Translations under genes and position numbers: made by a program
In this document: positions 1 through 64,000 of the stretch, piece after piece
Numbering within the stretch: position 1 is the stretch's first letter
Layout: each line of letters begins with the position of its first letter
NCBI RefSeq assembly: GCF_024806495.1
Contig: NZ_JANUFF010000002.1
Span: forward strand, 248,001-312,000
DNA from: Chryseobacterium sp. JUb7
GTDB lineage: Bacteria > Bacteroidota > Bacteroidia > Flavobacteriales > Weeksellaceae
Length of the DNA stretch: 64,000 nt
Direction of reading: 5' to 3'
The notes under the pieces: model-generated
The model's database searches: none
The model's input: the letters and a program-made list of their open reading frames with translations, nothing else
Told to the model about the DNA's origin: nothing

Positions 1-1
1 G

Positions 2-520
2 CTTGACGACATGCGTCCGCTTATTTTTAAAAGTGGAAAAAATATTCCTCTTTATTGCTATCAAAGAGTCGGAAATGAAGTGAAAAACCGTTTTCCCTAT
101 GCTTTTTCAGATGTAAAATATCCAGGAGCTCCGGCTTTTGATTTGCACGAAATAGAAAATAAACCTTTCACTGTCTTAGATACTGAAATCACCCCGATCG
201 AGGTGATTCATTTTAAAATTTCTGTTTTTGGATATAAATTTAGAAACTTGGCCTATATTACTGATGCCGGCTTTATTTCTGATACAGAAAAAGAAAAATT
301 AAAGAATCTCGATGTTCTAATTTTAAACTGCATCCGAAAATTTGATCCTCATCCGGCCCATTTTATTCTTCCTGACGTTATCAAATTGTTTGAAGAGCTA
401 AAACCTAAAAAATTATTTTTAACACACATCAGTCATCATTTAGGTTTGCATGACATTGAAGATAAACAACTTCCGCCCGGAATCCACCTTGCCTACGATG
501 GTTTGGAGATATTTTTTTAA
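2..520 (+). CDS. MBL-fold metallo-hydrolase, 5' end outside the window
   Basis: This is the C-terminal part of a metallo-beta-lactamase-fold hydrolase resembling the PhnP / phosphoribosyl 1,2-cyclic phosphodiesterase group. The frame is open to the window edge, and the residues just before the first visible Met read LDDMRPL, like the LDD(I/M)RP segment that follows the HxHxDH metal motif in that group, so the true start lies upstream. Visible metal-ligand candidates are the Asp in YITDAG and the His pair in LTHISHH near the end. The substrate cannot be told from this fragment. The stop lies 75 bp before the tRNA-Leu gene, and the tRNA has its own promoter in that gap. Confidence 0.75.
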   Translation, partial: LDDMRPLIFKSGKNIPLYCYQRVGNEVKNRFPYAFSDVKYPGAPAFDLHEIENKPFTVLDTEITPIEVIHFKISVFGYKFRNLAYITDAGFISDTEKEKLKNLDVLILNCIRKFDPHPAHFILPDVIKLFEELKPKKLFLTHISHHLGLHDIEDKQLPPGIHLAYDGLEIFF

Positions 521-539
521 AAAAATTATTTAAAAAGCT

Positions 540-570
540 TTTGGAATATTAAGAAAAGTTCATATATTTG
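540..570 (+). promoter_or_regulatory. Bacteroidota-type promoter of tRNA-Leu
   Basis: TTTG at 540-543 and TATATTTG at 563-570 match the -33 (TTTG) and -7 (TAnnTTTG) elements of Bacteroidota sigma-70 promoters. The 19-bp spacer is the usual one. The tRNA begins 26 bp after the -7 box. Confidence 0.75.
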
Positions 571-595
571 CACACCAATTTGAAACAAACATCAA

Positions 596-675
596 GCCCA
601 GGTGGCGGAATTGGTAGACGCGCTGGTCTCAAACACCAGTTCTTAGGAGTACCGGTTCGATCCCGGTCCTGGGTA
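596..675 (+). tRNA. tRNA-Leu (anticodon CAA)
   Basis: The sequence folds as a class II tRNA. The acceptor stem is 596-602 with 668-674, the anticodon stem CTGGT/ACCAG encloses the loop CTCAAAC (anticodon CAA), a variable region of about 11 nt follows, and the T arm is ACCGG-TTCGATC-CCGGT. The discriminator is A675 and CCA is not encoded. Its last 12 bases are duplicated at 13732-13743, so this gene is the attachment site of the adjacent element. The first acceptor pair is G-U. Leu tRNA genes are also the target of the Bacteroides mobilizable element NBU1. Confidence 0.95.
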
Positions 676-720
676 CAAAAAACCTCTGAAATCATTTGAT
701 TTTCAGAGGTTTTTGATTTT
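664..720 (+). repeat. attL: left copy of the 57-bp attachment repeat
   Basis: It matches 13732-13788 at 56 of 57 positions; the only difference is A694 versus T13762. It includes the last 12 bases of the tRNA and the whole terminator hairpin, and it leaves the tRNA intact. Confidence 0.93.
678..716 (+). terminator. Intrinsic terminator of tRNA-Leu, lying inside the att repeat
   Basis: The arms AAAACCTCTGAAATCA and TGATTTTCAGAGGTTTT form a stem with a single bulge, followed by T-rich sequence. The same structure is copied at 13746-13784 in the right repeat, so integration leaves a terminator at both element ends. Confidence 0.8.
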
Positions 721-722
721 TA

Positions 723-740
723 GGGGATCAAAAAGGGGAT
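723..740 (+). repeat. Subterminal repeat, left end (candidate integrase arm site)
   Basis: GGGGATCAAAAAGGGGAT matches 13590-13607 at 16 of 18 positions in the same orientation. The unit contains two GGGGA(T) blocks. Its place just inside the element end suggests an arm-type binding site for the integrase or excisionase; that role is inferred. Confidence 0.5.
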
Positions 741-909
741 TGTTTTTTAACTACTGTTAATAATATCGCTAACTAATTTACTTCCCTAGAATTATTATTA
801 GTTCTTTTTAATATTACACTAAGCAAAGCACTTCTCTTTATTTTGTATTTTAGCTTAATTGATCTCAATTGAAAAATTAACCCAATAAAAGCCCAAACTA
901 CAACTATAT

Positions 910-1674
910 ATGAAGATATGCATTTGGTGTAGCCGAAACGATAATAATACAAACTTTAATACTATAGCACATACTTTCCCACAATCATTAGGCGGAAAAA
1001 ACATTTGTTTAAATGTTTGTGATGATTGTAACTTTGCATTCGGAAAAAAGCAAAGCTTTCAACCCTCAGTAGATTTAGCAATTAAGGAGATATTCAACTT
1101 ATCAAGGTTTCTAATCTCGGATAAAAAAAATATTCGTTCTTACAAAAGATTTAGTTCAGAATATTTTAAGGTTAATCTTGAACAACGTAAGATTGGAATT
1201 AAAATGAAATATAAATTTCAAAGCAAATTCCAAGAAAACTTTGCAAGAAGTTTCAAACGTGGCATATACAAAATATTTTTAGAAGAACGAGAACGAATAT
1301 GTGGGGATTCTCATTCCGAAGAATTTAACTTCATCAGAGAGTTTTCTCGATATAATTTGAACGATATCTCTTTATATTATTTGAAGCCTTTACAACCTAT
1401 ACTATTTATCGACCAGGAACATCTTGATAACCCTCAACTCCATTTCATGCAACCACATATAGAATTACATGAAAAATATAGATTATATGAGTTTTATTAT
1501 GGAGGATATACATATCTGCTTCACACAAATGTATTCATGCAGGATTTCCATATCAACAATTACAATAATGAAATTGTATCAAATAATAAAAATAGCATGA
1601 ATTTATCTTCGTTAATTAAGATTAACAAGATGGAGGATTTAGATTTTAGATATAATCTTTTTAATGAAAGATGA
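910..1674 (+). CDS. HNH-type endonuclease-like protein (cargo)
   Basis: A 254-aa protein whose first 50 residues carry CIWC, then HTFPQSLGG, then CDDCNFAFG. This Cys-x2-Cys / His-x-x-Pro / Cys-x2-Cys-Asn layout is that of small zinc-containing HNH nucleases. The rest is rich in aromatic and charged residues, and I recognise no further domain in it. It is the leftmost gene of the element, 190 bp from attL, and is transcribed toward the interior. A defence or selfish nuclease role is possible. The C-terminal two thirds are unassigned, and the family call rests on the N-terminal motif alone. Confidence 0.6.
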   Translation: MKICIWCSRNDNNTNFNTIAHTFPQSLGGKNICLNVCDDCNFAFGKKQSFQPSVDLAIKEIFNLSRFLISDKKNIRSYKRFSSEYFKVNLEQRKIGIKMKYKFQSKFQENFARSFKRGIYKIFLEERERICGDSHSEEFNFIREFSRYNLNDISLYYLKPLQPILFIDQEHLDNPQLHFMQPHIELHEKYRLYEFYYGGYTYLLHTNVFMQDFHINNYNNEIVSNNKNSMNLSSLIKINKMEDLDFRYNLFNER

Positions 1675-1765
1675 TAAATGTAGTTAGTAATTTTTTCATT
1701 TTCCTTAGCTTAATAATATTTTCTATCAACAGAAATATTGTATTTTTGAAATAAACACATTATAA

Positions 1766-2605
1766 ATGAACTATATAGCAAATGACAACCCATCCTTTTT
1801 CAGGGATTTCGTTAATCAAAATTTTGCAGATAAGTCTCTTTATCAATACACTTACTTACAGAATCAATTAGAATCTGTTTTAAATGGGTACGAACAAATT
1901 TATTCAGACTCTTTAGTCAATGTAGATAACAATGATCCTTCAAAATGGATCATTATAGTGAATACAGATCGCTTAGTTTCAATCTATGGTAGCAACTGGG
2001 ATTCAAACCAAATAAATGAGATTTTAGTAGCATTTGATTTTAAGACAGAGAATCACTCTTTTATTTCCGGAACTTCAAAATTAATTCTTGAAATCCTTGA
2101 TAAAGCAAAAATAAAAGATTATCAAGTAGGAAAAAAAAGAAGCTTCTATAAAAGCTCTTCAGTAAAAGAATTTGACTATTCAACCTACAATATTCAAAGA
2201 CCTAGCTTTGAAAGGGTTTCTGAATTGGCCAAAATGCTTCAAATGTATTATCATGAAGAATATAAGGGCAACAATGACAAGACAATTCAAGATATGTATA
2301 TGCGAATTAATGACTTAATTTTATCAGATGAAATTTTCACTATTAACGACATAACAGATAATAGTATCATTTCCTTTTGTTCTATAAAAGGTTCAAGTCC
2401 AGGAATATTATTTACTAATAAATCATATCGTAACAAAGGGTATGGACAAATACTTTTAAGTTACTGTTCTAATCTATTATTAAATCAGGAAAAAACTATA
2501 TACCTAATGACAGATGCCGACCTAATAGAATCAAATGTTCTTTGTCAAAAAATCGGATTTGAAAAATTTTACGATTATATTAGTATTGATACCGCTCAAT
2601 ATTAA
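1766..2605 (+). CDS. GNAT-family acetyltransferase-like protein (cargo)
   Basis: A 279-aa protein. Its last 80 residues have the GNAT core: a beta strand (GILFTNKSYR), the acetyl-CoA loop NKGYGQ followed by a helix (LLSYCSNLL), and the late SNVLCQKIGFEKF motif typical of N-acetyltransferases. The first ~180 residues are unassigned and may be a divergent second GNAT-like or substrate-binding domain. It lies 91 bp after the HNH gene on the same strand and converges with the next gene. The substrate is unknown; protein, peptide and small-molecule acetylation are all possible. Confidence 0.65.
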   Translation: MNYIANDNPSFFRDFVNQNFADKSLYQYTYLQNQLESVLNGYEQIYSDSLVNVDNNDPSKWIIIVNTDRLVSIYGSNWDSNQINEILVAFDFKTENHSFISGTSKLILEILDKAKIKDYQVGKKRSFYKSSSVKEFDYSTYNIQRPSFERVSELAKMLQMYYHEEYKGNNDKTIQDMYMRINDLILSDEIFTINDITDNSIISFCSIKGSSPGILFTNKSYRNKGYGQILLSYCSNLLLNQEKTIYLMTDADLIESNVLCQKIGFEKFYDYISIDTAQY

Positions 2606-2636
2606 CGGAATTGTTTAAAAATTTATATTCTAATTT

Positions 2637-3362
2637 TTAACTCACCTTTTTTATAGGACTCTCCAACGTTAGTCTTATACTTCCTCTTATCATTTTATCA
2701 TCATTAAATAATATACAATCAAAACCAAATGATTCATAAAACGGAATTAGCCATTCAAAGCTATCTGAATCAACATTTGAAAGATCTCCTGTTATACATT
2801 TAACATTCTTTCTTCTTGCTTCTGCAATAACAAAATTCATTAAAGCTCTACCATAGCCCCTATTTTCTGAATCATTTTTGGTTACAAAGTCAGCAATCTT
2901 AATCTCACTGCCATAATCCTTAAAACGCATTACAGAATCCCAAAACTTATCATCTCCATTTTCACCTGATAAGTAAATATTATCAAAAATATTTATCTGA
3001 GAATAAGTTATTAAAACTATTTCACCATATTTAGTTAAAGAAGCTTCAGTTTTTGAATTATTATTTTTTTCAATAATGTACTTCAATCGTTCAAGCCTTT
3101 TAGACAGCTGTTTATTTCTTTCTATCAAGATCTCATTCTCTTTATACAATTCCGTTCTCTTATTCTGGGAAATTTCCAAAAATTTTCGTTCATCCTCAAA
3201 TTCATTCTTGAGAATTATACGAGCTATCCACTTTATTAATAAGCCCATGGTTGCAATGATTATTCGTAAAAATGTAAAAGGAAGCATCAATATAATCCTA
3301 AGTCCTTTAGTAATGTTTTTCATATTTTCCATTTTGAAATAAATATAATAAGAATTTTTCAT
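2637..3362 (-). CDS. Membrane-anchored coiled-coil GNAT acetyltransferase (cargo)
   Basis: A 241-aa protein in three parts. Residues ~18-52 are strongly hydrophobic (one or two membrane or re-entrant segments), residues ~55-98 are a heptad-like charged coiled coil (KRTELYKENEILIERNKQL), and the C-terminal half is a GNAT domain with NRGYGRALMNFV and PFYESFGFDC. A membrane stalk carrying an acetyltransferase is an unusual layout. Met11 or Met14 are alternative starts, because the first codons run into an AT-rich promoter-like stretch. It converges with the other GNAT gene (31 bp apart) and is divergent from the TraM-like gene. Confidence 0.65.
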   Translation of the reverse strand: MKNSYYIYFKMENMKNITKGLRIILMLPFTFLRIIIATMGLLIKWIARIILKNEFEDERKFLEISQNKRTELYKENEILIERNKQLSKRLERLKYIIEKNNNSKTEASLTKYGEIVLITYSQINIFDNIYLSGENGDDKFWDSVMRFKDYGSEIKIADFVTKNDSENRGYGRALMNFVIAEARRKNVKCITGDLSNVDSDSFEWLIPFYESFGFDCILFNDDKMIRGSIRLTLESPIKKVS

Positions 3363-3443
3363 TCTGATTTTTTAGACATATTTTATTATAAATGGTATTG
3401 ATTTTTGAAAACAAAAAATTTACATTCACAAAAAATTATTAGT

Positions 3444-3908
3444 ATGAAAAAAACAATTTTAACAATCTGTTTAATGGCTGGAAGCTTAAGTTTTGCAATT
3501 TCCCCAGTTAAAACAATCCCCACACATTTTTTAATTTCAAAAGTTGAAACTCTAGAAAAGCAAGTTAAAGCTAGATTAATTACCTCAGGGCAAGTGCAAA
3601 ATGGAGGAACATTAACCTTTATTCTACTTGAACCTCTTATAATTTCAGGAATGGAAATCAAAAAAGATCAAATAATTTCCGGGATTGTTAATGAAAAAGA
3701 CGGACGTCTCTTTGTTGAGATTAATACCATTAAGGTTAATGAAAAAATCCACCCTGTAAAAATGAAGATATACTCAGAAAATGGAATTGAAGGATTAGGA
3801 ATTATTGGAAAGAAAAGAACTTCTAAAAAAGCAATTGAAATTCCAAATGGATTATATGTGAGGGTTATGGCTCAAGAAACAAATTTTGAACAAAGAAGCG
3901 ACGAATGA
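3444..3908 (+). CDS. Secreted stand-alone TraM C-terminal-domain protein
   Basis: A 154-aa protein from the ATG at 3444; a longer TTG-start frame from 3405 would bury the signal peptide. MKKTILTICLMAGSLSFA is a good signal sequence. The mature part reads like the C-terminal domain of Bacteroidota conjugative-transposon TraM: ARLITSGQVQNGGTLTFILLE, then a GMEIKKDQIISGIVN strand pair, then INTIKVNEKIHPVKMKIYSENGIEGL. Full TraM is roughly three times longer, so only the outer-surface domain is present. It may be a relic of a lost conjugation module or a dedicated periplasmic factor that plugs into a helper's channel. Confidence 0.6.
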   Translation: MKKTILTICLMAGSLSFAISPVKTIPTHFLISKVETLEKQVKARLITSGQVQNGGTLTFILLEPLIISGMEIKKDQIISGIVNEKDGRLFVEINTIKVNEKIHPVKMKIYSENGIEGLGIIGKKRTSKKAIEIPNGLYVRVMAQETNFEQRSDE

Positions 3909-3990
3909 CAATCGTTTTGAAAAAACGAGCAGTCTGAGGAAGTGACGACTGAGAAAATTGTTTCTTTGAGAAATTGTAATTATATTTACA

Positions 3991-4054
3991 AAAGGAACAG
4001 GATAAATATAATCTGAACAGCTTCGGCAGGATTATAAGTCTGAACAGTTCCTTT
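3991..4054. other. Structured intergenic segment with nested inverted repeats
   Basis: AAAGGAAC (3991-3998) pairs with GTTCCTTT (4047-4054). Inside, ATAATCTG pairs with CAGGATTAT with a bulge, and TCTGAACAG occurs twice (4012-4020 and 4039-4047). The shared core CTGAACAG recurs in the hairpin at 7909-7947. It may be a structured RNA, a DNA-processing site or part of a regulatory region; no function can be assigned. Confidence 0.4.
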
Positions 4055-4061
4055 ATTTGTT

Positions 4062-4097
4062 AAAAACCTCTATTATACTTTATAATAGAGGTTTTTT
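4062..4097. terminator. Bidirectional intrinsic terminator
   Basis: Perfect 16-bp arms (4062-4077 and 4081-4096) around a 3-nt loop, with an A-run on the left and a T-run on the right. It lies between the convergent TraM-like gene (+) and GIY-YIG gene (-) and can end both transcripts. Confidence 0.85.
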
Positions 4098-4101
4098 TCA
4101 T

Positions 4102-4644
4102 TTAAACATCAATTCTAAAATCTTCAATATGTTTATTATAAAAGTCAATGATTAAGCTACTAATAATTTTATATCCAGGAATGCTAGATGAAAATGAAAT
4201 TCTCTTTAATAAATTATTAGCTTCATTCGAAATTTTTGCATTAGTTGTTTTCGAATAATCTAAAGAGTCTTGTGATAGTAGTATATTTTGAATTTCTAAA
4301 GAGAATTTTTCATATTTTTTCAATCTCATTCTCGTTTCAAATTCATCATAAGAATACCAATCTATATTAATGTCAAATGAAAACTCATTATTCGAATTAA
4401 AAGAGATGTTATATTTAGGATTTAATTTATTTATCAAAAATCTTTCTTTTATCTTCATATCTTCAGAGGATAAGCATTCATGATAAAGTATATTTGAAAT
4501 TTCATTAAGACAACTCTCATCTAATCCTGTACTAACAAGCTTAAAATGGTTATCCTCAATCCTTCCTATTAAATTAGTGGTTAAGCCGATATAAAGAGGC
4601 TGGTTCTCTTTATTTAAAAACATATATATATAAAATCCTTTCAT
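4102..4644 (-). CDS. GIY-YIG domain protein at the end of the mobilization operon
   Basis: A 180-aa protein. It begins with the GIY-YIG signature in the form FYIYMFLN...PLYIGLTTNLIGRIEDNH (residues ~4-33), followed by the helix region and an NPKYNISF segment as in GIY-YIG nucleases. The C-terminal ~100 residues are unassigned. Its start is 3 bp after the coupling-protein stop, so it is very probably translated from the mobilization mRNA. Restriction of competing DNA, DNA processing during transfer and a regulatory DNA-binding role are all possible. Confidence 0.65.
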   Translation of the reverse strand: MKGFYIYMFLNKENQPLYIGLTTNLIGRIEDNHFKLVSTGLDESCLNEISNILYHECLSSEDMKIKERFLINKLNPKYNISFNSNNEFSFDINIDWYSYDEFETRMRLKKYEKFSLEIQNILLSQDSLDYSKTTNAKISNEANNLLKRISFSSSIPGYKIISSLIIDFYNKHIEDFRIDV

Positions 4645-4647
4645 TTT

Positions 4648-6567
4648 TTAACTCTTTAAATTATTCCACAACCTTGTTAGTTCATCATCAATATTGCCAT
4701 TTGAATTATCCGAAGCCTCTGGATGAGAATTGTCTGAATTTTGAGTTTCTTCAACATTCTGATCTTTTTCAATTTTCTCGATCTTTTTAGGTATACTATC
4801 AATTGCTTCTGTAGAATGGCTCTTTATACCATTAAAAATATCAGAAATATCAGCTTTAACAGCCTTATAAAAATTTGTGATATCAGTTCTACTATGCTGT
4901 GGAAGATTATTAATAGTTTTTTCTTTCTGCCCTGGATTAACTGTTTTAAATTTTTCGTAGAAAAAAGGTTTGGCACTATCTGATATCTTCCCAATAAAAA
5001 CTCCCACTGGTAAATTCATAAACTCTGAATTTCTAAAGATTTCTCTTTCTTGTACAGCATAAGTTTTACCATAATTTTTAATTAAAATATTCTTTGTGCT
5101 ACGAGATGTATTTTTACTCTCAAAATATTTATCTTCTTTTCCAAATTGCTTACTTAATATATCCGCAGTATGAGAACTAGCAACTCTACCATAAAAATGA
5201 TTAAGGCAACTTGCAAATAATACTTCAGCTTTCTCTTTTCCGTAGTTATCATTAAGTTGTGAAAGATCTTGACAAAATAATACTGTTGAAATTTTATTAC
5301 TTCTTCCTGTATTCGGAACAACCTCAATATTTGGAATAAAAACAGTTGGAGACTCATCCAATAATATAAAAGAACTTTGTCTCTCAGGTGTATTCATTTG
5401 CTTGGATGCTACAGTAATAACCAAAGAACATAAAGGAGATAAAGCACCGGCAATGGTTGGGTTACTACCCACTGTTAGGACTATTGGATTATTGGGATCA
5501 TTAACATCTAAACTAAATTCATCCGCTCCAAAAATGTACATAAATTCAGGTGTATTTATTTGTGATATTGCCCCCTGAAGACTTCCAACTACTCCTGCAA
5601 TTTGTTCTCCTGCTCCACTCTCTAAAGCTGTAGCCAATGAAATTATCATATCTCTTGTTTCATCATGCTTCGATAATAATTCAATTAATTTCTTATGGTC
5701 TGAAGTGATTAAACTAAAGATGTGAGGTAAATCGCAAAAATGAGGATGATTTTGTTTCATATACCAAATACAGGCTGTTAACAGATCAGTCGCTGATCTA
5801 CTCCAAAAATCTTCCCTTTTGATACTTTCTTTCATTAAGTTTTTTATGATAGCAGTTGCATACTCCCGGGCATAAGCTACATGTGGCATATATTTAGGGT
5901 GTAACGGATTTACTCTATGAGTTCTTTCGGCATTGTTAAGATTCAAAACAAAATGCTTTACTGGCTTATTTCTATAGAATGTTTCTACTTCATCAGATAA
6001 TGCAGGAAATTTAAAATCATAAACAATACCTGTAAAATCAAGTTTAGAAAATTCACGGATTAATGGAACTGCAATACTTTCAGATTTTCCCGATCCTGCT
6101 CCACCAATCACTAAAATTCCCCTATAAGGATTAGGAATTGTAAGTTTTCCATCATTCATTAATTCTAAATCAACTGTTATACTATTTTCTTCAATTGTAG
6201 ATTTCTTTGTAATAACGCTATTTGAAAAATTAAATAATGAAAATTTAGTAAATAAAGGACGGAAAGGATAAAAAATAAAATCCGTGTACTTTTTATAAAC
6301 AGGTACTAAAGATGGAAAAATCAGTTTAAGAAAAAATAACTCAATCCAATAAATCAATAGTTCCATTACTATGCAAAAAGCCAAATTCCATAATTTTAAT
6401 AAATTAATATTATTAGGGCTTAATACTATACTTTTTACAATTTTAAATCCATAAATCCAACCACCAAAATTAATTTCATAGAGGATTTTCACGCCATAAA
6501 ACACTGACAAAACGATAATCATGAGTATAAACAAGATCATCATACTTTTAATAAAACCATTTTCCAT
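4648..6567 (-). CDS. Type IV coupling protein, VirD4/TraG-like (MobC type)
   Basis: A 639-aa membrane ATPase that would pump the relaxase-DNA complex to a secretion channel. There are two to three N-terminal membrane segments (residues ~8-30 and ~58-90), Walker A GGAGSGKS at 155-162, and Walker B ILLDE at 401-405 followed by the VirD4-type segment VVPNTGRSNKISTVLFCQDLSQL. The Ser/Thr/Asn-rich C-terminal tail (~590-639) is probably disordered. It overlaps the relaxase stop by 1 bp (translational coupling) and is followed at 3 bp by the GIY-YIG gene. Length and layout are normal for Bacteroidota mobilizable elements. Confidence 0.9.
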   Translation of the reverse strand: MENGFIKSMMILFILMIIVLSVFYGVKILYEINFGGWIYGFKIVKSIVLSPNNINLLKLWNLAFCIVMELLIYWIELFFLKLIFPSLVPVYKKYTDFIFYPFRPLFTKFSLFNFSNSVITKKSTIEENSITVDLELMNDGKLTIPNPYRGILVIGGAGSGKSESIAVPLIREFSKLDFTGIVYDFKFPALSDEVETFYRNKPVKHFVLNLNNAERTHRVNPLHPKYMPHVAYAREYATAIIKNLMKESIKREDFWSRSATDLLTACIWYMKQNHPHFCDLPHIFSLITSDHKKLIELLSKHDETRDMIISLATALESGAGEQIAGVVGSLQGAISQINTPEFMYIFGADEFSLDVNDPNNPIVLTVGSNPTIAGALSPLCSLVITVASKQMNTPERQSSFILLDESPTVFIPNIEVVPNTGRSNKISTVLFCQDLSQLNDNYGKEKAEVLFASCLNHFYGRVASSHTADILSKQFGKEDKYFESKNTSRSTKNILIKNYGKTYAVQEREIFRNSEFMNLPVGVFIGKISDSAKPFFYEKFKTVNPGQKEKTINNLPQHSRTDITNFYKAVKADISDIFNGIKSHSTEAIDSIPKKIEKIEKDQNVEETQNSDNSHPEASDNSNGNIDDELTRLWNNLKS

Positions 6568-7355
6568 TATCTTTTTATTTTTTGAGTGATTATAACAATC
6601 TTTTGATTGATTTCTCTAGGTTTGTTTTGCTTTTTTGTATCTTCATTATACTTTATTTCTGCTGCTTTTTGAAAAGCCTTTTGTTTAGATTCAAAAGAGC
6701 CATTCTTTAAAGCATTTTTATACTCAAAACTATCTTCAAATTTTCTTTGGTATTGAAACCTTTTATCAAATGAAACTTCACATTTATTCATAAATTCTTT
6801 TCTGTTAAATCCACCCTTGACTTTCCCATTTTGAGTATTCTTGTGATTAGTTTGTGGACTAATTTTTATTTTATTATCAATAGTCTTTCTACTAATAATG
6901 ATATGAGCATGCAAGTCTTCGTTACTCTCGCCACCTCTTTCTCTGTGTATTTTACCATAGAACATGATATCCTCGTTATTTAAATTTTTATTGAAGTTTT
7001 CTGCGTAAGACTGCATTACTTCTTGCCGAACAAAGCTTTTTAAATTTTCAATTCTTTCATTTTCGTTATCACCCAGGTTTTTAATCTCATCAGGACTTGG
7101 AGAAACAACAACACTAAAGAACTTTGAATCATCTTTGCAAAGCTTTGCTTTGTTCTGATCTATATTAATTTGTACTTCATCGGGAGGCACATTATCGCTT
7201 GTCAAAGAAAAAAAATGATTGATAGGCTGATTATCAAAGATCATTTTATAGTCTTCATGTTGTAAGTAATTTACAAGTGCTCCGCAACTTCCTGTGTTAG
7301 CATAAGTACTATTACCACCACCGAGAATTTTAATGTGCATTTGGAATTTTTTCAT
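6567..7355 (-). CDS. Relaxase / mobilization nickase (DUF5712-like)
   Basis: A 262-aa protein beginning KILGGGNSTYANTGSCGALVNYLQHED and carrying the histidine triad region KIHRERGGESNEDLHAHIIIS, with H149 and H151 as likely metal ligands together with H137. A plausible catalytic Tyr lies among the N-terminal tyrosines (Y18, Y30 or Y36). The fold type matches small Bacteroidota relaxases found next to BfmA proteins; the Pfam name is from memory. It would nick oriT and lead the strand out. Its start overlaps the bfmA-like gene by 26 bp, and its end overlaps the coupling-protein start by 1 bp. Confidence 0.75.
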   Translation of the reverse strand: MKKFQMHIKILGGGNSTYANTGSCGALVNYLQHEDYKMIFDNQPINHFFSLTSDNVPPDEVQINIDQNKAKLCKDDSKFFSVVVSPSPDEIKNLGDNENERIENLKSFVRQEVMQSYAENFNKNLNNEDIMFYGKIHRERGGESNEDLHAHIIISRKTIDNKIKISPQTNHKNTQNGKVKGGFNRKEFMNKCEVSFDKRFQYQRKFEDSFEYKNALKNGSFESKQKAFQKAAEIKYNEDTKKQNKPREINQKIVIITQKIKR

Positions 7356-7782
7356 TTACAAAATTCTCAATAAACTCATATCTGCTTTTAAACAATTCTG
7401 CAACTTTCGGAATGTTGGATTTCTCGGAATCTTTAATACATAAGATGTATAAAATAATTTTTAAATTAATTTGTTCTTGTTCATTTTCACCCTTTATTGT
7501 TTGAAATAATTCTTCAATTCTTTTCAAAAATGGAAGTAAAATTTTTGTTTCCTGGGCTTTCCCAAATGCAAATAAATCTTCAACCCTTTTTAATATTTTT
7601 GTGACCTCTGAATGAGGATTTTCATTTATCATAGGATCTATTCCATAACGGCGAAAATAATTTAGAGATAGGCGTATATATTCTTTTTTTGTAATCCCAA
7701 TTTTTTGACAAAACCTTTCCAAATCTTTACTATCTGCGTGAGAAATTGCAAGTGTGCTATTTTGTGATTTTTTTGATTCCAT
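7330..7782 (-). CDS. BfmA/BtgA family mobilization accessory protein
   Basis: A 150-aa protein with an N-terminal FCQKIGITKKEYIRLSLNYFRRYGIDP segment, the ribbon-helix-helix-like region shared by BfmA/BtgA mobilization proteins. A helical C-terminal part follows that could dimerise. Such proteins bind oriT and help the relaxase. It is the first gene of the mobilization operon (bfmA-like, relaxase, coupling protein, GIY-YIG) and lies beside the candidate oriT hairpin. A palindrome at 7834-7850 in its upstream region may be an autoregulatory operator. Confidence 0.75.
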   Translation of the reverse strand: MESKKSQNSTLAISHADSKDLERFCQKIGITKKEYIRLSLNYFRRYGIDPMINENPHSEVTKILKRVEDLFAFGKAQETKILLPFLKRIEELFQTIKGENEQEQINLKIILYILCIKDSEKSNIPKVAELFKSRYEFIENFVNEKIPNAH

Positions 7783-7833
7783 ATAGTGTGTATTATATTA
7801 TTTACATTTGACAATCAACACATTATAAAAAAT

Positions 7834-7850
7834 ACATATTCATAATATGT
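7834..7850. promoter_or_regulatory. Palindrome upstream of the mobilization operon (candidate operator)
   Basis: ACATATT-CAT-AATATGT is a 7-bp inverted repeat about 50 bp upstream of the first mobilization gene. Autorepression by the RHH-like BfmA protein would be typical; this is inference from position. Confidence 0.35.
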
Positions 7851-7874
7851 TAAAAAAAGTGACGAATAAATTGT

Positions 7875-7947
7875 AAAAAATTGATTATCAATTTTTTAAC
7901 CCCGTAGGGCAAGACTGAACAGGGCATAAAGCCCAGTTCCGTCTTGC
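7875..7947. other. Candidate origin of transfer (oriT)
   Basis: Two inverted repeats stand side by side. One is a perfect 11-bp palindrome with 1-nt centre (7875-7897). The other is a 17-bp imperfect hairpin (arms 7909-7925 and 7931-7947, 15 of 17 paired, loop ATAAA). The second is GC-richer than its surroundings and touches the last base of the primase stop. No T-run follows it on the minus strand, so it is not a normal terminator for the primase gene. Its position directly upstream of the bfmA-relaxase operon is where oriT lies in BtgA/NBU-type elements. Confidence 0.5.
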
Positions 7948-8789
7948 TATTTAACCACCCTAATAATTTGCGGTTTTTCATGAGTTATATACTCATTTAA
8001 ATCCTTATAGTTTTGATAAATATGAGAGTAATCCAATGCCTCTGGAAAGGAAGTAATAAACTCATTTTTACACTTAATTCCAGCCCTGTCATTATCAAGA
8101 AATAAAGAGATCTTATTATAGTTTTTTAAAGTTTCTATTGCTTTATTAATTAATGAAACTGAATTCAAAACAAGTATATCAACATCCAAAAGGTCTTGTT
8201 TTTCTATATAAGAAAGCGCATCAATGAACCCCTCAAAAACACAGACATTTTGACATCCATTTTTAATTAGTGAAATATCTTTTTTCAATATCGAACCTTT
8301 GAAAAAAGAGTTTCGAAACTCCCATCCTCCTGAGTCATTTTTAAAACCAATGGCATACAATTTTTTACCGTTCATTATAAATTTGACTTCATGCAGATAC
8401 CTATATATTTTACTTGATAGTCCTCTCTCTTTTAAATATTTCTTAAGATTCCAGTTTTGAAGTTCTGAGACTTCATTTATTTTATATGCTGGCTCAAGAA
8501 TATCGGTTTGCTGATGAAAAGAAAAAAAATTTCGTTCACCTGCCCATGATAGCACTTCTTTCACAGAGCAATTAAGATATCTCCTTACAAAATCAATGTT
8601 ATTACCTCCTATTCCATCGGAAAACAGGAACCATTGATTTTTATTAGTATCTATCTTAAAGGAAGCTTGAGTTTCGTCTCCAAAAGGATTTAAAAACCAT
8701 AATTCTTTTTGGCTTTGTTTGGTGGGATGATATCCCAAGGAAGAAAGAATCTCTTCCAATTTTATTGAGTTAAATTGCTTGCAATTCAT
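7947..8789 (-). CDS. Toprim-domain primase of the element
   Basis: A 280-aa DnaG-like primase. The N-terminal ~80 residues resemble the CHC2 DNA-binding region (FLNPFGDETQASFKID...WFLFSDGIGGNNIDFVRRYL) but lack the zinc cysteines. The Toprim part shows the catalytic Glu in VFEGFIDAL and the Asp pair in FLDNDRAG. It would prime replication of the excised circle or of the transferred strand. It follows the helicase gene by 219 bp, and the gap is filled with iteron-like repeats. Proteins of this type are standard in Bacteroidota mobilizable elements. Confidence 0.82.
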   Translation of the reverse strand: MNCKQFNSIKLEEILSSLGYHPTKQSQKELWFLNPFGDETQASFKIDTNKNQWFLFSDGIGGNNIDFVRRYLNCSVKEVLSWAGERNFFSFHQQTDILEPAYKINEVSELQNWNLKKYLKERGLSSKIYRYLHEVKFIMNGKKLYAIGFKNDSGGWEFRNSFFKGSILKKDISLIKNGCQNVCVFEGFIDALSYIEKQDLLDVDILVLNSVSLINKAIETLKNYNKISLFLDNDRAGIKCKNEFITSFPEALDYSHIYQNYKDLNEYITHEKPQIIRVVK

Positions 8790-8823
8790 AATATTAAAAG
8801 CTGGGTTAAATTTTTGTATTTTT

Positions 8824-9033
8824 TTGATGAACTGATGAAAAACAACTGTAAAAAATTAAAATACAACACTTTACGCTCTCATCAAATTCTCATCAACTCA
8901 TCAAATTTTAATAGATTATCTCATCATTTCTTCATCAAAAAATCAGGTTTAAAGATTTGATGAGAAGTTTGATGAACAGTAACTTATTGATTTTCTTTTC
9001 ACTATCAATTAATTCATCAACTCATCAAATTTT
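8824..9033. repeat. Iteron-like field of TCATCAA repeats (candidate replication origin)
   Basis: Nine copies of TCATCAA or its complement TTGATGA lie at 8824, 8879, 8890, 8898, 8932, 8957, 8969, 9014 and 9022. A 20-bp unit is repeated exactly at 8890-8909 and 9014-9033; the second copy also encodes the last residues of the helicase. The field fills the helicase-primase gap. Such clusters mark replication origins or operators of plasmids and integrative elements. Confidence 0.6.
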
Positions 9034-10247
9034 TCGGAAATAAATTTTTTGTTTATTGTAAAATACCTACCAATACGGTTTTGCTGATAAAAGCTCCCTC
9101 CATGATCGAGATCATATTTAATATAGGCTAAAGAGTTTTTCTGAGGCTCTAGGTTCCAGGATTCTTTAAGTAATTTTCTAACGTCATTTATTACCCAATA
9201 AGAATTTTTAAACATCTTATTCAACATATTTATAACATCCGCAGGAATAACGTTAACTTCCAAATCTTCTACAGTTTCAAAAAGTTCATGAAAAAGTTCA
9301 ATCACTTTGGATTCCAACTTATTATTACTTCTCCAGACAAGTTTCTGCAGGGCTTTTGTTCTTATTTCTTCCTTAGAAAACCACATTCTAGTTTTCTTTT
9401 CAGAATGGAACTTCCTTTCAAATAGAAATCTTAGAAAATAAGGTATTTCTTTAATAAGGCTATCAAGAAACTCCGTATTTTCAGATTTAATTGGGCTAAT
9501 TTTTATAATCCAGAACCTTATCTCATTTTCATCAATTTGTATAAAAGAATCCTCGTTATTCGAACAGAGTACGAACTTTGCAAAAAAATCGACTTCTTCA
9601 CGGTCTTTTCCTTTAGCTTCTATTTTATCTTTATTCGTTGTTGAAAGGTATTTTAGGCGTTCAGTAATCTCTTTTTTATCAAAGAAAACTTCATCTATTG
9701 CTACAAGTAACATCGCCGCCCAATCAGCATTAAATGGACTTGCAAAAGAGTCTCCTTTAATATAAGTCATATTCAATCCAAAGATTGCTTTTAGCCATTT
9801 TATAAATGTCGATTTTCCCGTAGATCGCTCCTTACTTACCAGACAAAGAATTGGTAATATTTGTGTAGGACTTTCAAGAAGAATTTTAAGATAATCAAAA
9901 CCCAATTCAATCTGTTCTGCGAAAATATGTTTCATAAACTCTATTGAAAAGGGAGTTAATCGCTTTAACAATTCAACATCGGTTTCACCCTCAAAAATTT
10001 TCACCGGCATTTCATTATATATATTGTAAAATCCTGCAATTATTTTTTGATAACTCAAATGGCTTGGAACACAGCAAAAGCCATCATATTTGGGAACTTT
10101 TGCTATATAACTTTTGCCATGATCATTTATAATTGCCTCTCTGGTCCATTTAACCAAAATCGATATAGTATCCCCTGATATAAGAGGTTTTTCAACTGTT
10201 TTGTGATATACGGTTCCTATTCTGAGGTAAGGAATTTTTTCATTCAT
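9009..10247 (-). CDS. Primase-helicase family ATPase (SF3-like) of the element
   Basis: A 412-aa protein resembling the phage/plasmid primase-helicases (DUF5906-like). The P-loop KERSTGKST is at ~139-147, Walker B MLLVAIDE follows, and the FVLCSNNED sensor motif and the Arg-rich RFWIIKI segment come after it. The N-terminal ~90 residues have no clear primase motif; priming is probably supplied by the Toprim protein downstream. Its start overlaps the upstream 89-aa gene by 8 bp. It probably unwinds the excised circle at the neighbouring repeat field. Confidence 0.8.
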   Translation of the reverse strand: MNEKIPYLRIGTVYHKTVEKPLISGDTISILVKWTREAIINDHGKSYIAKVPKYDGFCCVPSHLSYQKIIAGFYNIYNEMPVKIFEGETDVELLKRLTPFSIEFMKHIFAEQIELGFDYLKILLESPTQILPILCLVSKERSTGKSTFIKWLKAIFGLNMTYIKGDSFASPFNADWAAMLLVAIDEVFFDKKEITERLKYLSTTNKDKIEAKGKDREEVDFFAKFVLCSNNEDSFIQIDENEIRFWIIKISPIKSENTEFLDSLIKEIPYFLRFLFERKFHSEKKTRMWFSKEEIRTKALQKLVWRSNNKLESKVIELFHELFETVEDLEVNVIPADVINMLNKMFKNSYWVINDVRKLLKESWNLEPQKNSLAYIKYDLDHGGSFYQQNRIGRYFTINKKFISEKFDELMN

Positions 10248-10509
10248 CTTTATAACATTTTAAAATTCTCCTTATCAATAGATTGACTTGAATAATCCTC
10301 CTTTGAAACTTCTCCTTTAGCAATTCAATAATATTCTTTCTGTAATACTTTTCTATAAAATTATCCTCTATAAGAATATTACATGCTATTCTTCGATTGT
10401 GATGTTTTGGGAGGTTTTTATCTTTTACTAAATCTTCTAAATACTGTTTTCTCTTAAAATTATCAGGCAACGAATCTAATTCTGTAATCAACTGATGTAA
10501 ATCTTTCAT
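10240..10509 (-). CDS. Small hypothetical protein in the replication operon
   Basis: An 89-aa, Lys/Arg- and Leu-rich helical protein that I do not recognise. It starts 9 bp after the stop of the HTH gene and overlaps the helicase start by 8 bp, so it is translationally coupled to replication. A helicase loader or a small DNA-binding accessory factor would fit the position, but no motif shows this. Confidence 0.6.
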   Translation of the reverse strand: MKDLHQLITELDSLPDNFKRKQYLEDLVKDKNLPKHHNRRIACNILIEDNFIEKYYRKNIIELLKEKFQRRIIQVNLLIRRILKCYKDE

Positions 10510-10518
10510 TGCCCTGAA

Positions 10519-10800
10519 TTATTGTTTTCTATTATTTCGACCATATTCTAAAAGCTCTTTTTTAGAATAATAGAACCTCCCACTAAAATTATAATGAGGA
10601 AGATTTTTGTTTTTTCTCCAATCTATAATTGTAGGAATTGAGACATGCAAGAATTTCGAAGCTGCTGTTTGAGAAATAAGATCTTCAGGTTGATCTTCTG
10701 CTGTCTTTTCAGGAATTATAAAGTTGCTTGCTTTAGAAAGAATAATTTCTACTGCCTTTTCTAAATCTCCTTTTGAATGTGAATAAAGTAATGTTGACAT
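10519..10800 (-). CDS. Helix-turn-helix protein, excisionase-like (HTH_17/MerR-type)
   Basis: A 93-aa protein whose C-terminal half is a winged HTH of the excisionase group (ISQTAASKFLHVSIPTIIDWRKNKNLPHYNFSGRFYYSKKELLEYG). The N-terminal ~35 residues are helical. It heads the replication operon and could act as recombination directionality factor, operon regulator, or both. This position upstream of primase-helicase genes is common in Bacteroidota mobile elements. Confidence 0.8.
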   Translation of the reverse strand: MSTLLYSHSKGDLEKAVEIILSKASNFIIPEKTAEDQPEDLISQTAASKFLHVSIPTIIDWRKNKNLPHYNFSGRFYYSKKELLEYGRNNRKQ

Positions 10801-10851
10801 TTTAATTTACTTTTATTGGTTTTTCTAAAGCCAAAGTTCATCATCAAAAGA

Positions 10852-10884
10852 CTGCAAAATAAAAGTCCCATAATTTTGGGACTC
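10852..10884 (-). terminator. Intrinsic terminator after the integrase operon
   Basis: The stem AGTCCCA/TGGGACT (10863-10882), read on the minus strand, is followed by TTTTATTTT. It separates the integrase operon from the HTH-led replication operon. Confidence 0.7.
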
Positions 10885-10927
10885 TATTTTATACTCAATG
10901 TATTTATTTATAAGGGGTTTTAGAATT

Positions 10928-12346
10928 TTATAAAAATTCTATTGGGACTGTTGAATTTAGTATCCTTATCTTTTCTTTTGTTAATTTAAAGTTTCTTAAA
11001 TGTGCCTTGTCTATACTAGAGTTTTCAATATGGTCAACCTGATCAGATATGATAAGAAGTAAAGTCTTCAGTTCTTTAATTTTATAGTTGAAAATTTTTC
11101 CTTTAAAATAATCAAAAAAGCCCATAAAATGTTTTATATCCTCAATATCCATTTTCTGTATTTTGGGTAATTCAATAGCACTTTCATTTTTTATAAAATA
11201 AACTAGTTCTGAAAATACTTTTTTAAATTCCGGTTGCTTTACACCAGAGAATGTTAAATCAATAAATTTATCGAATAATTTTATGACTTCTTTTGTATCT
11301 ATTATTATTTCCAAATTAGATTTCAGACTTAGATTTCCCAAACTGTTTTCTATTATCTTTATACGAGATTCCGTAGATTCAGTTTTAAATTTTGATGGAA
11401 AAGCTTCATTTACAAGCCAAGAATTTTCAATGTTAATTTCTAGGTCAAAATCCTGTAAAAAGTCAATATTAGGTAACTGAAAATCATTCGATATCCTATA
11501 GAATGTAATATAATACTCTGCTTCTTTTTGGGGAAAATTAAATCTTTTCAAATATTCTTCTATTACTTCATTTTCATCATATAAATCCAAACCTCTCTTT
11601 CTGAATTCAAAGAAATTGAAATATTTTAAATAGTTATGTTTTGTTCTATGAGAAATTTCATCAAGTATATTATTAAATTTATTTTTTAAAATTTCAAATT
11701 TGTCATCAAAAACTGTTTCAAACTCTTGCTCTTCAAAAATCCTCTTGATCTCACTTTTTAATTCATCTAAATTCTTAAATAAAAAAGGAAAAATTAAAAG
11801 TAATTCTGTATCATTAAAACTTTGAAAGTCTCCCAATAAATTTAATTTTCCATAATAATTAGAACTTTGATATCTCTGAAGTATCAGATTTATTATTCTT
11901 AATATTTCTATACTTAGAAATAAATAGATATAACTAATTACATCATTTATATTCTTTATTTCATATTCAAAATTAACTTTGATTGGAAAAGAATAATCTG
12001 TAAATGAAATTGGATAATAATATTCACCTTTCTCCAATTTATACTTCGTAAAAACGCCTGAGGCATCCTTATCATAGACTTTGGCTTCATATATGAATAA
12101 AAGTCCAAAAACAGATTGTAAATGTTGTAAATTAGAATTTAAAAAGTGACTGTTATTATGGATAAATTTTTCTCTCTCTCGGTATAAGAAAAAAAACTGT
12201 GAGGATAAATCTAAATAAGAAATTTCCTCATACTTTTCAAGCATATTTAAAACACCAGCATTCTCATAGAAATATTCATTTAAAATGACTTGAGCCACTT
12301 CAGAATTATATAAATATCTCGTAAAATTCAACTTGTTTATTTCCAT
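10928..12346 (-). CDS. Unknown 472-aa protein translationally coupled to the integrase
   Basis: I recognise no family for this large cytosolic, helix-rich protein. It is rich in Phe, Tyr, Ile and Asn, has no signal peptide, and shows no P-loop, nuclease or methylase motif. A hydrophobic stretch at ~131-158 (ISYIYLFLSIEILRIINLIL) could be a buried helix or a single membrane segment. Its start overlaps the end of the integrase gene by 10 bp, so expression tracks integrase. An accessory recombination factor or a defence/abortive-infection cargo protein are both plausible. Confidence 0.8.
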   Translation of the reverse strand: MEINKLNFTRYLYNSEVAQVILNEYFYENAGVLNMLEKYEEISYLDLSSQFFFLYREREKFIHNNSHFLNSNLQHLQSVFGLLFIYEAKVYDKDASGVFTKYKLEKGEYYYPISFTDYSFPIKVNFEYEIKNINDVISYIYLFLSIEILRIINLILQRYQSSNYYGKLNLLGDFQSFNDTELLLIFPFLFKNLDELKSEIKRIFEEQEFETVFDDKFEILKNKFNNILDEISHRTKHNYLKYFNFFEFRKRGLDLYDENEVIEEYLKRFNFPQKEAEYYITFYRISNDFQLPNIDFLQDFDLEINIENSWLVNEAFPSKFKTESTESRIKIIENSLGNLSLKSNLEIIIDTKEVIKLFDKFIDLTFSGVKQPEFKKVFSELVYFIKNESAIELPKIQKMDIEDIKHFMGFFDYFKGKIFNYKIKELKTLLLIISDQVDHIENSSIDKAHLRNFKLTKEKIRILNSTVPIEFL

Positions 12347-13557
12347 GCTTTATCCATTTGATCATCAGTAAACGCTTCAGTAACTTTCATATATTTATCC
12401 AAAACAGCATCTTTCTTAATATTTGCAATCTTCTTAATTGCTTTTGGCTCCATACCTAATAGAAGAGAGTTGGTTATAAAGGTCTTTCTGGCTGTATGGC
12501 TACTGATAAGCTCAAACTTGGGGACTGTTTTGGAAACTTTTTTAGAACCTACAAACCAATTTATAGTTGTCATTGTATCAATCTCTGCCTTTTCACAACA
12601 TTCCTTTATATAATCGTTAAATTTCTGTTGGGAAATTGAAGGTAATGGCTCATAGATTGTACCCTTATATTTATCAAGAATCGCTTTAGCGTACTTATTT
12701 ATCTTTATAGCATGATTTTGTGTTTTCGTCTTCTGTATAGATAGTACAATATGATCCTCCGATATATTGGCTAGATGGAGCTTTGCTAAATCAGAAAACC
12801 TTAAGCCTGTAAAGCAACCCATACAATAGAAATCACGAACATGGCTTAGTCTATCATTATCGAAATCGTGATTATTTAACTTTAAGAGCTCATCAAATGT
12901 TAGGTATATAATATCAATATCATGCTCCGTAGCCTTAAAATCCTCAAAGTCTCTTTTATTATGATATCCTTTCTTAATACTGAATCGGAGCATTGTTTTC
13001 AATACAGCAATGATCTTAGCGAAATAATTATTTTTTATTTCTCTTTCAATAAAACAATACCTGGATAATTCTTCAAAAAAACGATCGTTTATTGATTCAA
13101 ATTCAACTTTGTAATTAGTATCATTTTCAAATTCTTTTAAAAAATTTTTGACAGTAGTCTGTGCTTTCGTTGTATTATAAGCTTTGGATAATTTACCTAT
13201 CTCAATAAATTCATCAAAACAAGTAAAAAAATCAAAACTAGAAACTACTATGTCTTTGGAATCAAACTTTTCAATAAAAGTCTCTTTATTAAATGGAATT
13301 TTATTGGCTCTAAAAAAAAGAAAAACATCATTAATTCTATTCTCAAGAGATTGTAATGTTTCATTAATTTCTAAATGATTATTGTATTTTTCTTTTTTAG
13401 AGTTTGGTGAAACTCTAAATCCATTCCAGTATCTAAGCTCACAACTTTCACCAGTATTGCGTTTAATAATTGTCTTCTCATGTTTTATTAAAACACGAAT
13501 AGGCATTAAGCTATCTTGAGTTACTTTATCCTTTCTTAATTCGAAATAGTACTTCAT
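12337..13557 (-). CDS. int: Tyrosine recombinase (element integrase)
   Basis: A 406-aa integrase with an N-terminal arm-binding segment, a SAM-like core-binding domain (~100-205) and a C-terminal catalytic domain. Visible catalytic residues are R253 (GLRFSDL), H354 and R357 (HTARKTF) and the nucleophile Y389 (DKYMKV). The usual second histidine, the GH of LGH before the tyrosine, is replaced by AN (IANIKK). It lies 174 bp inside attR and is transcribed inward. It would catalyse integration into the tRNA-Leu 3' end and, with the HTH protein, excision. Confidence 0.93.
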   Translation of the reverse strand: MKYYFELRKDKVTQDSLMPIRVLIKHEKTIIKRNTGESCELRYWNGFRVSPNSKKEKYNNHLEINETLQSLENRINDVFLFFRANKIPFNKETFIEKFDSKDIVVSSFDFFTCFDEFIEIGKLSKAYNTTKAQTTVKNFLKEFENDTNYKVEFESINDRFFEELSRYCFIEREIKNNYFAKIIAVLKTMLRFSIKKGYHNKRDFEDFKATEHDIDIIYLTFDELLKLNNHDFDNDRLSHVRDFYCMGCFTGLRFSDLAKLHLANISEDHIVLSIQKTKTQNHAIKINKYAKAILDKYKGTIYEPLPSISQQKFNDYIKECCEKAEIDTMTTINWFVGSKKVSKTVPKFELISSHTARKTFITNSLLLGMEPKAIKKIANIKKDAVLDKYMKVTEAFTDDQMDKAWK

Positions 13558-13589
13558 TTTAAATTTAAAATAGATGAAACAAAATAAAG

Positions 13590-13607
13590 GGGGAATAAAA
13601 AGGGGAT
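13590..13607 (+). repeat. Subterminal repeat, right end (candidate integrase arm site)
   Basis: GGGGAATAAAAAGGGGAT is the partner of 723-740 (16 of 18 identical, same orientation). It lies between the integrase start and attR, where arm-type sites are expected. Confidence 0.5.
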
Positions 13608-13731
13608 CATTTTAAAAATTAAAATCAAAAAAACTGACTAAACTTTAAATAATCAAATTTTATCTAACTCAAATATAACAATATACAAACAATTAAAGCT
13701 AATTAAAATTCACTAAAAAAATATAGTAGTT

Positions 13732-13788
13732 CGGTCCTGGGTACAAAAAACCTCTGAAATCTTTTGATTTTCAGAGGTTTTTGATTTT
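13732..13788 (+). repeat. attR: right copy of the attachment repeat
   Basis: A copy of 664-720 with one mismatch. It carries only 12 bases of tRNA sequence, so no second tRNA gene is formed, plus the duplicated terminator hairpin (13746-13784). Confidence 0.93.
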
Positions 13789-14012
13789 ATATCATTTTTA
13801 TAAATATTCTATTTTTAAATTCACATTTTTTTAAAGATGTAATATATCTGGTAAACAGAATGTTATACCAGTAATAAAAGTTTTTTGAGCTTACTTCAAA
13901 TGAGAAACAGCTTATCTAAAACAAAACTGTCAGCGTAAAATTCTTTTAAAATCCTTTATAACGAGCACCGTTGGATCGAAATAAATAAAAACCTACCTTA
14001 AATATTTCACAT
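13789..14012. other. Non-coding stretch right of attR
   Basis: AT-rich sequence with no convincing reading frame. It contains a short inverted repeat (CTGGTA/TACCAG, about 13849-13874). It may be the original sequence downstream of the tRNA before insertion. Confidence 0.5.
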
Positions 14013-14045
14013 AAAAAAATCTCCGAAAATTAAATTCCGGAGATT
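14013..14045 (-). terminator. Intrinsic terminator of the 14065-14487 gene
   Basis: The stem AATCTCCG/CGGAGATT (14019-14026 and 14038-14045), read on the minus strand, ends in a run of seven T. Confidence 0.75.
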
Positions 14046-14064
14046 CATATTAAATCGTATTCTC

Positions 14065-14487
14065 TTACCTTCTTGGCGCCATGGAACTTGCTCTGTTGGC
14101 AATTTCGGGTAAGCCGGGCTGGCGTACAAAAATTTTGCCTTTCCCTTCCATGATATTGATTTCAATCTCAGATTCTTTATCTCCGTAAGTATCGCTCACT
14201 TTATCATAAGAGTTTATTTTAAAGATTAAGTTTGAATTTGAAGGATTTCTGTAGTTACATTTTACAACTTTTGAAATTTTATAGGTAGTCAGTAACTCAT
14301 CTTTATCCTTCCTCATTTCTTTCACTTCAATAAACCCATCAACAATATTATATTTGAGCGGAAGCCCTTTCCCTCCACTGAATGCATAATATGTTCCACT
14401 CGTAACGCATGGTATTTCCTGTCCAAAAACAAAAGAGCCAAGCGTCAGAAAAACAAAACATAAAACTGCCGAAAATTTCTGCAACAT
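14065..14487 (-). CDS. Secreted hypothetical protein
   Basis: A 140-aa protein with a clear signal peptide (MLQKFSAVLCFVFLTLGSFVFGQ) and a small beta-rich mature part with two cysteines (C26 and C76) that could pair. It ends in a basic PRR tail. I do not recognise the family. It is a single-gene unit with its own terminator and probably works in the periplasm or outside the cell. Confidence 0.75.
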   Translation of the reverse strand: MLQKFSAVLCFVFLTLGSFVFGQEIPCVTSGTYYAFSGGKGLPLKYNIVDGFIEVKEMRKDKDELLTTYKISKVVKCNYRNPSNSNLIFKINSYDKVSDTYGDKESEIEINIMEGKGKIFVRQPGLPEIANRASSMAPRR

Positions 14488-14596
14488 AAAAATTAACTTT
14501 TAAATGTAAATAATCCTCGAAATTAGTAAAAGTCGGTAATAATCGCGGTACATTAAATAATAAAGTTTTCTAAAAATAATGCTGAGCAGAAAACTA

Positions 14597-15166
14597 TTAC
14601 CTGGTTAATTCTATATTATATTTTCTAAAAAAATCAAGAATAGTCTTGTAAGGCGCTATTAGCTTTAATTCGCTTTCGCTTAAATGACTGATATTTTGAC
14701 TGTAATTGTAACTGAAAAACTGATTACCATATTTAATCAAACTGACATACGTGGGGCAATGCAGACATAATCCACAGTTTTGAAGGATTCCTTTTGTTTT
14801 AAAATGTACCAATAAGGTTTTCAATTGAGTTTCATCAATAGAAAGTTCCTTTTGTGAACTCAGATTCCCATTGATAAGTTCAGTATAAAACCATTGATTA
14901 TCCGTCTTATAAATCCTCCTAAGCGTCTTATCCTTTTCCCCAGATACAGCATGATAAAAAATAAAATCAAACTCGTTATTATCGTTATGATAAGCTGCCA
15001 ATTGTTTTTTATACAAGTCTTCCGCATCATTATTATCGATTTCAAAAACTATATTTTCAGAAACAATCATCAATTCACATTTTTGTTCATCCTTTTTCTG
15101 GCAAAAAGAATTCATAAAGGTGAAGCAAATAATTAATACTATTATTTTAGAAAGGATTTTTTTCAT
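14597..15166 (-). CDS. Secreted hypothetical protein with Cys motif
   Basis: A 189-aa protein. The start is placed at the ATG at 15166, which gives the signal peptide MKKILSKIIVLIICFTFMNSFC; an upstream in-frame extension to 15250 lacks such a feature. The mature part contains the cluster NCGLCLHCPTY, a CxxCxxC arrangement that might bind metal or form disulfides. I recognise no family. It lies 80 bp downstream of the efflux operon on the same strand. Confidence 0.7.
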   Translation of the reverse strand: MKKILSKIIVLIICFTFMNSFCQKKDEQKCELMIVSENIVFEIDNNDAEDLYKKQLAAYHNDNNEFDFIFYHAVSGEKDKTLRRIYKTDNQWFYTELINGNLSSQKELSIDETQLKTLLVHFKTKGILQNCGLCLHCPTYVSLIKYGNQFFSYNYSQNISHLSESELKLIAPYKTILDFFRKYNIELTR

Positions 15167-15246
15167 GGCAGTTTTCTTAAAGTAAAGATAATTGATAAAA
15201 ATTTCAAAACAAAAATCCCGAATCAAAAATGACCCGGGACTGATTA

Positions 15247-16692
15247 TCAATTTAATTTTCCTCCTAATGCTTTAAACAGTAAAACATTGTTCCGGGTATT
15301 CTGATGTTTAAACTGCAGTAAATCCAACTCTGCCTGCAGCTTGCTTTTCTGAGAATTAATTAATTCAAAATAATTCGCATAGCCCGTTACATACAGATCA
15401 TTGGAAACCTCAACACCTCGATCAAGAAAACCGACTTCTTCTGCTTTTAATTTTAAAACCTTTTCATAAATTTTGGTCTGCTTCAAAATAGACTGAAGCT
15501 CATTAAAAGCCGTTGTCACACTTTTCTGATAATTTAGAAAAGCAATTTCCTGTTCTTTATTGGCCACATTAAACTCATATTTTAATTGTCCTTTATTAAA
15601 AACAGGAACCATCAAACCTCCTAAAAGTTGTCCTGCAAGAGAAGCTGGATTGAAAAAAGTACCTGTTGAAAAAGCATTCAAACCAAAACTAGCCCCCAGA
15701 TCAATTTTAGGATAAAATGCGGCCTTTGCAGCTTTTGCATCCGCCTGAGAAGACTCGAGTACGTAATAATTAGCTGCTACATCCGGTCTGGAATGAATAA
15801 CTGCTTCTACATTAATATTTTTATTTAAAATTTCCATATTGGTAGGCATCAAAACAGTTCCGCGACTGATTTCTCCGCCATAGCTTCCGGTTAAGGTGGT
15901 CATTGCCTGCTCCACTGTGACAATTTCAACTTTAATATGTTCAATTTCTGCGAGCCAGTTATTATTCTGTGCCTTAAACTGCTGTACGGCCAATTCTGTA
16001 GCTTTTCCGACTTCCCGCTGAGCCAGAACAATTTCAAAGGCTCTCTGCTGAAGGTTATAATTTTTCTGGTAAATCGCCAATCGGTTATCAAGAGCCACCA
16101 ACTGGTAATATAAATTTGCAATATCGGTGAACAGTTCTACCTGTAATAACCTCAGTCCTTCTGTGGAAGCCAGATACTTCTTTTGAGCAGCCAGTTTTTT
16201 ATTCTTCAGCTTTCCCCATGTATCAATTTCCCAACTGCTTCTTGCTCCCAACCAGTAATTAGGTGTAAAATCACGGTTTATTTTCTGATCTTCCGTAATA
16301 TTGGGAGACAGATTGGTGTCATAATTTCCAACACCTTCCATGGTATATTTTCCGTACCGGTCACCTGAAGCATTCGCTCCAATTTCCAGAGAAGGCAGCA
16401 GGTCCATTTTTGAGCGCTGAAGAAAACTGTTCGCAATCTCCACCCGCTGCTGAGCAATCTGAAAATCAGGATTGGCCTGTACCACTTTATCAAAAAGTTC
16501 CAGTAAATGCTGATCTGTAAAATATGCTTTTAAATTGATCTGCTGAAATTGAGTAGAATTTTGTTCTGTTTTTATAATTTCATCGGGTAATTCCTTCGCT
16601 TTTTTAAGCTCACTGACTTTTGGAGTTGCACATGAAGCCAAACTGAAAACAGCAATTCCGTACAATATATTTCTATGATTTAATCTCTTCAT
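15247..16692 (-). CDS. Outer-membrane efflux lipoprotein, TolC/OprM family
   Basis: A 481-aa channel protein from the ATG at 16692, which puts a lipobox (SLASC) at the end of the signal peptide. Two outer-membrane efflux repeats follow, with long alpha-helical coiled regions and the typical motifs RPDVAANYYVLESSQADAKAAKAAFYPKIDL and QKSVTTAFNELQSIL. It is the exit duct of the tripartite pump encoded upstream, and its start overlaps the RND gene stop by 20 bp. Substrates are unknown; drugs, detergents and fatty acids are usual. Confidence 0.9.
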   Translation of the reverse strand: MKRLNHRNILYGIAVFSLASCATPKVSELKKAKELPDEIIKTEQNSTQFQQINLKAYFTDQHLLELFDKVVQANPDFQIAQQRVEIANSFLQRSKMDLLPSLEIGANASGDRYGKYTMEGVGNYDTNLSPNITEDQKINRDFTPNYWLGARSSWEIDTWGKLKNKKLAAQKKYLASTEGLRLLQVELFTDIANLYYQLVALDNRLAIYQKNYNLQQRAFEIVLAQREVGKATELAVQQFKAQNNNWLAEIEHIKVEIVTVEQAMTTLTGSYGGEISRGTVLMPTNMEILNKNINVEAVIHSRPDVAANYYVLESSQADAKAAKAAFYPKIDLGASFGLNAFSTGTFFNPASLAGQLLGGLMVPVFNKGQLKYEFNVANKEQEIAFLNYQKSVTTAFNELQSILKQTKIYEKVLKLKAEEVGFLDRGVEVSNDLYVTGYANYFELINSQKSKLQAELDLLQFKHQNTRNNVLLFKALGGKLN

Positions 16693-19600
16693 TTTTCTTC
16701 TTATTTTCAAGTTTTGCAAAAAATATGTACAGCCCCGGAATAATTACTAATCCGAAAACGGTCCCGATCAACATTCCTCCCGCTGCTGCAGTACCGATGG
16801 AGCGGTTTCCTATCGCTCCTGCCCCGGAAGCAATACACAACGGAATCAACCCCGCTACAAAGGCAAAGGAAGTCATCAGAATCGGACGAAGACGCTGTTT
16901 CGCCCCTTCAATAGCTGCCGGAACAATATCATAACCCTCTTTATGCCTTGCTACAGCAAATTCTACAATCAAAATAGCATTTTTAGCCAAAAGACCGATC
17001 AACATCACCAAGGCTACCTGTGCATAAATATTATTATCAAGACCCGCCAGTACCAACGCGATATAAGATCCGAAAATCCCTGTCGGCAGACTTAATAAAA
17101 CCGGCATTGGCAGAAGGAAACTTTCATATTGAGCCGCTAATAAGAGGTAGACGAAAAGCAGGCAGATCATAAAAATATAAACCGTCTGATTTCCCGATAA
17201 GATTTCCTCTCTGGTCATTCCCGACCATTCGATATCGAACCCTTTGGGAAGTGTTTCTTTGGCCACTCTTTCAACAGCAGCGATAGCATCTCCCGAACTG
17301 TATCCATGAGCAGCTTCACCGTTAATCATAGCTGACATATACATATTATACCGGGTCAGAACTTCAGGACCGTATACTTTTTCAATGGTGATAAATGTTG
17401 AAAAAGGAACCATTTCACCTTTGTCATTTTTTAGATACAAATTCAGAATACTTTCGGGACGGTCTCTATGCTCAGGACTTGCCTGAACCATCACTTTGTA
17501 CATCTGACTGAAACGGATAAAGTTGGTGGCATAATAAGACCCCAGCATTGTTTGTAACGTCGACATAGCATTATCCACAGAAATTCCCTTCTTGGCAGCC
17601 ATATCATAATCAATATTGATCATATATTGCGGGAAGGTAGCATCAAAACTGGTAAAACTGTTTTGTAATTCAGGAGCCGAATTGAGCTTTTTAACAAACT
17701 CCTTTGTTATTTTATCTGTATTTTCAACTGTTCCACCGGTTCTGTCGAGTAAACGCAATTCAAAGCCACTCGTATTTCCAAATCCGGGAACAGTAGGTGG
17801 TGCAAAAATTTCTATCTGGGCATCGGAGATTCCTTTTGTTTTTTCTGAAAGCTCTGCGATTAAGTCATTCACTGATATATTCCGTTCTTTCCAGTCTTTA
17901 AGGTTGATCATTGCCATACCATATGATGAACCCGCTATTTCTGTCACGATACTGTATCCTGCAAGAGTTGTTACATTTTCAACCCCTTTAATCTTTTTAG
18001 CAATTACCGTAACCTCATCCAGCACCTTTTCGGTTCGTTCAACAGTTGCGCCTTGTGGAGTGGTAACGCTTACATAAACCATTCCCTGGTCTTCCATTGG
18101 GATAAATCCGGTCGGTAAAAATTTACTGGTTACAAAAGTCAGTCCGATAAAAAGAAACAGCAGTCCGAACGTAACCGTTGTTCTTGTTGCAAACTTTGAA
18201 AGAATTTCAGTGTATTTATTCGTAAGTCCGTCAAAACCTTCATTAAATTTTTGGAAGAGTTTATCGACAAACGTTTTCTTTTTATCGTGATTGTGAGGTT
18301 TTAAAATAATGGCACATAAAGCCGGAGTCAACGTCAGAGCATTGACTCCCGAAATAACAATACTTATCGCCAGCGTTAATGAAAACTGCCTATAAAATAC
18401 CCCTACAGGTCCTTCTAAAAAAGCTACCGGAATAAATACTGCAGACATCACAATTGTAATTGCAATAACGGCACCTGCTATTTCTTTCATAGCACTGATT
18501 GTAGCTTCTAAAGGCTGTAAACCCTCTTCCATTTTTACGTGAACAGCTTCGACAACGACAATGGCATTATCCACGACGATACCAATGGCGAGAACCAATG
18601 CGAATAACGTCAGCAAATTCACGGAGAAATCAAGCATATTCATAAATGCAAATGTTCCGACCAGCGCTACAGGAACTGCTAAAACAGGAATTAATGTTGA
18701 ACGCCAGTCCTGAAGGAAAATAAATACAACAATTCCCACCAAAATAAAAGCTTCAATAAGGGTCATTAAAACCGCACCGATAGAAGCATCCAAAAATCTT
18801 GACACGTCATATGCCATATTAAACTCCATACCGGGAGGAAAAGAGGAGCCTTTCAGCTCTTCCATTTTGGCTTTTACATTTTCGATAACTTCAGATGCAT
18901 TGGAACCCGGTCTCTGCTTCATCATAATAGATGCGGAAGGTCTTCCGTTGGTTTTGGAAACCATTCCGTAGTTCATAGCTCCAAATTCTACTTTAGCAAT
19001 ATCTTTAAGCTTTAAAATTGTCCCGTTTTCATCAGATCGGATAGGAACTTCTTCATATTGCTTAGGCTCAAAAAATTTCCCTTTATATTTTACAACATAT
19101 TGAAGCTGGCTCGATGTTTTCCCTGAGGTCTCCCCTACTTTTCCGGGAGCAGCGGAAATATTCTGCTTTTGCAAAGAACTCACCACTTCATCCGCAGAAA
19201 TATTATAGGATGCCATTTTCTGAGGATCAAGCCAAACTCTCATGGAATATTCTTTTTGCCCCATGATTTCAGCACGTCCCACCCCATCGATACGCTTCAA
19301 CTCCTGAAGAACGTTAATATCCGTAAAGTTATAAATGAACTGCTCATCCTGACTTTCGTCGGTACTGGTGATGTTCAGATACATCAGCATACTGTTCACT
19401 TCCTTTTCTGTGGTAACTCCGGCGCGGATCACCTCTTCAGGAAGTTCGTCAAGAATGGTGGTCACTCTGTTCTGAACATTCACAGCCGCCACATCCGGAT
19501 CGGTACCGACTTCAAAAAACACCTGAATCAAAGTCAGACCATCATTGGAAGTCACTGTTGACATGTATGTCATTCCGGGAACTCCGTTAATTGCGCGTTC

Positions 19601-19795
19601 TAAAGGCAGCGCCACTGCATTGGCCGAAACCTCAGCATTAGCTCCCGTATATTTTGCTGTCACCGTTACAGAAGGTGGCACAATATCGGGAAATTGGGTA
19701 ATGGGCATTTTCAACAATGCCATAATTCCCAGTAAAACAAATAATATGGAAATAACCAGCGAAAGAACCTTTCGCCTTATAAACATTTCTACCAT
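16673..19795 (-). CDS. RND efflux transporter, AcrB/HAE1 family
   Basis: A 1040-aa inner-membrane proton antiporter, the normal length. It starts with the first TM helix (FIRRKVLSLVISILFVLLG), then the porter domain (PSVTVTAKYTGANAEVS), and the TM4 proton-relay segment GIVVDNAIVVVEAV at ~405-418. Here AcrB's Asp-Asp pair reads D409-N410. The second half repeats the fold. It sits between the periplasmic adaptor (28 bp upstream) and the outer-membrane channel (20-bp overlap), forming one tricistronic pump operon. Confidence 0.95.
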   Translation of the reverse strand: MVEMFIRRKVLSLVISILFVLLGIMALLKMPITQFPDIVPPSVTVTAKYTGANAEVSANAVALPLERAINGVPGMTYMSTVTSNDGLTLIQVFFEVGTDPDVAAVNVQNRVTTILDELPEEVIRAGVTTEKEVNSMLMYLNITSTDESQDEQFIYNFTDINVLQELKRIDGVGRAEIMGQKEYSMRVWLDPQKMASYNISADEVVSSLQKQNISAAPGKVGETSGKTSSQLQYVVKYKGKFFEPKQYEEVPIRSDENGTILKLKDIAKVEFGAMNYGMVSKTNGRPSASIMMKQRPGSNASEVIENVKAKMEELKGSSFPPGMEFNMAYDVSRFLDASIGAVLMTLIEAFILVGIVVFIFLQDWRSTLIPVLAVPVALVGTFAFMNMLDFSVNLLTLFALVLAIGIVVDNAIVVVEAVHVKMEEGLQPLEATISAMKEIAGAVIAITIVMSAVFIPVAFLEGPVGVFYRQFSLTLAISIVISGVNALTLTPALCAIILKPHNHDKKKTFVDKLFQKFNEGFDGLTNKYTEILSKFATRTTVTFGLLFLFIGLTFVTSKFLPTGFIPMEDQGMVYVSVTTPQGATVERTEKVLDEVTVIAKKIKGVENVTTLAGYSIVTEIAGSSYGMAMINLKDWKERNISVNDLIAELSEKTKGISDAQIEIFAPPTVPGFGNTSGFELRLLDRTGGTVENTDKITKEFVKKLNSAPELQNSFTSFDATFPQYMINIDYDMAAKKGISVDNAMSTLQTMLGSYYATNFIRFSQMYKVMVQASPEHRDRPESILNLYLKNDKGEMVPFSTFITIEKVYGPEVLTRYNMYMSAMINGEAAHGYSSGDAIAAVERVAKETLPKGFDIEWSGMTREEILSGNQTVYIFMICLLFVYLLLAAQYESFLLPMPVLLSLPTGIFGSYIALVLAGLDNNIYAQVALVMLIGLLAKNAILIVEFAVARHKEGYDIVPAAIEGAKQRLRPILMTSFAFVAGLIPLCIASGAGAIGNRSIGTAAAGGMLIGTVFGLVIIPGLYIFFAKLENKKKNEEIKS

Positions 19796-19823
19796 CGCTA
19801 ATTGATTTAAAATTTATGAAAGA

Positions 19824-20912
19824 TTAAAGCTTCTTTTTAATATTAATCCTGTCACCGTCTTTTACAGACTGTGTTCCTTCATAAATGATTAAATCACCAT
19901 TTTTCAATCCGCCTTCCACGAGATAGGAATCTCTTAAAGTCGTACCTATTTTGATGTTGGTCATCTTCACTTTATTCTGGTCATCAACAGCAAAAACATA
20001 GGTCTTATCCTGAATAGAAAAAGTAGATTTCTGAGGAATAATAACTGATTTAGGCTGATATTCTGAAATAACAAGCTTTCCGGAAGTTCCATGTTTTATT
20101 AAATGCTCCGGATTCGGGAAAACCACCTTATACTGGATAGATCCTGTGGCACGGTCTATTTCTCCTTCAGCAGTTTTCAGGGTTCCGTTGTATTGATAAT
20201 TTACACCATTGGGCAGTGTCAATTCAATTTTCTGATGCTTTCCGAGTCGGTCATTTGCCAGCAATTCAAAATACATATTTTCGGGAATAGAAAAATAGGC
20301 ATAGACTTCGTTCAGTTGTGATAGTGTGGTCAAAAGAGAGCCGTTTTCAACCAGACTCCCGTCTTTATAAGGAATTGTATCGATTACGCCATCAAAAGGG
20401 GCTACAAGATTCGTAAAACTGATCTTCTGTAAGACTGTTTTTTTCTCAGCATCAGCATATGAACGCTTTGCACGGGCAGAAGAAAGCCTAGCTTTCACCA
20501 TTTCCAATTCGTTACTGGCTACAAATTTTTTGGCATAGAGACTTTCAATCTGTTTTAATTCAACTTCAGCAATACGAACATCTGCATCTGCCTGTTTTAA
20601 GGCGGCATTAGCTTTTAATAATTCCATTTGAAGTTCAGAATCGCTGATCTTAAATAAAGGTTGTCCTTTTTTCACAAACTGACCTTCATTGACATACATT
20701 TTCTGGATAATACCTCCGATTCTGGCACGGATTTCAACATTCTTTTTGGCCTGAATATCCGTTACAAACTGATTGGTAACCAGCGTATCTTTTTCTTTGA
20801 TTTTCAGAACGGGAACGTCGGTTATTTTTTGATCTTTTATTTTCTCGGCTTTACTGCATGACACAGCGAATAATATTGCCAGACAGCAAATTATTACGTT
20901 TTTAAAATACAT
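19824..20912 (-). CDS. RND efflux periplasmic adaptor, AcrA family lipoprotein
   Basis: A 362-aa membrane-fusion protein. The lipobox FAVSC lies at the end of the signal peptide, and the lipoyl halves (IRARIGGIIQKMYVNEGQFVKKGQPLFKI and NLVAPFDGVIDTIPYKDGSLV) flank a helical hairpin of ~75 residues. Beta-barrel and membrane-proximal domains follow. It bridges the RND transporter and the OprM-like channel encoded downstream. No regulator gene is adjacent; a small secreted-type ORF precedes it by 58 bp. Confidence 0.93.
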   Translation of the reverse strand: MYFKNVIICCLAILFAVSCSKAEKIKDQKITDVPVLKIKEKDTLVTNQFVTDIQAKKNVEIRARIGGIIQKMYVNEGQFVKKGQPLFKISDSELQMELLKANAALKQADADVRIAEVELKQIESLYAKKFVASNELEMVKARLSSARAKRSYADAEKKTVLQKISFTNLVAPFDGVIDTIPYKDGSLVENGSLLTTLSQLNEVYAYFSIPENMYFELLANDRLGKHQKIELTLPNGVNYQYNGTLKTAEGEIDRATGSIQYKVVFPNPEHLIKHGTSGKLVISEYQPKSVIIPQKSTFSIQDKTYVFAVDDQNKVKMTNIKIGTTLRDSYLVEGGLKNGDLIIYEGTQSVKDGDRINIKKKL

Positions 20913-20970
20913 GTAATATTTTTTTAGTTATAAAAATTTCGTTAAAGTAAACTGGATTTAAATAACTTAG

Positions 20971-21321
20971 CTAAAAGAGCTGGAGAAGATGGAGAAATGC
21001 TTTTACCCCACAAACCACGAATTCCGAAATTACAGAAAGACCTCTTTTCGGAACATCATGAATAGCGGACAGGGCCTCAATGGTTGCCTGACCGTCTTCT
21101 TTTCGAATTGAATATTTAAGGATTTTTGAAGCAGCAGGCAGTGCATGAGTATTCATATCTGCCTCCTCATATACATCCAACACCGTAATATTGGTTGGAG
21201 GAGGTACACAAGGAATTTTATTTAATGATTTTTCTGCCCAATTCGAATTGAAAAGGGTAAAAACCAACATAAAATAAAAAAAGATAAACGACCTAAGACT
21301 TGCCATGCTCAATGTGAACAT
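20971..21321 (-). CDS. Small hypothetical protein upstream of the efflux operon
   Basis: About 116 aa from the ATG at 21321 (or 111 aa from 21306). The N-terminus is hydrophobic (SFIFFYFMLVFTLF), the middle has a Pro/Thr stretch, and the C-terminus is hydrophobic. A -7 box TATTTTTG at 21354-21361 on the minus strand overlaps a further upstream start at 21366, so that longer start is unlikely. It could be a leader gene of the efflux operon. The family is unknown and the coding status is moderate. Confidence 0.5.
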   Translation of the reverse strand: MFTLSMASLRSFIFFYFMLVFTLFNSNWAEKSLNKIPCVPPPTNITVLDVYEEADMNTHALPAASKILKYSIRKEDGQATIEALSAIHDVPKRGLSVISEFVVCGVKAFLHLLQLF

Positions 21322-21353
21322 TTTGTTTTTGAATAAAAACGGTAAATATTCCG

Positions 21354-21361
21354 CAAAAATA
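21354..21361 (-). promoter_or_regulatory. -7 box upstream of the small ORF and efflux operon
   Basis: TATTTTTG on the minus strand fits TAnnTTTG. No clear -33 element is seen 19 bp upstream. Confidence 0.4.
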
Positions 21362-21436
21362 GGCATTTTTTGAGGAGTAGCCGGGCTTTAAAATGTTAAA
21401 AAAACTTAATTTTAAAAGTGATACGTTAAAAATAAA

Positions 21437-21633
21437 AGATTAATACCCGTTATGCATTTTAATTTGTTTTCGTTACTTCGAGTAGATTTTTGAAAAAAAT
21501 CGTATCGAGAAGTTTGTAATTTTGAAGGTGAATCTTTTCTCGATACATTTTTTCTCCACTTTGTTACAAAAAAACACCCGAACTGACGAATCTAATACCA
21601 AAATTTTGCAAAATGCACAACGGGTAGATTAAT
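21437..21633. mobile_element. MITE-like element with 16-bp inverted ends and 8-bp target duplication
   Basis: Terminal inverted repeats at 21445-21460 and 21610-21625 match at 15 of 16 positions (ACCCGTTATGCATTTT and its complement). They enclose 181 bp without a coding frame. AGATTAAT flanks both sides directly (21437-21444 and 21626-21633), as an 8-bp target-site duplication would. The interior contains further inverted segments (ATCGAGAAG...CTTTTCTCGAT) that could fold. It lies between the photolyase gene and the efflux-side ORF. Confidence 0.7.
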
Positions 21634-21649
21634 ATATTTTTATCTTAAA

Positions 21650-22939
21650 TTAATTTTCCTTCACTGCTTTACCGTATACTTCAAGAGCCCTCTGTCTCCC
21701 CAAAGTATGTTCTACAATAGGCTCTCTATCGATTTCTTTTTCAGAAAGCCAGGTTTTAATATATTTTAAATCTTTATCAAACTTTTTAGTCTGCTCAGAA
21801 GGATTAAAAACTCTGAAATAAGGCGCTGCATCGCAACCACAACCTGCTGCCCACTGCCAATTTCCGTTGTTGGATGACAGCTCATAATCCAATAGTTTTT
21901 CTGCAAAATAAGCCTCTCCCCATCGCCAGTCGATTAAAAGATGTTTTGTAAGAAAGCTTGCCACAACCATACGCACTCTGTTATGCATAAATCCGGTTTC
22001 GTTAAGCTGGCGCATTCCCGCATCTACAATCGGATAGCCAGTTTTTCCTTCACACCAGAGCTTAAACTCTTTTTCATCGTTCCTCCATTTGATATTTTCA
22101 TATTTCTCTTTAAAACTGTGATGGACAACCTTCGGAAAATTATATAAAATCTGCATAAAAAATTCTCTCCAGATCAGCTCTTTCAGCCAGGTCTGATTAT
22201 GCTCCGATGCAAATTCTACACACTTTCGAATTGAAATAGTCCCAAACCGCAGCGCAATACCCAGATGAGTTGTATGATCCAAAGCAGGAAAATCTCTGTA
22301 TTGATCGTAAGTATCAATAATTTTCTTCTGTAAAACCGGCAGTCTGAATTCTAAGTCTGTTTTTATAAAACCAATATCTTCCAGCTTGGGAAAATGAGAT
22401 CTATAAGAAAGAAACTGGGTGAAATCTGTTCTAACACCTTTTACCTCTTCCTTTTTAAAAATTTCGAGCCATTTTTTTGAGTAGGGAGTAAATACAGTGT
22501 AAGGTGTTCCGTCATTTTTCACCACTTCATTCTTTTCAAAAACGACCTGATCTTTATAATCTTTAAAATCAACATTATTTTTCTGAAGAAATTTTTCAAC
22601 TTCCCCGTCTCGTTTTATCGCTTGAGGTTCGTAATCTCTGTTACAGAATACGGTTTCAATATCATATTTTTCAGTTAATTCTTTAAAAATATCCAAGGGT
22701 TTACCATGATGGATGGTAAGGGCGCTTCCATGTGATTTCAGTTCATTATGAATATGCTGTAAAGCCTGATGAATATAATCTACTCTTCTATCGTATTTAT
22801 TTTCAAGTTTATTTAATATATCTGTATCAAAAATAAAAACAGGCAAAACTTTTTTGTTTGACTTCAAGGCATGATATAATCCGGTATTATCATTCAATCT
22901 TAAATCTCTGCGAAACCAGAAAACATTTACTTTCTCCAT
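21650..22939 (-). CDS. phrB: Deoxyribodipyrimidine photolyase (class I CPD photolyase type)
   Basis: A 429-aa flavoprotein that repairs UV-induced pyrimidine dimers with blue light. It has the N-terminal photolyase alpha/beta domain (VNVFWFRRDLRLNDNTGL) and the C-terminal FAD domain with WREFF, DAGMRQLNETGFMHNRVRMVVASFLTKHLLIDWRWGE and NNGNWQWAAGCGCDAAPYFRVFNP, which holds the conserved Trp and Asn positions. It is the last gene of a four-gene unit with SRPBCC, L,D-transpeptidase-like and TIGR02117-like genes. Its start abuts the SRPBCC stop. Confidence 0.93.
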   Translation of the reverse strand: MEKVNVFWFRRDLRLNDNTGLYHALKSNKKVLPVFIFDTDILNKLENKYDRRVDYIHQALQHIHNELKSHGSALTIHHGKPLDIFKELTEKYDIETVFCNRDYEPQAIKRDGEVEKFLQKNNVDFKDYKDQVVFEKNEVVKNDGTPYTVFTPYSKKWLEIFKKEEVKGVRTDFTQFLSYRSHFPKLEDIGFIKTDLEFRLPVLQKKIIDTYDQYRDFPALDHTTHLGIALRFGTISIRKCVEFASEHNQTWLKELIWREFFMQILYNFPKVVHHSFKEKYENIKWRNDEKEFKLWCEGKTGYPIVDAGMRQLNETGFMHNRVRMVVASFLTKHLLIDWRWGEAYFAEKLLDYELSSNNGNWQWAAGCGCDAAPYFRVFNPSEQTKKFDKDLKYIKTWLSEKEIDREPIVEHTLGRQRALEVYGKAVKEN

Positions 22940-23401
22940 TTAATTATTATTAAAATATTTTTCTAAAACCTGATAACGATAGTTGAAAATATCTTCAAGT
23001 TTCTTTTTTACAATAATTCCGTGAGCAATTTCTCCTAAAAATCCAAACGGTAATTCGTAATCTACAGTATCTTTCATTAAGACGCCATTTTCGTTTTCAA
23101 TAAATTCATGGAAATGATGCCATAATTTGTAGGGACCTTTCTTTTGAAAATCAGTAAAGCTCTTTTGAAAATCTACGTGGATAATTTCCGTCTGCCATTT
23201 CATTTTAATTCCAAATAAAGGGGATACAAAATAGTCAATGATCATTCCTTCATAGATCTCATCATTTTCAAATGTTGTAAGAACCACAAATTTCATGTCT
23301 TTCGGAGTAATTTCCGAGAGATTATTTGCAGAAGAAAAGAACTTCCACGCGGTTTTAATATCACAGTTTAGTTGCTGTTCACGATAAAATTGGTGCTTCA
23401 T
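22940..23401 (-). CDS. SRPBCC-fold protein
   Basis: A 153-aa protein of the START/SRPBCC ligand-binding fold, similar to the group often annotated as cell-division inhibitor-like (FYREQQLNCDIKTAWKFFSSANNLSEITPKDM, then KWQTEIIHV, then GPYKLWHHFHEF and DTVDYELPFGFLG). It probably has a hydrophobic cavity for a small ligand; the function is unknown. Its stop abuts the photolyase start, so the two are co-translated. Photolyase-SRPBCC pairing hints at a shared light or UV response. Confidence 0.8.
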   Translation of the reverse strand: MKHQFYREQQLNCDIKTAWKFFSSANNLSEITPKDMKFVVLTTFENDEIYEGMIIDYFVSPLFGIKMKWQTEIIHVDFQKSFTDFQKKGPYKLWHHFHEFIENENGVLMKDTVDYELPFGFLGEIAHGIIVKKKLEDIFNYRYQVLEKYFNNN

Positions 23402-23411
23402 TTTTTTAATT

Positions 23412-24056
23412 TTAATTATAAATCCACATTAAAACAGCTTTTTGAGAATTCTGAATCACAGGATCAATCTCTTTCATCGCATTGTTTGAAATAGTGGGAC
23501 AACCCCAACCTTCGGGAGAACCTTTTGGAAAAACGTCATCATCACTCATCATATTCCAGGAATGAAAAACAATAAATCTTTTTAAAGCATTATTATTCGT
23601 TTCTTCCAGACCGTGCATCAGATATTTGATATTAATTCCCCAATCGCTGTGACCTCTGCCCTGCAGTTTATACTTTCCTAATGATGAAAGATGACTTCCG
23701 TCTTCATTACTAAATGACGGATTATCTTTTGAACCGTCCATACTCCACGGATTGTTGCCACAACCATGTCCTACAAGATATTTTTTTGAAATTGAAGCCG
23801 TTTTAAAGTCCCAGACCATAAACCTTTTCACCCCTGAATGAAGACTCATATCAATTAAAATACAAAAATCGGTATTCAGATTCTTTGCTTTGCAAAACAA
23901 CAATGCTTCCTCTGCTTTGGATTTTGTTTTATCAGGATTAATTTCAGGCTTTTTTTCTACTTTTAAGAGTTCATCAACTGGCTGAACATTATTCTTTTTT
24001 TCTGTTTTACATGAAGACAACAACAGAAATGCAAAAATCAGACTAAAAATTCTCAC
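23412..24056 (-). CDS. L,D-transpeptidase-like catalytic domain lipoprotein (YkuD_2 type)
   Basis: A 214-aa protein with lipobox LLLSSC. The mature domain carries FIVFHSW and a C-terminal SPEGWGCPTIS, the His and nucleophile Cys region of the murein L,D-transpeptidase catalytic family (PF13645-like, from memory). FCILIDMSLHSGVKRFMVWD at the start of the domain is also typical. It would act on peptidoglycan peptides at the envelope. It lies 10 bp upstream of the SRPBCC gene and 5 bp after the TIGR02117-like gene. Confidence 0.8.
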   Translation of the reverse strand: MRIFSLIFAFLLLSSCKTEKKNNVQPVDELLKVEKKPEINPDKTKSKAEEALLFCKAKNLNTDFCILIDMSLHSGVKRFMVWDFKTASISKKYLVGHGCGNNPWSMDGSKDNPSFSNEDGSHLSSLGKYKLQGRGHSDWGINIKYLMHGLEETNNNALKRFIVFHSWNMMSDDDVFPKGSPEGWGCPTISNNAMKEIDPVIQNSQKAVLMWIYN

Positions 24057-24061
24057 TGAAA

Positions 24062-24745
24062 TTATTTATAGTGTAAAAATATTCCATAATCGGAAGGAGT
24101 CCATAGGGCGGCTTTCTGATCTGCAGCTTTCAAAGCATCATTTGCCCATGTATTACAGGTATTTAAAAAACTGTATTTTCCTTTTGCATCATAAAATGCA
24201 TCGTTATCACTGTACACGGCATTGGTAGGAATGAGTATAAAGTTACCGTTGGGATCTCTGTCAAATTTATCATCAACAAATTTCACCAATTTTTTATACT
24301 GATTTTTACTGATCATAATCTGCTTACAGTCGCTCCCTTCCTTAATTGTTCTGTAATACGTACAGTGCATGGCTGACTCGCTTAACCAGAAAGCAGCTTT
24401 AAAAGCGGTCGAAAATTTCAAATCTGCCCACGTCGGAGTATCCAGATAAAAGCCTTTGTCGCCCCATCCTATTCCCACGTACTGATAATCGGTTTTTTTT
24501 GATTTTGTGTTGGTAAAAGGGATTTTAGTACTCCAATCCTGAATGTCGGTTTTTACGGGCATTACAATATCAGTATGAACGCCATTGGTGTAAATATAAA
24601 CAGGGATTTCTTTCTTCTGCCCATCCTCTTTTGCTGAAACTTCGATAAACGGCAATGCATATCCAGCAGCTACATACAGAACTACAATTCCCAAAATAAT
24701 CCCTAAAGCTTTCAGTATGAGTAAAATCATCTTTTTCACAATCAT
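24062..24745 (-). CDS. TIGR02117/DUF2459 family protein
   Basis: A 227-aa protein with one N-terminal membrane helix (LLILKALGIILGIVVLYVAAGYALPF) and a periplasmic domain with the hallmarks TNGVHTDIVMPV, GWGDKGFYLDTPTW and NTCNTWANDALKAA. The conserved Cys and His suggest a papain-like or amidase-like fold, but the family has no established function. It is the first gene of the unit ending with photolyase; all four genes are separated by 10 bp or less. Confidence 0.85.
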   Translation of the reverse strand: MIVKKMILLILKALGIILGIVVLYVAAGYALPFIEVSAKEDGQKKEIPVYIYTNGVHTDIVMPVKTDIQDWSTKIPFTNTKSKKTDYQYVGIGWGDKGFYLDTPTWADLKFSTAFKAAFWLSESAMHCTYYRTIKEGSDCKQIMISKNQYKKLVKFVDDKFDRDPNGNFILIPTNAVYSDNDAFYDAKGKYSFLNTCNTWANDALKAADQKAALWTPSDYGIFLHYK

Positions 24746-24794
24746 GTTTTTAAATGAATTAATAAAATTTAATCTACAATTTTTCGTAAAAGTA

Positions 24795-24825
24795 TTTGTT
24801 TTAATCGAAAAATATGCTAAATTTA
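24795..24825 (+). promoter_or_regulatory. Promoter of a 26-codon ORF
   Basis: TTTG (24795-24798), a 19-bp spacer and TAAATTTA (24818-24825; one base off TAnnTTTG) make a near-consensus Bacteroidota promoter. Transcription would start about 14 nt before the ATG at 24846. Confidence 0.6.
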
Positions 24826-24845
24826 GTTACGAAACACTCACAAAT

Positions 24846-24926
24846 ATGCGTAAAAATATAAAATCCCAAAAAAGATTTAAAATCAGAGTAAAAGTAGCTC
24901 CAAAAAGAGTACAGAAAAAACGTTGA
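24846..24926 (+). CDS. 26-residue highly basic peptide (miniORF)
   Basis: The ORF encodes MRKNIKSQKRFKIRVKVAPK plus RVQKKR: 13 of 26 residues are Lys or Arg and none is acidic. It is bracketed by its own near-consensus promoter and by a strong intrinsic terminator that begins within its last codons, so the transcript would be about 130 nt and hold little else. The composition suggests an RNA- or ribosome-binding peptide or a membrane-active peptide. It could instead be a small RNA with an incidental ORF. I recognise no family. Confidence 0.5.
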   Translation: MRKNIKSQKRFKIRVKVAPKRVQKKR

Positions 24927-24970
24927 TTTTCGATGAGATATGTATCTCATGAAAGTCAATTTTTCTTTTT
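24923..24970 (+). terminator. Intrinsic terminator of the miniORF transcript
   Basis: Arms 24923-24940 and 24943-24959 pair with one bulge and one mismatch around ATGAGATA-TG-TATCTCAT. They are followed by TTTTTCTTTTT. Confidence 0.75.
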
Positions 24971-25107
24971 AGGAAAAGACTTTTAGCCCTTTTTATCTGA
25001 ATAAATCTTCACCTCTTTACAATACAAAATGTAAGGAATGGTCGTTTACCCGCTATGGTTTTGGAACTTGTCAATTCCAAATGAGGATTTGTCACCAAAA
25101 ATGGGAG

Positions 25108-26052
25108 CTATTTTTTATCCGAATATTTCTCTAAAAACTCAATATTACGCTTAAGTCCTGCGAACTTAGTCCTTTTCACGGGTGATTTTCTGAAAATTTC
25201 CGAGAATAATTCCTGAGTGAGCTCTTTCCATTCTCCTTTTTTAAAACTTTTCAGAGAATCGTTGGGTTTAAACCTGGTCTGATGATGAGGCGCCGAAAAA
25301 CGGTTCCATGGGCAAACATCCTGACAGACATCACAGCCAAACATCCAGTCGTCCATTTTATCCTGAAAATAATCCGGAATTTCATTTTTTAATTCGATTG
25401 TAGCATATGAAATACATTTGCTTCCGTCCACTACTTTTTCTGAGATAATGGCATTAGTAGGACATGCATCGATACATTTCCGACAGGTTCCGCAGTGATC
25501 GGTCGTTTCATGATCAGGAACCAGCTCTAAATCACAAATAATTTCTGCTAGAAAATAAAAAGAGCCGTTCTGCTTTGTAATTAGATTAGCATTTTTTCCT
25601 ACCCAGCCAATTCCCGATTTTTTGGCCCAGCTTCTTTCTAAAATCGGAGCAGAGTCTACAAAAACACGAAAGCCAAACTCCCCGATTTCTTCCTGTAATT
25701 CAGCTACCATTTCACGAAGAATCTCCTTGATTACCTCATGATAATCTTCGGCATAAGCATATTTGGAAATTTTAAAATTCTCCAGCGTTGAGATTTTATC
25801 TTCAGGAAAATAATTATAAGACAATGAAATCACCGATTTTGAGCCTTCTACCAATAATCTCGGATCGAGTCTTTTATCAAAATGATTTTCCATGTACTTC
25901 ATTTCGCCATGAAAATTATTTTTCAGCCATTTTTCAAGATGACGGGCATCTTCTTCCAGAAAATCAGCTTTGGAAATACCACAGTTCTGAAACCCAAAAC
26001 TTTTGGCTTTGGTTTTAATTAGGTGTGAATATTTTTCGGCATTCGGACTCAT
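25108..26052 (-). CDS. queG: Epoxyqueuosine reductase
   Basis: A 314-aa iron-sulfur/cobalamin enzyme that makes queuosine from epoxyqueuosine in tRNA anticodons. The two 4Fe-4S motifs are HCGTCRKCIDACPTNAI and CDVCQDVCPW, and RVFVDSAPILERSWAKKSGIGWVGKNANLI is the QueG signature. The start is set at the ATG at 26052; the TTG at 26067 overlaps a -7 box (TAATTTTG, minus strand 26065-26072), so it cannot be transcribed from this promoter. The leader is then only a few bases. Length and motifs are normal. Confidence 0.93.
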   Translation of the reverse strand: MSPNAEKYSHLIKTKAKSFGFQNCGISKADFLEEDARHLEKWLKNNFHGEMKYMENHFDKRLDPRLLVEGSKSVISLSYNYFPEDKISTLENFKISKYAYAEDYHEVIKEILREMVAELQEEIGEFGFRVFVDSAPILERSWAKKSGIGWVGKNANLITKQNGSFYFLAEIICDLELVPDHETTDHCGTCRKCIDACPTNAIISEKVVDGSKCISYATIELKNEIPDYFQDKMDDWMFGCDVCQDVCPWNRFSAPHHQTRFKPNDSLKSFKKGEWKELTQELFSEIFRKSPVKRTKFAGLKRNIEFLEKYSDKK

Positions 26053-26157
26053 GATATAACATTGCAAAATTAAGATTATTTTATAATTTTGCCGGCGTTT
26101 AAAGACCTCATATTAAAAAAAGGAAAAAACCGCTTATAAAACTGTAAAATTAAAACC

Positions 26158-27366
26158 ATGAAAAAACTAGGTCTGTTTACTGGACTCATTGCTGCTTGCT
26201 TCTTTAATGCGCAAATAAAATTCGAAAAAGGCTATATCATCAACAATTCGGGTGAAAGAGCCGAAGTTTTGATCAAAAATCTTGACTGGAAGAATAATCC
26301 TACAGAATTTGAATATAAAATTAATGAAGCTTCTGATATAAAAAAAGAAAATATCAAGCATGTACATGAATTCGGAATGGATCATGGTAACAAATACATC
26401 AGAAAGACCGTAATGATCGACAAATCGTCTGAACAGCTGAGCCACATGTCTGAAACAGGGGATCCAAAATTTGAAGAAGAAACTGTATTCTTAAAATATC
26501 TTGTTGAAGGAAAAGCGGATCTTCTTTACTATGAAAACTCTGATCTGAGAAAATTTTTCTTTAGTACAGATCATTCTGAAGTAAAACAGCTACTTTATAA
26601 GCCCTATTACATCAACGAATCTCAGATCACTTATAATCAGGAATACAAGAATCAGCTTGCCGCTCTGAAGTGCGGTATCGAAAAGAAAGAAATACAGAAT
26701 GCCAGATATGAGCAAAAAGATCTTTCTAAAATATTCATGAAATATAATGAGTGCTCAAGCGGGCAATCGATTAATTACACTCAGTCTCCAGAGAAAAAAG
26801 ACCTTTTTAATCTTAATATTAGAGCCTGAATCAACTCATCTTCTCTGAAAACTTATTACAGTTCTTACTCTACAACGGATGATACAAAATTTGACAATAA
26901 AATAGCTTTCAGAATCGGTGCTGAATTTGAATTTGTTTTACCCTTTAATAAAAATAAATGGGCTCTTTTTGTAGAACCAACTTACAATTATTATAAAACA
27001 GAAATAGAAACTACGATGTATCCGGGCACTTATTTTGAGCAAAAATCTAAAAGAAGCGTAGATTACAAATCTCTTGAAGTTCCTTTTGGAATACGTCATT
27101 ATTTCTTTCTTAACGACAAATCCAAGATATTTGTCAATGCTGCCTATCTTATCGACTTTAATTTTAAATCCAATATAAAATATGATTATCTTGATCTGGA
27201 AGTTAATTCAGGAAATAACCTTATTTTGGGAGCCGGATACAAATACAACGACAAATTTGGAGTAGAATTTCGTGTAGGCACGCCAAGAACTTTACTAAGA
27301 AATTATATGGTGTGGGATTCTGATTATACAACGATGTCTTTAATCTTTGGCTATACTTTATTTTAA
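26158..27366 (+). pseudogene. Barrel-like secreted/outer-membrane protein gene with an in-frame TGA
   Basis: One continuous frame runs from ATG 26158 to the TAA at 27364-27366 (about 402 codons), interrupted only by TGA at 26827-26829. The N-terminal part (223 aa) has a signal peptide (MKKLGLFTGLIAACFFNAQ). The remainder reads INSSSLKTYYSS... then FRIGAEFEFVLPF, PTYNYYKTE and VEFRVGTPRTLL, alternating strands as in a small outer-membrane beta-barrel. The residue at the stop would naturally be Gly (GGA to TGA is a single change). No frameshift is needed. Sequencing error or a recent nonsense mutation are the simplest explanations. Confidence 0.75.
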
Positions 27367-27454
27367 TCGAAAGAAAAAATATTTGCTGATAGAAAAAATG
27401 ATTAAAATTTTGCGTATTTTCGTTAATATTTAATGTTTAAAAATCAAAACAGTT

Positions 27455-27754
27455 ATGTCTTTAACAGAAGTAATAAAATCAGGAAACTATGAATTAATCG
27501 ATGTTCGTGAGCCAATGGAATTGGAAATGGACGGAAATATAGAAGGAGCTAAAAACATCCCTTTAGGAGAAGTGGAAAACAGACAAGACGAGATTTTGTC
27601 TATTGAAAAACCGGTAATTTTGTTCTGCAGAAGTGGTAACAGAAGCGGTAAGGCATTAGATTTTCTTAACTCTCAGGGATTAAAAGACGGCTATAACGGC
27701 GGAGGCTGGGCTGAATTGAAAGCAAATCTGGAAGCAAATCAAGGAACTTTTTAA
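27455..27754 (+). CDS. Rhodanese-like domain protein
   Basis: A 99-aa single rhodanese domain with the start motif YELIDVREPMELEMDGNIEGAKNIPLGEV and the active-site loop CRSGNRSGKA, whose Cys would carry a persulfide. Roles are sulfur transfer or detoxification in the cytoplasm; there is no signal peptide. It is followed after 30 bp by an HD-like gene on the same strand. Confidence 0.9.
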   Translation: MSLTEVIKSGNYELIDVREPMELEMDGNIEGAKNIPLGEVENRQDEILSIEKPVILFCRSGNRSGKALDFLNSQGLKDGYNGGGWAELKANLEANQGTF

Positions 27755-27784
27755 AAGTTCCTTTTTTTATTTAAAAGAATTATT

Positions 27785-28399
27785 ATGAATTTGAAAGAAA
27801 GATTTCAGCAAACCTGTTTTTCATTTACTCAGGATAAAAATATTATTGAAAAATCATGGATCGAAATTGAGAAAAAATATGCTGAAAAAGGCAGACATTA
27901 TCACAATTTGAATCATCTTGAAAATATGTTTGCAGAGCTCGAATCTGTAAAAAATAAAATTGAAAACTTTAATATCCTATCTTTTTCTGTTTTCTATCAT
28001 GATGTAATTTATAATGCATCCTCAAAAAATAATGAAGAAAACAGTGCCGATTTTGGAAAATTCCAACTTGAAAAACTAAATGTAGACCCTAGTTCTATCG
28101 AAAAAACCGTGCAACAAATTATTGCCACAAAATCCCATCAGCAGTCTGATGATTATGATACCAATTATCTTTTGGATGCTGATCTTTCAATCCTGGGAAA
28201 AGATCCGGAAACCTATCTGGATTACACAAGAAAGATCCGGAAAGAATATTCTGTGTACCCTGATTTACTCTATAAACCCGGAAGAAAAAAAGTTTTGAAA
28301 CATTTTTTAGACTTGGAATATATTTTTAAAACCGAATATTTTAGAGAAAAATATGAAGTTCGGGCAAGAAATAATATTCAGATGGAGATGAAGAGTTAA
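27785..28399 (+). CDS. HD-superfamily-like predicted metal-dependent hydrolase
   Basis: A 204-aa cytosolic protein of the COG4339-like group: RHYHNLNHLENMF near the start, FYHDVIYNASSKNNEENSADF (the HD pair), then TKSHQ and LLDADLSILG with the later metal-binding Asp. It is probably a phosphohydrolase of unknown substrate. It lies 30 bp after the rhodanese gene and is likely co-transcribed. Confidence 0.8.
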   Translation: MNLKERFQQTCFSFTQDKNIIEKSWIEIEKKYAEKGRHYHNLNHLENMFAELESVKNKIENFNILSFSVFYHDVIYNASSKNNEENSADFGKFQLEKLNVDPSSIEKTVQQIIATKSHQQSDDYDTNYLLDADLSILGKDPETYLDYTRKIRKEYSVYPDLLYKPGRKKVLKHFLDLEYIFKTEYFREKYEVRARNNIQMEMKS

Positions 28400-28405
28400 G
28401 GATAT

Positions 28406-29521
28406 CTAGAATTTATTTTTCAGAAAAACTTCCAGCTCTTTTGAAGATATATCTTTTGTAATAATTTTTCCTTCAGAATCCAGAAGAAAATTTGTCGGAA
28501 ATTTTTTAATTTCAAATTTATCTGTTTCCGCGCCATTTTCGTCCAGAATATTTTGCCACTGTAATTTGTTTTCATTAATGATTTTTTTCCAATGGGCTAT
28601 ATCCTGAGTTCTATCAGAAGAAATACCAATATATTCAAAACCACTCTTATTATAGGAATCATATAAAGCTTTATACTTTGGAAGCTCCTCTAAGCATGGC
28701 TTACAATAGGAAAACCAGAAATCAACTAATGTATATTTTTTTCCTAAATTTAATGCTACTTTTTTTCCTTTGATATTTAATTGCGGAAAGGTTTTACCCT
28801 TTTCAAAATATTTCAGGGACATCAGATGATTATAAAATATATTTCCTACTGCTGATCCGGTTATTATTCTATCAAAGTTTTTGAAAGTATCTTCATAGAT
28901 TGGCTTGTAAGTATTGGCTTTAAAAACCAGATTCCAAAATAATATGTAAGATCCTGGATTTTTCTTTGCATAATCTTTATATAAATCATCTTCTGTATCC
29001 ATTATTTTTGCAAATGATTCCTTCAATAATTTTATACTGTCTTCATTTTTTATGCTTTGCTTTATAAGTAAATAATATTGACGATTTAGACTGTTTTTTT
29101 CTTCATGTATTGATTTAAAAAATTCATTAAAATTTGAGATATCATCATACAGGAGATTATCTTTTGAAAAATTAATGACTCCATTTTTAGCATTAAAAAC
29201 GATATTCTGATCAGTCTTATTAAGATAAAAAATTTCTGAATTTATATAGCTTTGATTCTTTTTAATAATAATCCCAAATTTGTAAGGTCTGGGAAAATGA
29301 TCTTCGATAGATTTTAAATTAAAAGTAAATATCCCATTTTCTATTCCTGCAGAATCCAGTTTTTTATATGTTTCCATATATTTTTGATCACATGCAGGAG
29401 CAATCAATAATGTATTGCTATAAGCATCAGATTCATCTTTTGCAACAACTGACAATAAGTTTTGTCCACAAACTGAAGCAAGGGAAAAAGTAAGTATAAA
29501 AATGAGAAGTATTTTTTTCAT
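28406..29521 (-). CDS. TlpA-like thiol-disulfide protein with DUF4369-type N-terminus
   Basis: A 371-aa secreted protein (signal peptide MKKILLIFILTFSLASVCGQ). Residues ~25-240 resemble the DUF4369-type domain of Bacteroidota. The C-terminal thioredoxin fold has YTLVDFWFSYCKPC with CKPC at 273-276 and the cis-Pro segment KKFPTNFLLD. It would reduce, oxidise or isomerise disulfides in the periplasm. It lies just downstream of the Cys-rich double-glycine peptide gene on the same strand (60 bp apart), so the peptide is a candidate substrate. Confidence 0.85.
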   Translation of the reverse strand: MKKILLIFILTFSLASVCGQNLLSVVAKDESDAYSNTLLIAPACDQKYMETYKKLDSAGIENGIFTFNLKSIEDHFPRPYKFGIIIKKNQSYINSEIFYLNKTDQNIVFNAKNGVINFSKDNLLYDDISNFNEFFKSIHEEKNSLNRQYYLLIKQSIKNEDSIKLLKESFAKIMDTEDDLYKDYAKKNPGSYILFWNLVFKANTYKPIYEDTFKNFDRIITGSAVGNIFYNHLMSLKYFEKGKTFPQLNIKGKKVALNLGKKYTLVDFWFSYCKPCLEELPKYKALYDSYNKSGFEYIGISSDRTQDIAHWKKIINENKLQWQNILDENGAETDKFEIKKFPTNFLLDSEGKIITKDISSKELEVFLKNKF

Positions 29522-29581
29522 TATACTAATTTAAAAATGTCAGGAAAAAATTCCTGACATTCTATATTATTTTAATTAAGG

Positions 29582-29782
29582 TTAAAAACTTTTTGGTGGA
29601 CAAGCACAACATTCTTCTCTTGGTCCGCTTCCCAATCCTAAGTCAATTGTAATAGATCCACATGCACACCATGAAGATCCGCCACATCCGCCAGTACCTA
29701 ATCCTGGTTCAAGACCTACAGGTAAACGTCCTCCACTAATTTGTTTTAAGTCATCTCTCGAAATTTTCTTTAAATTTTTCAT
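29582..29782 (-). CDS. Double-glycine-leader Cys-rich peptide (bacteriocin-like)
   Basis: A 66-aa peptide. The leader MKNLKKISRDDLKQISGG ends in GG at 17-18, the cleavage mark for C39-peptidase ABC exporters. The core of 48 residues is rich in Gly, Pro and Cys, with cysteines at 33, 39, 41, 58, 59 and 61, so up to three disulfides are possible. Related 'bacteriocin-like' leader peptides (MKNLKK...GG) are common in Chryseobacterium, so an antimicrobial role is not proven. No exporter is in the window. A thiol-disulfide protein gene follows, and an XRE regulator gene is divergent. Confidence 0.75.
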   Translation of the reverse strand: MKNLKKISRDDLKQISGGRLPVGLEPGLGTGGCGGSSWCACGSITIDLGLGSGPREECCACPPKSF

Positions 29783-29927
29783 AGTTATAATTTTATTTAT
29801 GTCACTATTGACATTTCAAAATTAATTATAAATTTTCCATACTATTAAGTATTTTTTTGCGTTTTTTTTGTAATTTTATTGATATTTTGCATTGAAAACG
29901 CAAAAAAAACAAAATCACAAACTAATA

Positions 29928-30293
29928 ATGATTCAGGAAAAATTAAGATCCATGAGAAAAAAACAAGGAATATCTCAGGAAAAGATGGCTAAAATACTTT
30001 CTATAGATACTTCAAACTATTCCAGAAAAGAGCGTGGAGAAACAAAAATTTATAATGAGGAATGGCAAAAACTAGCTAAAGCGTTACAGGTTTCTATTAA
30101 TGATATAAAAGCAGATGCAGAGGTAAAAACACCATCAATAGTCCAATTTGAAAACTCTATTACCGAAAAAAATTATTATAAAATTCCAGATTCAATAATA
30201 ACAAATTTAGAAGATTATATAGATATTCTTAAAGATCAAATATTAAAACTTAAAGAAGAAAATCAAAATTTAAGAAGTAAGATTTTATCTTAA
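29928..30293 (+). CDS. XRE-family transcriptional regulator
   Basis: A 121-aa protein from the ATG at 29928; an upstream TTG extension to 29892 adds nothing to the domain. HTH_3 is at residues ~3-60 (LRSMRKKQGISQEKMAKILSIDTSNYSRKERGETKI), and a C-terminal coiled coil (ILKDQILKLKEENQNLRSKIL) probably serves for dimerisation. It is divergent from the Cys-rich peptide gene, 145 bp away, and may regulate it. Confidence 0.8.
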   Translation: MIQEKLRSMRKKQGISQEKMAKILSIDTSNYSRKERGETKIYNEEWQKLAKALQVSINDIKADAEVKTPSIVQFENSITEKNYYKIPDSIITNLEDYIDILKDQILKLKEENQNLRSKILS

Positions 30294-30297
30294 TATT

Positions 30298-31074
30298 TTA
30301 ATTCAGGATACTTTTTAGGAAAGCTTCACTTTTTGTCAAAACAGCTGAGGGAAGTTCCTTATGCGGAGTATGCCCAACATTTGGAATAATAAATTTTTCT
30401 GCAGTTCCACTTACCTGAGAGACTGTTCTTTCAACCTGGCCTAAGGTTCCGTATTCGTCTGCTTCCCCCTGAATGAATAATAAAGGGGAAGTTATATCTT
30501 TCAAAAGGTATTCGATATTCCAGCTTTTAAATCTTTCGCTTAACCATATTTCGGTCCATGCTTTTACGATCATTTCCACTTTATCACCGTGATATTTTTG
30601 CAAACGTTCCGGAAGATTAGTCGTTTGATATGCTTTTAAAGCATCTGCAACACCTTTTACCGTTATATCTTCCACAAAAATATGTCCGGCTTCGCAAATT
30701 AGTGCTTTGATTTTTTCTGGATACTTTGAGGCAGTTATCAATGCAATAGTCCCTCCATCACTATGTCCGAATAAAATGGCATCGTTTATATTTAATTCAG
30801 TCAGCAAATCATTCAGGAAATCTGCTTCCTGCTCCATATAATTATTATCACGTTCATGACTAAGCATTGGATACGACTTTCCATATCCCAGACGGTCATA
30901 CATTAAAAAATTACATTCTGCAGCAGCTGAAAGTTTTTCGGGAAAATCTCTCCAAAGCTGTACCGAACCTAGCGAATCATGTAAAAATACGATCGTAGGT
31001 TTATTTTCAAATGAACTATTGTATTCTATATAAAGTTTTTGTCCGTTTACCTCTACTATTCTTCCTTCCATCAA
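30298..31074 (-). CDS. Alpha/beta-fold hydrolase
   Basis: A 258-aa cytosolic hydrolase. The oxyanion region is FLHDSLGSVQLW, the nucleophile elbow is LFGHSDGGTIAL, the acid is probably in LLFIQGEADEYG, and the catalytic His lies in NVGHTPHKELP. The substrate is unknown. It starts 12 bp after the flavin oxidoreductase gene, likely one operon. Met2 is an equally good start. Confidence 0.85.
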   Translation of the reverse strand: MMEGRIVEVNGQKLYIEYNSSFENKPTIVFLHDSLGSVQLWRDFPEKLSAAAECNFLMYDRLGYGKSYPMLSHERDNNYMEQEADFLNDLLTELNINDAILFGHSDGGTIALITASKYPEKIKALICEAGHIFVEDITVKGVADALKAYQTTNLPERLQKYHGDKVEMIVKAWTEIWLSERFKSWNIEYLLKDITSPLLFIQGEADEYGTLGQVERTVSQVSGTAEKFIIPNVGHTPHKELPSAVLTKSEAFLKSILN

Positions 31075-31086
31075 TTTAAACGTATA

Positions 31087-32076
31087 TTATAAAGTAGGGT
31101 TATTTGCTTGCTGAAACTCTTTTAATAAATTTTCGAAGACCGTTTCTACCGGAAGAACATCATTAATCAATGCTGAAACCTGTCCGATTTCCAGTTCTCC
31201 CTCTTCCATATCCCCTTCAAACATTCCGCGTTTGGCTCTTGCCCGACCTAGTGAAGCCACCAGAGCTTCTGTATTTCTTCCAACATTATAAATATCTTCC
31301 AACTCACTAAAGAACTTATTTTTCACCATTCTTACGGGTGCCAGCTCTTTCAACGTAAGATGAGTATCTCCTTCATTCAATTCTGTGATTTTCTTTTTCC
31401 AGTTGTCGTGGGCACTGGCCTCAACCGTTGCTGCAAAACGGGAACCGATCTGAACACCGTCAGCTCCGAGGATCATTGCTGCTTTCATCTGAGAACCTAA
31501 GGCAATTCCTCCTGCGGCAATTAAAGGTTTTGAAATATGGTTTTTAACATTGGGTATTAAACAAAAAGTAGTGGTTTCGTCTCTACCGTTATGCCCACCT
31601 GCTTCAAATCCTTCTGCTACTACAGCATCTACACCAGCATCTTCACACTTCATTGCAAATTTTGTAGAAGAAACTACATGAGCAACCTTTAAACCCTCTT
31701 TTTGAAGAGTCTCTGTATAGGTCTTGGGATTTCCTGCCGATGTAAAAACAATCTTCACTCCTTCTTCCAAAATAATTTGAATCACCTCATCCAAATTAGG
31801 ATAAAGCATGGGCACATTTACCCCAAAAGGTTTGTCAGTAGCCTGCTTACACTTCTGAATATTCTCCCTTAAAACATCCGGATACATACTTCCGGCCCCG
31901 ATCAACCCTAAACCTCCGCAATTGGAAACCGCTGAAGCCAGCCTCCAACCCGAATGCCAGATCATCCCGGCCTGAATAATAGGATACTGTATATTAAAAA
32001 GTTGTGTAATTTTATTGTGCTGTGATTGCATGTCTTTAAGCTTTTTCGCTGAATTAAAATCTATAAAATTGCTCAT
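31087..32076 (-). CDS. NAD(P)H-dependent flavin oxidoreductase (nitronate monooxygenase type)
   Basis: A 329-aa FMN-binding TIM-barrel protein of the 2-nitropropane dioxygenase family: NIQYPIIQAGMIWHSGWRLASAVSNCGGLGLIGAGS at the start, EGFEAGGHNGRDETTTF in the middle (His near the flavin), AAGGIALGSQMKAAMILGADGVQIGSRFAAT for the phosphate site. It may oxidise nitronates or act as an enoyl reductase; the sequence alone does not decide. Confidence 0.85.
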   Translation of the reverse strand: MSNFIDFNSAKKLKDMQSQHNKITQLFNIQYPIIQAGMIWHSGWRLASAVSNCGGLGLIGAGSMYPDVLRENIQKCKQATDKPFGVNVPMLYPNLDEVIQIILEEGVKIVFTSAGNPKTYTETLQKEGLKVAHVVSSTKFAMKCEDAGVDAVVAEGFEAGGHNGRDETTTFCLIPNVKNHISKPLIAAGGIALGSQMKAAMILGADGVQIGSRFAATVEASAHDNWKKKITELNEGDTHLTLKELAPVRMVKNKFFSELEDIYNVGRNTEALVASLGRARAKRGMFEGDMEEGELEIGQVSALINDVLPVETVFENLLKEFQQANNPTL

Positions 32077-32137
32077 AGCGTAAAAATACTAAAAACAGTT
32101 GTTTTCAGTAATAAAAAAATCAAATTAAATCAAGGAA

Positions 32138-32638
32138 TTATTTAGAGATAAAGAGGTTTAAAGTTTCATCAATAACGGGGGCGATTTTAATGAAGTTTTC
32201 AACAAGCCCCGATAGATCATTCTGTATTGTGTCCTGTTTTAAGTTGATCCACCCTTCCATTAAGGTCAATGGACCAAACAGTATGCTTACATTATTCCAG
32301 TCTTTCTGATGTTTGATAAAACTATTCCTAAAACTTTGTGCAAAGTCTCTTCCTGCTATTTTATAACCTTTGAGCTTTCTAAGCTTTAAGGCGTGAATAT
32401 TATAATACAAACGTTCTTCTTTGATCGTTTTATCATTGATCCAGACCGAAAAAAATATCCTGCCTGATGCATTTAACGGAGACAGAGGATTATCTGACCA
32501 TTCCGGTTTATAGACTTTTAATGCTACAGATTCTAAAATAGTCTGCACAGACAGCCGGAGTCCTAAGTTGTCTAGTTCTTTTTGCGAAATACTATTACAA
32601 GCTTCTATAAATTCCTTTATATAAAAGTCATGATCCAT
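32138..32638 (-). CDS. Conserved hypothetical protein
   Basis: A 166-aa soluble protein without signal peptide or membrane segment. It has a mixed alpha/beta look with the segments FFSVWINDKTIKEERLYYNIHALKLRKLKGYKIAGRDFAQSFR and GWINLKQDTIQNDLSGLVENFI. I do not recognise a family. It lies alone between the oxidoreductase gene and the terminator of the PPIase gene. Confidence 0.7.
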   Translation of the reverse strand: MDHDFYIKEFIEACNSISQKELDNLGLRLSVQTILESVALKVYKPEWSDNPLSPLNASGRIFFSVWINDKTIKEERLYYNIHALKLRKLKGYKIAGRDFAQSFRNSFIKHQKDWNNVSILFGPLTLMEGWINLKQDTIQNDLSGLVENFIKIAPVIDETLNLFISK

Positions 32639-32684
32639 TTCAGATTATTTCTATTAAAGGTAAGAACTTTCAAGAATCCAGAGC

Positions 32685-32716
32685 ATAAAAAAACCTTCAG
32701 AAATCTGAAGGTTTTT
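32685..32716 (-). terminator. Intrinsic terminator of the PPIase gene
   Basis: The stem CCTTCAGA/TCTGAAGG with A/T flanks extends it further. Read on the minus strand it ends in a T-run. Confidence 0.8.
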
Positions 32717-32719
32717 ATT

Positions 32720-34090
32720 TTATTTTTTTAGTGCGTCTTTCTTCCAGTTTCCTTTGAATTGGCAAGAATCGTAACGGCCGTCTATTGAGATAAATGTTGT
32801 TGAAAGTCTTGAGTTAACAAATTTTTCAATCATTTCATTTTTCTTTTTGTTAAGAGCCATCTGCTTTATTCTGTCGTAATCCGTTTCAAGTTTAATCTGG
32901 TGAGCAGGAATCACATCTTCGATTTTAATAATCTTTACAACTTTTCTCTTTCTCTCATCTTCATCATCAAAAGCAGTTGTAATATCTCCCTTATTTAAAC
33001 CAGCCAATTCATAGCTGATTGTTCCCGGAACACTTTCTCTTTCGATTTTACTTGAACCGTCAGCACCAGGAATCAGACCTGCGTTAAATTTCGTTCTTTT
33101 ATCGTCAGAAAACTTAAATGTTGCATCTTTAAATGTTATTTTCCCATCACTGATCAAAGTTCTGATACTGTCTAATTTAGTTTTAGCAGCTTTTACTTCA
33201 TCATCAGTAGGCGTTGCCATCAAAAGAATATGTCTTGCATCATAGATCTTTCCTGATTTTTTCACTAATTGAATAATATGATATCCGAATTCAGTTTCAA
33301 TAGGATCAGAAATTTCGCCTTCCTGAAGGTTTAAAGCCGCAGCTTCAAATGGCTTAACCATCTGTCCTTTTGAAATATTCTTCATTAAACCACCATTCGA
33401 GGCAGAACCCGGATCTTCAGAATAAATTCTGGCCTGGCTTTCAAAAGTTTCTCCTCCGGCAATATCTTGTTTTATTTTCTTAAGCCTGTTGATAAGATCT
33501 TGTTTATGAGCCTCTGTAAGCTTAGGATACATCATGATTTGAGCTAAAGATATCTCATCCTTGATCTCCGGAAGCTGCATTTTATAGGTTGTATAAAAAT
33601 CTGTTACTTCATTTGGAGTAACGTCAGCTTTTTCTGTAACTCTCTGGTATTTTGCCTGTCCGTAATACGTATCAGTATCGATTTTTTCGATTGCATTTTT
33701 CATCTCATACCCTGTTCTGAACTTATAAGCCGCCAACATTGATTTTTCATCCGGGAACTGAGAAAGTAACTGTTGATATTTACCATTCGCCTGTTCTTTG
33801 ATAGCAGCAGAACGGTTTTCAATCAAAGTATCTTTTTTTGCTTCGTATACCAAGAGTTTATTATTAAGAAGATTTTCAAGGAAATCACACTTATCAATAT
33901 TAGAAGCTCCCTGCTGTTTTGCATAATTCATCTGTTCATTTACATCAGACTCCAAAACAATTTCATCACCGATTACAGCAGCAATACCATCCACTAATTC
34001 TCCCGGTTTAACCTGAGCTTTCATGCTATTTGTAGCAAACAACATCACAAAAACTCCAAAAAGAAAAGTGATCTTTAGTTTATTTATCAT
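32720..34090 (-). CDS. SurA-like periplasmic peptidyl-prolyl isomerase
   Basis: A 456-aa protein with a signal peptide (FLFGVFVMLFATNSMKAQ), an N-terminal SurA chaperone region (GELVDGIAAVIGDEIVLESDVNEQ) and two parvulin rotamase domains (~175-275 with GGLMKNISKGQMVKPFEAAALNLQEGEISDPIETEFGYHIIQL; a second from ~283 with DARHILL and a divergent end). It helps outer-membrane proteins fold and transit the periplasm. Confidence 0.9.
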   Translation of the reverse strand: MINKLKITFLFGVFVMLFATNSMKAQVKPGELVDGIAAVIGDEIVLESDVNEQMNYAKQQGASNIDKCDFLENLLNNKLLVYEAKKDTLIENRSAAIKEQANGKYQQLLSQFPDEKSMLAAYKFRTGYEMKNAIEKIDTDTYYGQAKYQRVTEKADVTPNEVTDFYTTYKMQLPEIKDEISLAQIMMYPKLTEAHKQDLINRLKKIKQDIAGGETFESQARIYSEDPGSASNGGLMKNISKGQMVKPFEAAALNLQEGEISDPIETEFGYHIIQLVKKSGKIYDARHILLMATPTDDEVKAAKTKLDSIRTLISDGKITFKDATFKFSDDKRTKFNAGLIPGADGSSKIERESVPGTISYELAGLNKGDITTAFDDEDERKRKVVKIIKIEDVIPAHQIKLETDYDRIKQMALNKKKNEMIEKFVNSRLSTTFISIDGRYDSCQFKGNWKKDALKK

Positions 34091-34177
34091 TTTACTATTT
34101 TAAACAAGTTGCAAATTTAGAATTCTTAATGAATTACACTAAATTTTTTATTATAAATATTTCTTAAAAAGAGGTAT

Positions 34178-35101
34178 TTATTGTACTTCTACATCAAAAG
34201 TCGTCAATTCTTTAAATTGTCTCAATCTGCTGAACATATCGGCTTCGGTAACTTCTTCGATTCTTTCGGTTCCGAATTTTTCAACGGTGAAAGATGCCAT
34301 AGCAGATCCTACGATTAAAGCAGACTTCATCGTTTCAAAATCAATCTTTCCTTTTTTAGCTAAATAGGCTGCAAAACCTCCCGCAAAAGTATCTCCGGCT
34401 CCGGTAGGATCGAAAACTTCTTCCAGGGGAAGTGCCGGAATTGCAAATACTTTACCGTCATGGAAAAGTAAAGCACCGTGTTCTCCTTTTTTAATGATCA
34501 CATATTTTGGACCCATTGTATGAATCTTTTTTGCTGCTTTTACTAAAGAATATTCTCCGGAAAGCTGTCTTGCTTCTTCATCATTGATCGTAATCACATC
34601 TGTTTTAGCAATCATATCCATCAAAATATCCCAAGCAGAATCCATCCAGAAATTCATCGTATCAAGGATAACCAATTTCGGGCGTTCGTTCATTTTTTCA
34701 AGAACTGATAATTGTACACCCGGGTGAAGATTTCCTAATAGCAAAATCTCCGCATCCTGCATAGAATCAGGAATTTTTGGATCAAAGTTTTCTAAAACGT
34801 TAACTTCTGTTACTAAAGTATCTCTTGTATTTAAGTCGTTGTGGTATTTTCCTGACCAGAAGAACGTTTTACCTTCTTTTACGATTTCGATACCTTCGAT
34901 ATTTACATCTCTGTCTGTAAACATATCAAGGTGTTCTTGTGGAAAATCTCCTCCTACTACAGAAACGATTCCGGATTTTACGCCTAAAATAGACGAAGTG
35001 ATCCCGATATACGTAGCAGCACCTCCTAAAATTTTATCTGTTTTTCCAAATGGCGTTTCGATTGCGTCAAATGCAACACTTCCTACAACTAAAAGTTTCA
35101 T
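34178..35101 (-). CDS. PfkB-family sugar/nucleoside kinase
   Basis: A 307-aa kinase. The N-terminus VVGSVAFDAIETPFGKTDKILGGAATYIG carries the family's substrate-binding Gly-Gly motif, and DPTGAGDTFAGGFAAYL near the end holds the catalytic Asp and anion hole. The substrate is not clear; the group includes adenosine, ribose and fructose kinases. It lies 30 bp downstream of gldD on the same strand. Confidence 0.88.
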   Translation of the reverse strand: MKLLVVGSVAFDAIETPFGKTDKILGGAATYIGITSSILGVKSGIVSVVGGDFPQEHLDMFTDRDVNIEGIEIVKEGKTFFWSGKYHNDLNTRDTLVTEVNVLENFDPKIPDSMQDAEILLLGNLHPGVQLSVLEKMNERPKLVILDTMNFWMDSAWDILMDMIAKTDVITINDEEARQLSGEYSLVKAAKKIHTMGPKYVIIKKGEHGALLFHDGKVFAIPALPLEEVFDPTGAGDTFAGGFAAYLAKKGKIDFETMKSALIVGSAMASFTVEKFGTERIEEVTEADMFSRLRQFKELTTFDVEVQ

Positions 35102-35131
35102 ATTTTTTTCAAAGTATATTTTAAAAGTAAA

Positions 35132-35689
35132 TTAATTTTTCCATTCAAAAGTATCCAGCAGATGTTTCATATCTTTTTTGATATAATCTACTGCAGGAGC
35201 CAAAGAATCAGGTTTCGGTCTTGTATTAAAGTATAAGTAGGCAGTCACGAAATGTTTCGAACTGTCTGTAATGTAAAATTGAAGATTTGAAGCGCTCTGC
35301 CCTTTCAGTTCATAAAAATTCCCGTACACCTTTTTTTCAGGATATTCGAAAGATTTGGTATCTATTGAGCTGGCTTTTATCGTGTGTTCATACACCATTT
35401 TCTCCGCCTCCTGAATGTGTGATGCAAAATCATTCTGTATCGGGTAATATGTTACAAAGATTTTGGCCTTCATTTTAGGATAATTCAAATAATACCAACA
35501 CGGTTTTTTGGCATCTGTAATTTTCGCAAAATCAGAATATTCGAAAGTATAATTACAGTTGTTTTCAAATTTCTGATATTTTGGGGCCGGGTACTCTAAA
35601 CGAAGCTCACCATACGGCTTCGGAATAGGATCTTTCCCACAAGACACCAAAAATAAGGCTACAAAAATAAAAATGGCGTTTTTAAACAT
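35132..35689 (-). CDS. gldD: Gliding motility lipoprotein GldD
   Basis: A 185-aa lipoprotein (MFKNAIFIFVALFLVSC lipobox). The mature part begins PIPKPYGELRLEYP and continues with PCWYYLNYPKMKAKIFVTYYP, as in GldD, which in Flavobacterium is needed for gliding and for type 9 secretion. The start is the ATG at 35689; the TTG extension is not credible. A -7 box (TACTTTTG) lies only 4 bp upstream, so the mRNA may be leaderless. In Flavobacterium gldD usually sits near gldE and ssb; here only mutY is close. Confidence 0.88.
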   Translation of the reverse strand: MFKNAIFIFVALFLVSCGKDPIPKPYGELRLEYPAPKYQKFENNCNYTFEYSDFAKITDAKKPCWYYLNYPKMKAKIFVTYYPIQNDFASHIQEAEKMVYEHTIKASSIDTKSFEYPEKKVYGNFYELKGQSASNLQFYITDSSKHFVTAYLYFNTRPKPDSLAPAVDYIKKDMKHLLDTFEWKN

Positions 35690-35693
35690 TTTG

Positions 35694-35701
35694 CAAAAGT
35701 A
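35694..35701 (-). promoter_or_regulatory. -7 box immediately upstream of gldD
   Basis: TACTTTTG on the minus strand fits TAnnTTTG exactly and ends 4 bp before the gldD ATG. A transcript from here would have almost no leader. Confidence 0.4.
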
Positions 35702-35984
35702 CAAATTAGATTTCAGATTTCGGGAGACAAATTTCAGGATTTCAATGGGTTTTATAATTGATTTTGCTGAATTTAAATTTTGTTTTAAAATTTTTGAGAA
35801 TATTTGTTTTTTAACGCAAAGGACATTGAATTATTTTGACGACTACACGTTTTAATTTTACAAAGGCGTTTCACTTAACTAAGAATACAAAGATTTTAGC
35901 CGTTTCCATTCTGAATGAAATGCAGTGAAGAATTTCTATTCATATTCTTATACCCCATCTTCCAGCCTCAAACTTCCATCCCTT

Positions 35985-37031
35985 TTAAAGAATCCTATAC
36001 GCCATATCATAATTTTGAATATAATTTTCTAGCGGTTTTGGAAAAGATCTGTCGTGAGAACCTTCAACATCGGTTACAGTAAAATTATTTTCAGTGATAA
36101 AACTTTCCCAGATATCTTCAGAATCAACCTCAACATTAAAAATTTCAATGCTTAAATTTTTGTGTGTCAATTTATGATTAACTGTTTTTACACTTTTAAT
36201 AAAAGGAATCAGTTCTTCGGTAATTTCAGGTGGAAATTCGAATAATTTTTTCCAGATAAAATCATCTTTTCTTTGCTGAATTAAAAACCGTCCGTTTCGG
36301 TGAACGAAATAATATTTTAAGTTTAGATCTTCTGCTTTCACCTTTTTGGTCTTAACAGGAAATTCAGAAACTTTATCTAATGAAAATGCCAGACAATCTT
36401 CATTCAAAGGACATTCGTTACACAAAGGATTTTTAGGTTTACAAACCTCTGATCCCAAATCCATCATAGCCTGATTAAAATCGCCCACATTTTCAGGTAA
36501 AATCAAATGAGCCAGCTCTGAAAAATAACTGAAAGCTCTGGAATTGGAAATATCGAAATCATCTGCAAAAATGCGGCTTAAAACTCGATAGAAATTTCCG
36601 TCAACAGCAGGAATTTTGCCATCAAAACAGATACTTGAGACTGCCGCAGCTGTATATTTCCCTACTCCTTTCAGCTGTAAAATATCATCATACTGCTTCG
36701 GAAAACGGCCATGATAGTCATTCATAATCTGTTGCGCTGCCTTATGAATATTAATCGCTCTGGAATAATATCCCAACCCTTTCCAATACAGCAAAACCTC
36801 ATTTTCTTCAGCTTCTGCCAACGTTTTTACATCCGGAAATCTTTTAATGAAATTGTTGTAGTGCCCTAGCCCCTGACTGATTCTTGTCTGCTGAAAAACG
36901 ATCTCGCAAATCCAGATTTTATAAGGATCTTTTGTTTGTCTGAAGGGCAAATCACGCGCATTTTTTTTATACCAAATCAGGAGTTTGCTGCCAATGTGTC
37001 TGAGGTTTGAATCTTGTTTTGTCTTTTCCAA
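35985..37031 (-). CDS. mutY: A/G-specific adenine glycosylase
   Basis: A 348-aa base-excision repair enzyme that removes A opposite 8-oxoG. The helix-hairpin-helix LQLKGVGKYTAAAV, the catalytic Asp in IPAVDGNFYRVLSRIF, and the 4Fe-4S loop CKPKNPLCNECPLNEDC are present. The C-terminal NUDIX-like domain (YYFVHRNGRFLIQQRKDDFIWKKLFEFP) recognises 8-oxoG. Length is normal. Confidence 0.95.
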   Translation of the reverse strand: MEKTKQDSNLRHIGSKLLIWYKKNARDLPFRQTKDPYKIWICEIVFQQTRISQGLGHYNNFIKRFPDVKTLAEAEENEVLLYWKGLGYYSRAINIHKAAQQIMNDYHGRFPKQYDDILQLKGVGKYTAAAVSSICFDGKIPAVDGNFYRVLSRIFADDFDISNSRAFSYFSELAHLILPENVGDFNQAMMDLGSEVCKPKNPLCNECPLNEDCLAFSLDKVSEFPVKTKKVKAEDLNLKYYFVHRNGRFLIQQRKDDFIWKKLFEFPPEITEELIPFIKSVKTVNHKLTHKNLSIEIFNVEVDSEDIWESFITENNFTVTDVEGSHDRSFPKPLENYIQNYDMAYRIL

Positions 37032-37067
37032 AGGTTTGTCTGCTACATTTTTTTAGTGTTTCTACAA

Positions 37068-37132
37068 GCTCAGCATGACATCGCTAATACTAACTGTTTC
37101 TATTCGTATATTGTAACGCCGTCATGCTAAGC
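37068..37132. repeat. Intergenic inverted repeat, dispersed-repeat copy 1
   Basis: GCTCAGCATGAC (37068-37079) is inverted at 37121-37132 (GTCATGCTAAGC, one mismatch). The segment 37071-37095 also resembles 42141-42165. No coding frame is seen in the 188-bp gap. Confidence 0.5.
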
Positions 37133-37219
37133 CTGCCGAAGCATCTATTGATATGCAAAGATAAAACTTTATTATCTAGGTTTAAAAACCTGTAAGGTTT
37201 CCACATATTCTGATTAAGA

Positions 37220-37663
37220 TTATTTTTTCACCGGATAAACCGAAGCGCCCTTCAGCCATTGATATTTAAGATGCTTTTCTTCTGCGATAAAGCGATATCC
37301 CTGTAATTTTTTCAGATATACATACATAGGATCCTTTTTTAATTTTAACCGCTGGGCTGACACAATCTGAAAAGGAAAATTAACGATTGAGTCCCGGGTT
37401 GTTTTCAGCACTTCACCTGAATTAATTTTATAAATAAAAAAAGATTTTCCACGACCTGAAGAGCTGTCTACAAGTTTCATACCGGCTGTTGAAACCACCA
37501 TATCGCTTGCATTGAAACACTCCTGTTCATTCATTACATATGCTTTTCCTTCCTGTCTTTCATCTGCAAAAAGATCAATTTCGTGCTCTGTCCGGATTTC
37601 TTTTTTTTCACAGCTAAAAATCACAAGAAATATCGGCAAAAAGTACAGCAACCTGCCTTTCAT
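37220..37663 (-). CDS. Lipoprotein of unknown function
   Basis: A 147-aa protein from the ATG at 37663, giving the lipobox signal MKGRLLYFLPIFLVIFSC; upstream in-frame codons to 37783 cross the tssC terminator and are not used. The mature part is charged and beta-rich, with no domain I can name. It probably sits on the periplasmic face of a membrane. Confidence 0.7.
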   Translation of the reverse strand: MKGRLLYFLPIFLVIFSCEKKEIRTEHEIDLFADERQEGKAYVMNEQECFNASDMVVSTAGMKLVDSSSGRGKSFFIYKINSGEVLKTTRDSIVNFPFQIVSAQRLKLKKDPMYVYLKKLQGYRFIAEEKHLKYQWLKGASVYPVKK

Positions 37664-37688
37664 ATTCATAATTTTAATGATTTGGTAG

Positions 37689-37720
37689 AAAAAAACCGAT
37701 GTAAAATCTGCATCGGTTTT
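37689..37720 (-). terminator. Intrinsic terminator of the tssB-tssC operon
   Basis: The stem AAAACCGATG/CATCGGTTTT, read on the minus strand, is followed by a T-run. It lies 23 bp after the tssC stop. Confidence 0.8.
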
Positions 37721-37742
37721 ATTATTAAAAAATTGGTGTATA

Positions 37743-39104
37743 TTATTCCTGCGTGTATTCTGCATCCCATTCGTTTCCATCATCCCCTTTGTGACCGTCC
37801 AGTTTAATAACGAAACTTTTTGTAGGGAAATATGGAGTTAAACGAATATCCAGCCATACTCTGTCTTTATTCACTTTATCCTGTTCGAAACGAACAATTT
37901 TGAATTTCTCAATTAATTTATCAGGGCCTTTGATATTATCTAAAAACGTTACAATCTGTCTTCTAAGATCGTCCTCATTTTTAGAGTTCCAGTTTTCGAA
38001 AGCTCTTCGGTTTAGGAAATCCAGTAAAACTTTTGTTACATAATCGAATACACGAACTACCGAATAAGTCTGAAGTCCGATATTGTCTCCTGTAAATAAT
38101 GTTTTTGCAGAAAAAGCCATGATTTTACCATATTCATTAACCATCGGAACCAAGCCCATTTTTTCCAACTGAGAAATTTCACTTTTCTTCAGCTCAAATT
38201 TTACGGCATCCACTTCGTTAATATTACCGTGCTTTTTACCTGCTGCTACCTGAGACATTAAGGTTTTATGGATTTTTCCTGCCAATGAAGTTGATGGCGG
38301 AAGCTCTACATTATCTTCTTCCCCTACTTCTTCGGCTTTACCGCGACCTACCAGCCAGTTGCACGTCATGATGACATTACTTCTGTGCAATTCACCGCCT
38401 GTAAGATTGGCAGAATGGAATAAATCTACCACATCATCCGGTTTATCAAGATTTGCAAAATCCGTAACCATCATTACTTTATTCTCGTTACAGATTTTCG
38501 CCCATTTTTCAATGACTTTATTAGATCCTAAATATCCCGGAATAGCAAGAATTGAGTAGTTATCTCTAAGGTCTAAACGGTCGTAATAATTCTTAAATTC
38601 TTCAGCAATAGCTTCGATGAAAATAGGATTATCCAAATCTGAAACCTGATCCAGGCTTGCATTAACAATACTTACATTGTCAACTTTATCAAGCTCTGTA
38701 TTTTTGTAAAACTGAGCAACAGTTCTGTAGTTTGTTTCCAGCTGGCGAACTGCGTCAAGGGTATTTTTTAAGTTTGTCTTTAAGTTTTGGTCTGCCTGTT
38801 GTGCTTTAGTTTTGCACGTATCAGCCATTTTATCAGCAGATTCATTACCTTCCAAAAGATTTACCCAAAGGTTTATTTTTTGAAGAAGCTCTTTTCTTTC
38901 ATCTGATTTATTTCCGTCATTCAGGAAAATTTCTTTTCTAGCTTTTCTTGTCGGGTTCATGTTTGCGATACCGTCTACAACGGATTCTACAAAACCAAAA
39001 CCACCTATTTTATTGAGTTCGGCAAGCGGATTACCCTTCGGTTGACCTGCATGTTGCTGTTGCCCTTGTTGCTGGCTTTCTGCTGCCTGTAATTTACTAT
39101 CCAT
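37743..39104 (-). CDS. tssC: Type VI secretion sheath large subunit TssC (Bacteroidota, DUF5458 type)
   Basis: A 453-aa protein with the TssC hallmarks of the Bacteroidota T6SS (type iii): ARKEIFLNDGNKSDERKELLQKINLW near the start, the central NYSILAIPGYLGSNKVIEKWAKICNENKVMMVTDFANLD, and the C-terminal AFENWNSKNEDDLRRQIVTFLDNIKG and RLTPYFPTKSFVIKLDGH. Together with TssB it would form the contractile sheath. A Gln-rich N-terminal tail (~5-22) is probably disordered. It follows tssB by 21 bp; no other T6SS gene is nearby. Confidence 0.88.
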   Translation of the reverse strand: MDSKLQAAESQQQGQQQHAGQPKGNPLAELNKIGGFGFVESVVDGIANMNPTRKARKEIFLNDGNKSDERKELLQKINLWVNLLEGNESADKMADTCKTKAQQADQNLKTNLKNTLDAVRQLETNYRTVAQFYKNTELDKVDNVSIVNASLDQVSDLDNPIFIEAIAEEFKNYYDRLDLRDNYSILAIPGYLGSNKVIEKWAKICNENKVMMVTDFANLDKPDDVVDLFHSANLTGGELHRSNVIMTCNWLVGRGKAEEVGEEDNVELPPSTSLAGKIHKTLMSQVAAGKKHGNINEVDAVKFELKKSEISQLEKMGLVPMVNEYGKIMAFSAKTLFTGDNIGLQTYSVVRVFDYVTKVLLDFLNRRAFENWNSKNEDDLRRQIVTFLDNIKGPDKLIEKFKIVRFEQDKVNKDRVWLDIRLTPYFPTKSFVIKLDGHKGDDGNEWDAEYTQE

Positions 39105-39125
39105 GATTAATGTAAAGTCTTTAGA

Positions 39126-39674
39126 TTATTTTTCAAGTTCTTGTGCCACTTCTTTTAATACTTCTACGAAGGCAGCTCTTGTCTGTTCGTTTTCCAGCAT
39201 ATTACGCAGAATTTTATTTGTTTTCAGCTGGCGAACAATTTTGTTATACTGCTCCTGTTCCATGCTGAGATTCTGTAAATAATCTGATTTCTGAGTAAGA
39301 TTTTTCGGGGTGAAGTCCGCAAGATTCTGAAAACGGAACTCCTCTTCCACTACATTGCCCTCCTCCGTTTCGTGTTGTACGCTTACAGAAGGTTGGAAAT
39401 GTTTGAAGACGTCGTCCACAGTCTTTAGTCCTGTTACAATTTCAGGAACATAAGATTCATCCGTTGTAAGCTGGCTCACAATCAGAGACTTATTCTCCTG
39501 AATTTCCTGAATAGCTTCATTAGCGTCTACTTTCACTTCGTTTCCGCCAACGCCATAATTAAACATTGCCATATTATTATTATTTTGAGATTTTTTGCTT
39601 TGGTGTGAATTGGTTTTATCATCATCAAATAACTGACCAATCCAATGTTTAAATTTAAAAAAAAACTGTAACAT
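39126..39674 (-). CDS. tssB: Type VI secretion sheath small subunit TssB
   Basis: A 182-aa protein. From residue 35 (MAMFNYGVGGNEVKVDANEAIQEIQENKSLIVSQL) it matches the start of Bacteroidota TssB. FRFQNLADFTPKNLTQKSDYLQNL and a helical C-terminus complete the family. The 34 residues before this (aromatic, then Asn/Lys-rich) are an extension of uncertain reality; the ATG at 39572 is the alternative start. It forms a two-gene operon with tssC. Confidence 0.85.
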   Translation of the reverse strand: MLQFFFKFKHWIGQLFDDDKTNSHQSKKSQNNNNMAMFNYGVGGNEVKVDANEAIQEIQENKSLIVSQLTTDESYVPEIVTGLKTVDDVFKHFQPSVSVQHETEEGNVVEEEFRFQNLADFTPKNLTQKSDYLQNLSMEQEQYNKIVRQLKTNKILRNMLENEQTRAAFVEVLKEVAQELEK

Positions 39675-39775
39675 ACAAAATTTTGTTAAGATTTTTCTTG
39701 AAATATTTAATATTACGCATAATTAATAACATAAAGTTATCATTTTATGATGTCACTAAACTAGGAAAAATAAAT

Positions 39776-39803
39776 AAAAAAACGCATCATTTCTGATGCG
39801 TTT
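39776..39803 (-). terminator. Intrinsic terminator of the first M13 peptidase gene
   Basis: The stem AACGCATCA/TGATGCGTT with loop TTTC, read on the minus strand, has a T-run after it. Confidence 0.8.
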
Positions 39804-39830
39804 TTCTTTTCTAACAATTTTTGGCTTGTC

Positions 39831-41927
39831 TTACCAAATTTTTATTCTGTCCTCAGGTGCTTTGTACATTTTATCCCCCGGTTTAATATCAAATGCTTTT
39901 ATAAATGCATCCTGATTTACCAATGGGCCAAATGCTCTGAAAACTCCCGGAGAGTGCGGATCTGTTTTCACCTGATTGATCATATACTGATCTGTAGCTT
40001 TTGTTCTCCATACAGTTGCCCAGCTCATAAAGAATCTCTGATCCTGAGTGAATCCGCTGATCAGGCCTGGGTTTCCTTTATCCTTAAGATACATTTGAAG
40101 CGCATCATAAGCTACGGCTACCCCTCCAAGGTCACCAATATTTTCACCACTTGTGAACTTACCGTTTACAAAACTTCCTTTCACAGGTTCGTAACCGCTG
40201 TATTGATTAGCTAGCTGACCTACTTTTGCATCAAAGTTTTTACGATCTTCATCTGTCCACCAGTTATTTAAATTTCCATCTCCGTCGAATCTTGATCCAC
40301 TGTCATCAAATCCGTGAGAAATTTCGTGACCGATAACAGCACCGATCCCACCGAAATTAACTGCTGCATCAGCTTTTGGATTATAGAAAGGAGGCTGAAG
40401 GATAGCTGCCGGGAAAACAATTTCGTTATTTGAACCGCTATAGTAAGCATTTACCGTTTGCGGAGTCATTCCCCATTCTGTTTTATCAACCGGTTTACCC
40501 ACTTTATCTAAGCTTCTCTGGTATTGCCAAGCTGCAACATTCTGAAGATTAGAATATAAAGTTGCTCCCTGCTTTGGAGATTCTACTTTCATCTGAGTGT
40601 AGTCTTTCCATTTGTCAGGATAAGCAATTTTTACAGTGAATTTAGATAATTTTTCCTGAGCCTTCACTTTGGTTGCAGGAGACATCCAGTCCATATCATT
40701 AATATGAGTCTTAAATGATCTTAAGATATACTGAATATAAGTCTCCATCTGGGCTTTCGCTTCCGGAGTGAAATATTTCTCAACATATAATTTACCAAAA
40801 GCCTCTCCCAAAACGCTGTTTACAAGAGAAAGACCTCTTTTATTCATTGGACGCTGTTCTTTTTGTCCCTGAAGGTATTTAGCATAGAAATCAAATCTGA
40901 TCTGCTCTAAATTTTCATCTAAATTGCTGGCGTTACCGTTAATTAAATGATATTTCAGATAATCTTTCAGTAAAGGAAGGTTCTTCTGAGTCAGGAACTG
41001 ATCCATATTCTGGTAATATTTCAATTCCCCGACAATCACCTTATCTGTTTTCACTCCTGCATCTGTCAGATATTTAGCCAAATTTACATTCTTCACCAAA
41101 GCAGGTAACTCAGCAGTAGTTTTAGGATTGTATCTTAGATTGGCGTCTCTGTTTTGCTCCAGCGTCAGTAAATAATTAGCCAGCTGTTTTTCGAAATCAA
41201 CTACATTTTTTGCTGCTGCATCAGAATTTTTATATCCTAAAACTCCGAATAGCTTTCCAACATAGGTCTGATATTCTGCTAAAGTCTTTGTATTGGCTTC
41301 ATTTACTTTCTGATAGTAATCTCTTCCTAATCCAAGATCCGGACCGCCAAGATATACTGCATTCATCGTAGAATTTTTCATATCGGCACCCACTCTCCAT
41401 CCGTAGAAAGAGTTGTCACCCAATCGTGTTGCTTCCAACAGATATTTCTGAAGATCATTGAGGTTTTTAATTGCATCGATTTTTGCTAAATCTCCTTTAA
41501 TGGGAGCTAAACCCTCTGCATTTCTCTTCGATGTATCCATAAACGAGGCATACAGATTCTGAATTTTTTGACCCTCGGAACCTGAAGCATATGATTCGGA
41601 TAAAATTTTGTTTAAAATATCCAGAGAAGCATCATCTACATTCTCTCTCAATGCATTGAAAGATCCCCAATTTGCTTTATCAGAAGGAATCTGAGTAGTT
41701 TTCACCCAATTTCCATTAACGTAGCTAAAAAAGTCATCTTGTGGGCGAACGTTTTTATCCATGTAAGATAAAGTGATCCCCTCCTCTTTTACTTCTTCCT
41801 TTTTCACTGGTTCTGCAACCGCCACTGATGTTTCAGTTTTTGTACTGCCGGCTGTTTTTGTTGTACCACACGAGTTTAAAAATACCAGCCCGGAAAAGGC
41901 AAGTATCCCAATATTTAGCTTTTTCAT
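39831..41927 (-). CDS. M13 family zinc metallopeptidase, lipoprotein form
   Basis: A 698-aa neprilysin/PepO-type endopeptidase. The lipobox signal GILAFSGLVFLNSC places it on a membrane. The N-terminal M13 domain starts MDKNVRPQDDFFSYVNGNWVKTTQIP; the catalytic zinc site is HEISH at 534-538 with the third ligand E595 in ENIGD. The C-terminus ends in KIW. It is a close paralogue of the next gene, clearly a tandem duplication, with a different anchoring mode. Confidence 0.92.
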   Translation of the reverse strand: MKKLNIGILAFSGLVFLNSCGTTKTAGSTKTETSVAVAEPVKKEEVKEEGITLSYMDKNVRPQDDFFSYVNGNWVKTTQIPSDKANWGSFNALRENVDDASLDILNKILSESYASGSEGQKIQNLYASFMDTSKRNAEGLAPIKGDLAKIDAIKNLNDLQKYLLEATRLGDNSFYGWRVGADMKNSTMNAVYLGGPDLGLGRDYYQKVNEANTKTLAEYQTYVGKLFGVLGYKNSDAAAKNVVDFEKQLANYLLTLEQNRDANLRYNPKTTAELPALVKNVNLAKYLTDAGVKTDKVIVGELKYYQNMDQFLTQKNLPLLKDYLKYHLINGNASNLDENLEQIRFDFYAKYLQGQKEQRPMNKRGLSLVNSVLGEAFGKLYVEKYFTPEAKAQMETYIQYILRSFKTHINDMDWMSPATKVKAQEKLSKFTVKIAYPDKWKDYTQMKVESPKQGATLYSNLQNVAAWQYQRSLDKVGKPVDKTEWGMTPQTVNAYYSGSNNEIVFPAAILQPPFYNPKADAAVNFGGIGAVIGHEISHGFDDSGSRFDGDGNLNNWWTDEDRKNFDAKVGQLANQYSGYEPVKGSFVNGKFTSGENIGDLGGVAVAYDALQMYLKDKGNPGLISGFTQDQRFFMSWATVWRTKATDQYMINQVKTDPHSPGVFRAFGPLVNQDAFIKAFDIKPGDKMYKAPEDRIKIW

Positions 41928-42240
41928 TAAAGATAATTTTTGATTTTACACAAACTTACCAAATATACAAATTTTGATTATTATTTTTAAGTTATGAATG
42001 AGAAGTTATGAATTATGAATAAAAAAAAGCAGGCTTGAAGTGTAAGTTTTGGCTAAAGTCTTTTATGATACTTTGAATTGAAAACAGGCTAAAGCCCGTT
42101 CCTGTTTGATTGAATAATATGTAAAATCTGTTGACAACCTCAGGGTGACACCGCTTATACTATCTCAACAAAATAATAGACGGATTTGCCAGTATCATTT
42201 ATAGTGAAGTCTAAGAATCTCTTGATCTTAATATTTTCAA
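41928..42240. other. Non-coding gap between the tandem M13 genes, with repeat remnants
   Basis: No convincing ORF. It contains an inverted pair AACAGG...CCTGTT (about 42083-42107) around GCTAAAGCCCGTT, and at 42141-42165 a segment resembling 37071-37095. These look like degenerate dispersed intergenic repeats. Confidence 0.5.
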
Positions 42241-42243
42241 AAC

Positions 42244-42272
42244 AAAAAAACCGCTCATTTCTGAACGGTTTC
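42244..42272 (-). terminator. Intrinsic terminator of the second M13 peptidase gene
   Basis: The stem AAACCGcTCA/TGAaCGGTTT has one mismatch. Read on the minus strand it is followed by TTTTTTT. Confidence 0.7.
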
Positions 42273-42292
42273 TGTTATTTTTTTGGTATTAA

Positions 42293-44368
42293 TTACCAGA
42301 TTTTAATTCTGTCTTGAGGAGCTTTATACAATTTATCTCCTTGTTTTACGTCGAATGCTTTATAGAAGGCATCAACGTTTGTTAACGGACCGAAACTTCT
42401 GAAATATCCAGGAGAGTGCGGATCTGTTTTTACTTGGTTCACCATATATTTCTCACTCGATAATGTTCTCCAAACTGTTGCCCAGCTTAGGAAGAATCTC
42501 TGATCCTGTGTATAACCACTGATTGAACCTGGATTTCCTTTGTCTTTCAAATACATTTGAAGAGCATCATAAGCGATGTTTACACCACCTAAGTCAGCAA
42601 TATTTTCTCCGTTTGTGAAAGTTCCGTTTACAAACGTTCCTTTTACAGGCTCATATTTGTCATATTGAGAAGCCAAAGCTTTTGTTGCTTTTTCGAAGTT
42701 GGCTTTGTCTTCAGGAGTCCACCAGTCTACCAAGTTACCGTCTGCATCGAATTGTGCTCCCGAATCATCAAATCCGTGGCTCATTTCGTGACCGATAACA
42801 GCACCGATTCCACCGAAGTTAACGGCTGCATCAGCTTTAGGATTGAAGAAAGGAGGCTGAAGAATTGCAGCCGGGAATACGATTTCGTTGTTTACTGGGT
42901 TATAGTAAGCATTTACTGTCTGCGGAGTCATTCCCCATTCTGATTTGTCAACCGGTTTTCCGATTTTAGCCAGATCTTTATTATACTGCCATTCTCCGAT
43001 GTTCTGAAGGTTTGAATATAAATTTCCACCTTTAGCTTCAGAAACGATATTTAATTTAGAATAATCTTTCCATTTGTCAGGATAAGCCACTTTTACAGTA
43101 AATTTGTTCAGCTTTGTTAATGCTTTTTCCTTTGTTGTAGCAGACATCCAGGCTAAACCATTGATGTGAACTGCAAAACTTTTCTTTAAGTAATCAATCA
43201 ACTCAACCATCTGAGCTTTAGCTTCTGCAGGGAAATATTTTTCAACATATAGCTTTCCGAAAGCCTCACCCAAAGAACCGTTGATCAACTCATAACCTCT
43301 TTTGTTTAATGCTCTCTGCTCCTGCTGGCCTCTTAAATATTTACCGTAGAAAGCAAATTTCATATCTCCTAACTTTTGGCTTAGGTAAGAAGCACTTCCA
43401 TGAATCATGTGGAATTTAAGATAATCTTTAATGACAGGAAGATTCTGCGTACTGATAAATTTATCCAGATTTTTATAATATCCAAGTTCTCCGATGATTA
43501 CTTTATCTGTAGTTACTCCAACAGCCTTAAGATAAGCCGGAAGATTTACATTTTTTACCAAAGCAGAAAGCTGAGCCATTGTTTCCGGGTTATACTGAAG
43601 TGTATTATCACGGCTTTGCTCGTTTGTCAGGTAAGTCTGGGCAATACTTTTCTCATAGTCAACGATACCTTTTGCAGCTGCATCAGCATTTTTGTATCCT
43701 AATTCTTTCAGCATAGAAGCTACATATTTCTGATATTCAGCAATAGCTTCCGTATTTTTTTCGTTTACTTTCTGATAATAATCTCTTCCTAACCCCAGAG
43801 AAGCATCACCTAAATAAACAGCATTCATTTTAGAATCTTTCAAATCCGCATCTACTCCCCATCCGTAGAAGGTATTTTCTCCTTCTTTCGTTACAGAAGT
43901 CAGATAATTCTGAAGATCCGTAAGGTTTTTGATCGCATCGATCTTATTTATATTTTCCTGAATAGGCTTGATTCCATCAGCATTTCTCTTATCCATATTC
44001 ATGTACGTAGCATACAGATCCTGGATTTTTTTACCTTCAGTTCCCGGCTCAAATTTATCTTTCAGAAGAGAATTCAAGATCGTCATTGAATTATTATCTG
44101 TATCATCAGCCAATTTATTGAAACTTCCCCAAGTTGGTTTATCAGAAGGAATTTTGGCTGTTTTCATCCACGTACCGTTTACGTAGTTATAAAAATCATC
44201 TTGCGGACGTACAGATTTGTCCATATATTTCAGTTCTAAACCTTTATCTGAAACACCGCTTTTTTCAGCAATAGCCAACGCTGCTTTATTTGATTTAGAC
44301 TGAGCATTCACCACATTTAGTGAACAAACTCCTGCTAATAAAAACAAGGAAAGAGTTAATTTTTTCAT
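42293..44368 (-). CDS. M13 family zinc metallopeptidase, secreted form
   Basis: A 691-aa paralogue of the neighbouring gene with a cleavable signal peptide (MKKLTLSLFLLAGVCSLNVVNAQ) instead of a lipobox, so the protein should be soluble in the periplasm or secreted. The start motif MDKSVRPQDDFYNYVNGTWMKTAKIP is kept; zinc site HEMSH at 527-531 and ligand Glu in ENIAD. The two copies differ across the whole length, so the duplication is not recent. Confidence 0.92.
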   Translation of the reverse strand: MKKLTLSLFLLAGVCSLNVVNAQSKSNKAALAIAEKSGVSDKGLELKYMDKSVRPQDDFYNYVNGTWMKTAKIPSDKPTWGSFNKLADDTDNNSMTILNSLLKDKFEPGTEGKKIQDLYATYMNMDKRNADGIKPIQENINKIDAIKNLTDLQNYLTSVTKEGENTFYGWGVDADLKDSKMNAVYLGDASLGLGRDYYQKVNEKNTEAIAEYQKYVASMLKELGYKNADAAAKGIVDYEKSIAQTYLTNEQSRDNTLQYNPETMAQLSALVKNVNLPAYLKAVGVTTDKVIIGELGYYKNLDKFISTQNLPVIKDYLKFHMIHGSASYLSQKLGDMKFAFYGKYLRGQQEQRALNKRGYELINGSLGEAFGKLYVEKYFPAEAKAQMVELIDYLKKSFAVHINGLAWMSATTKEKALTKLNKFTVKVAYPDKWKDYSKLNIVSEAKGGNLYSNLQNIGEWQYNKDLAKIGKPVDKSEWGMTPQTVNAYYNPVNNEIVFPAAILQPPFFNPKADAAVNFGGIGAVIGHEMSHGFDDSGAQFDADGNLVDWWTPEDKANFEKATKALASQYDKYEPVKGTFVNGTFTNGENIADLGGVNIAYDALQMYLKDKGNPGSISGYTQDQRFFLSWATVWRTLSSEKYMVNQVKTDPHSPGYFRSFGPLTNVDAFYKAFDVKQGDKLYKAPQDRIKIW

Positions 44369-44486
44369 TATGATAACAATTTATACAATAGGTATATTAT
44401 TTTTTTATTTTGTTACGAGATTAATTCTAATTTTTTCAAATCAATTCCAAACGGAACAACGAAAGCAATATAACATTACTAATCAA

Positions 44487-45737
44487 TTATTTACCGATTA
44501 AAACCCCCACCAGATCCTGAATAATTTTCTGAGACACAAAATACATAAAATCCATTCGGTCCAAATGAGGCATATATAATTTTGACGTTACTTCTTTATC
44601 ATTAATTCTTATGGAGTAAAAAACGGTTCCGATATCTTTTCCGTCTTCCCCTTTTCCTGGACCAGCAACCCCTGTTGTGGACAAAGAGATATTCGTTCCG
44701 AATAAATTCTGGCATCCTTTCGCCATTTCCATCGCCACCTGCTCGCTTACCACGGTAAATTCGTCTACGGTTTCTTTTCGAACTTTTAAAATTTCAATTT
44801 TCTTTTCCGTGGCATAAGGAACTATTCCGCCTAAAAAATATTTTGAGCTTCCTGAATTTGATGTGATCATCTTTGCCAGTTCACCACCAGTACAGCTTTC
44901 TGCTGTGGAAACAGTCATTTTTCTTTCACTTAAAATTTCACCAAGAATTTTCTCTATTTTATCTTCAGAAGTTGCAAAAATATGATCTCCAATGATGGGA
45001 AATAATTTCTGAATTTCAGCTTCCAGCTGTTGCTGCAAAACTTTTTCATCATCTCCACTTGCCGTTAATCGTAACTTGACACGGGTTCCCACCGGAAGAT
45101 AAGATAAGGCAAGATTTTCAGGCAAGGCAAGCTCCCAGTTTTCAATCATATCTGCCAGAATACTCTCAGGAATACCGACAACGGAAACTATCCTCGTTGA
45201 AATATAATTAAGATTAAATTTTTCTTTTAAATAAGGAATAATCTGGTCTTTTATCAATGGCTTCACTTCATAAGGAACCCCCGGAAGGCTGAACAGGAGC
45301 TTCCCATTCTCTTCCATCATCATGCATGGTGCTGTTCCGAAATGATTTTGGAAGACCGTAGATTTCGTTGGTACAAAAGCCTGTTCACGGTTTCTTTCAA
45401 GAATTTCAAGACGCCCCCGTTTTTCCATGTAGGCTTTCAGATGATTGAAGGTAGCTTCATCTAAAGCAATTTCATCATTAAAAAATTCGGCGATTGCTTT
45501 TTTTGTTTTATCGTCTCTGGTAGGGCCTAAACCACCTGTTGTGATTATCAAATCACCGATCGCAAGGGCCGATTGTAATGTATTTTTTATGGTTTCAATT
45601 TCATCTGAAATGGTCAATATCTGAGAAACTTTTATTCCAATATTCTTAAGTTCAGTGGCAATAAAATTAGAATTGGTGTCTACAGTGTTCCCGGAAAGGA
45701 TTTCATCACCAATCGTAATTAAAACGGCATTTTCCAT
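44487..45737 (-). CDS. cinA: CinA family protein (competence/damage-inducible, NMN deamidase-like)
   Basis: A 416-aa two-domain protein from the ATG at 45737 (a TTG extension is rejected). The N-terminal MoCF-like domain has LITIGDEILSGNTVDTNSNFIA and ITTGGLGPTRDDKT. The C-terminal domain has STAESCTGGELAKMIT and SLSTTGVAGPGKGEDGKDIGTVFYSI, the NMN deamidase and pyrophosphatase signatures. It recycles pyridine nucleotides in related bacteria. Confidence 0.92.
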   Translation of the reverse strand: MENAVLITIGDEILSGNTVDTNSNFIATELKNIGIKVSQILTISDEIETIKNTLQSALAIGDLIITTGGLGPTRDDKTKKAIAEFFNDEIALDEATFNHLKAYMEKRGRLEILERNREQAFVPTKSTVFQNHFGTAPCMMMEENGKLLFSLPGVPYEVKPLIKDQIIPYLKEKFNLNYISTRIVSVVGIPESILADMIENWELALPENLALSYLPVGTRVKLRLTASGDDEKVLQQQLEAEIQKLFPIIGDHIFATSEDKIEKILGEILSERKMTVSTAESCTGGELAKMITSNSGSSKYFLGGIVPYATEKKIEILKVRKETVDEFTVVSEQVAMEMAKGCQNLFGTNISLSTTGVAGPGKGEDGKDIGTVFYSIRINDKEVTSKLYMPHLDRMDFMYFVSQKIIQDLVGVLIGK

Positions 45738-45836
45738 ATTTTGTTTCGAAAATTTCTCCTGCAAATGACGGCATTTTCCAGATGACGGACAATATAAATT
45801 GATTTTTTCTATTTTTGACAGAAATTGTTTAAAACT

Positions 45837-46313
45837 ATGACGAAATATGATGATGCTTCATGGCATTATGGAGGAGATTTTCCTGAAGGACTTCCAATCA
45901 GGAATGGCGCGACCCACACCGGAATGTTTCTAAACTGGTGTATTGCCAATGAGCTTATTTCCGATGAGATGAAGGAAGATGCTGCAGAAGAAATTGGAAA
46001 ATTAAAAAGAAGAGAAATCACAGGTGCAGAGTTTGTGATGGATTTTTGTGACGGAAAGTTTTCAGAGCATGATCTGAATGAAGAAGGAAACAGTTTTGCA
46101 AAAGATTATTATGCTGATGATACAGATTTCGGGAATAAATTCAGTTCTTTCGCAGATGACTATATCAATCTTTTCGACGCTAAAGCTGAAGAAAAAGATT
46201 TCGAATACGAGACTTTTTATCATATTGAAGATACCTGGGAAAACTACGATCTGATGAAGCAAATGATCGATTACCGCTTTCAGGAGTGGAAGGAATATAA
46301 AACTCTGAATTAA
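45837..46313 (+). CDS. Conserved acidic hypothetical protein (YDDASWHYGGDFP type)
   Basis: A 158-aa acidic cytosolic protein from the ATG at 45837. It opens with KYDDASWHYGGDFPEGLPIRNGATHTGMFLNWCI, a conserved start I associate with a DUF (recalled as DUF7832; not certain), and continues with a helical acidic body. The function is unknown. Such proteins often occur as small stand-alone genes and sometimes as immunity-like or contact-system genes. It is divergent from cinA. Confidence 0.75.
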   Translation: MTKYDDASWHYGGDFPEGLPIRNGATHTGMFLNWCIANELISDEMKEDAAEEIGKLKRREITGAEFVMDFCDGKFSEHDLNEEGNSFAKDYYADDTDFGNKFSSFADDYINLFDAKAEEKDFEYETFYHIEDTWENYDLMKQMIDYRFQEWKEYKTLN

Positions 46314-46340
46314 AAAACGATCAGACTTATCGTTTTAAAA

Positions 46341-46380
46341 AACAAAAAAACCTTATAGATTTTTAAAGTCTATAAGGTTT
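46341..46380 (-). terminator. Intrinsic terminator between convergent genes
   Basis: The stem AAACCTTATAGA/TCTATAAGGTTT (46348-46359 and 46369-46380). The T-run appears on the minus strand, so it mainly ends the lipocalin transcript. Confidence 0.75.
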
Positions 46381-46429
46381 GAATATTCTCATTATTCTAT
46401 AAGTATTGTGATATATCGAGAATATAAAA

Positions 46430-46972
46430 TTATTGGTTATGTTTTACCCAGATCAATTCCTCAGTATTATATCCAATTTTTCTGGCTTTTTCTAAAAATC
46501 GCTGTCTGATACTATCAGGAATATCTTTTGTTCTGGATAGAATCCAAAGATATTTTAAGCTATTTCCTGCTACCAGAGCATACTGATAGTCTTCATCAAT
46601 ATCAATAACATTATAACCGGCCCAGATAGGTTTAAAAAATGAAACTTTTAGTTGGGCTTCATTCTTTTCATTGACAAATTTCGCTTCTCCAACAGACTCT
46701 TTCCATTCTTTTTTGACGTAATTATATCCGCGGTTCTGTACTTTAATTGTTCCGTTCGGATTCAATGAATAAGTTGCTGTAACATTATCCATATTTTTTT
46801 CAAATTTATAATCGAAACGGGCAATTTCGTACCATTGTCCAAGATATTTATCTGCGTTAAAGTTATTAACGGCTACCGCTCCTTTGGGAATCCCGACCGA
46901 ACAGGAATTGAAAATCATCAATCCTAAAACGCCTAATGAAACAGGAATGGCAATTTTTTGAAAAGTATTCAT
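46430..46972 (-). CDS. blc: Lipocalin family lipoprotein (Blc-like)
   Basis: A 180-aa lipoprotein (lipobox FNSC). The lipocalin entry motif is KYLGQWYEIARFDYKFEKNMDNVTATYSLNPNGTIKVQNRGYN, and the later WILSRTKDIPDSIRQRFLEKARKIGYNTEELIWVKH is typical of bacterial lipocalin. It would bind lysophospholipids or similar lipids at the outer membrane. Confidence 0.9.
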   Translation of the reverse strand: MNTFQKIAIPVSLGVLGLMIFNSCSVGIPKGAVAVNNFNADKYLGQWYEIARFDYKFEKNMDNVTATYSLNPNGTIKVQNRGYNYVKKEWKESVGEAKFVNEKNEAQLKVSFFKPIWAGYNVIDIDEDYQYALVAGNSLKYLWILSRTKDIPDSIRQRFLEKARKIGYNTEELIWVKHNQ

Positions 46973-47056
46973 AATAATATAAGTTTGTGGTTGTCATGAA
47001 ATCTTCAAAAATAATGCCTTAAATTACTGTTGGTCATCGACTGATTGTTTTCAGTT

Positions 47057-47791
47057 TTATGAAAAAACCTTTAAAAAATTATCTTTAAAACTGCCTGAAA
47101 TCTCAATTTCAGTGCTGTCAGAAAGTGTTGCCGTTCCGCTTTTATGGTAAGATTTCACAAAATTGGTGTTGATAATATGTGAACGGTGAACTCTTACAAA
47201 CGGGTTTTCCAGTAAGTCATCGAAATGCTTTAAAAATCTACACACCATCTTTTTAGAACCATCCGTAAGATAAACCTGTGTAAAGTTTCCATCGGCCTGC
47301 AACCTAAGAATATCTTCCGTTTTCACGACATCAAAACCCTGCAAAGTAGGCAGTATCAATTGCTGTTTTTCGGGTTTCAGCTTTAAATTTTCGAGTAGCA
47401 CTTTATTCCGGTTAAGCTCTTCTTTGCTTTCAATACTTTCAGCCACTTTATTTACAGCTACAATCAGTTCCTGAATATCAATAGGCTTTAAAATATAATA
47501 ACTTGCAGATTTATTCAGAGCCTGTAGAGAATATTGTGAAAATGCTGTTATAAAAATTGTTTCGTAAGAAAATTCTTTTGTAGCTTCCAATACATCAAAA
47601 GCATTTCCAAACGGCATCTCAACATCCAAAAATACCAGTTGTGGCTGTTTTTCAGCAATTAAAGGAACAGCCTCTTTAATATTTTCGGCTTCTCCTAAAA
47701 TTTCAATTTGCGGACAGTATTTTGTGAGGTAATTTCTCAAAACATCTCTGGCAATAGCTTCATCATCTACAATGACGGATCTTATTTTCAT
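47057..47791 (-). CDS. LytTR-family response regulator
   Basis: A 244-aa regulator. The receiver domain (MKIRSVIVDDEAIARDVL) has the acid pocket D9/D10, the phospho-acceptor D56 and K102-type lysine in LKPID. The LytTR DNA-binding domain runs from ~145 (ILRLQADGNFTQVYLTDGSKKMV, RVHRSHIINTNFVKSY). It is the third gene of an operon with the sensor kinase and a secreted protein. LytTR proteins bind paired ~10-bp direct repeats one or two turns apart; matching repeats lie at 50359-50389 and 51910-51940. Confidence 0.92.
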   Translation of the reverse strand: MKIRSVIVDDEAIARDVLRNYLTKYCPQIEILGEAENIKEAVPLIAEKQPQLVFLDVEMPFGNAFDVLEATKEFSYETIFITAFSQYSLQALNKSASYYILKPIDIQELIVAVNKVAESIESKEELNRNKVLLENLKLKPEKQQLILPTLQGFDVVKTEDILRLQADGNFTQVYLTDGSKKMVCRFLKHFDDLLENPFVRVHRSHIINTNFVKSYHKSGTATLSDSTEIEISGSFKDNFLKVFS

Positions 47792-47810
47792 ATCTCTCAG
47801 GTTTTTAAGC

Positions 47811-48524
47811 TTATTTATACATTCCGTTACTGAATTTTAGCACTCGGGAGGTTGTTTTCATTTTTTCAACATCTTTGCAGTCTCCGTCTACCTCTTTATT
47901 TACGGTACTGGTCGTCTTTGTTTTGATAATAAGATCAGTAAAACTGTTTGTTTTTGCTTTATCAATCATAATGACAGACGTTTCATCTTCAAATTCTCCA
48001 GCACAGTTGGTATCCCATTCCCCATGACTCTGACTTAGATTAAACTCACCAAGAATTTTCTTTAATGTCTGACTGACCGGATAATAAAGAGAAATATCTT
48101 CTGATGAATACGGATTGGGTCTGCTGCTGCCTTCAAAATATATCTTTACCCCAAAAGCGCGAATATTCTGACTGATATTATATAAACCCGTATCTATTTT
48201 TATACTGCTCAATCTTATGGCGTCCGATGTAACCTCTCTGGGATCAAGATATTTATTTTTAATATTTCCCTTCTCATCGCTAATCAGTATATAATTCTGA
48301 ACCGTAAAAAAATCTTCTTCATAATCCCCTATTAATACAGGAACCACAACGATATAAGAATCTTCGGCGTACGGCATTTTCTTTTCTGTACAGAAATCAT
48401 TTTTAATTCTTGACCGATCAATCTTCAAACTTCTTATAATATTTTCAAAACGAGTAGAATTAATTTCCTGAGCATTTAAAACATTCGCCACCAGAAGAAC
48501 AAAAACGAATAAAATTTTCTTCAC
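47811..48524 (-). CDS. Secreted protein encoded between kinase and regulator
   Basis: A 237-aa protein with signal peptide MKKILFVFVLLVANVLNAQ. The mature part is beta-rich, with three cysteines (FCTEKK, NCAG, DCKD). It lies 9 bp after the kinase stop and 19 bp before the regulator start, so all three are co-expressed. A periplasmic signal modulator for the kinase or an output of the pathway are both plausible. I recognise no family. Confidence 0.75.
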   Translation of the reverse strand: MKKILFVFVLLVANVLNAQEINSTRFENIIRSLKIDRSRIKNDFCTEKKMPYAEDSYIVVVPVLIGDYEEDFFTVQNYILISDEKGNIKNKYLDPREVTSDAIRLSSIKIDTGLYNISQNIRAFGVKIYFEGSSRPNPYSSEDISLYYPVSQTLKKILGEFNLSQSHGEWDTNCAGEFEDETSVIMIDKAKTNSFTDLIIKTKTTSTVNKEVDGDCKDVEKMKTTSRVLKFSNGMYK

Positions 48525-48533
48525 TTTAATTTT

Positions 48534-50318
48534 TTATTTGATGTTAGTTAAATTAATTTTTATTGTAACCTTCACGCCATTATTATTTTCTTTATCATTG
48601 ATTAAGCATGTGATATCCTTTTTATACAGATCATTCAAAAGCTGAATTCGCTCCAGTGTATTTTTCATCCCACGACCTTCCCTATTTTTTTGATGAACTG
48701 TTTTCTGCTTTTTACTTTCCTTGATTCCGATACCGTTATCTTCAATTCTAATTTTCAAATGCTGATTATCCTTTTCAAAGCTTAGTTTTAAAAATCCTTT
48801 AGTCGTTCTGTAACGAAGTCCATGCCAGATTGCATTTTCCAAAAATGGCTGTACCAACATTCCGGGAACTTTTAAACTTTGCACATTCAGATCTTCATCA
48901 AACGTAATTTCATAATCGAATTTATCTGCAAAACGGGTTTTTTCCAGAGCCAGATAATTTTGCAGCAAATCCAACTCCTGTTGAAACGGAATAAAGTCTT
49001 CGGTAGAATTTTCCATTACCCCACGCATTAATTTTGAAAACTTTGTTAAATACTGATTGGCCTCCAGCTCATTATTGGTTGCAATAAAATGATTAACACT
49101 ATTTAAGCTGTTAAAAATAAAGTGCGGATTCATTTCGCGGCGAAGGGACTGCAAAGCAATTTTTTTATTTTTAATCTGAACTTTCTTTAATGTTCTGAAA
49201 ATAAAGATCACTAAACACGTTAATATAATCAACACGCCAATCAAACTGTAGTTGAAAACATTTTTCTTTCGGATCAACTCATCTTTTAACGCTCTCTCCT
49301 TCTCCAGCTGTGAAATCCGTTCTTCGGTATCTTCCAAAATTTTCTGATCTACAAGACTTTTATCTTTTGATACCAAATCCGGTAATTTCCCAAGAAAATC
49401 CCGGTACAGCTGCATCGAAGCATCTATATTCTGTGAAATCGCATAAAGACTGTCAAGCCTTTTTACACTTTTCTGAGCTTCCAGCGTATGCCCTTTCTGC
49501 AAGGCTATTCCATATGCATTTTTCAACAAGTTGATGGCTTCATCCGGATCATTTTTTTTGATATAAATATCTGCCAATTCCTGAATCTGATTAACATTTT
49601 CCTGAGAATTATCTTTAACAAAATCTTCTTTTAAAACCTTTTTTTTTGCTTCAATAGCTTTATCAAATTTTTTGTTTTCAACATAGAAATTGGTTAACTT
49701 CTGATTGATTTCCAATGCCTGTTGCGGAGCCTCTTTTTTGGAAATTTTATAGGCATTTTTTAAATTTTCTTCTGCTTTCGGAATATTTTTCTCCTGAATA
49801 TTCACATCCGCCATCTGGCTGTAACCTGCTGCCAGATCGCCACTATTATTATCTTTCTGACTTATTTCTATATTATTCTGAATCGCTTCTGCTTTTATTT
49901 CCGGTGAAGTAGAAGAAAGCCTTGCTGCATCATTGGAATTTACACTTTTGCTTTTAGAACTTACTTCTGCTGCACGGCTGTAATTGCTTATGGCAGGCGT
50001 AATTTTATTCTGTTTTTCCTGAGACTGGGCCAGTTTTCGGCTTACTTTTTCAATATTGGATTTATCATTAAGTTTTTCATAGATATTTTTTGCCCGGGTA
50101 TAATATTCTTCACTTTTAGAAAAATTTCCATCGTTGAAAAAAGTTTCACCGATATTAAAATAAGAATCGGCCTGCGCAGATTCATTTTTGCTGCTTACTG
50201 CCTTTTTCAGTTTTTTACTTTGGGTCTGAACTTCCTGTACAACATTAGCACTCTGAGAATATAAATTATTCACAAAAAGGACGAACAGAAATACAATAAA
50301 CAGTTGAAACACTTTCAT
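48534..50318 (-). CDS. TPR-containing LytS-type sensor histidine kinase
   Basis: A 594-aa protein from the ATG at 50318 (signal peptide MKVFQLFIVFLFVLFVNNLYSQ); an extension to 50387 would run through the regulatory region. A periplasmic TPR array (~35-315), a coiled coil, one membrane helix at ~354-374, then the His_kinase domain RREMNPHFIFNSLNSVNHF (H399) and HATPase motifs (ENAIWHGL, IEDNGIGI, GRGMKNTLERI). It should phosphorylate the LytTR regulator encoded two genes downstream. Confidence 0.9.
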   Translation of the reverse strand: MKVFQLFIVFLFVLFVNNLYSQSANVVQEVQTQSKKLKKAVSSKNESAQADSYFNIGETFFNDGNFSKSEEYYTRAKNIYEKLNDKSNIEKVSRKLAQSQEKQNKITPAISNYSRAAEVSSKSKSVNSNDAARLSSTSPEIKAEAIQNNIEISQKDNNSGDLAAGYSQMADVNIQEKNIPKAEENLKNAYKISKKEAPQQALEINQKLTNFYVENKKFDKAIEAKKKVLKEDFVKDNSQENVNQIQELADIYIKKNDPDEAINLLKNAYGIALQKGHTLEAQKSVKRLDSLYAISQNIDASMQLYRDFLGKLPDLVSKDKSLVDQKILEDTEERISQLEKERALKDELIRKKNVFNYSLIGVLIILTCLVIFIFRTLKKVQIKNKKIALQSLRREMNPHFIFNSLNSVNHFIATNNELEANQYLTKFSKLMRGVMENSTEDFIPFQQELDLLQNYLALEKTRFADKFDYEITFDEDLNVQSLKVPGMLVQPFLENAIWHGLRYRTTKGFLKLSFEKDNQHLKIRIEDNGIGIKESKKQKTVHQKNREGRGMKNTLERIQLLNDLYKKDITCLINDKENNNGVKVTIKINLTNIK

Positions 50319-50358
50319 AAAACAAAGATATACATATATATAGTTTGCCCAAAAACTA

Positions 50359-50389
50359 TTCACCAAGTGAAAGAATGCATTCACCAAGT
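50359..50389. promoter_or_regulatory. Predicted LytTR-regulator site A (paired direct repeat)
   Basis: TTCACCAAGT occurs at 50359-50368 and 50380-50389: period 21 bp, two DNA turns. The second copy ends 27 bp before the -7 box TAATTTTG (50417-50424). An identical arrangement recurs at 51910-51940. LytTR proteins bind paired direct repeats with this geometry as activators. Confidence 0.75.
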
Positions 50390-50416
50390 TCAGATATTCT
50401 CGCCTGTTCTGAGGAC

Positions 50417-50424
50417 TAATTTTG
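50417..50424 (+). promoter_or_regulatory. -7 box of the SIMPL gene at 50449
   Basis: TAATTTTG fits TAnnTTTG exactly. No -33 TTTG is seen, as expected for an activator-dependent promoter. Confidence 0.65.
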
Positions 50425-50448
50425 TAGAATCATTCAAACTTAATCATC

Positions 50449-51441
50449 ATGAAAAACATTTTATGCTTGGCTTCGGCTTTACTATTTCAATTTTCCTATT
50501 CGCAAATGTCGGGGAACATTAATTACAGAAACCAGGTTCAATATTCCGACAGCAATATCAATGTAGCAACTCCCGTCGTAAATCCTGTTGCCAATGAAAA
50601 TATCATCAGTGTAAAAGCATTGGCCAATGTAAAAGCCGAGCAGTATGTTGCTATTTTCAGCATTACTCAAGTTGGCGAAAATGCAGAGGAAGTCAATGAT
50701 TTAATCGATAAGCGCATCAATACTTCACTGGCTCAGATAAAATCAACGAAAGGCGTCGAGACGTATATTGATATGATTTCTTTTGTTCCCGTCTATCAAT
50801 ATAATGTTGAGAAAAAAATATTCAGTAAAAAAACATACAATGAAGTTCCTGCCGGATTTGAATTAAAGAAAAACCTGCACATTAAATTTACAGATCCTTC
50901 TCAGATGAATGAATTTATTTCTATCCTATCCAAAAATGAAATTTACGACCTCGTTCGGGTAGACTATTTCTCCACAACAATGGAAGCAATCCGAAAAGAG
51001 CTGATGAATAAGGCTAAAATTGCACTCCAGGAAAAAGTAAAAAATTTTGAAGTCATTCTTGGTGAAAGCTTTACCACTGCCACAAAAAATATCAGTGATG
51101 GGTACAGAGTTTCCCTTCCCACAGAGATGTATAAATCTTATGAAGCCTACAACAGCTCCTCAATGGCATTAAGCAAATTTTCGAATGTCAATCAGGTCAA
51201 CAAATCCACGACCTCCTATTATCAGCCGATTTTAGATAAAGAATTTGATTTTGTCATTAATCCGGTGATTCATGAACCCGTTATTCAGGTGATGTATGAA
51301 ATAAAACTTACGATCAACAGAGAGAAGGAAAAAGATAAAGACAAGAAGGCTGAAACTAAAGAAATGAAAGAAATCAACCATTATATTTTGATTACTCCCA
51401 ATGGAGAAGTTAAAAATTTAAATCTCCTCACAAAACCTTAA
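50449..51441 (+). CDS. SIMPL-domain-like secreted protein (predicted LytTR target)
   Basis: A 330-aa protein with signal peptide MKNILCLASALLFQFSYS. The body has features of the SIMPL/DUF541 fold: VKALANVKAEQYVAIFSITQVGENAEEVNDLIDKRI, then an Ala-rich helix IRKELMNKAKIALQEKVKNFEVILGE. The C-terminal ~40 residues are Lys/Glu-rich. SIMPL proteins are periplasmic stress-related factors of unclear mechanism. It lies directly downstream of repeat site A and is divergent from the sensor kinase operon. Confidence 0.75.
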   Translation: MKNILCLASALLFQFSYSQMSGNINYRNQVQYSDSNINVATPVVNPVANENIISVKALANVKAEQYVAIFSITQVGENAEEVNDLIDKRINTSLAQIKSTKGVETYIDMISFVPVYQYNVEKKIFSKKTYNEVPAGFELKKNLHIKFTDPSQMNEFISILSKNEIYDLVRVDYFSTTMEAIRKELMNKAKIALQEKVKNFEVILGESFTTATKNISDGYRVSLPTEMYKSYEAYNSSSMALSKFSNVNQVNKSTTSYYQPILDKEFDFVINPVIHEPVIQVMYEIKLTINREKEKDKDKKAETKEMKEINHYILITPNGEVKNLNLLTKP

Positions 51442-51484
51442 TATAAATTGAGATTCCGTTAACAGTCAACGCATTATAATTAAT

Positions 51485-51492
51485 TACATTTG
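51485..51492 (+). promoter_or_regulatory. -7 box of the lipoprotein gene at 51512
   Basis: TACATTTG fits TAnnTTTG. The ATG at 51512 follows 19 bp later. No TTCACCAAGT repeat is seen here, so this gene may be expressed independently. Confidence 0.5.
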
Positions 51493-51511
51493 TGAATACA
51501 CAACTATTACT

Positions 51512-51865
51512 ATGAAAAAGTCTTTACATTTCCTCATTCTATCGGCATTATTGCTTCAGAGCTGTTCGTTTCTCGAGCAAAACAGGTTTATTGAAACCAA
51601 AATTATTTCCAACACTTTGAATGAGCAGATTATTTACAAATACTATCAGACTGGTCTGGACAATTATAAAGTTGATTTTTATTCTGTCAATCAATCGGAT
51701 TCTGTAAAACTGTTCGAGCATTTTGTCCATGATGCTCTTTTCAGCTCCAATACCTACCGGATTTCCGAAAATGAAAATGAGATCATTATAAGAACCAAAT
51801 TATTTTCCAAAGAAAAAAAGCTCATTACCCGAAACGGAAAATCAATTATAATGACTAACCGATAA
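51512..51865 (+). CDS. Small lipoprotein
   Basis: A 117-aa lipoprotein (MKKSLHFLILSALLLQSC lipobox) with a short beta-rich mature part. It lies between the two SIMPL genes and is followed by its own terminator. I recognise no family; co-function with the neighbouring envelope proteins is inferred from position only. Confidence 0.7.
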   Translation: MKKSLHFLILSALLLQSCSFLEQNRFIETKIISNTLNEQIIYKYYQTGLDNYKVDFYSVNQSDSVKLFEHFVHDALFSSNTYRISENENEIIIRTKLFSKEKKLITRNGKSIIMTNR

Positions 51866-51871
51866 ATATCC

Positions 51872-51897
51872 AAACAGTTCTCAGGAACTGTTTTTTT
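51872..51897 (+). terminator. Intrinsic terminator of the small lipoprotein gene
   Basis: The stem AAACAGTTC/GAACTGTTT with loop TCAG and a T-run right after it. Confidence 0.85.
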
Positions 51898-51909
51898 ATG
51901 TACCGAAGA

Positions 51910-51940
51910 TTCACCAAGTCAAACTTCCCTTTCACCAAGT
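51910..51940. promoter_or_regulatory. Predicted LytTR-regulator site B (paired direct repeat)
   Basis: TTCACCAAGT at 51910-51919 and 51931-51940, again a 21-bp period. The second copy ends 27 bp before TAATTTTA (51968-51975), a -7 box with one mismatch. Spacing to the -7 box is identical to site A. Confidence 0.75.
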
Positions 51941-52007
51941 CTCCAAAATTCCATGCTTAATTCTGGGTAATTTTACTCTAGAAGTTTAAAATTTAAAACA
52001 AAATAGT

Positions 52008-52685
52008 ATGAAATTGAAACATTTTTTATTGATCGGATTATTAACATTTGGAAGTCTGATCAATGCACAGGAAATCAAGAAAAATGCAATCGAAGTAACA
52101 GGTGTTGCTGAAATGGAAGTAGAACCGGATGAAATTATCTTTAATATCGGAATAAAAGCAGATAACAAAAATGATCTGGCTGACAATGAAAAGAAATTAT
52201 TTGAAACACTCAAAAATAACGGTGTTAAAAATGAAGATATCAAGTTTAAATCCATGTATCAGAATCTGTACTCAAAGACCACAAAGTTTACGAAAAACTT
52301 TCAGTTTAAAGTGAATGCAAAAACCAATGTAAGTAAGCTTTTTGAAGATTTAAATCAAAAATGGGTCACCAATCTGAATATTTCGGAAGTTAAAAATACG
52401 AAGATTGCAGATTTTAGAAAAACGGTTAAAATCAATGCTTTAAAAGCAGCAAGAGAAAAAGCTGATTATCTTCTTGAAAGTATTGGTAAAAAAACAGGAA
52501 ACCCGATTGAGATTGTAGAAATTGAAGATTATATGAGTGATACAATTGTTCCTATGGCTTATAAATCTGCAAAAATGAGCAATGTTCAGCTGGAATCTGC
52601 GGATGCAGGAGTAGATTATTCTTTTGATAATATCGAAAATATCAAACTGAAATACAGCATCAAAACAAGATATGAAATCCTATAA
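52008..52685 (+). CDS. SIMPL-domain (DUF541) periplasmic protein (predicted LytTR target)
   Basis: A 225-aa protein with signal peptide MKLKHFLLIGLLTFGSLINAQ. It has a canonical SIMPL domain: IEVTGVAEMEVEPDEIIFNIGIKADNKNDLADNEKKLFETLKNNGV and later ALKAAREKADYLLESIGKKTGNPIEI. It lies 67 bp downstream of repeat site B and 12 bp before the VWA gene, so the two form an operon. Confidence 0.88.
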   Translation: MKLKHFLLIGLLTFGSLINAQEIKKNAIEVTGVAEMEVEPDEIIFNIGIKADNKNDLADNEKKLFETLKNNGVKNEDIKFKSMYQNLYSKTTKFTKNFQFKVNAKTNVSKLFEDLNQKWVTNLNISEVKNTKIADFRKTVKINALKAAREKADYLLESIGKKTGNPIEIVEIEDYMSDTIVPMAYKSAKMSNVQLESADAGVDYSFDNIENIKLKYSIKTRYEIL

Positions 52686-52697
52686 ACACAAAAGATC

Positions 52698-53879
52698 ATG
52701 ACAACTATTAAAATTTTAGCATTGACGTTGGGAGCTACTGCTTTTTTTAATGCTCAGGGTCCTATTCATCATGGTAAGCCATTGGTAAGAAGAGATATTG
52801 TTCAAAATGAATCTTCCAGATCATCGGGTAAAGAAAATAAAATTCAGGTCGCTTTGCTTTTAGACACCTCAAACAGTATGGATGGCTTGATTGATCAGGC
52901 AAAATCCAGACTCTGGAATATCGTAAATACGCTGACAACCTTGAAATATAACGGACAGTCTCCTCAGGTGGAAATAGCGCTCTATGAATACGGAAATGAC
53001 GGATTGAAAGACGAAAATTACATCAGGGAGGTTACACCGCTTACCCAGGATCTTGATTTGGTTTCAGAGAAATTATTTGCTTTAAGAACCAACGGAGGAA
53101 GTGAATATTGTGGAGCTGTAATCCGTGATGCCTCAAATAATCTAAATTGGGACAGCAATGAAAAAAGCATGAAATTAATCTATATTGCCGGAAATGAACC
53201 TTTCGATCAGGGAAAAATCAATTATAAGGAAGTTATTTCGAATGCCAAAAGAAAAAACATTTATACCAACACTATTTTCTGCGGAAACAGAGAGGAAGGT
53301 ATTCAAACATTCTGGCAAAACGGAGCCGCCGTAGGAGATGGAAAATTTTTCAATATAGACAGTGACAGAAAAGTAATCTATATTGAAACGCCTTATGACA
53401 TCAGAATCTCCGAATGCAATGCAAAACTTAATGATACCTATATTTATTATGGAAGCCGGGGTTCGGAATATAAAACCAAGCAAATAGCCCAAGACAGGAA
53501 CGCAGAAGTTCAGTCTGCAGCCAACGCTGTTGAAAGAACGGTCGCTAAGTCTAAAAAAAATGCTTATAAAAATGACCATTGGGATCTGGTAGATAAAGCC
53601 GAAAAAGATAAAGGCTACATTTCAGGCATTAAACAGGAAGAATTACCTTCCGAACTGAAAGGGAAAAGTAATACTGAAATTCAGAAAATTGTAGCTCAAA
53701 AATCATCTGACCGCGAGAAAATTCAACGAGAAATTGAAGAACTCTCTAAAAAACGTCAGGATTTTATTGATACCGAGATAAAAAAAAGAGGAAGTAATGA
53801 GGCTGACGACCTTGGAAAAGCGATTGAAAAATCAATCCACGAACTGGGAAAGAAAAACGGATACCGTTTTTCTATATAA
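52698..53879 (+). CDS. VWA-domain secreted protein
   Basis: A 393-aa protein with a signal peptide (IKILALTLGATAFFNAQ). The von Willebrand factor A domain has the metal site DTSNSMDGL (DxSxS) and the later FALRTNGGSEYCGAVIRDA. The C-terminal third is a charged helical region with KSSDREKIQREIEELSKKRQDFID. It is co-transcribed with the SIMPL gene and is therefore a likely member of the LytTR regulon. Confidence 0.85.
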   Translation: MTTIKILALTLGATAFFNAQGPIHHGKPLVRRDIVQNESSRSSGKENKIQVALLLDTSNSMDGLIDQAKSRLWNIVNTLTTLKYNGQSPQVEIALYEYGNDGLKDENYIREVTPLTQDLDLVSEKLFALRTNGGSEYCGAVIRDASNNLNWDSNEKSMKLIYIAGNEPFDQGKINYKEVISNAKRKNIYTNTIFCGNREEGIQTFWQNGAAVGDGKFFNIDSDRKVIYIETPYDIRISECNAKLNDTYIYYGSRGSEYKTKQIAQDRNAEVQSAANAVERTVAKSKKNAYKNDHWDLVDKAEKDKGYISGIKQEELPSELKGKSNTEIQKIVAQKSSDREKIQREIEELSKKRQDFIDTEIKKRGSNEADDLGKAIEKSIHELGKKNGYRFSI

Positions 53880-54019
53880 GAAATATCAATTGAAGACTCA
53901 GTTTTTCAAAGTCTCAATTTTTAAATATCTAAAAGTGATTTCTAAAATTAATAACCATTGAAAACCATTTTTTAGTTAAAAATTTTTGACAGAACCAATA
54001 GTTTATGTAAATGTGATAG

Positions 54020-54049
54020 AACTTGTGATGATATGATCACAAGTTTTTT
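54020..54049 (+). terminator. Intrinsic terminator of the VWA operon
   Basis: The stem AACTTGTGAT/ATCACAAGTT with a 6-nt loop, then TTTTTT. Confidence 0.85.
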
Positions 54050-54088
54050 GTTTCCAGTTTCGGCGGCGAAGCCGCCGAAACTGGAAAC
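54050..54088. repeat. Perfect 18-bp GC-rich hairpin
   Basis: Arms 54050-54067 and 54071-54088 pair perfectly around a GAA loop. There is no T-run on either exit. It touches the stop of the FAD-oxidoreductase gene. It resembles in style the hairpin at 61873-61913. Confidence 0.65.
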
Positions 54089-55294
54089 TTACCTTCCAAA
54101 CTTAAAATATTCGCTAAGCAGATGCTTTTTATTTTTCATAAATGCAGAAGCCATTTCCATCCCGGTTACTGAAAAAGTAATTCCGTTTCCTCCAAACCCT
54201 AAAACGAAGTAAGAATTTTTAAACTTCTCATGTTCTCCGATATAAGGCAGTCCATCCTTCGTTTCCCCGAAAGTTCCGGCCCAGACAAAATCGGTATAAA
54301 ATTTTAAATCAGGTTTTATCCTTTTCAGTGTTCGCAAAATTTCTTTTTCTTTTTTATTAAGCAGATCATCGCGTTTTTCGGGATTTACAAAATCTTCATC
54401 ACCACCACCGATCAAAAGTCTGTTATCATCGGTAGTTCTCATATAAATGTAGGGATCATCGGTATTCCAGACCATTGTATTTTCAATATTTTTAAAAATA
54501 TCAACATCTATTTCCGAAACTGTGGCAAACGTACTTTTAAGATCAACGAAATGTTCTTTGATAAGGCTTGTACTTTCATAACCAACGCAATAAATAATTT
54601 TTTTAGCCTTAATATTAAAGCCGTGTTCTGTAAGTGCAAAATTATATCCTTTGAGGTATTTTACAGACTTCATTTCTGTTTTATCAAAAATTTTCAATCC
54701 CTTTTTTTCATTAAATCTCAGTAATTCATGAGCAAATTTAAAGGCATCAATACTTGCCCCCTGTTTAGATAAAATACCACCATATGTATTATGCAGGGTA
54801 AATTTTTCTTCAATCTCTTTGGGTTCAAGCCAACTTACTTCAAAACCAGCTTTTTTTCTTGTTTCATATTCTTTAATCAGCCATGAAACATCTTTCTTTT
54901 TAGAAGCAAAATACAAAGACTGTTTTCTCTTAAATCCCGCTCTGGATTTCACTTCTTTGGTAAGTTTTTCAAGATCATCAATCGATTTTGAACATGCTTT
55001 GTAACTTTCAGCAGCTCCTTTCTCACCGATCAGTTCGATCAGCTCATACAGAGGAACATCAATTTCATACTGCAACATCGAGGTTGTAGCAGAAGTACTG
55101 CCGTTGCAGATTTCACGTTTATCGATAATGATTGTTTTGTAGCCGTCTTTTATCATTTGATGAGCAACAAGACTTCCTGTAATTCCTCCTCCGATAATAA
55201 GGACATCACATTCTTCGTCAGATTTTAATGAGGGATATGAAGTAACAAGCCCGTTTTTGAGTAACCAAAAAGGTTCGTTTGATTTAAGATCCAT
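54089..55294 (-). CDS. FAD-dependent oxidoreductase (DAO family)
   Basis: A 401-aa protein from the ATG at 55294 (TTG extension rejected). The Rossmann motif is DVLIIGGGITGSLVAHQMI, and GREI-type glycine/D-amino-acid oxidase features follow (ICNGSTSATTSMLQYE, TKDGLPYIGEHEKFKNSYFVLGFGGNGITFS). It would oxidise an amine or amino acid using FAD; the substrate is unknown. It is a single-gene unit. Confidence 0.85.
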   Translation of the reverse strand: MDLKSNEPFWLLKNGLVTSYPSLKSDEECDVLIIGGGITGSLVAHQMIKDGYKTIIIDKREICNGSTSATTSMLQYEIDVPLYELIELIGEKGAAESYKACSKSIDDLEKLTKEVKSRAGFKRKQSLYFASKKKDVSWLIKEYETRKKAGFEVSWLEPKEIEEKFTLHNTYGGILSKQGASIDAFKFAHELLRFNEKKGLKIFDKTEMKSVKYLKGYNFALTEHGFNIKAKKIIYCVGYESTSLIKEHFVDLKSTFATVSEIDVDIFKNIENTMVWNTDDPYIYMRTTDDNRLLIGGGDEDFVNPEKRDDLLNKKEKEILRTLKRIKPDLKFYTDFVWAGTFGETKDGLPYIGEHEKFKNSYFVLGFGGNGITFSVTGMEMASAFMKNKKHLLSEYFKFGR

Positions 55295-55408
55295 AGTAAT
55301 ATTTTTACTACATATGATCAATAATCACGCCTTTTATTCATTAAAATTTAAATATTGGTTTAATTTTTGTTATCTCACTACCACCAAAACCACCTTAAAA
55401 TATACACT

Positions 55409-55789
55409 ATGATAACGATTATTCCAGAGGCTCCGGAAAATGTTGCTGCATTTAATGCAACGGGAGAAGTGACGAGAGAAGATTTTGAAAATCTTGTTGT
55501 TCCACGTGTAAATGAGAAAGTAGATCAATATGATGAGCTTAATTACTTATTATATCTGGATACAGACCTGGATCAATTTACGATGGGGGCATGGCTGCAG
55601 GATGCGCTTTTGGGATTGAAAAATCTTACCAAATGGAATCGCGCAGCGATTGTTACAGACAAACAAGGGGTACAGAATTTCACTGACATTTTCAGTGTTC
55701 TGATGCCGGGAGAATTTAAATCTTTCCCAAAAGAAAATTTATACAATGCCCTTTATTGGTGTAAAAACGGCAATGAAGTAGAGGCATAA
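55409..55789 (+). CDS. SpoIIAA-like STAS/DUF3478 protein
   Basis: A 126-aa protein from the ATG at 55409. It matches the SpoIIAA-like group: AFNATGEVTREDFENLVVPRVNEKVDQYDELNYLLYLDTDLDQFTMGAWLQDALLGLKNLTKWNRAAIVTD. These are small cytosolic or membrane-associated STAS-fold proteins of unknown function. It is divergent from the FAD oxidoreductase gene. Confidence 0.85.
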   Translation: MITIIPEAPENVAAFNATGEVTREDFENLVVPRVNEKVDQYDELNYLLYLDTDLDQFTMGAWLQDALLGLKNLTKWNRAAIVTDKQGVQNFTDIFSVLMPGEFKSFPKENLYNALYWCKNGNEVEA

Positions 55790-55810
55790 CCGTTATTATT
55801 TTATAACAGA

Positions 55811-55839
55811 AAAGAGAAGCTTTTAGCTTCTCTTTTTTT
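55811..55839 (+). terminator. Intrinsic terminator between convergent genes
   Basis: The stem AAGAGAAGC/GCTTCTCTT with a T-run on the plus side. It reaches the stop codon of the MFS gene. Confidence 0.8.
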
Positions 55840-57037
55840 ATTTATCACAAGTAACACATTCTACATCCATATTTTCGTCCGGAGATTGTGAACCGTATAC
55901 ATATTTATATCGTACTGCGATAATGAGACCGATAAACGTCATGACCACTCCCACCAGTGAAGGATAATTATAAGAATACCCTTTTTCCAAAGGAATTCCT
56001 CCTAAAAATGCCCCCATTGCATTCGCAATATTAAAAGCTGCCTGCATAAATGCTGCTGCCATCATTTCGCTTTTGGGAGCTGCTTTCATCATCATAATAT
56101 TGATCGGAGCTGCCACAGACATTGATAGTGCTCCGCAAATGAAAGTTAAAGTCAGAGATACATTTTGATATTCCGAAAGCAAAAATACACCTGTCAAAGA
56201 AATCATCATAAGGAAAAGTAATAAAGCACATGTCTTTTCCGGACTTAATCTGTCTGATAAATAACCGCCTACCAAATTTCCAACAACCATTCCGGCACCT
56301 GCAAGAATCATTACGTAGGCCATATGACTTTCTTTAATTCCTGAAACAACTGTCATTAAAGGAGTAATATAACTGAACCAGGTGAAAAGCCCTCCAAATC
56401 CAATTGCTGTAATCATCAACACCAGCCATGCCTGTTTTTTCTTAAGAAACTTCAGCTCTTCCATAAAATGGGTATCCTGATTGGTTTCCATAGCCGGAAG
56501 CCAAAGTTTTAAAAATAATAAAGCAAATAATCCGATCACTCCGACAATGGCAAAATACCATCTCCAATGGAACGTATGCCCGATATAGGTAACCAGAGGA
56601 ACCATCGCGAGATTAGCAATAGTAAGCCCCGTAAACATTAATGAAATATAAAATGCTTCTTTTCCCTTCCCTGCCATTCTAGCAGCAACCACAGTACCTA
56701 CACCGAAAAAGGCACCATGAGGTAATCCGGAAAGAAATCTGATAACCAGCATTAATGTATAATCAGGAGCAATGGCAGACAATGCATTGAATATGGTGAA
56801 AATCATCATCAGGGCAATCAAAACTTTTTTAGGAGCAAATTTCACAGAATATCCGATCAGAAGAGGAGCTCCAATGACCACTCCCAATGCGTATGCGGAG
56901 ATAAGATGTCCTGCTTCGGGAATAGAAATCTGCAGTGATTTTGCAATATCCGGCAGCAATCCCATGACGGTAAATTCTGTCGTTCCAATTCCTAAACCAC
57001 CTATTGCCAGTGGTATTATTCTTTTATCAATCCCCAT
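55838..57037 (-). CDS. MFS transporter (AraJ/drug-efflux-like, 12 TM)
   Basis: A 399-aa major facilitator from the ATG at 57037; an upstream ATG at 57079 is possible but would add 14 polar residues. It has about twelve hydrophobic segments and the MFS motif A region GVGTVVAARMAGKGKEAF between TM2 and TM3, with a Cys-pair tail (CVTCDK). Relatives export arabinose, purines or drugs. It is divergent from an AraC regulator gene, a usual pairing for an inducible exporter. Confidence 0.88.
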   Translation of the reverse strand: MGIDKRIIPLAIGGLGIGTTEFTVMGLLPDIAKSLQISIPEAGHLISAYALGVVIGAPLLIGYSVKFAPKKVLIALMMIFTIFNALSAIAPDYTLMLVIRFLSGLPHGAFFGVGTVVAARMAGKGKEAFYISLMFTGLTIANLAMVPLVTYIGHTFHWRWYFAIVGVIGLFALLFLKLWLPAMETNQDTHFMEELKFLKKKQAWLVLMITAIGFGGLFTWFSYITPLMTVVSGIKESHMAYVMILAGAGMVVGNLVGGYLSDRLSPEKTCALLLFLMMISLTGVFLLSEYQNVSLTLTFICGALSMSVAAPINIMMMKAAPKSEMMAAAFMQAAFNIANAMGAFLGGIPLEKGYSYNYPSLVGVVMTFIGLIIAVRYKYVYGSQSPDENMDVECVTCDK

Positions 57038-57203
57038 TTTAAATTCTTTTTTGTGTAATGATACTGTAACAACCAGCATCTTCTTAGAAAATGCAAAAAT
57101 CGTCAGAAAAAATCATTTATACTTTAACAAAAATGATATAAATTTGCTCTGTATTAACCTTTTTAATTAATTTTAAAACTATAATTAATCAAAATAAGAC
57201 GCA

Positions 57204-58055
57204 ATGAAAATTCAGAAGGAAATCATAGAATTTGAAGAAGGAAAATCTTTTAAGCTTTTTTCGCCTTCCATGAAAAATTGTTTTTTCTGGCATTATCATC
57301 CTGAAATAGAACTTGTGTACGTAGAAGCATCCAACGGCATCCGTCATGTCGGTAAAAATATTTCCGACTTTACCGAAAGTGATTTATTGCTCATTGGCTC
57401 CAATGTTCCTCATCTCAATTTTGATTACCGGATTCAGACAGAATGCAGGCAGCTGGTTTTACAAATGCGCGAAAACTTTCTTCAGGAGCTTATTTTCCCA
57501 ATTCCTGAATTTAACAATATTAAAAAATTATTGGAACGGTCATATCTCGGATTGTCATTTTCAGGAGGAACAAAAAAAACGGTTGTTGAAAAACTACATA
57601 TCCTGAAAGATAAAAACTCTTTTGATTCTTTTATTGGTTTAATTGAAATTTTACAGATTCTCGCCAGTTCCGAAGAAGTAAAAGAATTAAATATTGAAGA
57701 CACACGAATCAAATGGTTTTTAAACGATAAAATTCGGATGGGCACCATCTATGATTATATCAATGAAAATTATGATAAAAGTCCGAATGTCAATATCATT
57801 GCTGAAAATGTCAATTTGAGTACTCCCGCTTTCTGTCGTTATTTTAAGAAGCAGACCAATATGACGTTTACTGATTTTGTCAATAATTACAGAATCAATC
57901 AGGCAAAATTATTACTGCTGCAAAACTCGTGTGTGACAGAAGTTTGTTTTCAGGTGGGATTTGAAAGCCTTTCTTATTTTAATAAACTTTTTAAAAAATA
58001 TATTGGCGAAACACCTTCCGCATTCAAGAAAAAACACTTGAGTAAGGTAGAATAG
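57204..58055 (+). CDS. AraC-family transcriptional regulator
   Basis: A 283-aa regulator with an N-terminal cupin sensing domain (FFWHYHPEIELVYVEASNGIRHVGKNISDFTESDLLLIGSNVPHLNF) and a C-terminal double HTH (VNIIAENVNLSTPAFCRYFKKQTNMTFTDFVNNYRINQAKLLL, then VCFQVGFESLSYFNKLFKKYIGETPSAFKK). It is divergent from the MFS gene across 166 bp and probably controls it. The ligand is unknown. Confidence 0.92.
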   Translation: MKIQKEIIEFEEGKSFKLFSPSMKNCFFWHYHPEIELVYVEASNGIRHVGKNISDFTESDLLLIGSNVPHLNFDYRIQTECRQLVLQMRENFLQELIFPIPEFNNIKKLLERSYLGLSFSGGTKKTVVEKLHILKDKNSFDSFIGLIEILQILASSEEVKELNIEDTRIKWFLNDKIRMGTIYDYINENYDKSPNVNIIAENVNLSTPAFCRYFKKQTNMTFTDFVNNYRINQAKLLLLQNSCVTEVCFQVGFESLSYFNKLFKKYIGETPSAFKKKHLSKVE

Positions 58056-58085
58056 TTTTACATTATTATTTTTCTCAATGAACTC

Positions 58086-58117
58086 AAAAAAAATCGCTCC
58101 AGAATCTGAAGCGATTT
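58086..58117 (-). terminator. Intrinsic terminator of lipA
   Basis: The stem AAATCGCT/AGCGATTT with a second inner CAGA/TCTG pairing. Read on the minus strand it is followed by a T-run. Confidence 0.75.
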
Positions 58118-58124
58118 ATAATTT

Positions 58125-58991
58125 TTAGTGAATATGTTTTTCCGCGTGGTAAGAACTTCTCACCAAAGGCGAGCTTTCAACATGTCTGAAACCTAAGCTT
58201 CTTGCAAAATCTCCAAATTCATCAAACTCTTCCGGTGTAATGAATTTTTTCACAGGCAAATGTTTCTTTGTTGGCTGCAAATACTGACCTAGCGTAATGA
58301 CGTCCACATTTGCATTTCTAATATCTTCAATCGTCTGGAAAACCTCATGTTTTTCTTCTCCCAAACCAAGCATTACTCCGGTTTTGGTTCTTCTCTGTCC
58401 CGCTTCTTTCAGATATCTCAAAACCTCAAGGCTTCTTTCATATTTTGCCTGGATTCTTACTTCTCTTGTTAAACGTTTTACGGTTTCCATATTATGCGAA
58501 ATCACTTCCGGAGCCACCTCTACCAACCTGTCAAGATGTTTTGTTAATCCCTGAAAATCGGGAATTAATGTTTCCATGGTTGTTCCCGGAGAGATTCTTC
58601 TTACGGCATTTACCGTTTCTCCCCAAAGGATTGACCCCATATCTTTCAGATCATCTCGGTCAACAGAAGTCAGAACAGCATGTTTAATCTTCATTAACTT
58701 GATTGAACGTGCTACTTTTTCAGGCTCATCCCAGTTTACATCAAGTGGTTTTCCGGTTTTCACCCCACAAAACCCGCAGCTTCTGGTACAGATATTTCCT
58801 AAAATCATGAAAGTTGCTGTTCCTTCTCCCCAGCATTCACCCATATTCGGGCAGCTTCCACTCTGGCAAATCGTATTTAATTTATATTTATCAACCAAAG
58901 TTCTCAATTCTCTGTAATTTTTCCCGGTAGGAAGTTTTACACGAATCCATTTTGGTTTTTGAACGGTAGTATCTTGAACTAAATTTTCCAT
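58125..58991 (-). CDS. lipA: Lipoyl synthase
   Basis: A 288-aa radical SAM enzyme that inserts sulfur into octanoyl groups to make lipoyl cofactors. The auxiliary cluster is [13 protein letters not shown], the SAM cluster is CTRSCGFC, and the C-terminal [11 protein letters not shown] is the conserved RSSY end. Length and order are normal. Confidence 0.96.
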
Positions 58992-59098
58992 TTATTTCTC
59001 AAATTGAGGTTCAAAGTTAAGGATTTTTTTATCGAAACAATCAAAGACAGACATTGATGAAACATATAATTTCGTAATTTTAAGCATCAAAATTTTTT

Positions 59099-59731
59099 AT
59101 GAAGACTACATTTTGCTTTCTAGCCATTATTTTCAGTACATTTTGTTTTTCCCAGAAAGAATTTCAGCCGAAAGGTTCAACAATTAACGAAACCATTGAC
59201 GGTGATCTGGATGGTGATAAAATTCCGGAGAAGGTAATTATCTATGACATCCCTTCTAATGATGATTCCGGGGACATCCGAGAAATTCAGATTTTAAAGA
59301 AAGTTAATAATAAATGGACAATTTTAGAGAAATCCAGAAATGCAGTTTTGGGGAGTAAAGCCGGTGGAATGATGGGCGATCCTTATCAGGGAACACAAAT
59401 TGAAAAAGGAATTTTAATCATAATTCAGGCTGGGGGAAGCAGCTGGAAATGGGGCTATACTGATAAATACAGATTCCAGAACGGGCATTTTGAATTAATT
59501 GGCTCTTCTTCCGAAAGCGGAAAACCAGAGGAATACTGGACTACTGTAGATTTTAATCTTTCAACAGGAAAATTAATTTTTAATAAAGATGTTGAAAATA
59601 CCAAAGAATATGGAAAATCTAAAAATGAAATTTACATCAAAAAAGGGTTAAATATTAATCTTCAAAATAGAAATCAGGGTAAACAAAGAGAAATTCTGCT
59701 TCCACAGACTAAGGAAAAAGTTTATTTATAG
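59099..59731 (+). CDS. Secreted hypothetical protein
   Basis: A 210-aa protein with signal peptide MKTTFCFLAIIFSTFCFSQ. It has a DGDLDGDKIPEKVIIYD segment, which looks like an FG-GAP/dockerin-style calcium loop, and a Gly-rich GSKAGGMMGDPYQGTQIEKGILIIIQAGGSSWKWGY. It is envelope-associated or exported. Function unknown. Confidence 0.75.
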   Translation: MKTTFCFLAIIFSTFCFSQKEFQPKGSTINETIDGDLDGDKIPEKVIIYDIPSNDDSGDIREIQILKKVNNKWTILEKSRNAVLGSKAGGMMGDPYQGTQIEKGILIIIQAGGSSWKWGYTDKYRFQNGHFELIGSSSESGKPEEYWTTVDFNLSTGKLIFNKDVENTKEYGKSKNEIYIKKGLNINLQNRNQGKQREILLPQTKEKVYL

Positions 59732-59758
59732 TCTTCTAATAAGCTTGGTTAAGGCTTA

Positions 59759-60319
59759 TTAATTATCTTCAAACTCATTATTTTTCAACAACTCGGCTAA
59801 GACCTTTTTCGCACGCATTACACGTACTTTTGTATTCGCCACAGAAATTCCTAATTCTTCGGCGATTTCTTTGATGCTTTTCTCTTCAAAAAATCTTAAC
59901 TTGATAATATCCTGATAATTAGCATCCAGAGATTCGATTGTTTTAATGATTTTCTTTTGCTCCTCGGCTGAAATCATCAATTCTTCAGGAGATTTTGCAA
60001 ATTGGTTTTTCACTTCATCCAGATTTTCCGTAGGATCTTGATTTTCTCTGCTTTTTCTTCTCCAAAAATCAATAATTGTATTTTGAGCTATCGTTAAAAC
60101 CCATGTCTTAAACTGAAAATGAGGATCATACATATCCAGCTTCGATAAAACTTTCGAAAAAACATTTACCGTGATCTCATCTGCATCATTTTCATCTCTC
60201 ACTTTTTTCATCACAAAAGAAAAAACATCAACCCAAAAAACATTAATGAGTTTTGTCTGAGCTTTCTGGTCTTTGTCTTTTGCCTTCTGAATGAGGGTGA
60301 ATAATTGTTCGTCGTTCAT
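59759..60319 (-). CDS. ECF-type RNA polymerase sigma factor
   Basis: A 186-aa sigma-70 family factor from the ATG at 60319. Region 2 is VFSFVMKKVRDENDADEITVNVFSKVLSKLDMYDPHFQFKTWVLTIAQNTIIDFWRR; region 4 is IESLDANYQDIIKLRFFEEKSIKEIAEELGISVANTKVRVMRAKKVLAELL. No anti-sigma gene is adjacent, so its signal is unknown. Confidence 0.93.
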   Translation of the reverse strand: MNDEQLFTLIQKAKDKDQKAQTKLINVFWVDVFSFVMKKVRDENDADEITVNVFSKVLSKLDMYDPHFQFKTWVLTIAQNTIIDFWRRKSRENQDPTENLDEVKNQFAKSPEELMISAEEQKKIIKTIESLDANYQDIIKLRFFEEKSIKEIAEELGISVANTKVRVMRAKKVLAELLKNNEFEDN

Positions 60320-60536
60320 TATTAACAAATATAATTGATTTTGGTGAAAAAGCAAACAGTATTAAAAGCATGAAAATATAGGCTAGAACATAAAAGTTCC
60401 ACAGCTTTTAAAATAATAAATTCATTCTTTGTTATCAACTGCATTTGTAGATATTCAAATGATGATTACTTGTTTATAAATCTGATAATTTACTTTTTTA
60501 CCTGTCGACAACTTATCCACTTAACTTCGAATTTAT

Positions 60537-60544
60537 TATCTTTG
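60537..60544 (+). promoter_or_regulatory. -7 box of tyrS
   Basis: TATCTTTG fits TAnnTTTG. It lies 26 bp before the ATG. No clear -33 element. Confidence 0.55.
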
Positions 60545-60570
60545 CACCTTAAATTTTAAAGCAAAAAATA

Positions 60571-61866
60571 ATGAACTCTTTTATTGAAGAACTGAAATGG
60601 CGCGGGCTTTTTGCCGACATGATGCCCGGAACGGACGAACAGCTGAATAAGGAAATGACAACTGCCTATATCGGTTTTGATCCTACCGCAGATTCTTTAC
60701 ATATCGGGAGTCTTATTCAGATAAAAATTTTAGCTCACTTTCAACAGCATGGTCATAAGCCGATTGCCTTGGTAGGTGGTGCTACAGGAATGATTGGTGA
60801 CCCTTCGGGAAAATCTGCAGAAAGAAACCTTTTAGATGAAGCTACTCTTCTACACTATGTTGATTGTCTGAAAAACCAGCTTTCAAGATTTTTAAATTTT
60901 GAAGGAAATGAAACCAATAAAGCAGAATTGGTGAACAATTACGACTGGATGAAAAATATTTCTTTCCTTGATTTTGCTAAAAACGTAGGAAAAAATATTA
61001 CGGTCAACTATATGATGGCAAAAGATTCTGTGAAGAAGAGATTTTCTGGAGAATCCGGTGCCGATGGAATGAGTTTTACAGAATTTACATATCAGTTAAT
61101 ACAGGGATATGATTTTTTACATTTATATCAAAATAATAATGTAAAACTTCAGATGGGAGGTTCTGATCAGTGGGGAAATATCACGACCGGTACAGAATTG
61201 ATCCGTAGAAAAGCTCAGGGCGAAGCATTTGCACTGACGGTTCCTTTAATTACGAAAGCTGACGGTTCCAAATTCGGAAAGTCTGAAAGCGGAGAAAATT
61301 ATTGGCTGGACAAAAATAAAACATCGCCTTACAAATTTTATCAATTCTGGCTGAATGCTACAGATTTGGATGCTGAGAGATTCATCAAATTCTATACTTT
61401 CTTGGGAAAAGAAGAAATTGAAGCATTAATTGAAGAACATAAAACAGCTCCACACGAAAGAAAACTTCAAAAGAAACTGGCTGAGGAAGTAACAGTTTGG
61501 GTACACGGAAGAGAAGAATATGAAAAAGCTTTGAAAGCTTCCGAAATTCTTTTTGGCCGCTCAACAGCTGAAGATTTAGTAAGTCTTGATGAAGAAATTT
61601 TCCTTGAAATTTTTGACGGTGTCCCTCAAAAAGAAGTTGCCAAAGCTGATGTTTTAGGAATCAACATCGTTGATTTGCTTTCAGAAAAATCAGGATTTTT
61701 AAAATCTAAGAGTGAGGCTACAAGAGAATTGAAAGGAAATGCAATCTCTGTGAACAAAGAAAAGGTGAATGAGGTGTATACCGCTAATGAAATGGACCTG
61801 ATAGACGGAAAATTCCTTTTGTTACAGAAAGGTAAAAAAAGCTACTTTATTGTAAAAGTAATTTAA
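60571..61866 (+). CDS. tyrS: Tyrosyl-tRNA synthetase
   Basis: A 431-aa class I synthetase. The HIGH-like motif is [12 protein letters not shown], the Tyr pocket includes [13 protein letters not shown], the KMSKS-like motif is KFGKS, and the C-terminal S4 RNA-binding domain is [22 protein letters not shown]. Length is normal. It is followed by two strong hairpins. Confidence 0.97.
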
Positions 61867-61872
61867 GTAATA

Positions 61873-61913
61873 AGTTTAGTTCGGGCTCGTCTTCGACGAG
61901 CCCGAACTAAACT
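61873..61913. repeat. Perfect 19-bp hairpin after tyrS
   Basis: Arms 61873-61891 and 61895-61913 pair perfectly around a TTC loop. It is GC-rich in its inner part. No T-run directly follows, so it may be an RNA-stabilising or mobile hairpin rather than a terminator. Confidence 0.65.
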
Positions 61914-61924
61914 CCATATAAAAT

Positions 61925-61960
61925 AAATCGCGGCAAGATAAATCTTGCCGCGATTTTATT
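61925..61960. terminator. Terminator-like hairpin after tyrS
   Basis: Perfect 15-bp arms (61925-61939 and 61942-61956) with a 2-nt loop, followed by TTTATT. It also faces the convergent lipoprotein gene. Confidence 0.65.
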
Positions 61961-61990
61961 AATACAACTATTTCGAAAGTTATTAATTTT

Positions 61991-62410
61991 TTAGAATACG
62001 TAAGAAGCCGATGCCGACAGGTACTGACCGCTTGAAGTTCCTTCTTTTTTCAACTCTCCGTCTACCCAAATCTGAACCTTTAATGTTGATGAAGCATTCG
62101 GTCCTATTGCATTTACAGCTACGTTAGCATTGTAGGCACCTGCTTCAGAGGTTACTTCCGGACTTGACCATGTAGTTCCGCTCAGACTGCTTGCTGTGGT
62201 CGGGTTTCCATCAATTCCGTATACTGCTACATCAATATTACTTCCTGAAGAAGCTATTGCTTTGAAAACAACTTTATGAGTCTTACTTGCTCCGTTTACA
62301 GGATTATCATCGTCGTCGCTGCTACAAGAGCTGACGAAACCGAAAAGTAAGGTTGCTGCTAACATTAAAAATGTTCCTTTAAATACTTGATTCAACTTCA
62401 TTTTTTTCAT
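61991..62410 (-). CDS. Small lipoprotein, MmpS-like beta fold possible
   Basis: A 139-aa lipoprotein (lipobox FVSSC followed by an Asp/Ser-rich linker SSDDDDNP). The mature part is a short beta sandwich-like sequence (KTHKVVFKAIASSGSNIDVAVYGIDG, VNAIGPNASSTLKVQIWVDGELKKEG), which faintly recalls the MmpS/immunoglobulin-like fold. It is exported to the outer-membrane periplasmic face. Function unknown. It is divergent from the TPR sensor gene. Confidence 0.7.
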   Translation of the reverse strand: MKKMKLNQVFKGTFLMLAATLLFGFVSSCSSDDDDNPVNGASKTHKVVFKAIASSGSNIDVAVYGIDGNPTTASSLSGTTWSSPEVTSEAGAYNANVAVNAIGPNASSTLKVQIWVDGELKKEGTSSGQYLSASASYVF

Positions 62411-62488
62411 AATCTTTTTGTTTAAATTTGACTACTATTGTTTATAATTCTATGATTTGATTGATTTGGTATCTGCAAAACTACCAGA

Positions 62489-62557
62489 GTATCACCCCGG
62501 TATCAATCCTAAAAAAAGAGTATTTTTTTATACCTAAATTCAGGTATTTTTTTATAC
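62489..62557. promoter_or_regulatory. Repeat cluster in the divergent intergenic region
   Basis: GTATTTTTTTATAC occurs at 62520-62533 and 62544-62557 (period 24), and ACCT/AGGT between them makes an inverted pair. GTATCA also repeats at 62489 and 62500. It lies between the lipoprotein gene (-) and the TPR sensor gene (+) and is a likely regulator-binding region. Confidence 0.45.
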
Positions 62558-62622
62558 TGGAAATTTTAATTAAATTGACTGTTTTATAATAAAAACTACT
62601 TATTTATTTTGATTTGACGATA

Positions 62623-64000
62623 ATGAAGAAACTAACCGTTGTAATTTTCATTTTACTTTCATTTACCCTACAGTCTCAGCAGATTATTCCGCTTAACGAA
62701 AAGCCTTATCTTGATAGTTTACAAAACATCACAATAAGCCGTTCTGATAATGATTCTAAAGCGAATGCTTATTTTTTATTATCCAATTACTACAGAAATA
62801 CAGACAGTCTTTCAAGTAAAAAATATCTGGAAAACGGTAAAACACTGGTGGAGACAAAGAAAACTTTTATTTCTGCTAAGTATTATTATTATGAAGGTCA
62901 GTATTATCTTGAAAAAAATAAAACTAAAGCTGCAGCAGCCTATCAGCAGGCTATCAGCGCTTTGAGTAAATTTAAGACAGAAGAATCTTATTTTTTTCAG
63001 TCGCTGGCGTGGTATAACTATGGAGTATCTCTAAAAAACAAAGAAGGATATCCTTTTTTAGTTAAAACTATTCTTGAAAAAAGCATTCCTTTAGTTGAAA
63101 AATATGAAAATAACAGAAATTTAGGATTCTTATATTCTCAGCTGGCTCTTATTCTCACCTACAATGCAGAATTTGAGAAAGCAGGAAATTATAATAAAAA
63201 GGCATTAAAAATTCTTGAAAAAAATTATCCTAATTCAGCAGAGCTATTTTATACCTACCTGAATACCGCCAGTAATTATTGTTATCAGGCCAAAGGCGAT
63301 GAAGCAAAAAAATTTCTTGACAAGGCAGAAAAATTAATTCAGCTTTATCCGGATTCCTCATCAAATGCTTTCTTTTATTATGGAAAGACCCTTTTTTTTA
63401 TAACTAAACAGAAAAACGAAGAAGCTTTACCCGTCATAGAAAAAGGCTTGTTTTACACTAAAAAATTTAATCAGAATCTATTAGCTCAAATGTTCTACTT
63501 CAATAAGTTTGACATTCTAAAGAAATTAAAAAGATATTCCGAAGCTAAAGCCGTTCTGGAAAACATTTTAACAGAAAAATCTCTTGTTTTGGATCTCAAC
63601 AACAGGAAAACAATATATAAACAGCTTTCCGGGCTAAATGAAGAAATGGGAAACCCAGAAGGAGCATTAACGTGGGAGAAAAAATATTCTAAACTTAATG
63701 ACAGTCTCAGTACGGAAAATACAAAGCTCGAAATCAATAAACTTGAAACGAAATATAACACCGCTGAAAAAGAAAGAAAAATCGCTAATCTTGATGCTGA
63801 AAAAGCTCAGAAACAGCTTGAAATAAATCAAAAAAATCAATATCTGTGGCTACTTGGTTTTGCGTCTGTATTTTTAATGATTTTAGTTATTTTTATTTAT
63901 TTCTATACCAAAAAACTGGCAAAACAAAGAAAAATCAACCTTCAGCAAAAATTAAAAGAAATCCAGCAAAAAGAAGAGTTAAATATTACAAAAGCAATTC
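62623..64000 (+). CDS. TPR-repeat sensor protein, 3' end outside the window
   Basis: An open frame from ATG 62623 to the window end (459 codons visible). It has a signal peptide (MKKLTVVIFILLSFTLQSQ), TPR-like helices (YYYEGQYYLEKNKTKAAAAYQQAISAL, LALILTYNAEFEKAGNYNKKALKIL), a coiled coil, and one membrane helix (YLWLLGFASVFLMILVIFIYFYT). A short juxtamembrane helix follows (QRKINLQQKLKEIQQKEELNITKAI). Proteins of this build usually end in a HisKA_3 (NarL-type) histidine kinase or a LuxR HTH; that part is not in view. Confidence 0.8.
   Translation, partial: MKKLTVVIFILLSFTLQSQQIIPLNEKPYLDSLQNITISRSDNDSKANAYFLLSNYYRNTDSLSSKKYLENGKTLVETKKTFISAKYYYYEGQYYLEKNKTKAAAAYQQAISALSKFKTEESYFFQSLAWYNYGVSLKNKEGYPFLVKTILEKSIPLVEKYENNRNLGFLYSQLALILTYNAEFEKAGNYNKKALKILEKNYPNSAELFYTYLNTASNYCYQAKGDEAKKFLDKAEKLIQLYPDSSSNAFFYYGKTLFFITKQKNEEALPVIEKGLFYTKKFNQNLLAQMFYFNKFDILKKLKRYSEAKAVLENILTEKSLVLDLNNRKTIYKQLSGLNEEMGNPEGALTWEKKYSKLNDSLSTENTKLEINKLETKYNTAEKERKIANLDAEKAQKQLEINQKNQYLWLLGFASVFLMILVIFIYFYTKKLAKQRKINLQQKLKEIQQKEELNITKAI

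Follow-up and report, generated by a model that had tools for sequence, protein, structure and literature searches.

LytS-type sensors are multi-spanning membrane sensors (5TM_5TMR_LYT), and YpdA of Escherichia coli carries such a sensor, whereas the kinase described here has TPR repeats. In systems of the HdrRM type, a LytTR regulator without a receiver domain is encoded together with a membrane inhibitor. According to PMC4847170 (excerpt), LytTR proteins bind repeats of 9-11 nt separated by spacers of 11-13 nt; in the yhjX promoter, E. coli YpdB recognises GGCATTTCAT, a 10-nt direct repeat whose two copies are 11 nt apart in the printed probe, giving a 21-bp period. Direct repeats with 11-13 nt spacers are also described for HdrRM and BrsRM of Streptococcus mutans, where they lie just upstream of the promoter and the operons are autoregulated (PMC6193735, excerpt). 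AgrA of Staphylococcus aureus binds as a dimer to two direct repeats upstream of promoters, and its FhRhHRS motif reads FFRCHNS (PMC4227749, excerpt).

Here we analyse a locus of Chryseobacterium sp. JUb7 within a window of 64,000 nucleotides (the whole stretch of DNA that was analysed). Like the LytS/LytTR pair YpdA/YpdB, it combines a histidine kinase, a REC-LytTR regulator and repeats with a 21-bp period, but it differs in the half-site sequence and in its putative SIMPL/VWA targets, in place of a transporter-like one. The spacing and position of the repeats recall HdrRM/BrsRM, and autoregulation is probable here as well; unlike those pairs of a regulator and a membrane inhibitor, the locus encodes a histidine kinase, and the regulator has, by Pfam, a receiver domain and a kinase partner, which places it outside the HdrRM type. 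With AgrA, the regulator shares an FhRhHRS-type motif in its LytTR domain (FVRVHRS, residues 198-204) and, by prediction, binding as a dimer to paired direct repeats that precede promoters, whereas phylum, targets and half-site sequence are all different. Taken together, the locus is a histidine kinase/LytTR pair with a classic 21-bp direct repeat and, as far as can be judged from sequence, a well-defined new regulon, which was not found among the literature matches listed; its absence from print is not thereby established.

The locus and its two repeat pairs

The initial annotation had reported repeats paired at 50359/50380 and 51910/51931 with a 21-bp period, each pair 27 nt before a TAnnTTT(G/A) box and upstream of a SIMPL gene. 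The sequence bears this out: both pairs (Table 1) are exact, lie on the + strand and have identical half-sites, the distances to the boxes TAATTTTG and TAATTTTA are correct, and Pfam finds SIMPL at 50449-51441 and 52008-52685. Each pair follows the LytTR site rule, with 10 + 11 + 10 nt, and the proposed LytTR-like geometry of paired direct repeats agrees with published LytTR sites (excerpts of PMC4847170 and PMC6193735).

Table 1. Genes, repeat pairs and promoter elements of the locus (window positions).
Feature	Position	Strand	Remarks
Response regulator, REC + LytTR	47057..47791	-	Pfam; predicted repeat-binder
237-aa protein, between kinase and regulator	47811..48524	-	Accessory; no Pfam match
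Sensor histidine kinase, 594 aa from ATG	48534..50318	-	Pfam: TPR repeats + His_kinase + HATPase_c
-7 box TATCTTTG, kinase promoter	50323..50330	-	28 nt from pair 1, opposite side; sequence
Repeat pair 1, TTCACCAAGT-N11-TTCACCAAGT	50359..50389	+	Half-sites 50359-50368 and 50380-50389; exact match; predicted LytTR dimer site common to SIMPL1 and the opposite-strand kinase operon
-7 box TAATTTTG, SIMPL1 promoter	50417..50424	+	Starts 27 nt past pair 1; sequence
SIMPL1 (DUF541)	50449..51441	+	Pfam; N-terminal signal-like sequence; predicted target
117-aa putative lipoprotein (LQSC), between SIMPL1 and SIMPL2	51512..51865	+	Sequence
Terminator-like hairpin, 9 pairs, loop 4, T tail	51872..51893	+	Splits 117-aa gene from SIMPL2 unit
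Repeat pair 2, TTCACCAAGT-N11-TTCACCAAGT	51910..51940	+	Half-sites 51910-51919 and 51931-51940; exact match; predicted LytTR dimer site of the SIMPL2-VWA unit
-7 box TAATTTTA, SIMPL2 promoter	51968..51975	+	Starts 27 nt past pair 2; sequence
SIMPL2 (DUF541)	52008..52685	+	Pfam; predicted target
VWA-domain protein	52698..53879	+	Pfam; 12 nt after SIMPL2

In the regulator, Pfam identifies a Response_reg domain (E 1.2e-16) and a LytTR domain (E 6e-12), each above the cut-off, and the kinase contains a PF06580 His_kinase domain (E 1.4e-21). The earlier description of the operon as a LytS-type kinase with a LytTR regulator thus holds for the regulator and for the catalytic domain of the kinase, but not for the N-terminal part of the latter, in which Pfam gave no match to the multi-spanning membrane sensor 5TM_5TMR_LYT and TPR repeats stand in its place. 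Hence, the kinase is LytS-type in its catalytic domain alone and is not a LytS orthologue. A TTG start at 50387 was considered for the kinase and rejected, since the frame would then span the -7 box of the kinase promoter as well as the repeat pair. The 237-aa protein is encoded between kinase and regulator in 23 of the 97 fetched kinase loci, being absent or replaced elsewhere. Among the best 60 of 159 matches to solved structures, the receiver part was matched and none covered the LytTR part alone.

Together with repeat pair 2, the terminator-like hairpin (one of 8 such sites in the region, against a mean of 4.2 in shuffles) marks SIMPL2-VWA as a unit of its own, and the VWA gene is predicted to share a transcript with SIMPL2. 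As no repeat pair precedes the 117-aa lipoprotein gene, it is predicted to lie outside the regulon in this genome, barring read-through. Signal-like N-termini suggest that the SIMPL, VWA and DUF4139 proteins are exported. On the opposite strand, a TTTG at 50350-50353 precedes the kinase -7 box with a 19-nt spacing.

At up to three mismatches, the window contains pairs 1 and 2 only, while 100 dinucleotide shuffles of it yielded no match. The whole genome (4,952,395 bases in 33 contigs) holds two perfect matches and two with three mismatches, and the reversed control pattern matches it once at ≤3 mismatches. A profile of 85 positions, built from 74 sites of related genomes, recovered pair 2 (E 7.0e-17) and pair 1 (E 2.8e-12) in this genome, followed by a match with E 0.046 and weaker ones. 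With two strong sites genome-wide, the repeats are not a common feature of unrelated promoters. A wide regulon in this genome was considered and ruled out, since matches beyond the two strong ones have E 0.046 or weaker.

Anatomy of the site

Gapless alignment of 101 sequences (100 fetched loci and the window) comprised 261 sites with ≤4 mismatches; the loci were not a random sample, having been taken among the top-listed kinase matches and the motif matches, and sites from related genomes are not independent. Since the sites were selected at ≤4 mismatches, the 20 motif bases themselves are conserved by construction. Conservation extends to columns outside this selection, namely the AAA behind the first half-site (93-97%) as well as the -7 box, and strong conservation is limited to the two half-sites, the AAA, the box and a short segment past it. 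At the -33 position, the site profile of target promoters has only a weak T-rich stretch, with no clear TTTG.

The spacing is narrowly defined. When spacers of 5-30 nt were allowed at ≤3 mismatches in 108 loci, 252 pairs had an 11-nt spacer, against 6 for the next commonest, and 330 of the 333 exact half-sites in these loci were partnered at 21 bp. Among the 257 sites with ≤3 mismatches (four sites above that threshold were dropped), TAnnTTT(G/A) starts 27 nt downstream in 157 and 28 nt downstream in 55. Sites other than those on the kinase side have the box at 27-28 nt in 158 of 159 cases, and those of them before SIMPL2 in 82 of 82; kinase-side sites have a rightward box at this distance in 54 of 98 cases and none in the other 44. 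We define the site as TTCACCAAGT[G/C]AAA-N7-TTCACCAAGT, followed by the box at 27-28 nt.

Distribution of site, kinase and regulator

Within the genus, the motif (≤2 mismatches) is present in 165 of 173 genomes, in which the reversed control motif has seven matches in all at two mismatches, and kinase matches (E 1e-40) are found in the identical set of 165. Only matches with ≤2 mismatches were counted, since those with three are frequent outside kinase-bearing genomes (by hand count in 80 genomes, 69 matches at three mismatches vs 38 control matches at ≤3). The other eight genomes (G012, G013, G108, G110, G152, G155, G159 and G161) lack motif, kinase and SIMPL2 alike, and at E 1e-25 none of their LytTR proteins exceeds 38% identity to the regulator. 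In a tree of 30 genomes built from LipA alone, with weak deep support, the eight are scattered over at least three places, so that the absence is not one event, although the counts are nonetheless non-independent. Moreover, as motif, kinase, regulator and most targets are linked, their co-presence may partly reflect the loss of one locus. The regulator lies close to the kinase in all 97 fetched kinase loci and is 88-97% identical across 94 genus loci.

Pair 1 is kept in the orthologous loci of relatives. SIMPL1 relatives occur in 49 of the 173 genus genomes, with none in the plasmid collection, and in the loci fetched for them a repeat pair (≤5 mismatches) precedes the SIMPL genes. Conservation of the pair at the same genes, as anticipated, is thus seen both in the identical distribution of motif and kinase across the 173 genomes and in the box spacing of 158 of 159 non-kinase sites. 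In three loci, L124 (G126), L139 (G048) and L145 (G154), SIMPL1 appears broken or split, and the pair before it is still recognisable. The highest copy number among the genus genomes searched, five motif copies each (≤2 mismatches), occurs in G094 and G165, which have an expanded set of putative targets.

The genome encodes 13 LytTR domains, so adjacency by itself is insufficient to name the partner of the repeats, and LytTR-like geometry names none either. Conceivably, the repeats are bound by one of the 12 other LytTR domain proteins or by a protein of another family, while the adjacent pair regulates something else. We regard this as improbable, because the eight motif-less genomes lack this particular regulator, yet other LytTR proteins are found there (best 32-38% identity in five of the eight; none at E 1e-25 in G108, G152 and G161), and because the half-sites are changed in G184, where the adjacent regulator has diverged. 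LytTR geometry, shared distribution and this joint change make the adjacent REC-LytTR regulator by far the best candidate for the repeat-binder, and the repeat pair is very probably its binding site.

A diverged site outside the genus

Outside the genus, 72 of the 147 family genomes found were searched, and the motif (≤2 mismatches) was detected in G240, G247, G289, G290 and G232. The first four have the kinase (E <1e-180) and a regulator with 72-85% identity; both are missing from G232, whose match appears fortuitous. The motif thus occurs in four of the five genomes whose regulator reaches 65% identity or more, compared with one of the 67 others searched.

G184, from another genus, encodes a kinase (E 6e-133) and a regulator about 64-65% identical, and has no motif match at ≤2 mismatches. 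In its kinase-VWA gap, both half-sites read TTTACCCATT, again with a 21-bp period, and TAGCTTTG follows the pair after 28 nt, ahead of the VWA gene; the pair is one of three 6-mismatch matches in 20 kb, distinguished by its place and by its mutually identical half-sites. In the LytTR domain of the G184 regulator, residues A166, D167 and R203 are replaced by G, N and K. These three, out of eight flagged positions in residues 140-244, are invariant elsewhere (95/95, 95/95 and 94/94, respectively, plus four proteins from other genera), and R203 aligns with N201 of AgrA, a DNA-contacting residue (PMC4227749, excerpt). Since site and regulator changed together, G184 offers a natural test of LytTR sequence choice. 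The diverged pair of G184 is followed by genes for a VWA protein, an AhpC/TSA-domain protein and a DUF4139 protein (L200:3547-7490), apparently as one unit.

Proposed mode of regulation

The genome scan, the conservation in relatives and the LytTR-like geometry support the interpretation of the repeats as marking a local LytTR regulon. In the explanation that we consider quite probable as a whole, the TPR-containing histidine kinase would phosphorylate the adjacent REC-LytTR regulator (47057-47791), whose dimer would occupy, side by side, the two TTCACCAAGT copies that recur after 21 bp on the same face of the DNA. In Flavobacterium psychrophilum, TAnnTTTG lies at -12 to -5 (PMC9723704, excerpt); if the -7 box were so placed here, the downstream edge of the pair would fall near -40, some 40 bp ahead of the start. 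From there, the regulator would bring RNA polymerase to promoters that combine a good TAnnTTT(G/A) box with a poor -33 element, activating SIMPL1 and the SIMPL2-VWA unit in this genome. As pair 1 also faces the kinase promoter at 28 nt, the kinase-regulator operon would probably be autoregulated.

The sites adjoin the promoter, and TTTG-N19-TAnnTTTG is well matched in the promoter of the kinase; both observations would suit a repressor that blocks polymerase just upstream of the promoter until the kinase signals. We find such a role unlikely, since the presumed start lies about 40 bp beyond the end of the pair, which covers neither it nor the -7 box, target promoters lack a clear TTTG at -33 in the site profile, and LytTR repeats of the HdrRM type sit just upstream of -35 and activate (PMC6193735, excerpt). 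Site position and the poor -33 element together make it likely that the regulator activates rather than represses.

A precise site, a named regulator and a short target list are now available for a two-component system kept in nearly all genus genomes examined, and the role of the putatively exported SIMPL, VWA and DUF4139 proteins becomes accessible to a single deletion and a single binding assay.

Predicted targets and the kinase-side site

To assign genes to the sites, a simple open-frame rule was applied over a distance of 300 nt, and six of the 261 sites received none. The most frequent were SIMPL2 (99), DUF4139/DUF4140 (45) and SIMPL1 (43), followed by an amidohydrolase (19, always without a box), a 191-aa protein (18), VWA (14), the 117-aa lipoprotein (8) and a further VWA family (7), besides single cases; one rhodanese-like protein is among the genes behind sites. 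With so simple an assignment, the gene after a site is not always its target, as the 19 amidohydrolase cases illustrate; in these loci (e.g., L109, L154 and L185), the amidohydrolase gene now adjoins the kinase-side site, and no box lies at 27-28 nt toward it. The output of SIMPL, SIMPL and VWA predicted by the initial annotation stands for this genome but is incomplete genus-wide, where DUF4139, other exported proteins and probably the kinase operon would belong to it too; DUF4139 and the other exported proteins are new here as predicted regulon targets.

SIMPL1 and SIMPL2 fall into one Pfam family and several target promoters are similar downstream of the site, so one might see in the repeats the relics of a promoter segment duplicated along with SIMPL paralogues and retained through descent rather than for binding. 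This is highly improbable given that strong conservation is confined to the half-sites, the AAA, the box and the short stretch after it, that unrelated families (DUF4139, VWA, the 191-aa protein and the rhodanese-like protein) have the site in common, and that the half-sites of G184 are still alike to each other after their change. In keeping with binding by the adjacent regulator, sites are kept at distant targets: the SIMPL-VWA cluster and the kinase are separated by about 2 Mb of the contig in G004 and by about 209 kb in G030, and G247 has a DUF4139 gene, with a perfect site before it, on a contig that does not carry the kinase. Hence, the site tracks its targets, and not the kinase alone.

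On the kinase side, a kinase-facing box lies 27-28 nt from the site in 98 of 98 loci (TAnnTTTG in 78, TTnnTTTG in 20), including the 44 that have no rightward box. Since the kinase-side site faces the kinase promoter at this distance, the kinase-regulator operon is probably autoregulated through it. No site was found near the kinase start of G247 (≤6 mismatches, L201), so autoregulation would not be universal. Tentatively, we speculate that one site, 27-28 nt from boxes on both sides, may drive two divergent promoters, providing feedback on the kinase-regulator operon and switching on an exported SIMPL/VWA/DUF4139 module whose membership varies by species while the control site stays constant, in a form of envelope sensing with a TPR sensor for which no description was seen among the papers retrieved. 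In G247, the DUF4139 gene behind the perfect pair is followed by a gene for an ARPP-1 domain protein (PF20208, E 4.3e-57; L182:10240-11340).
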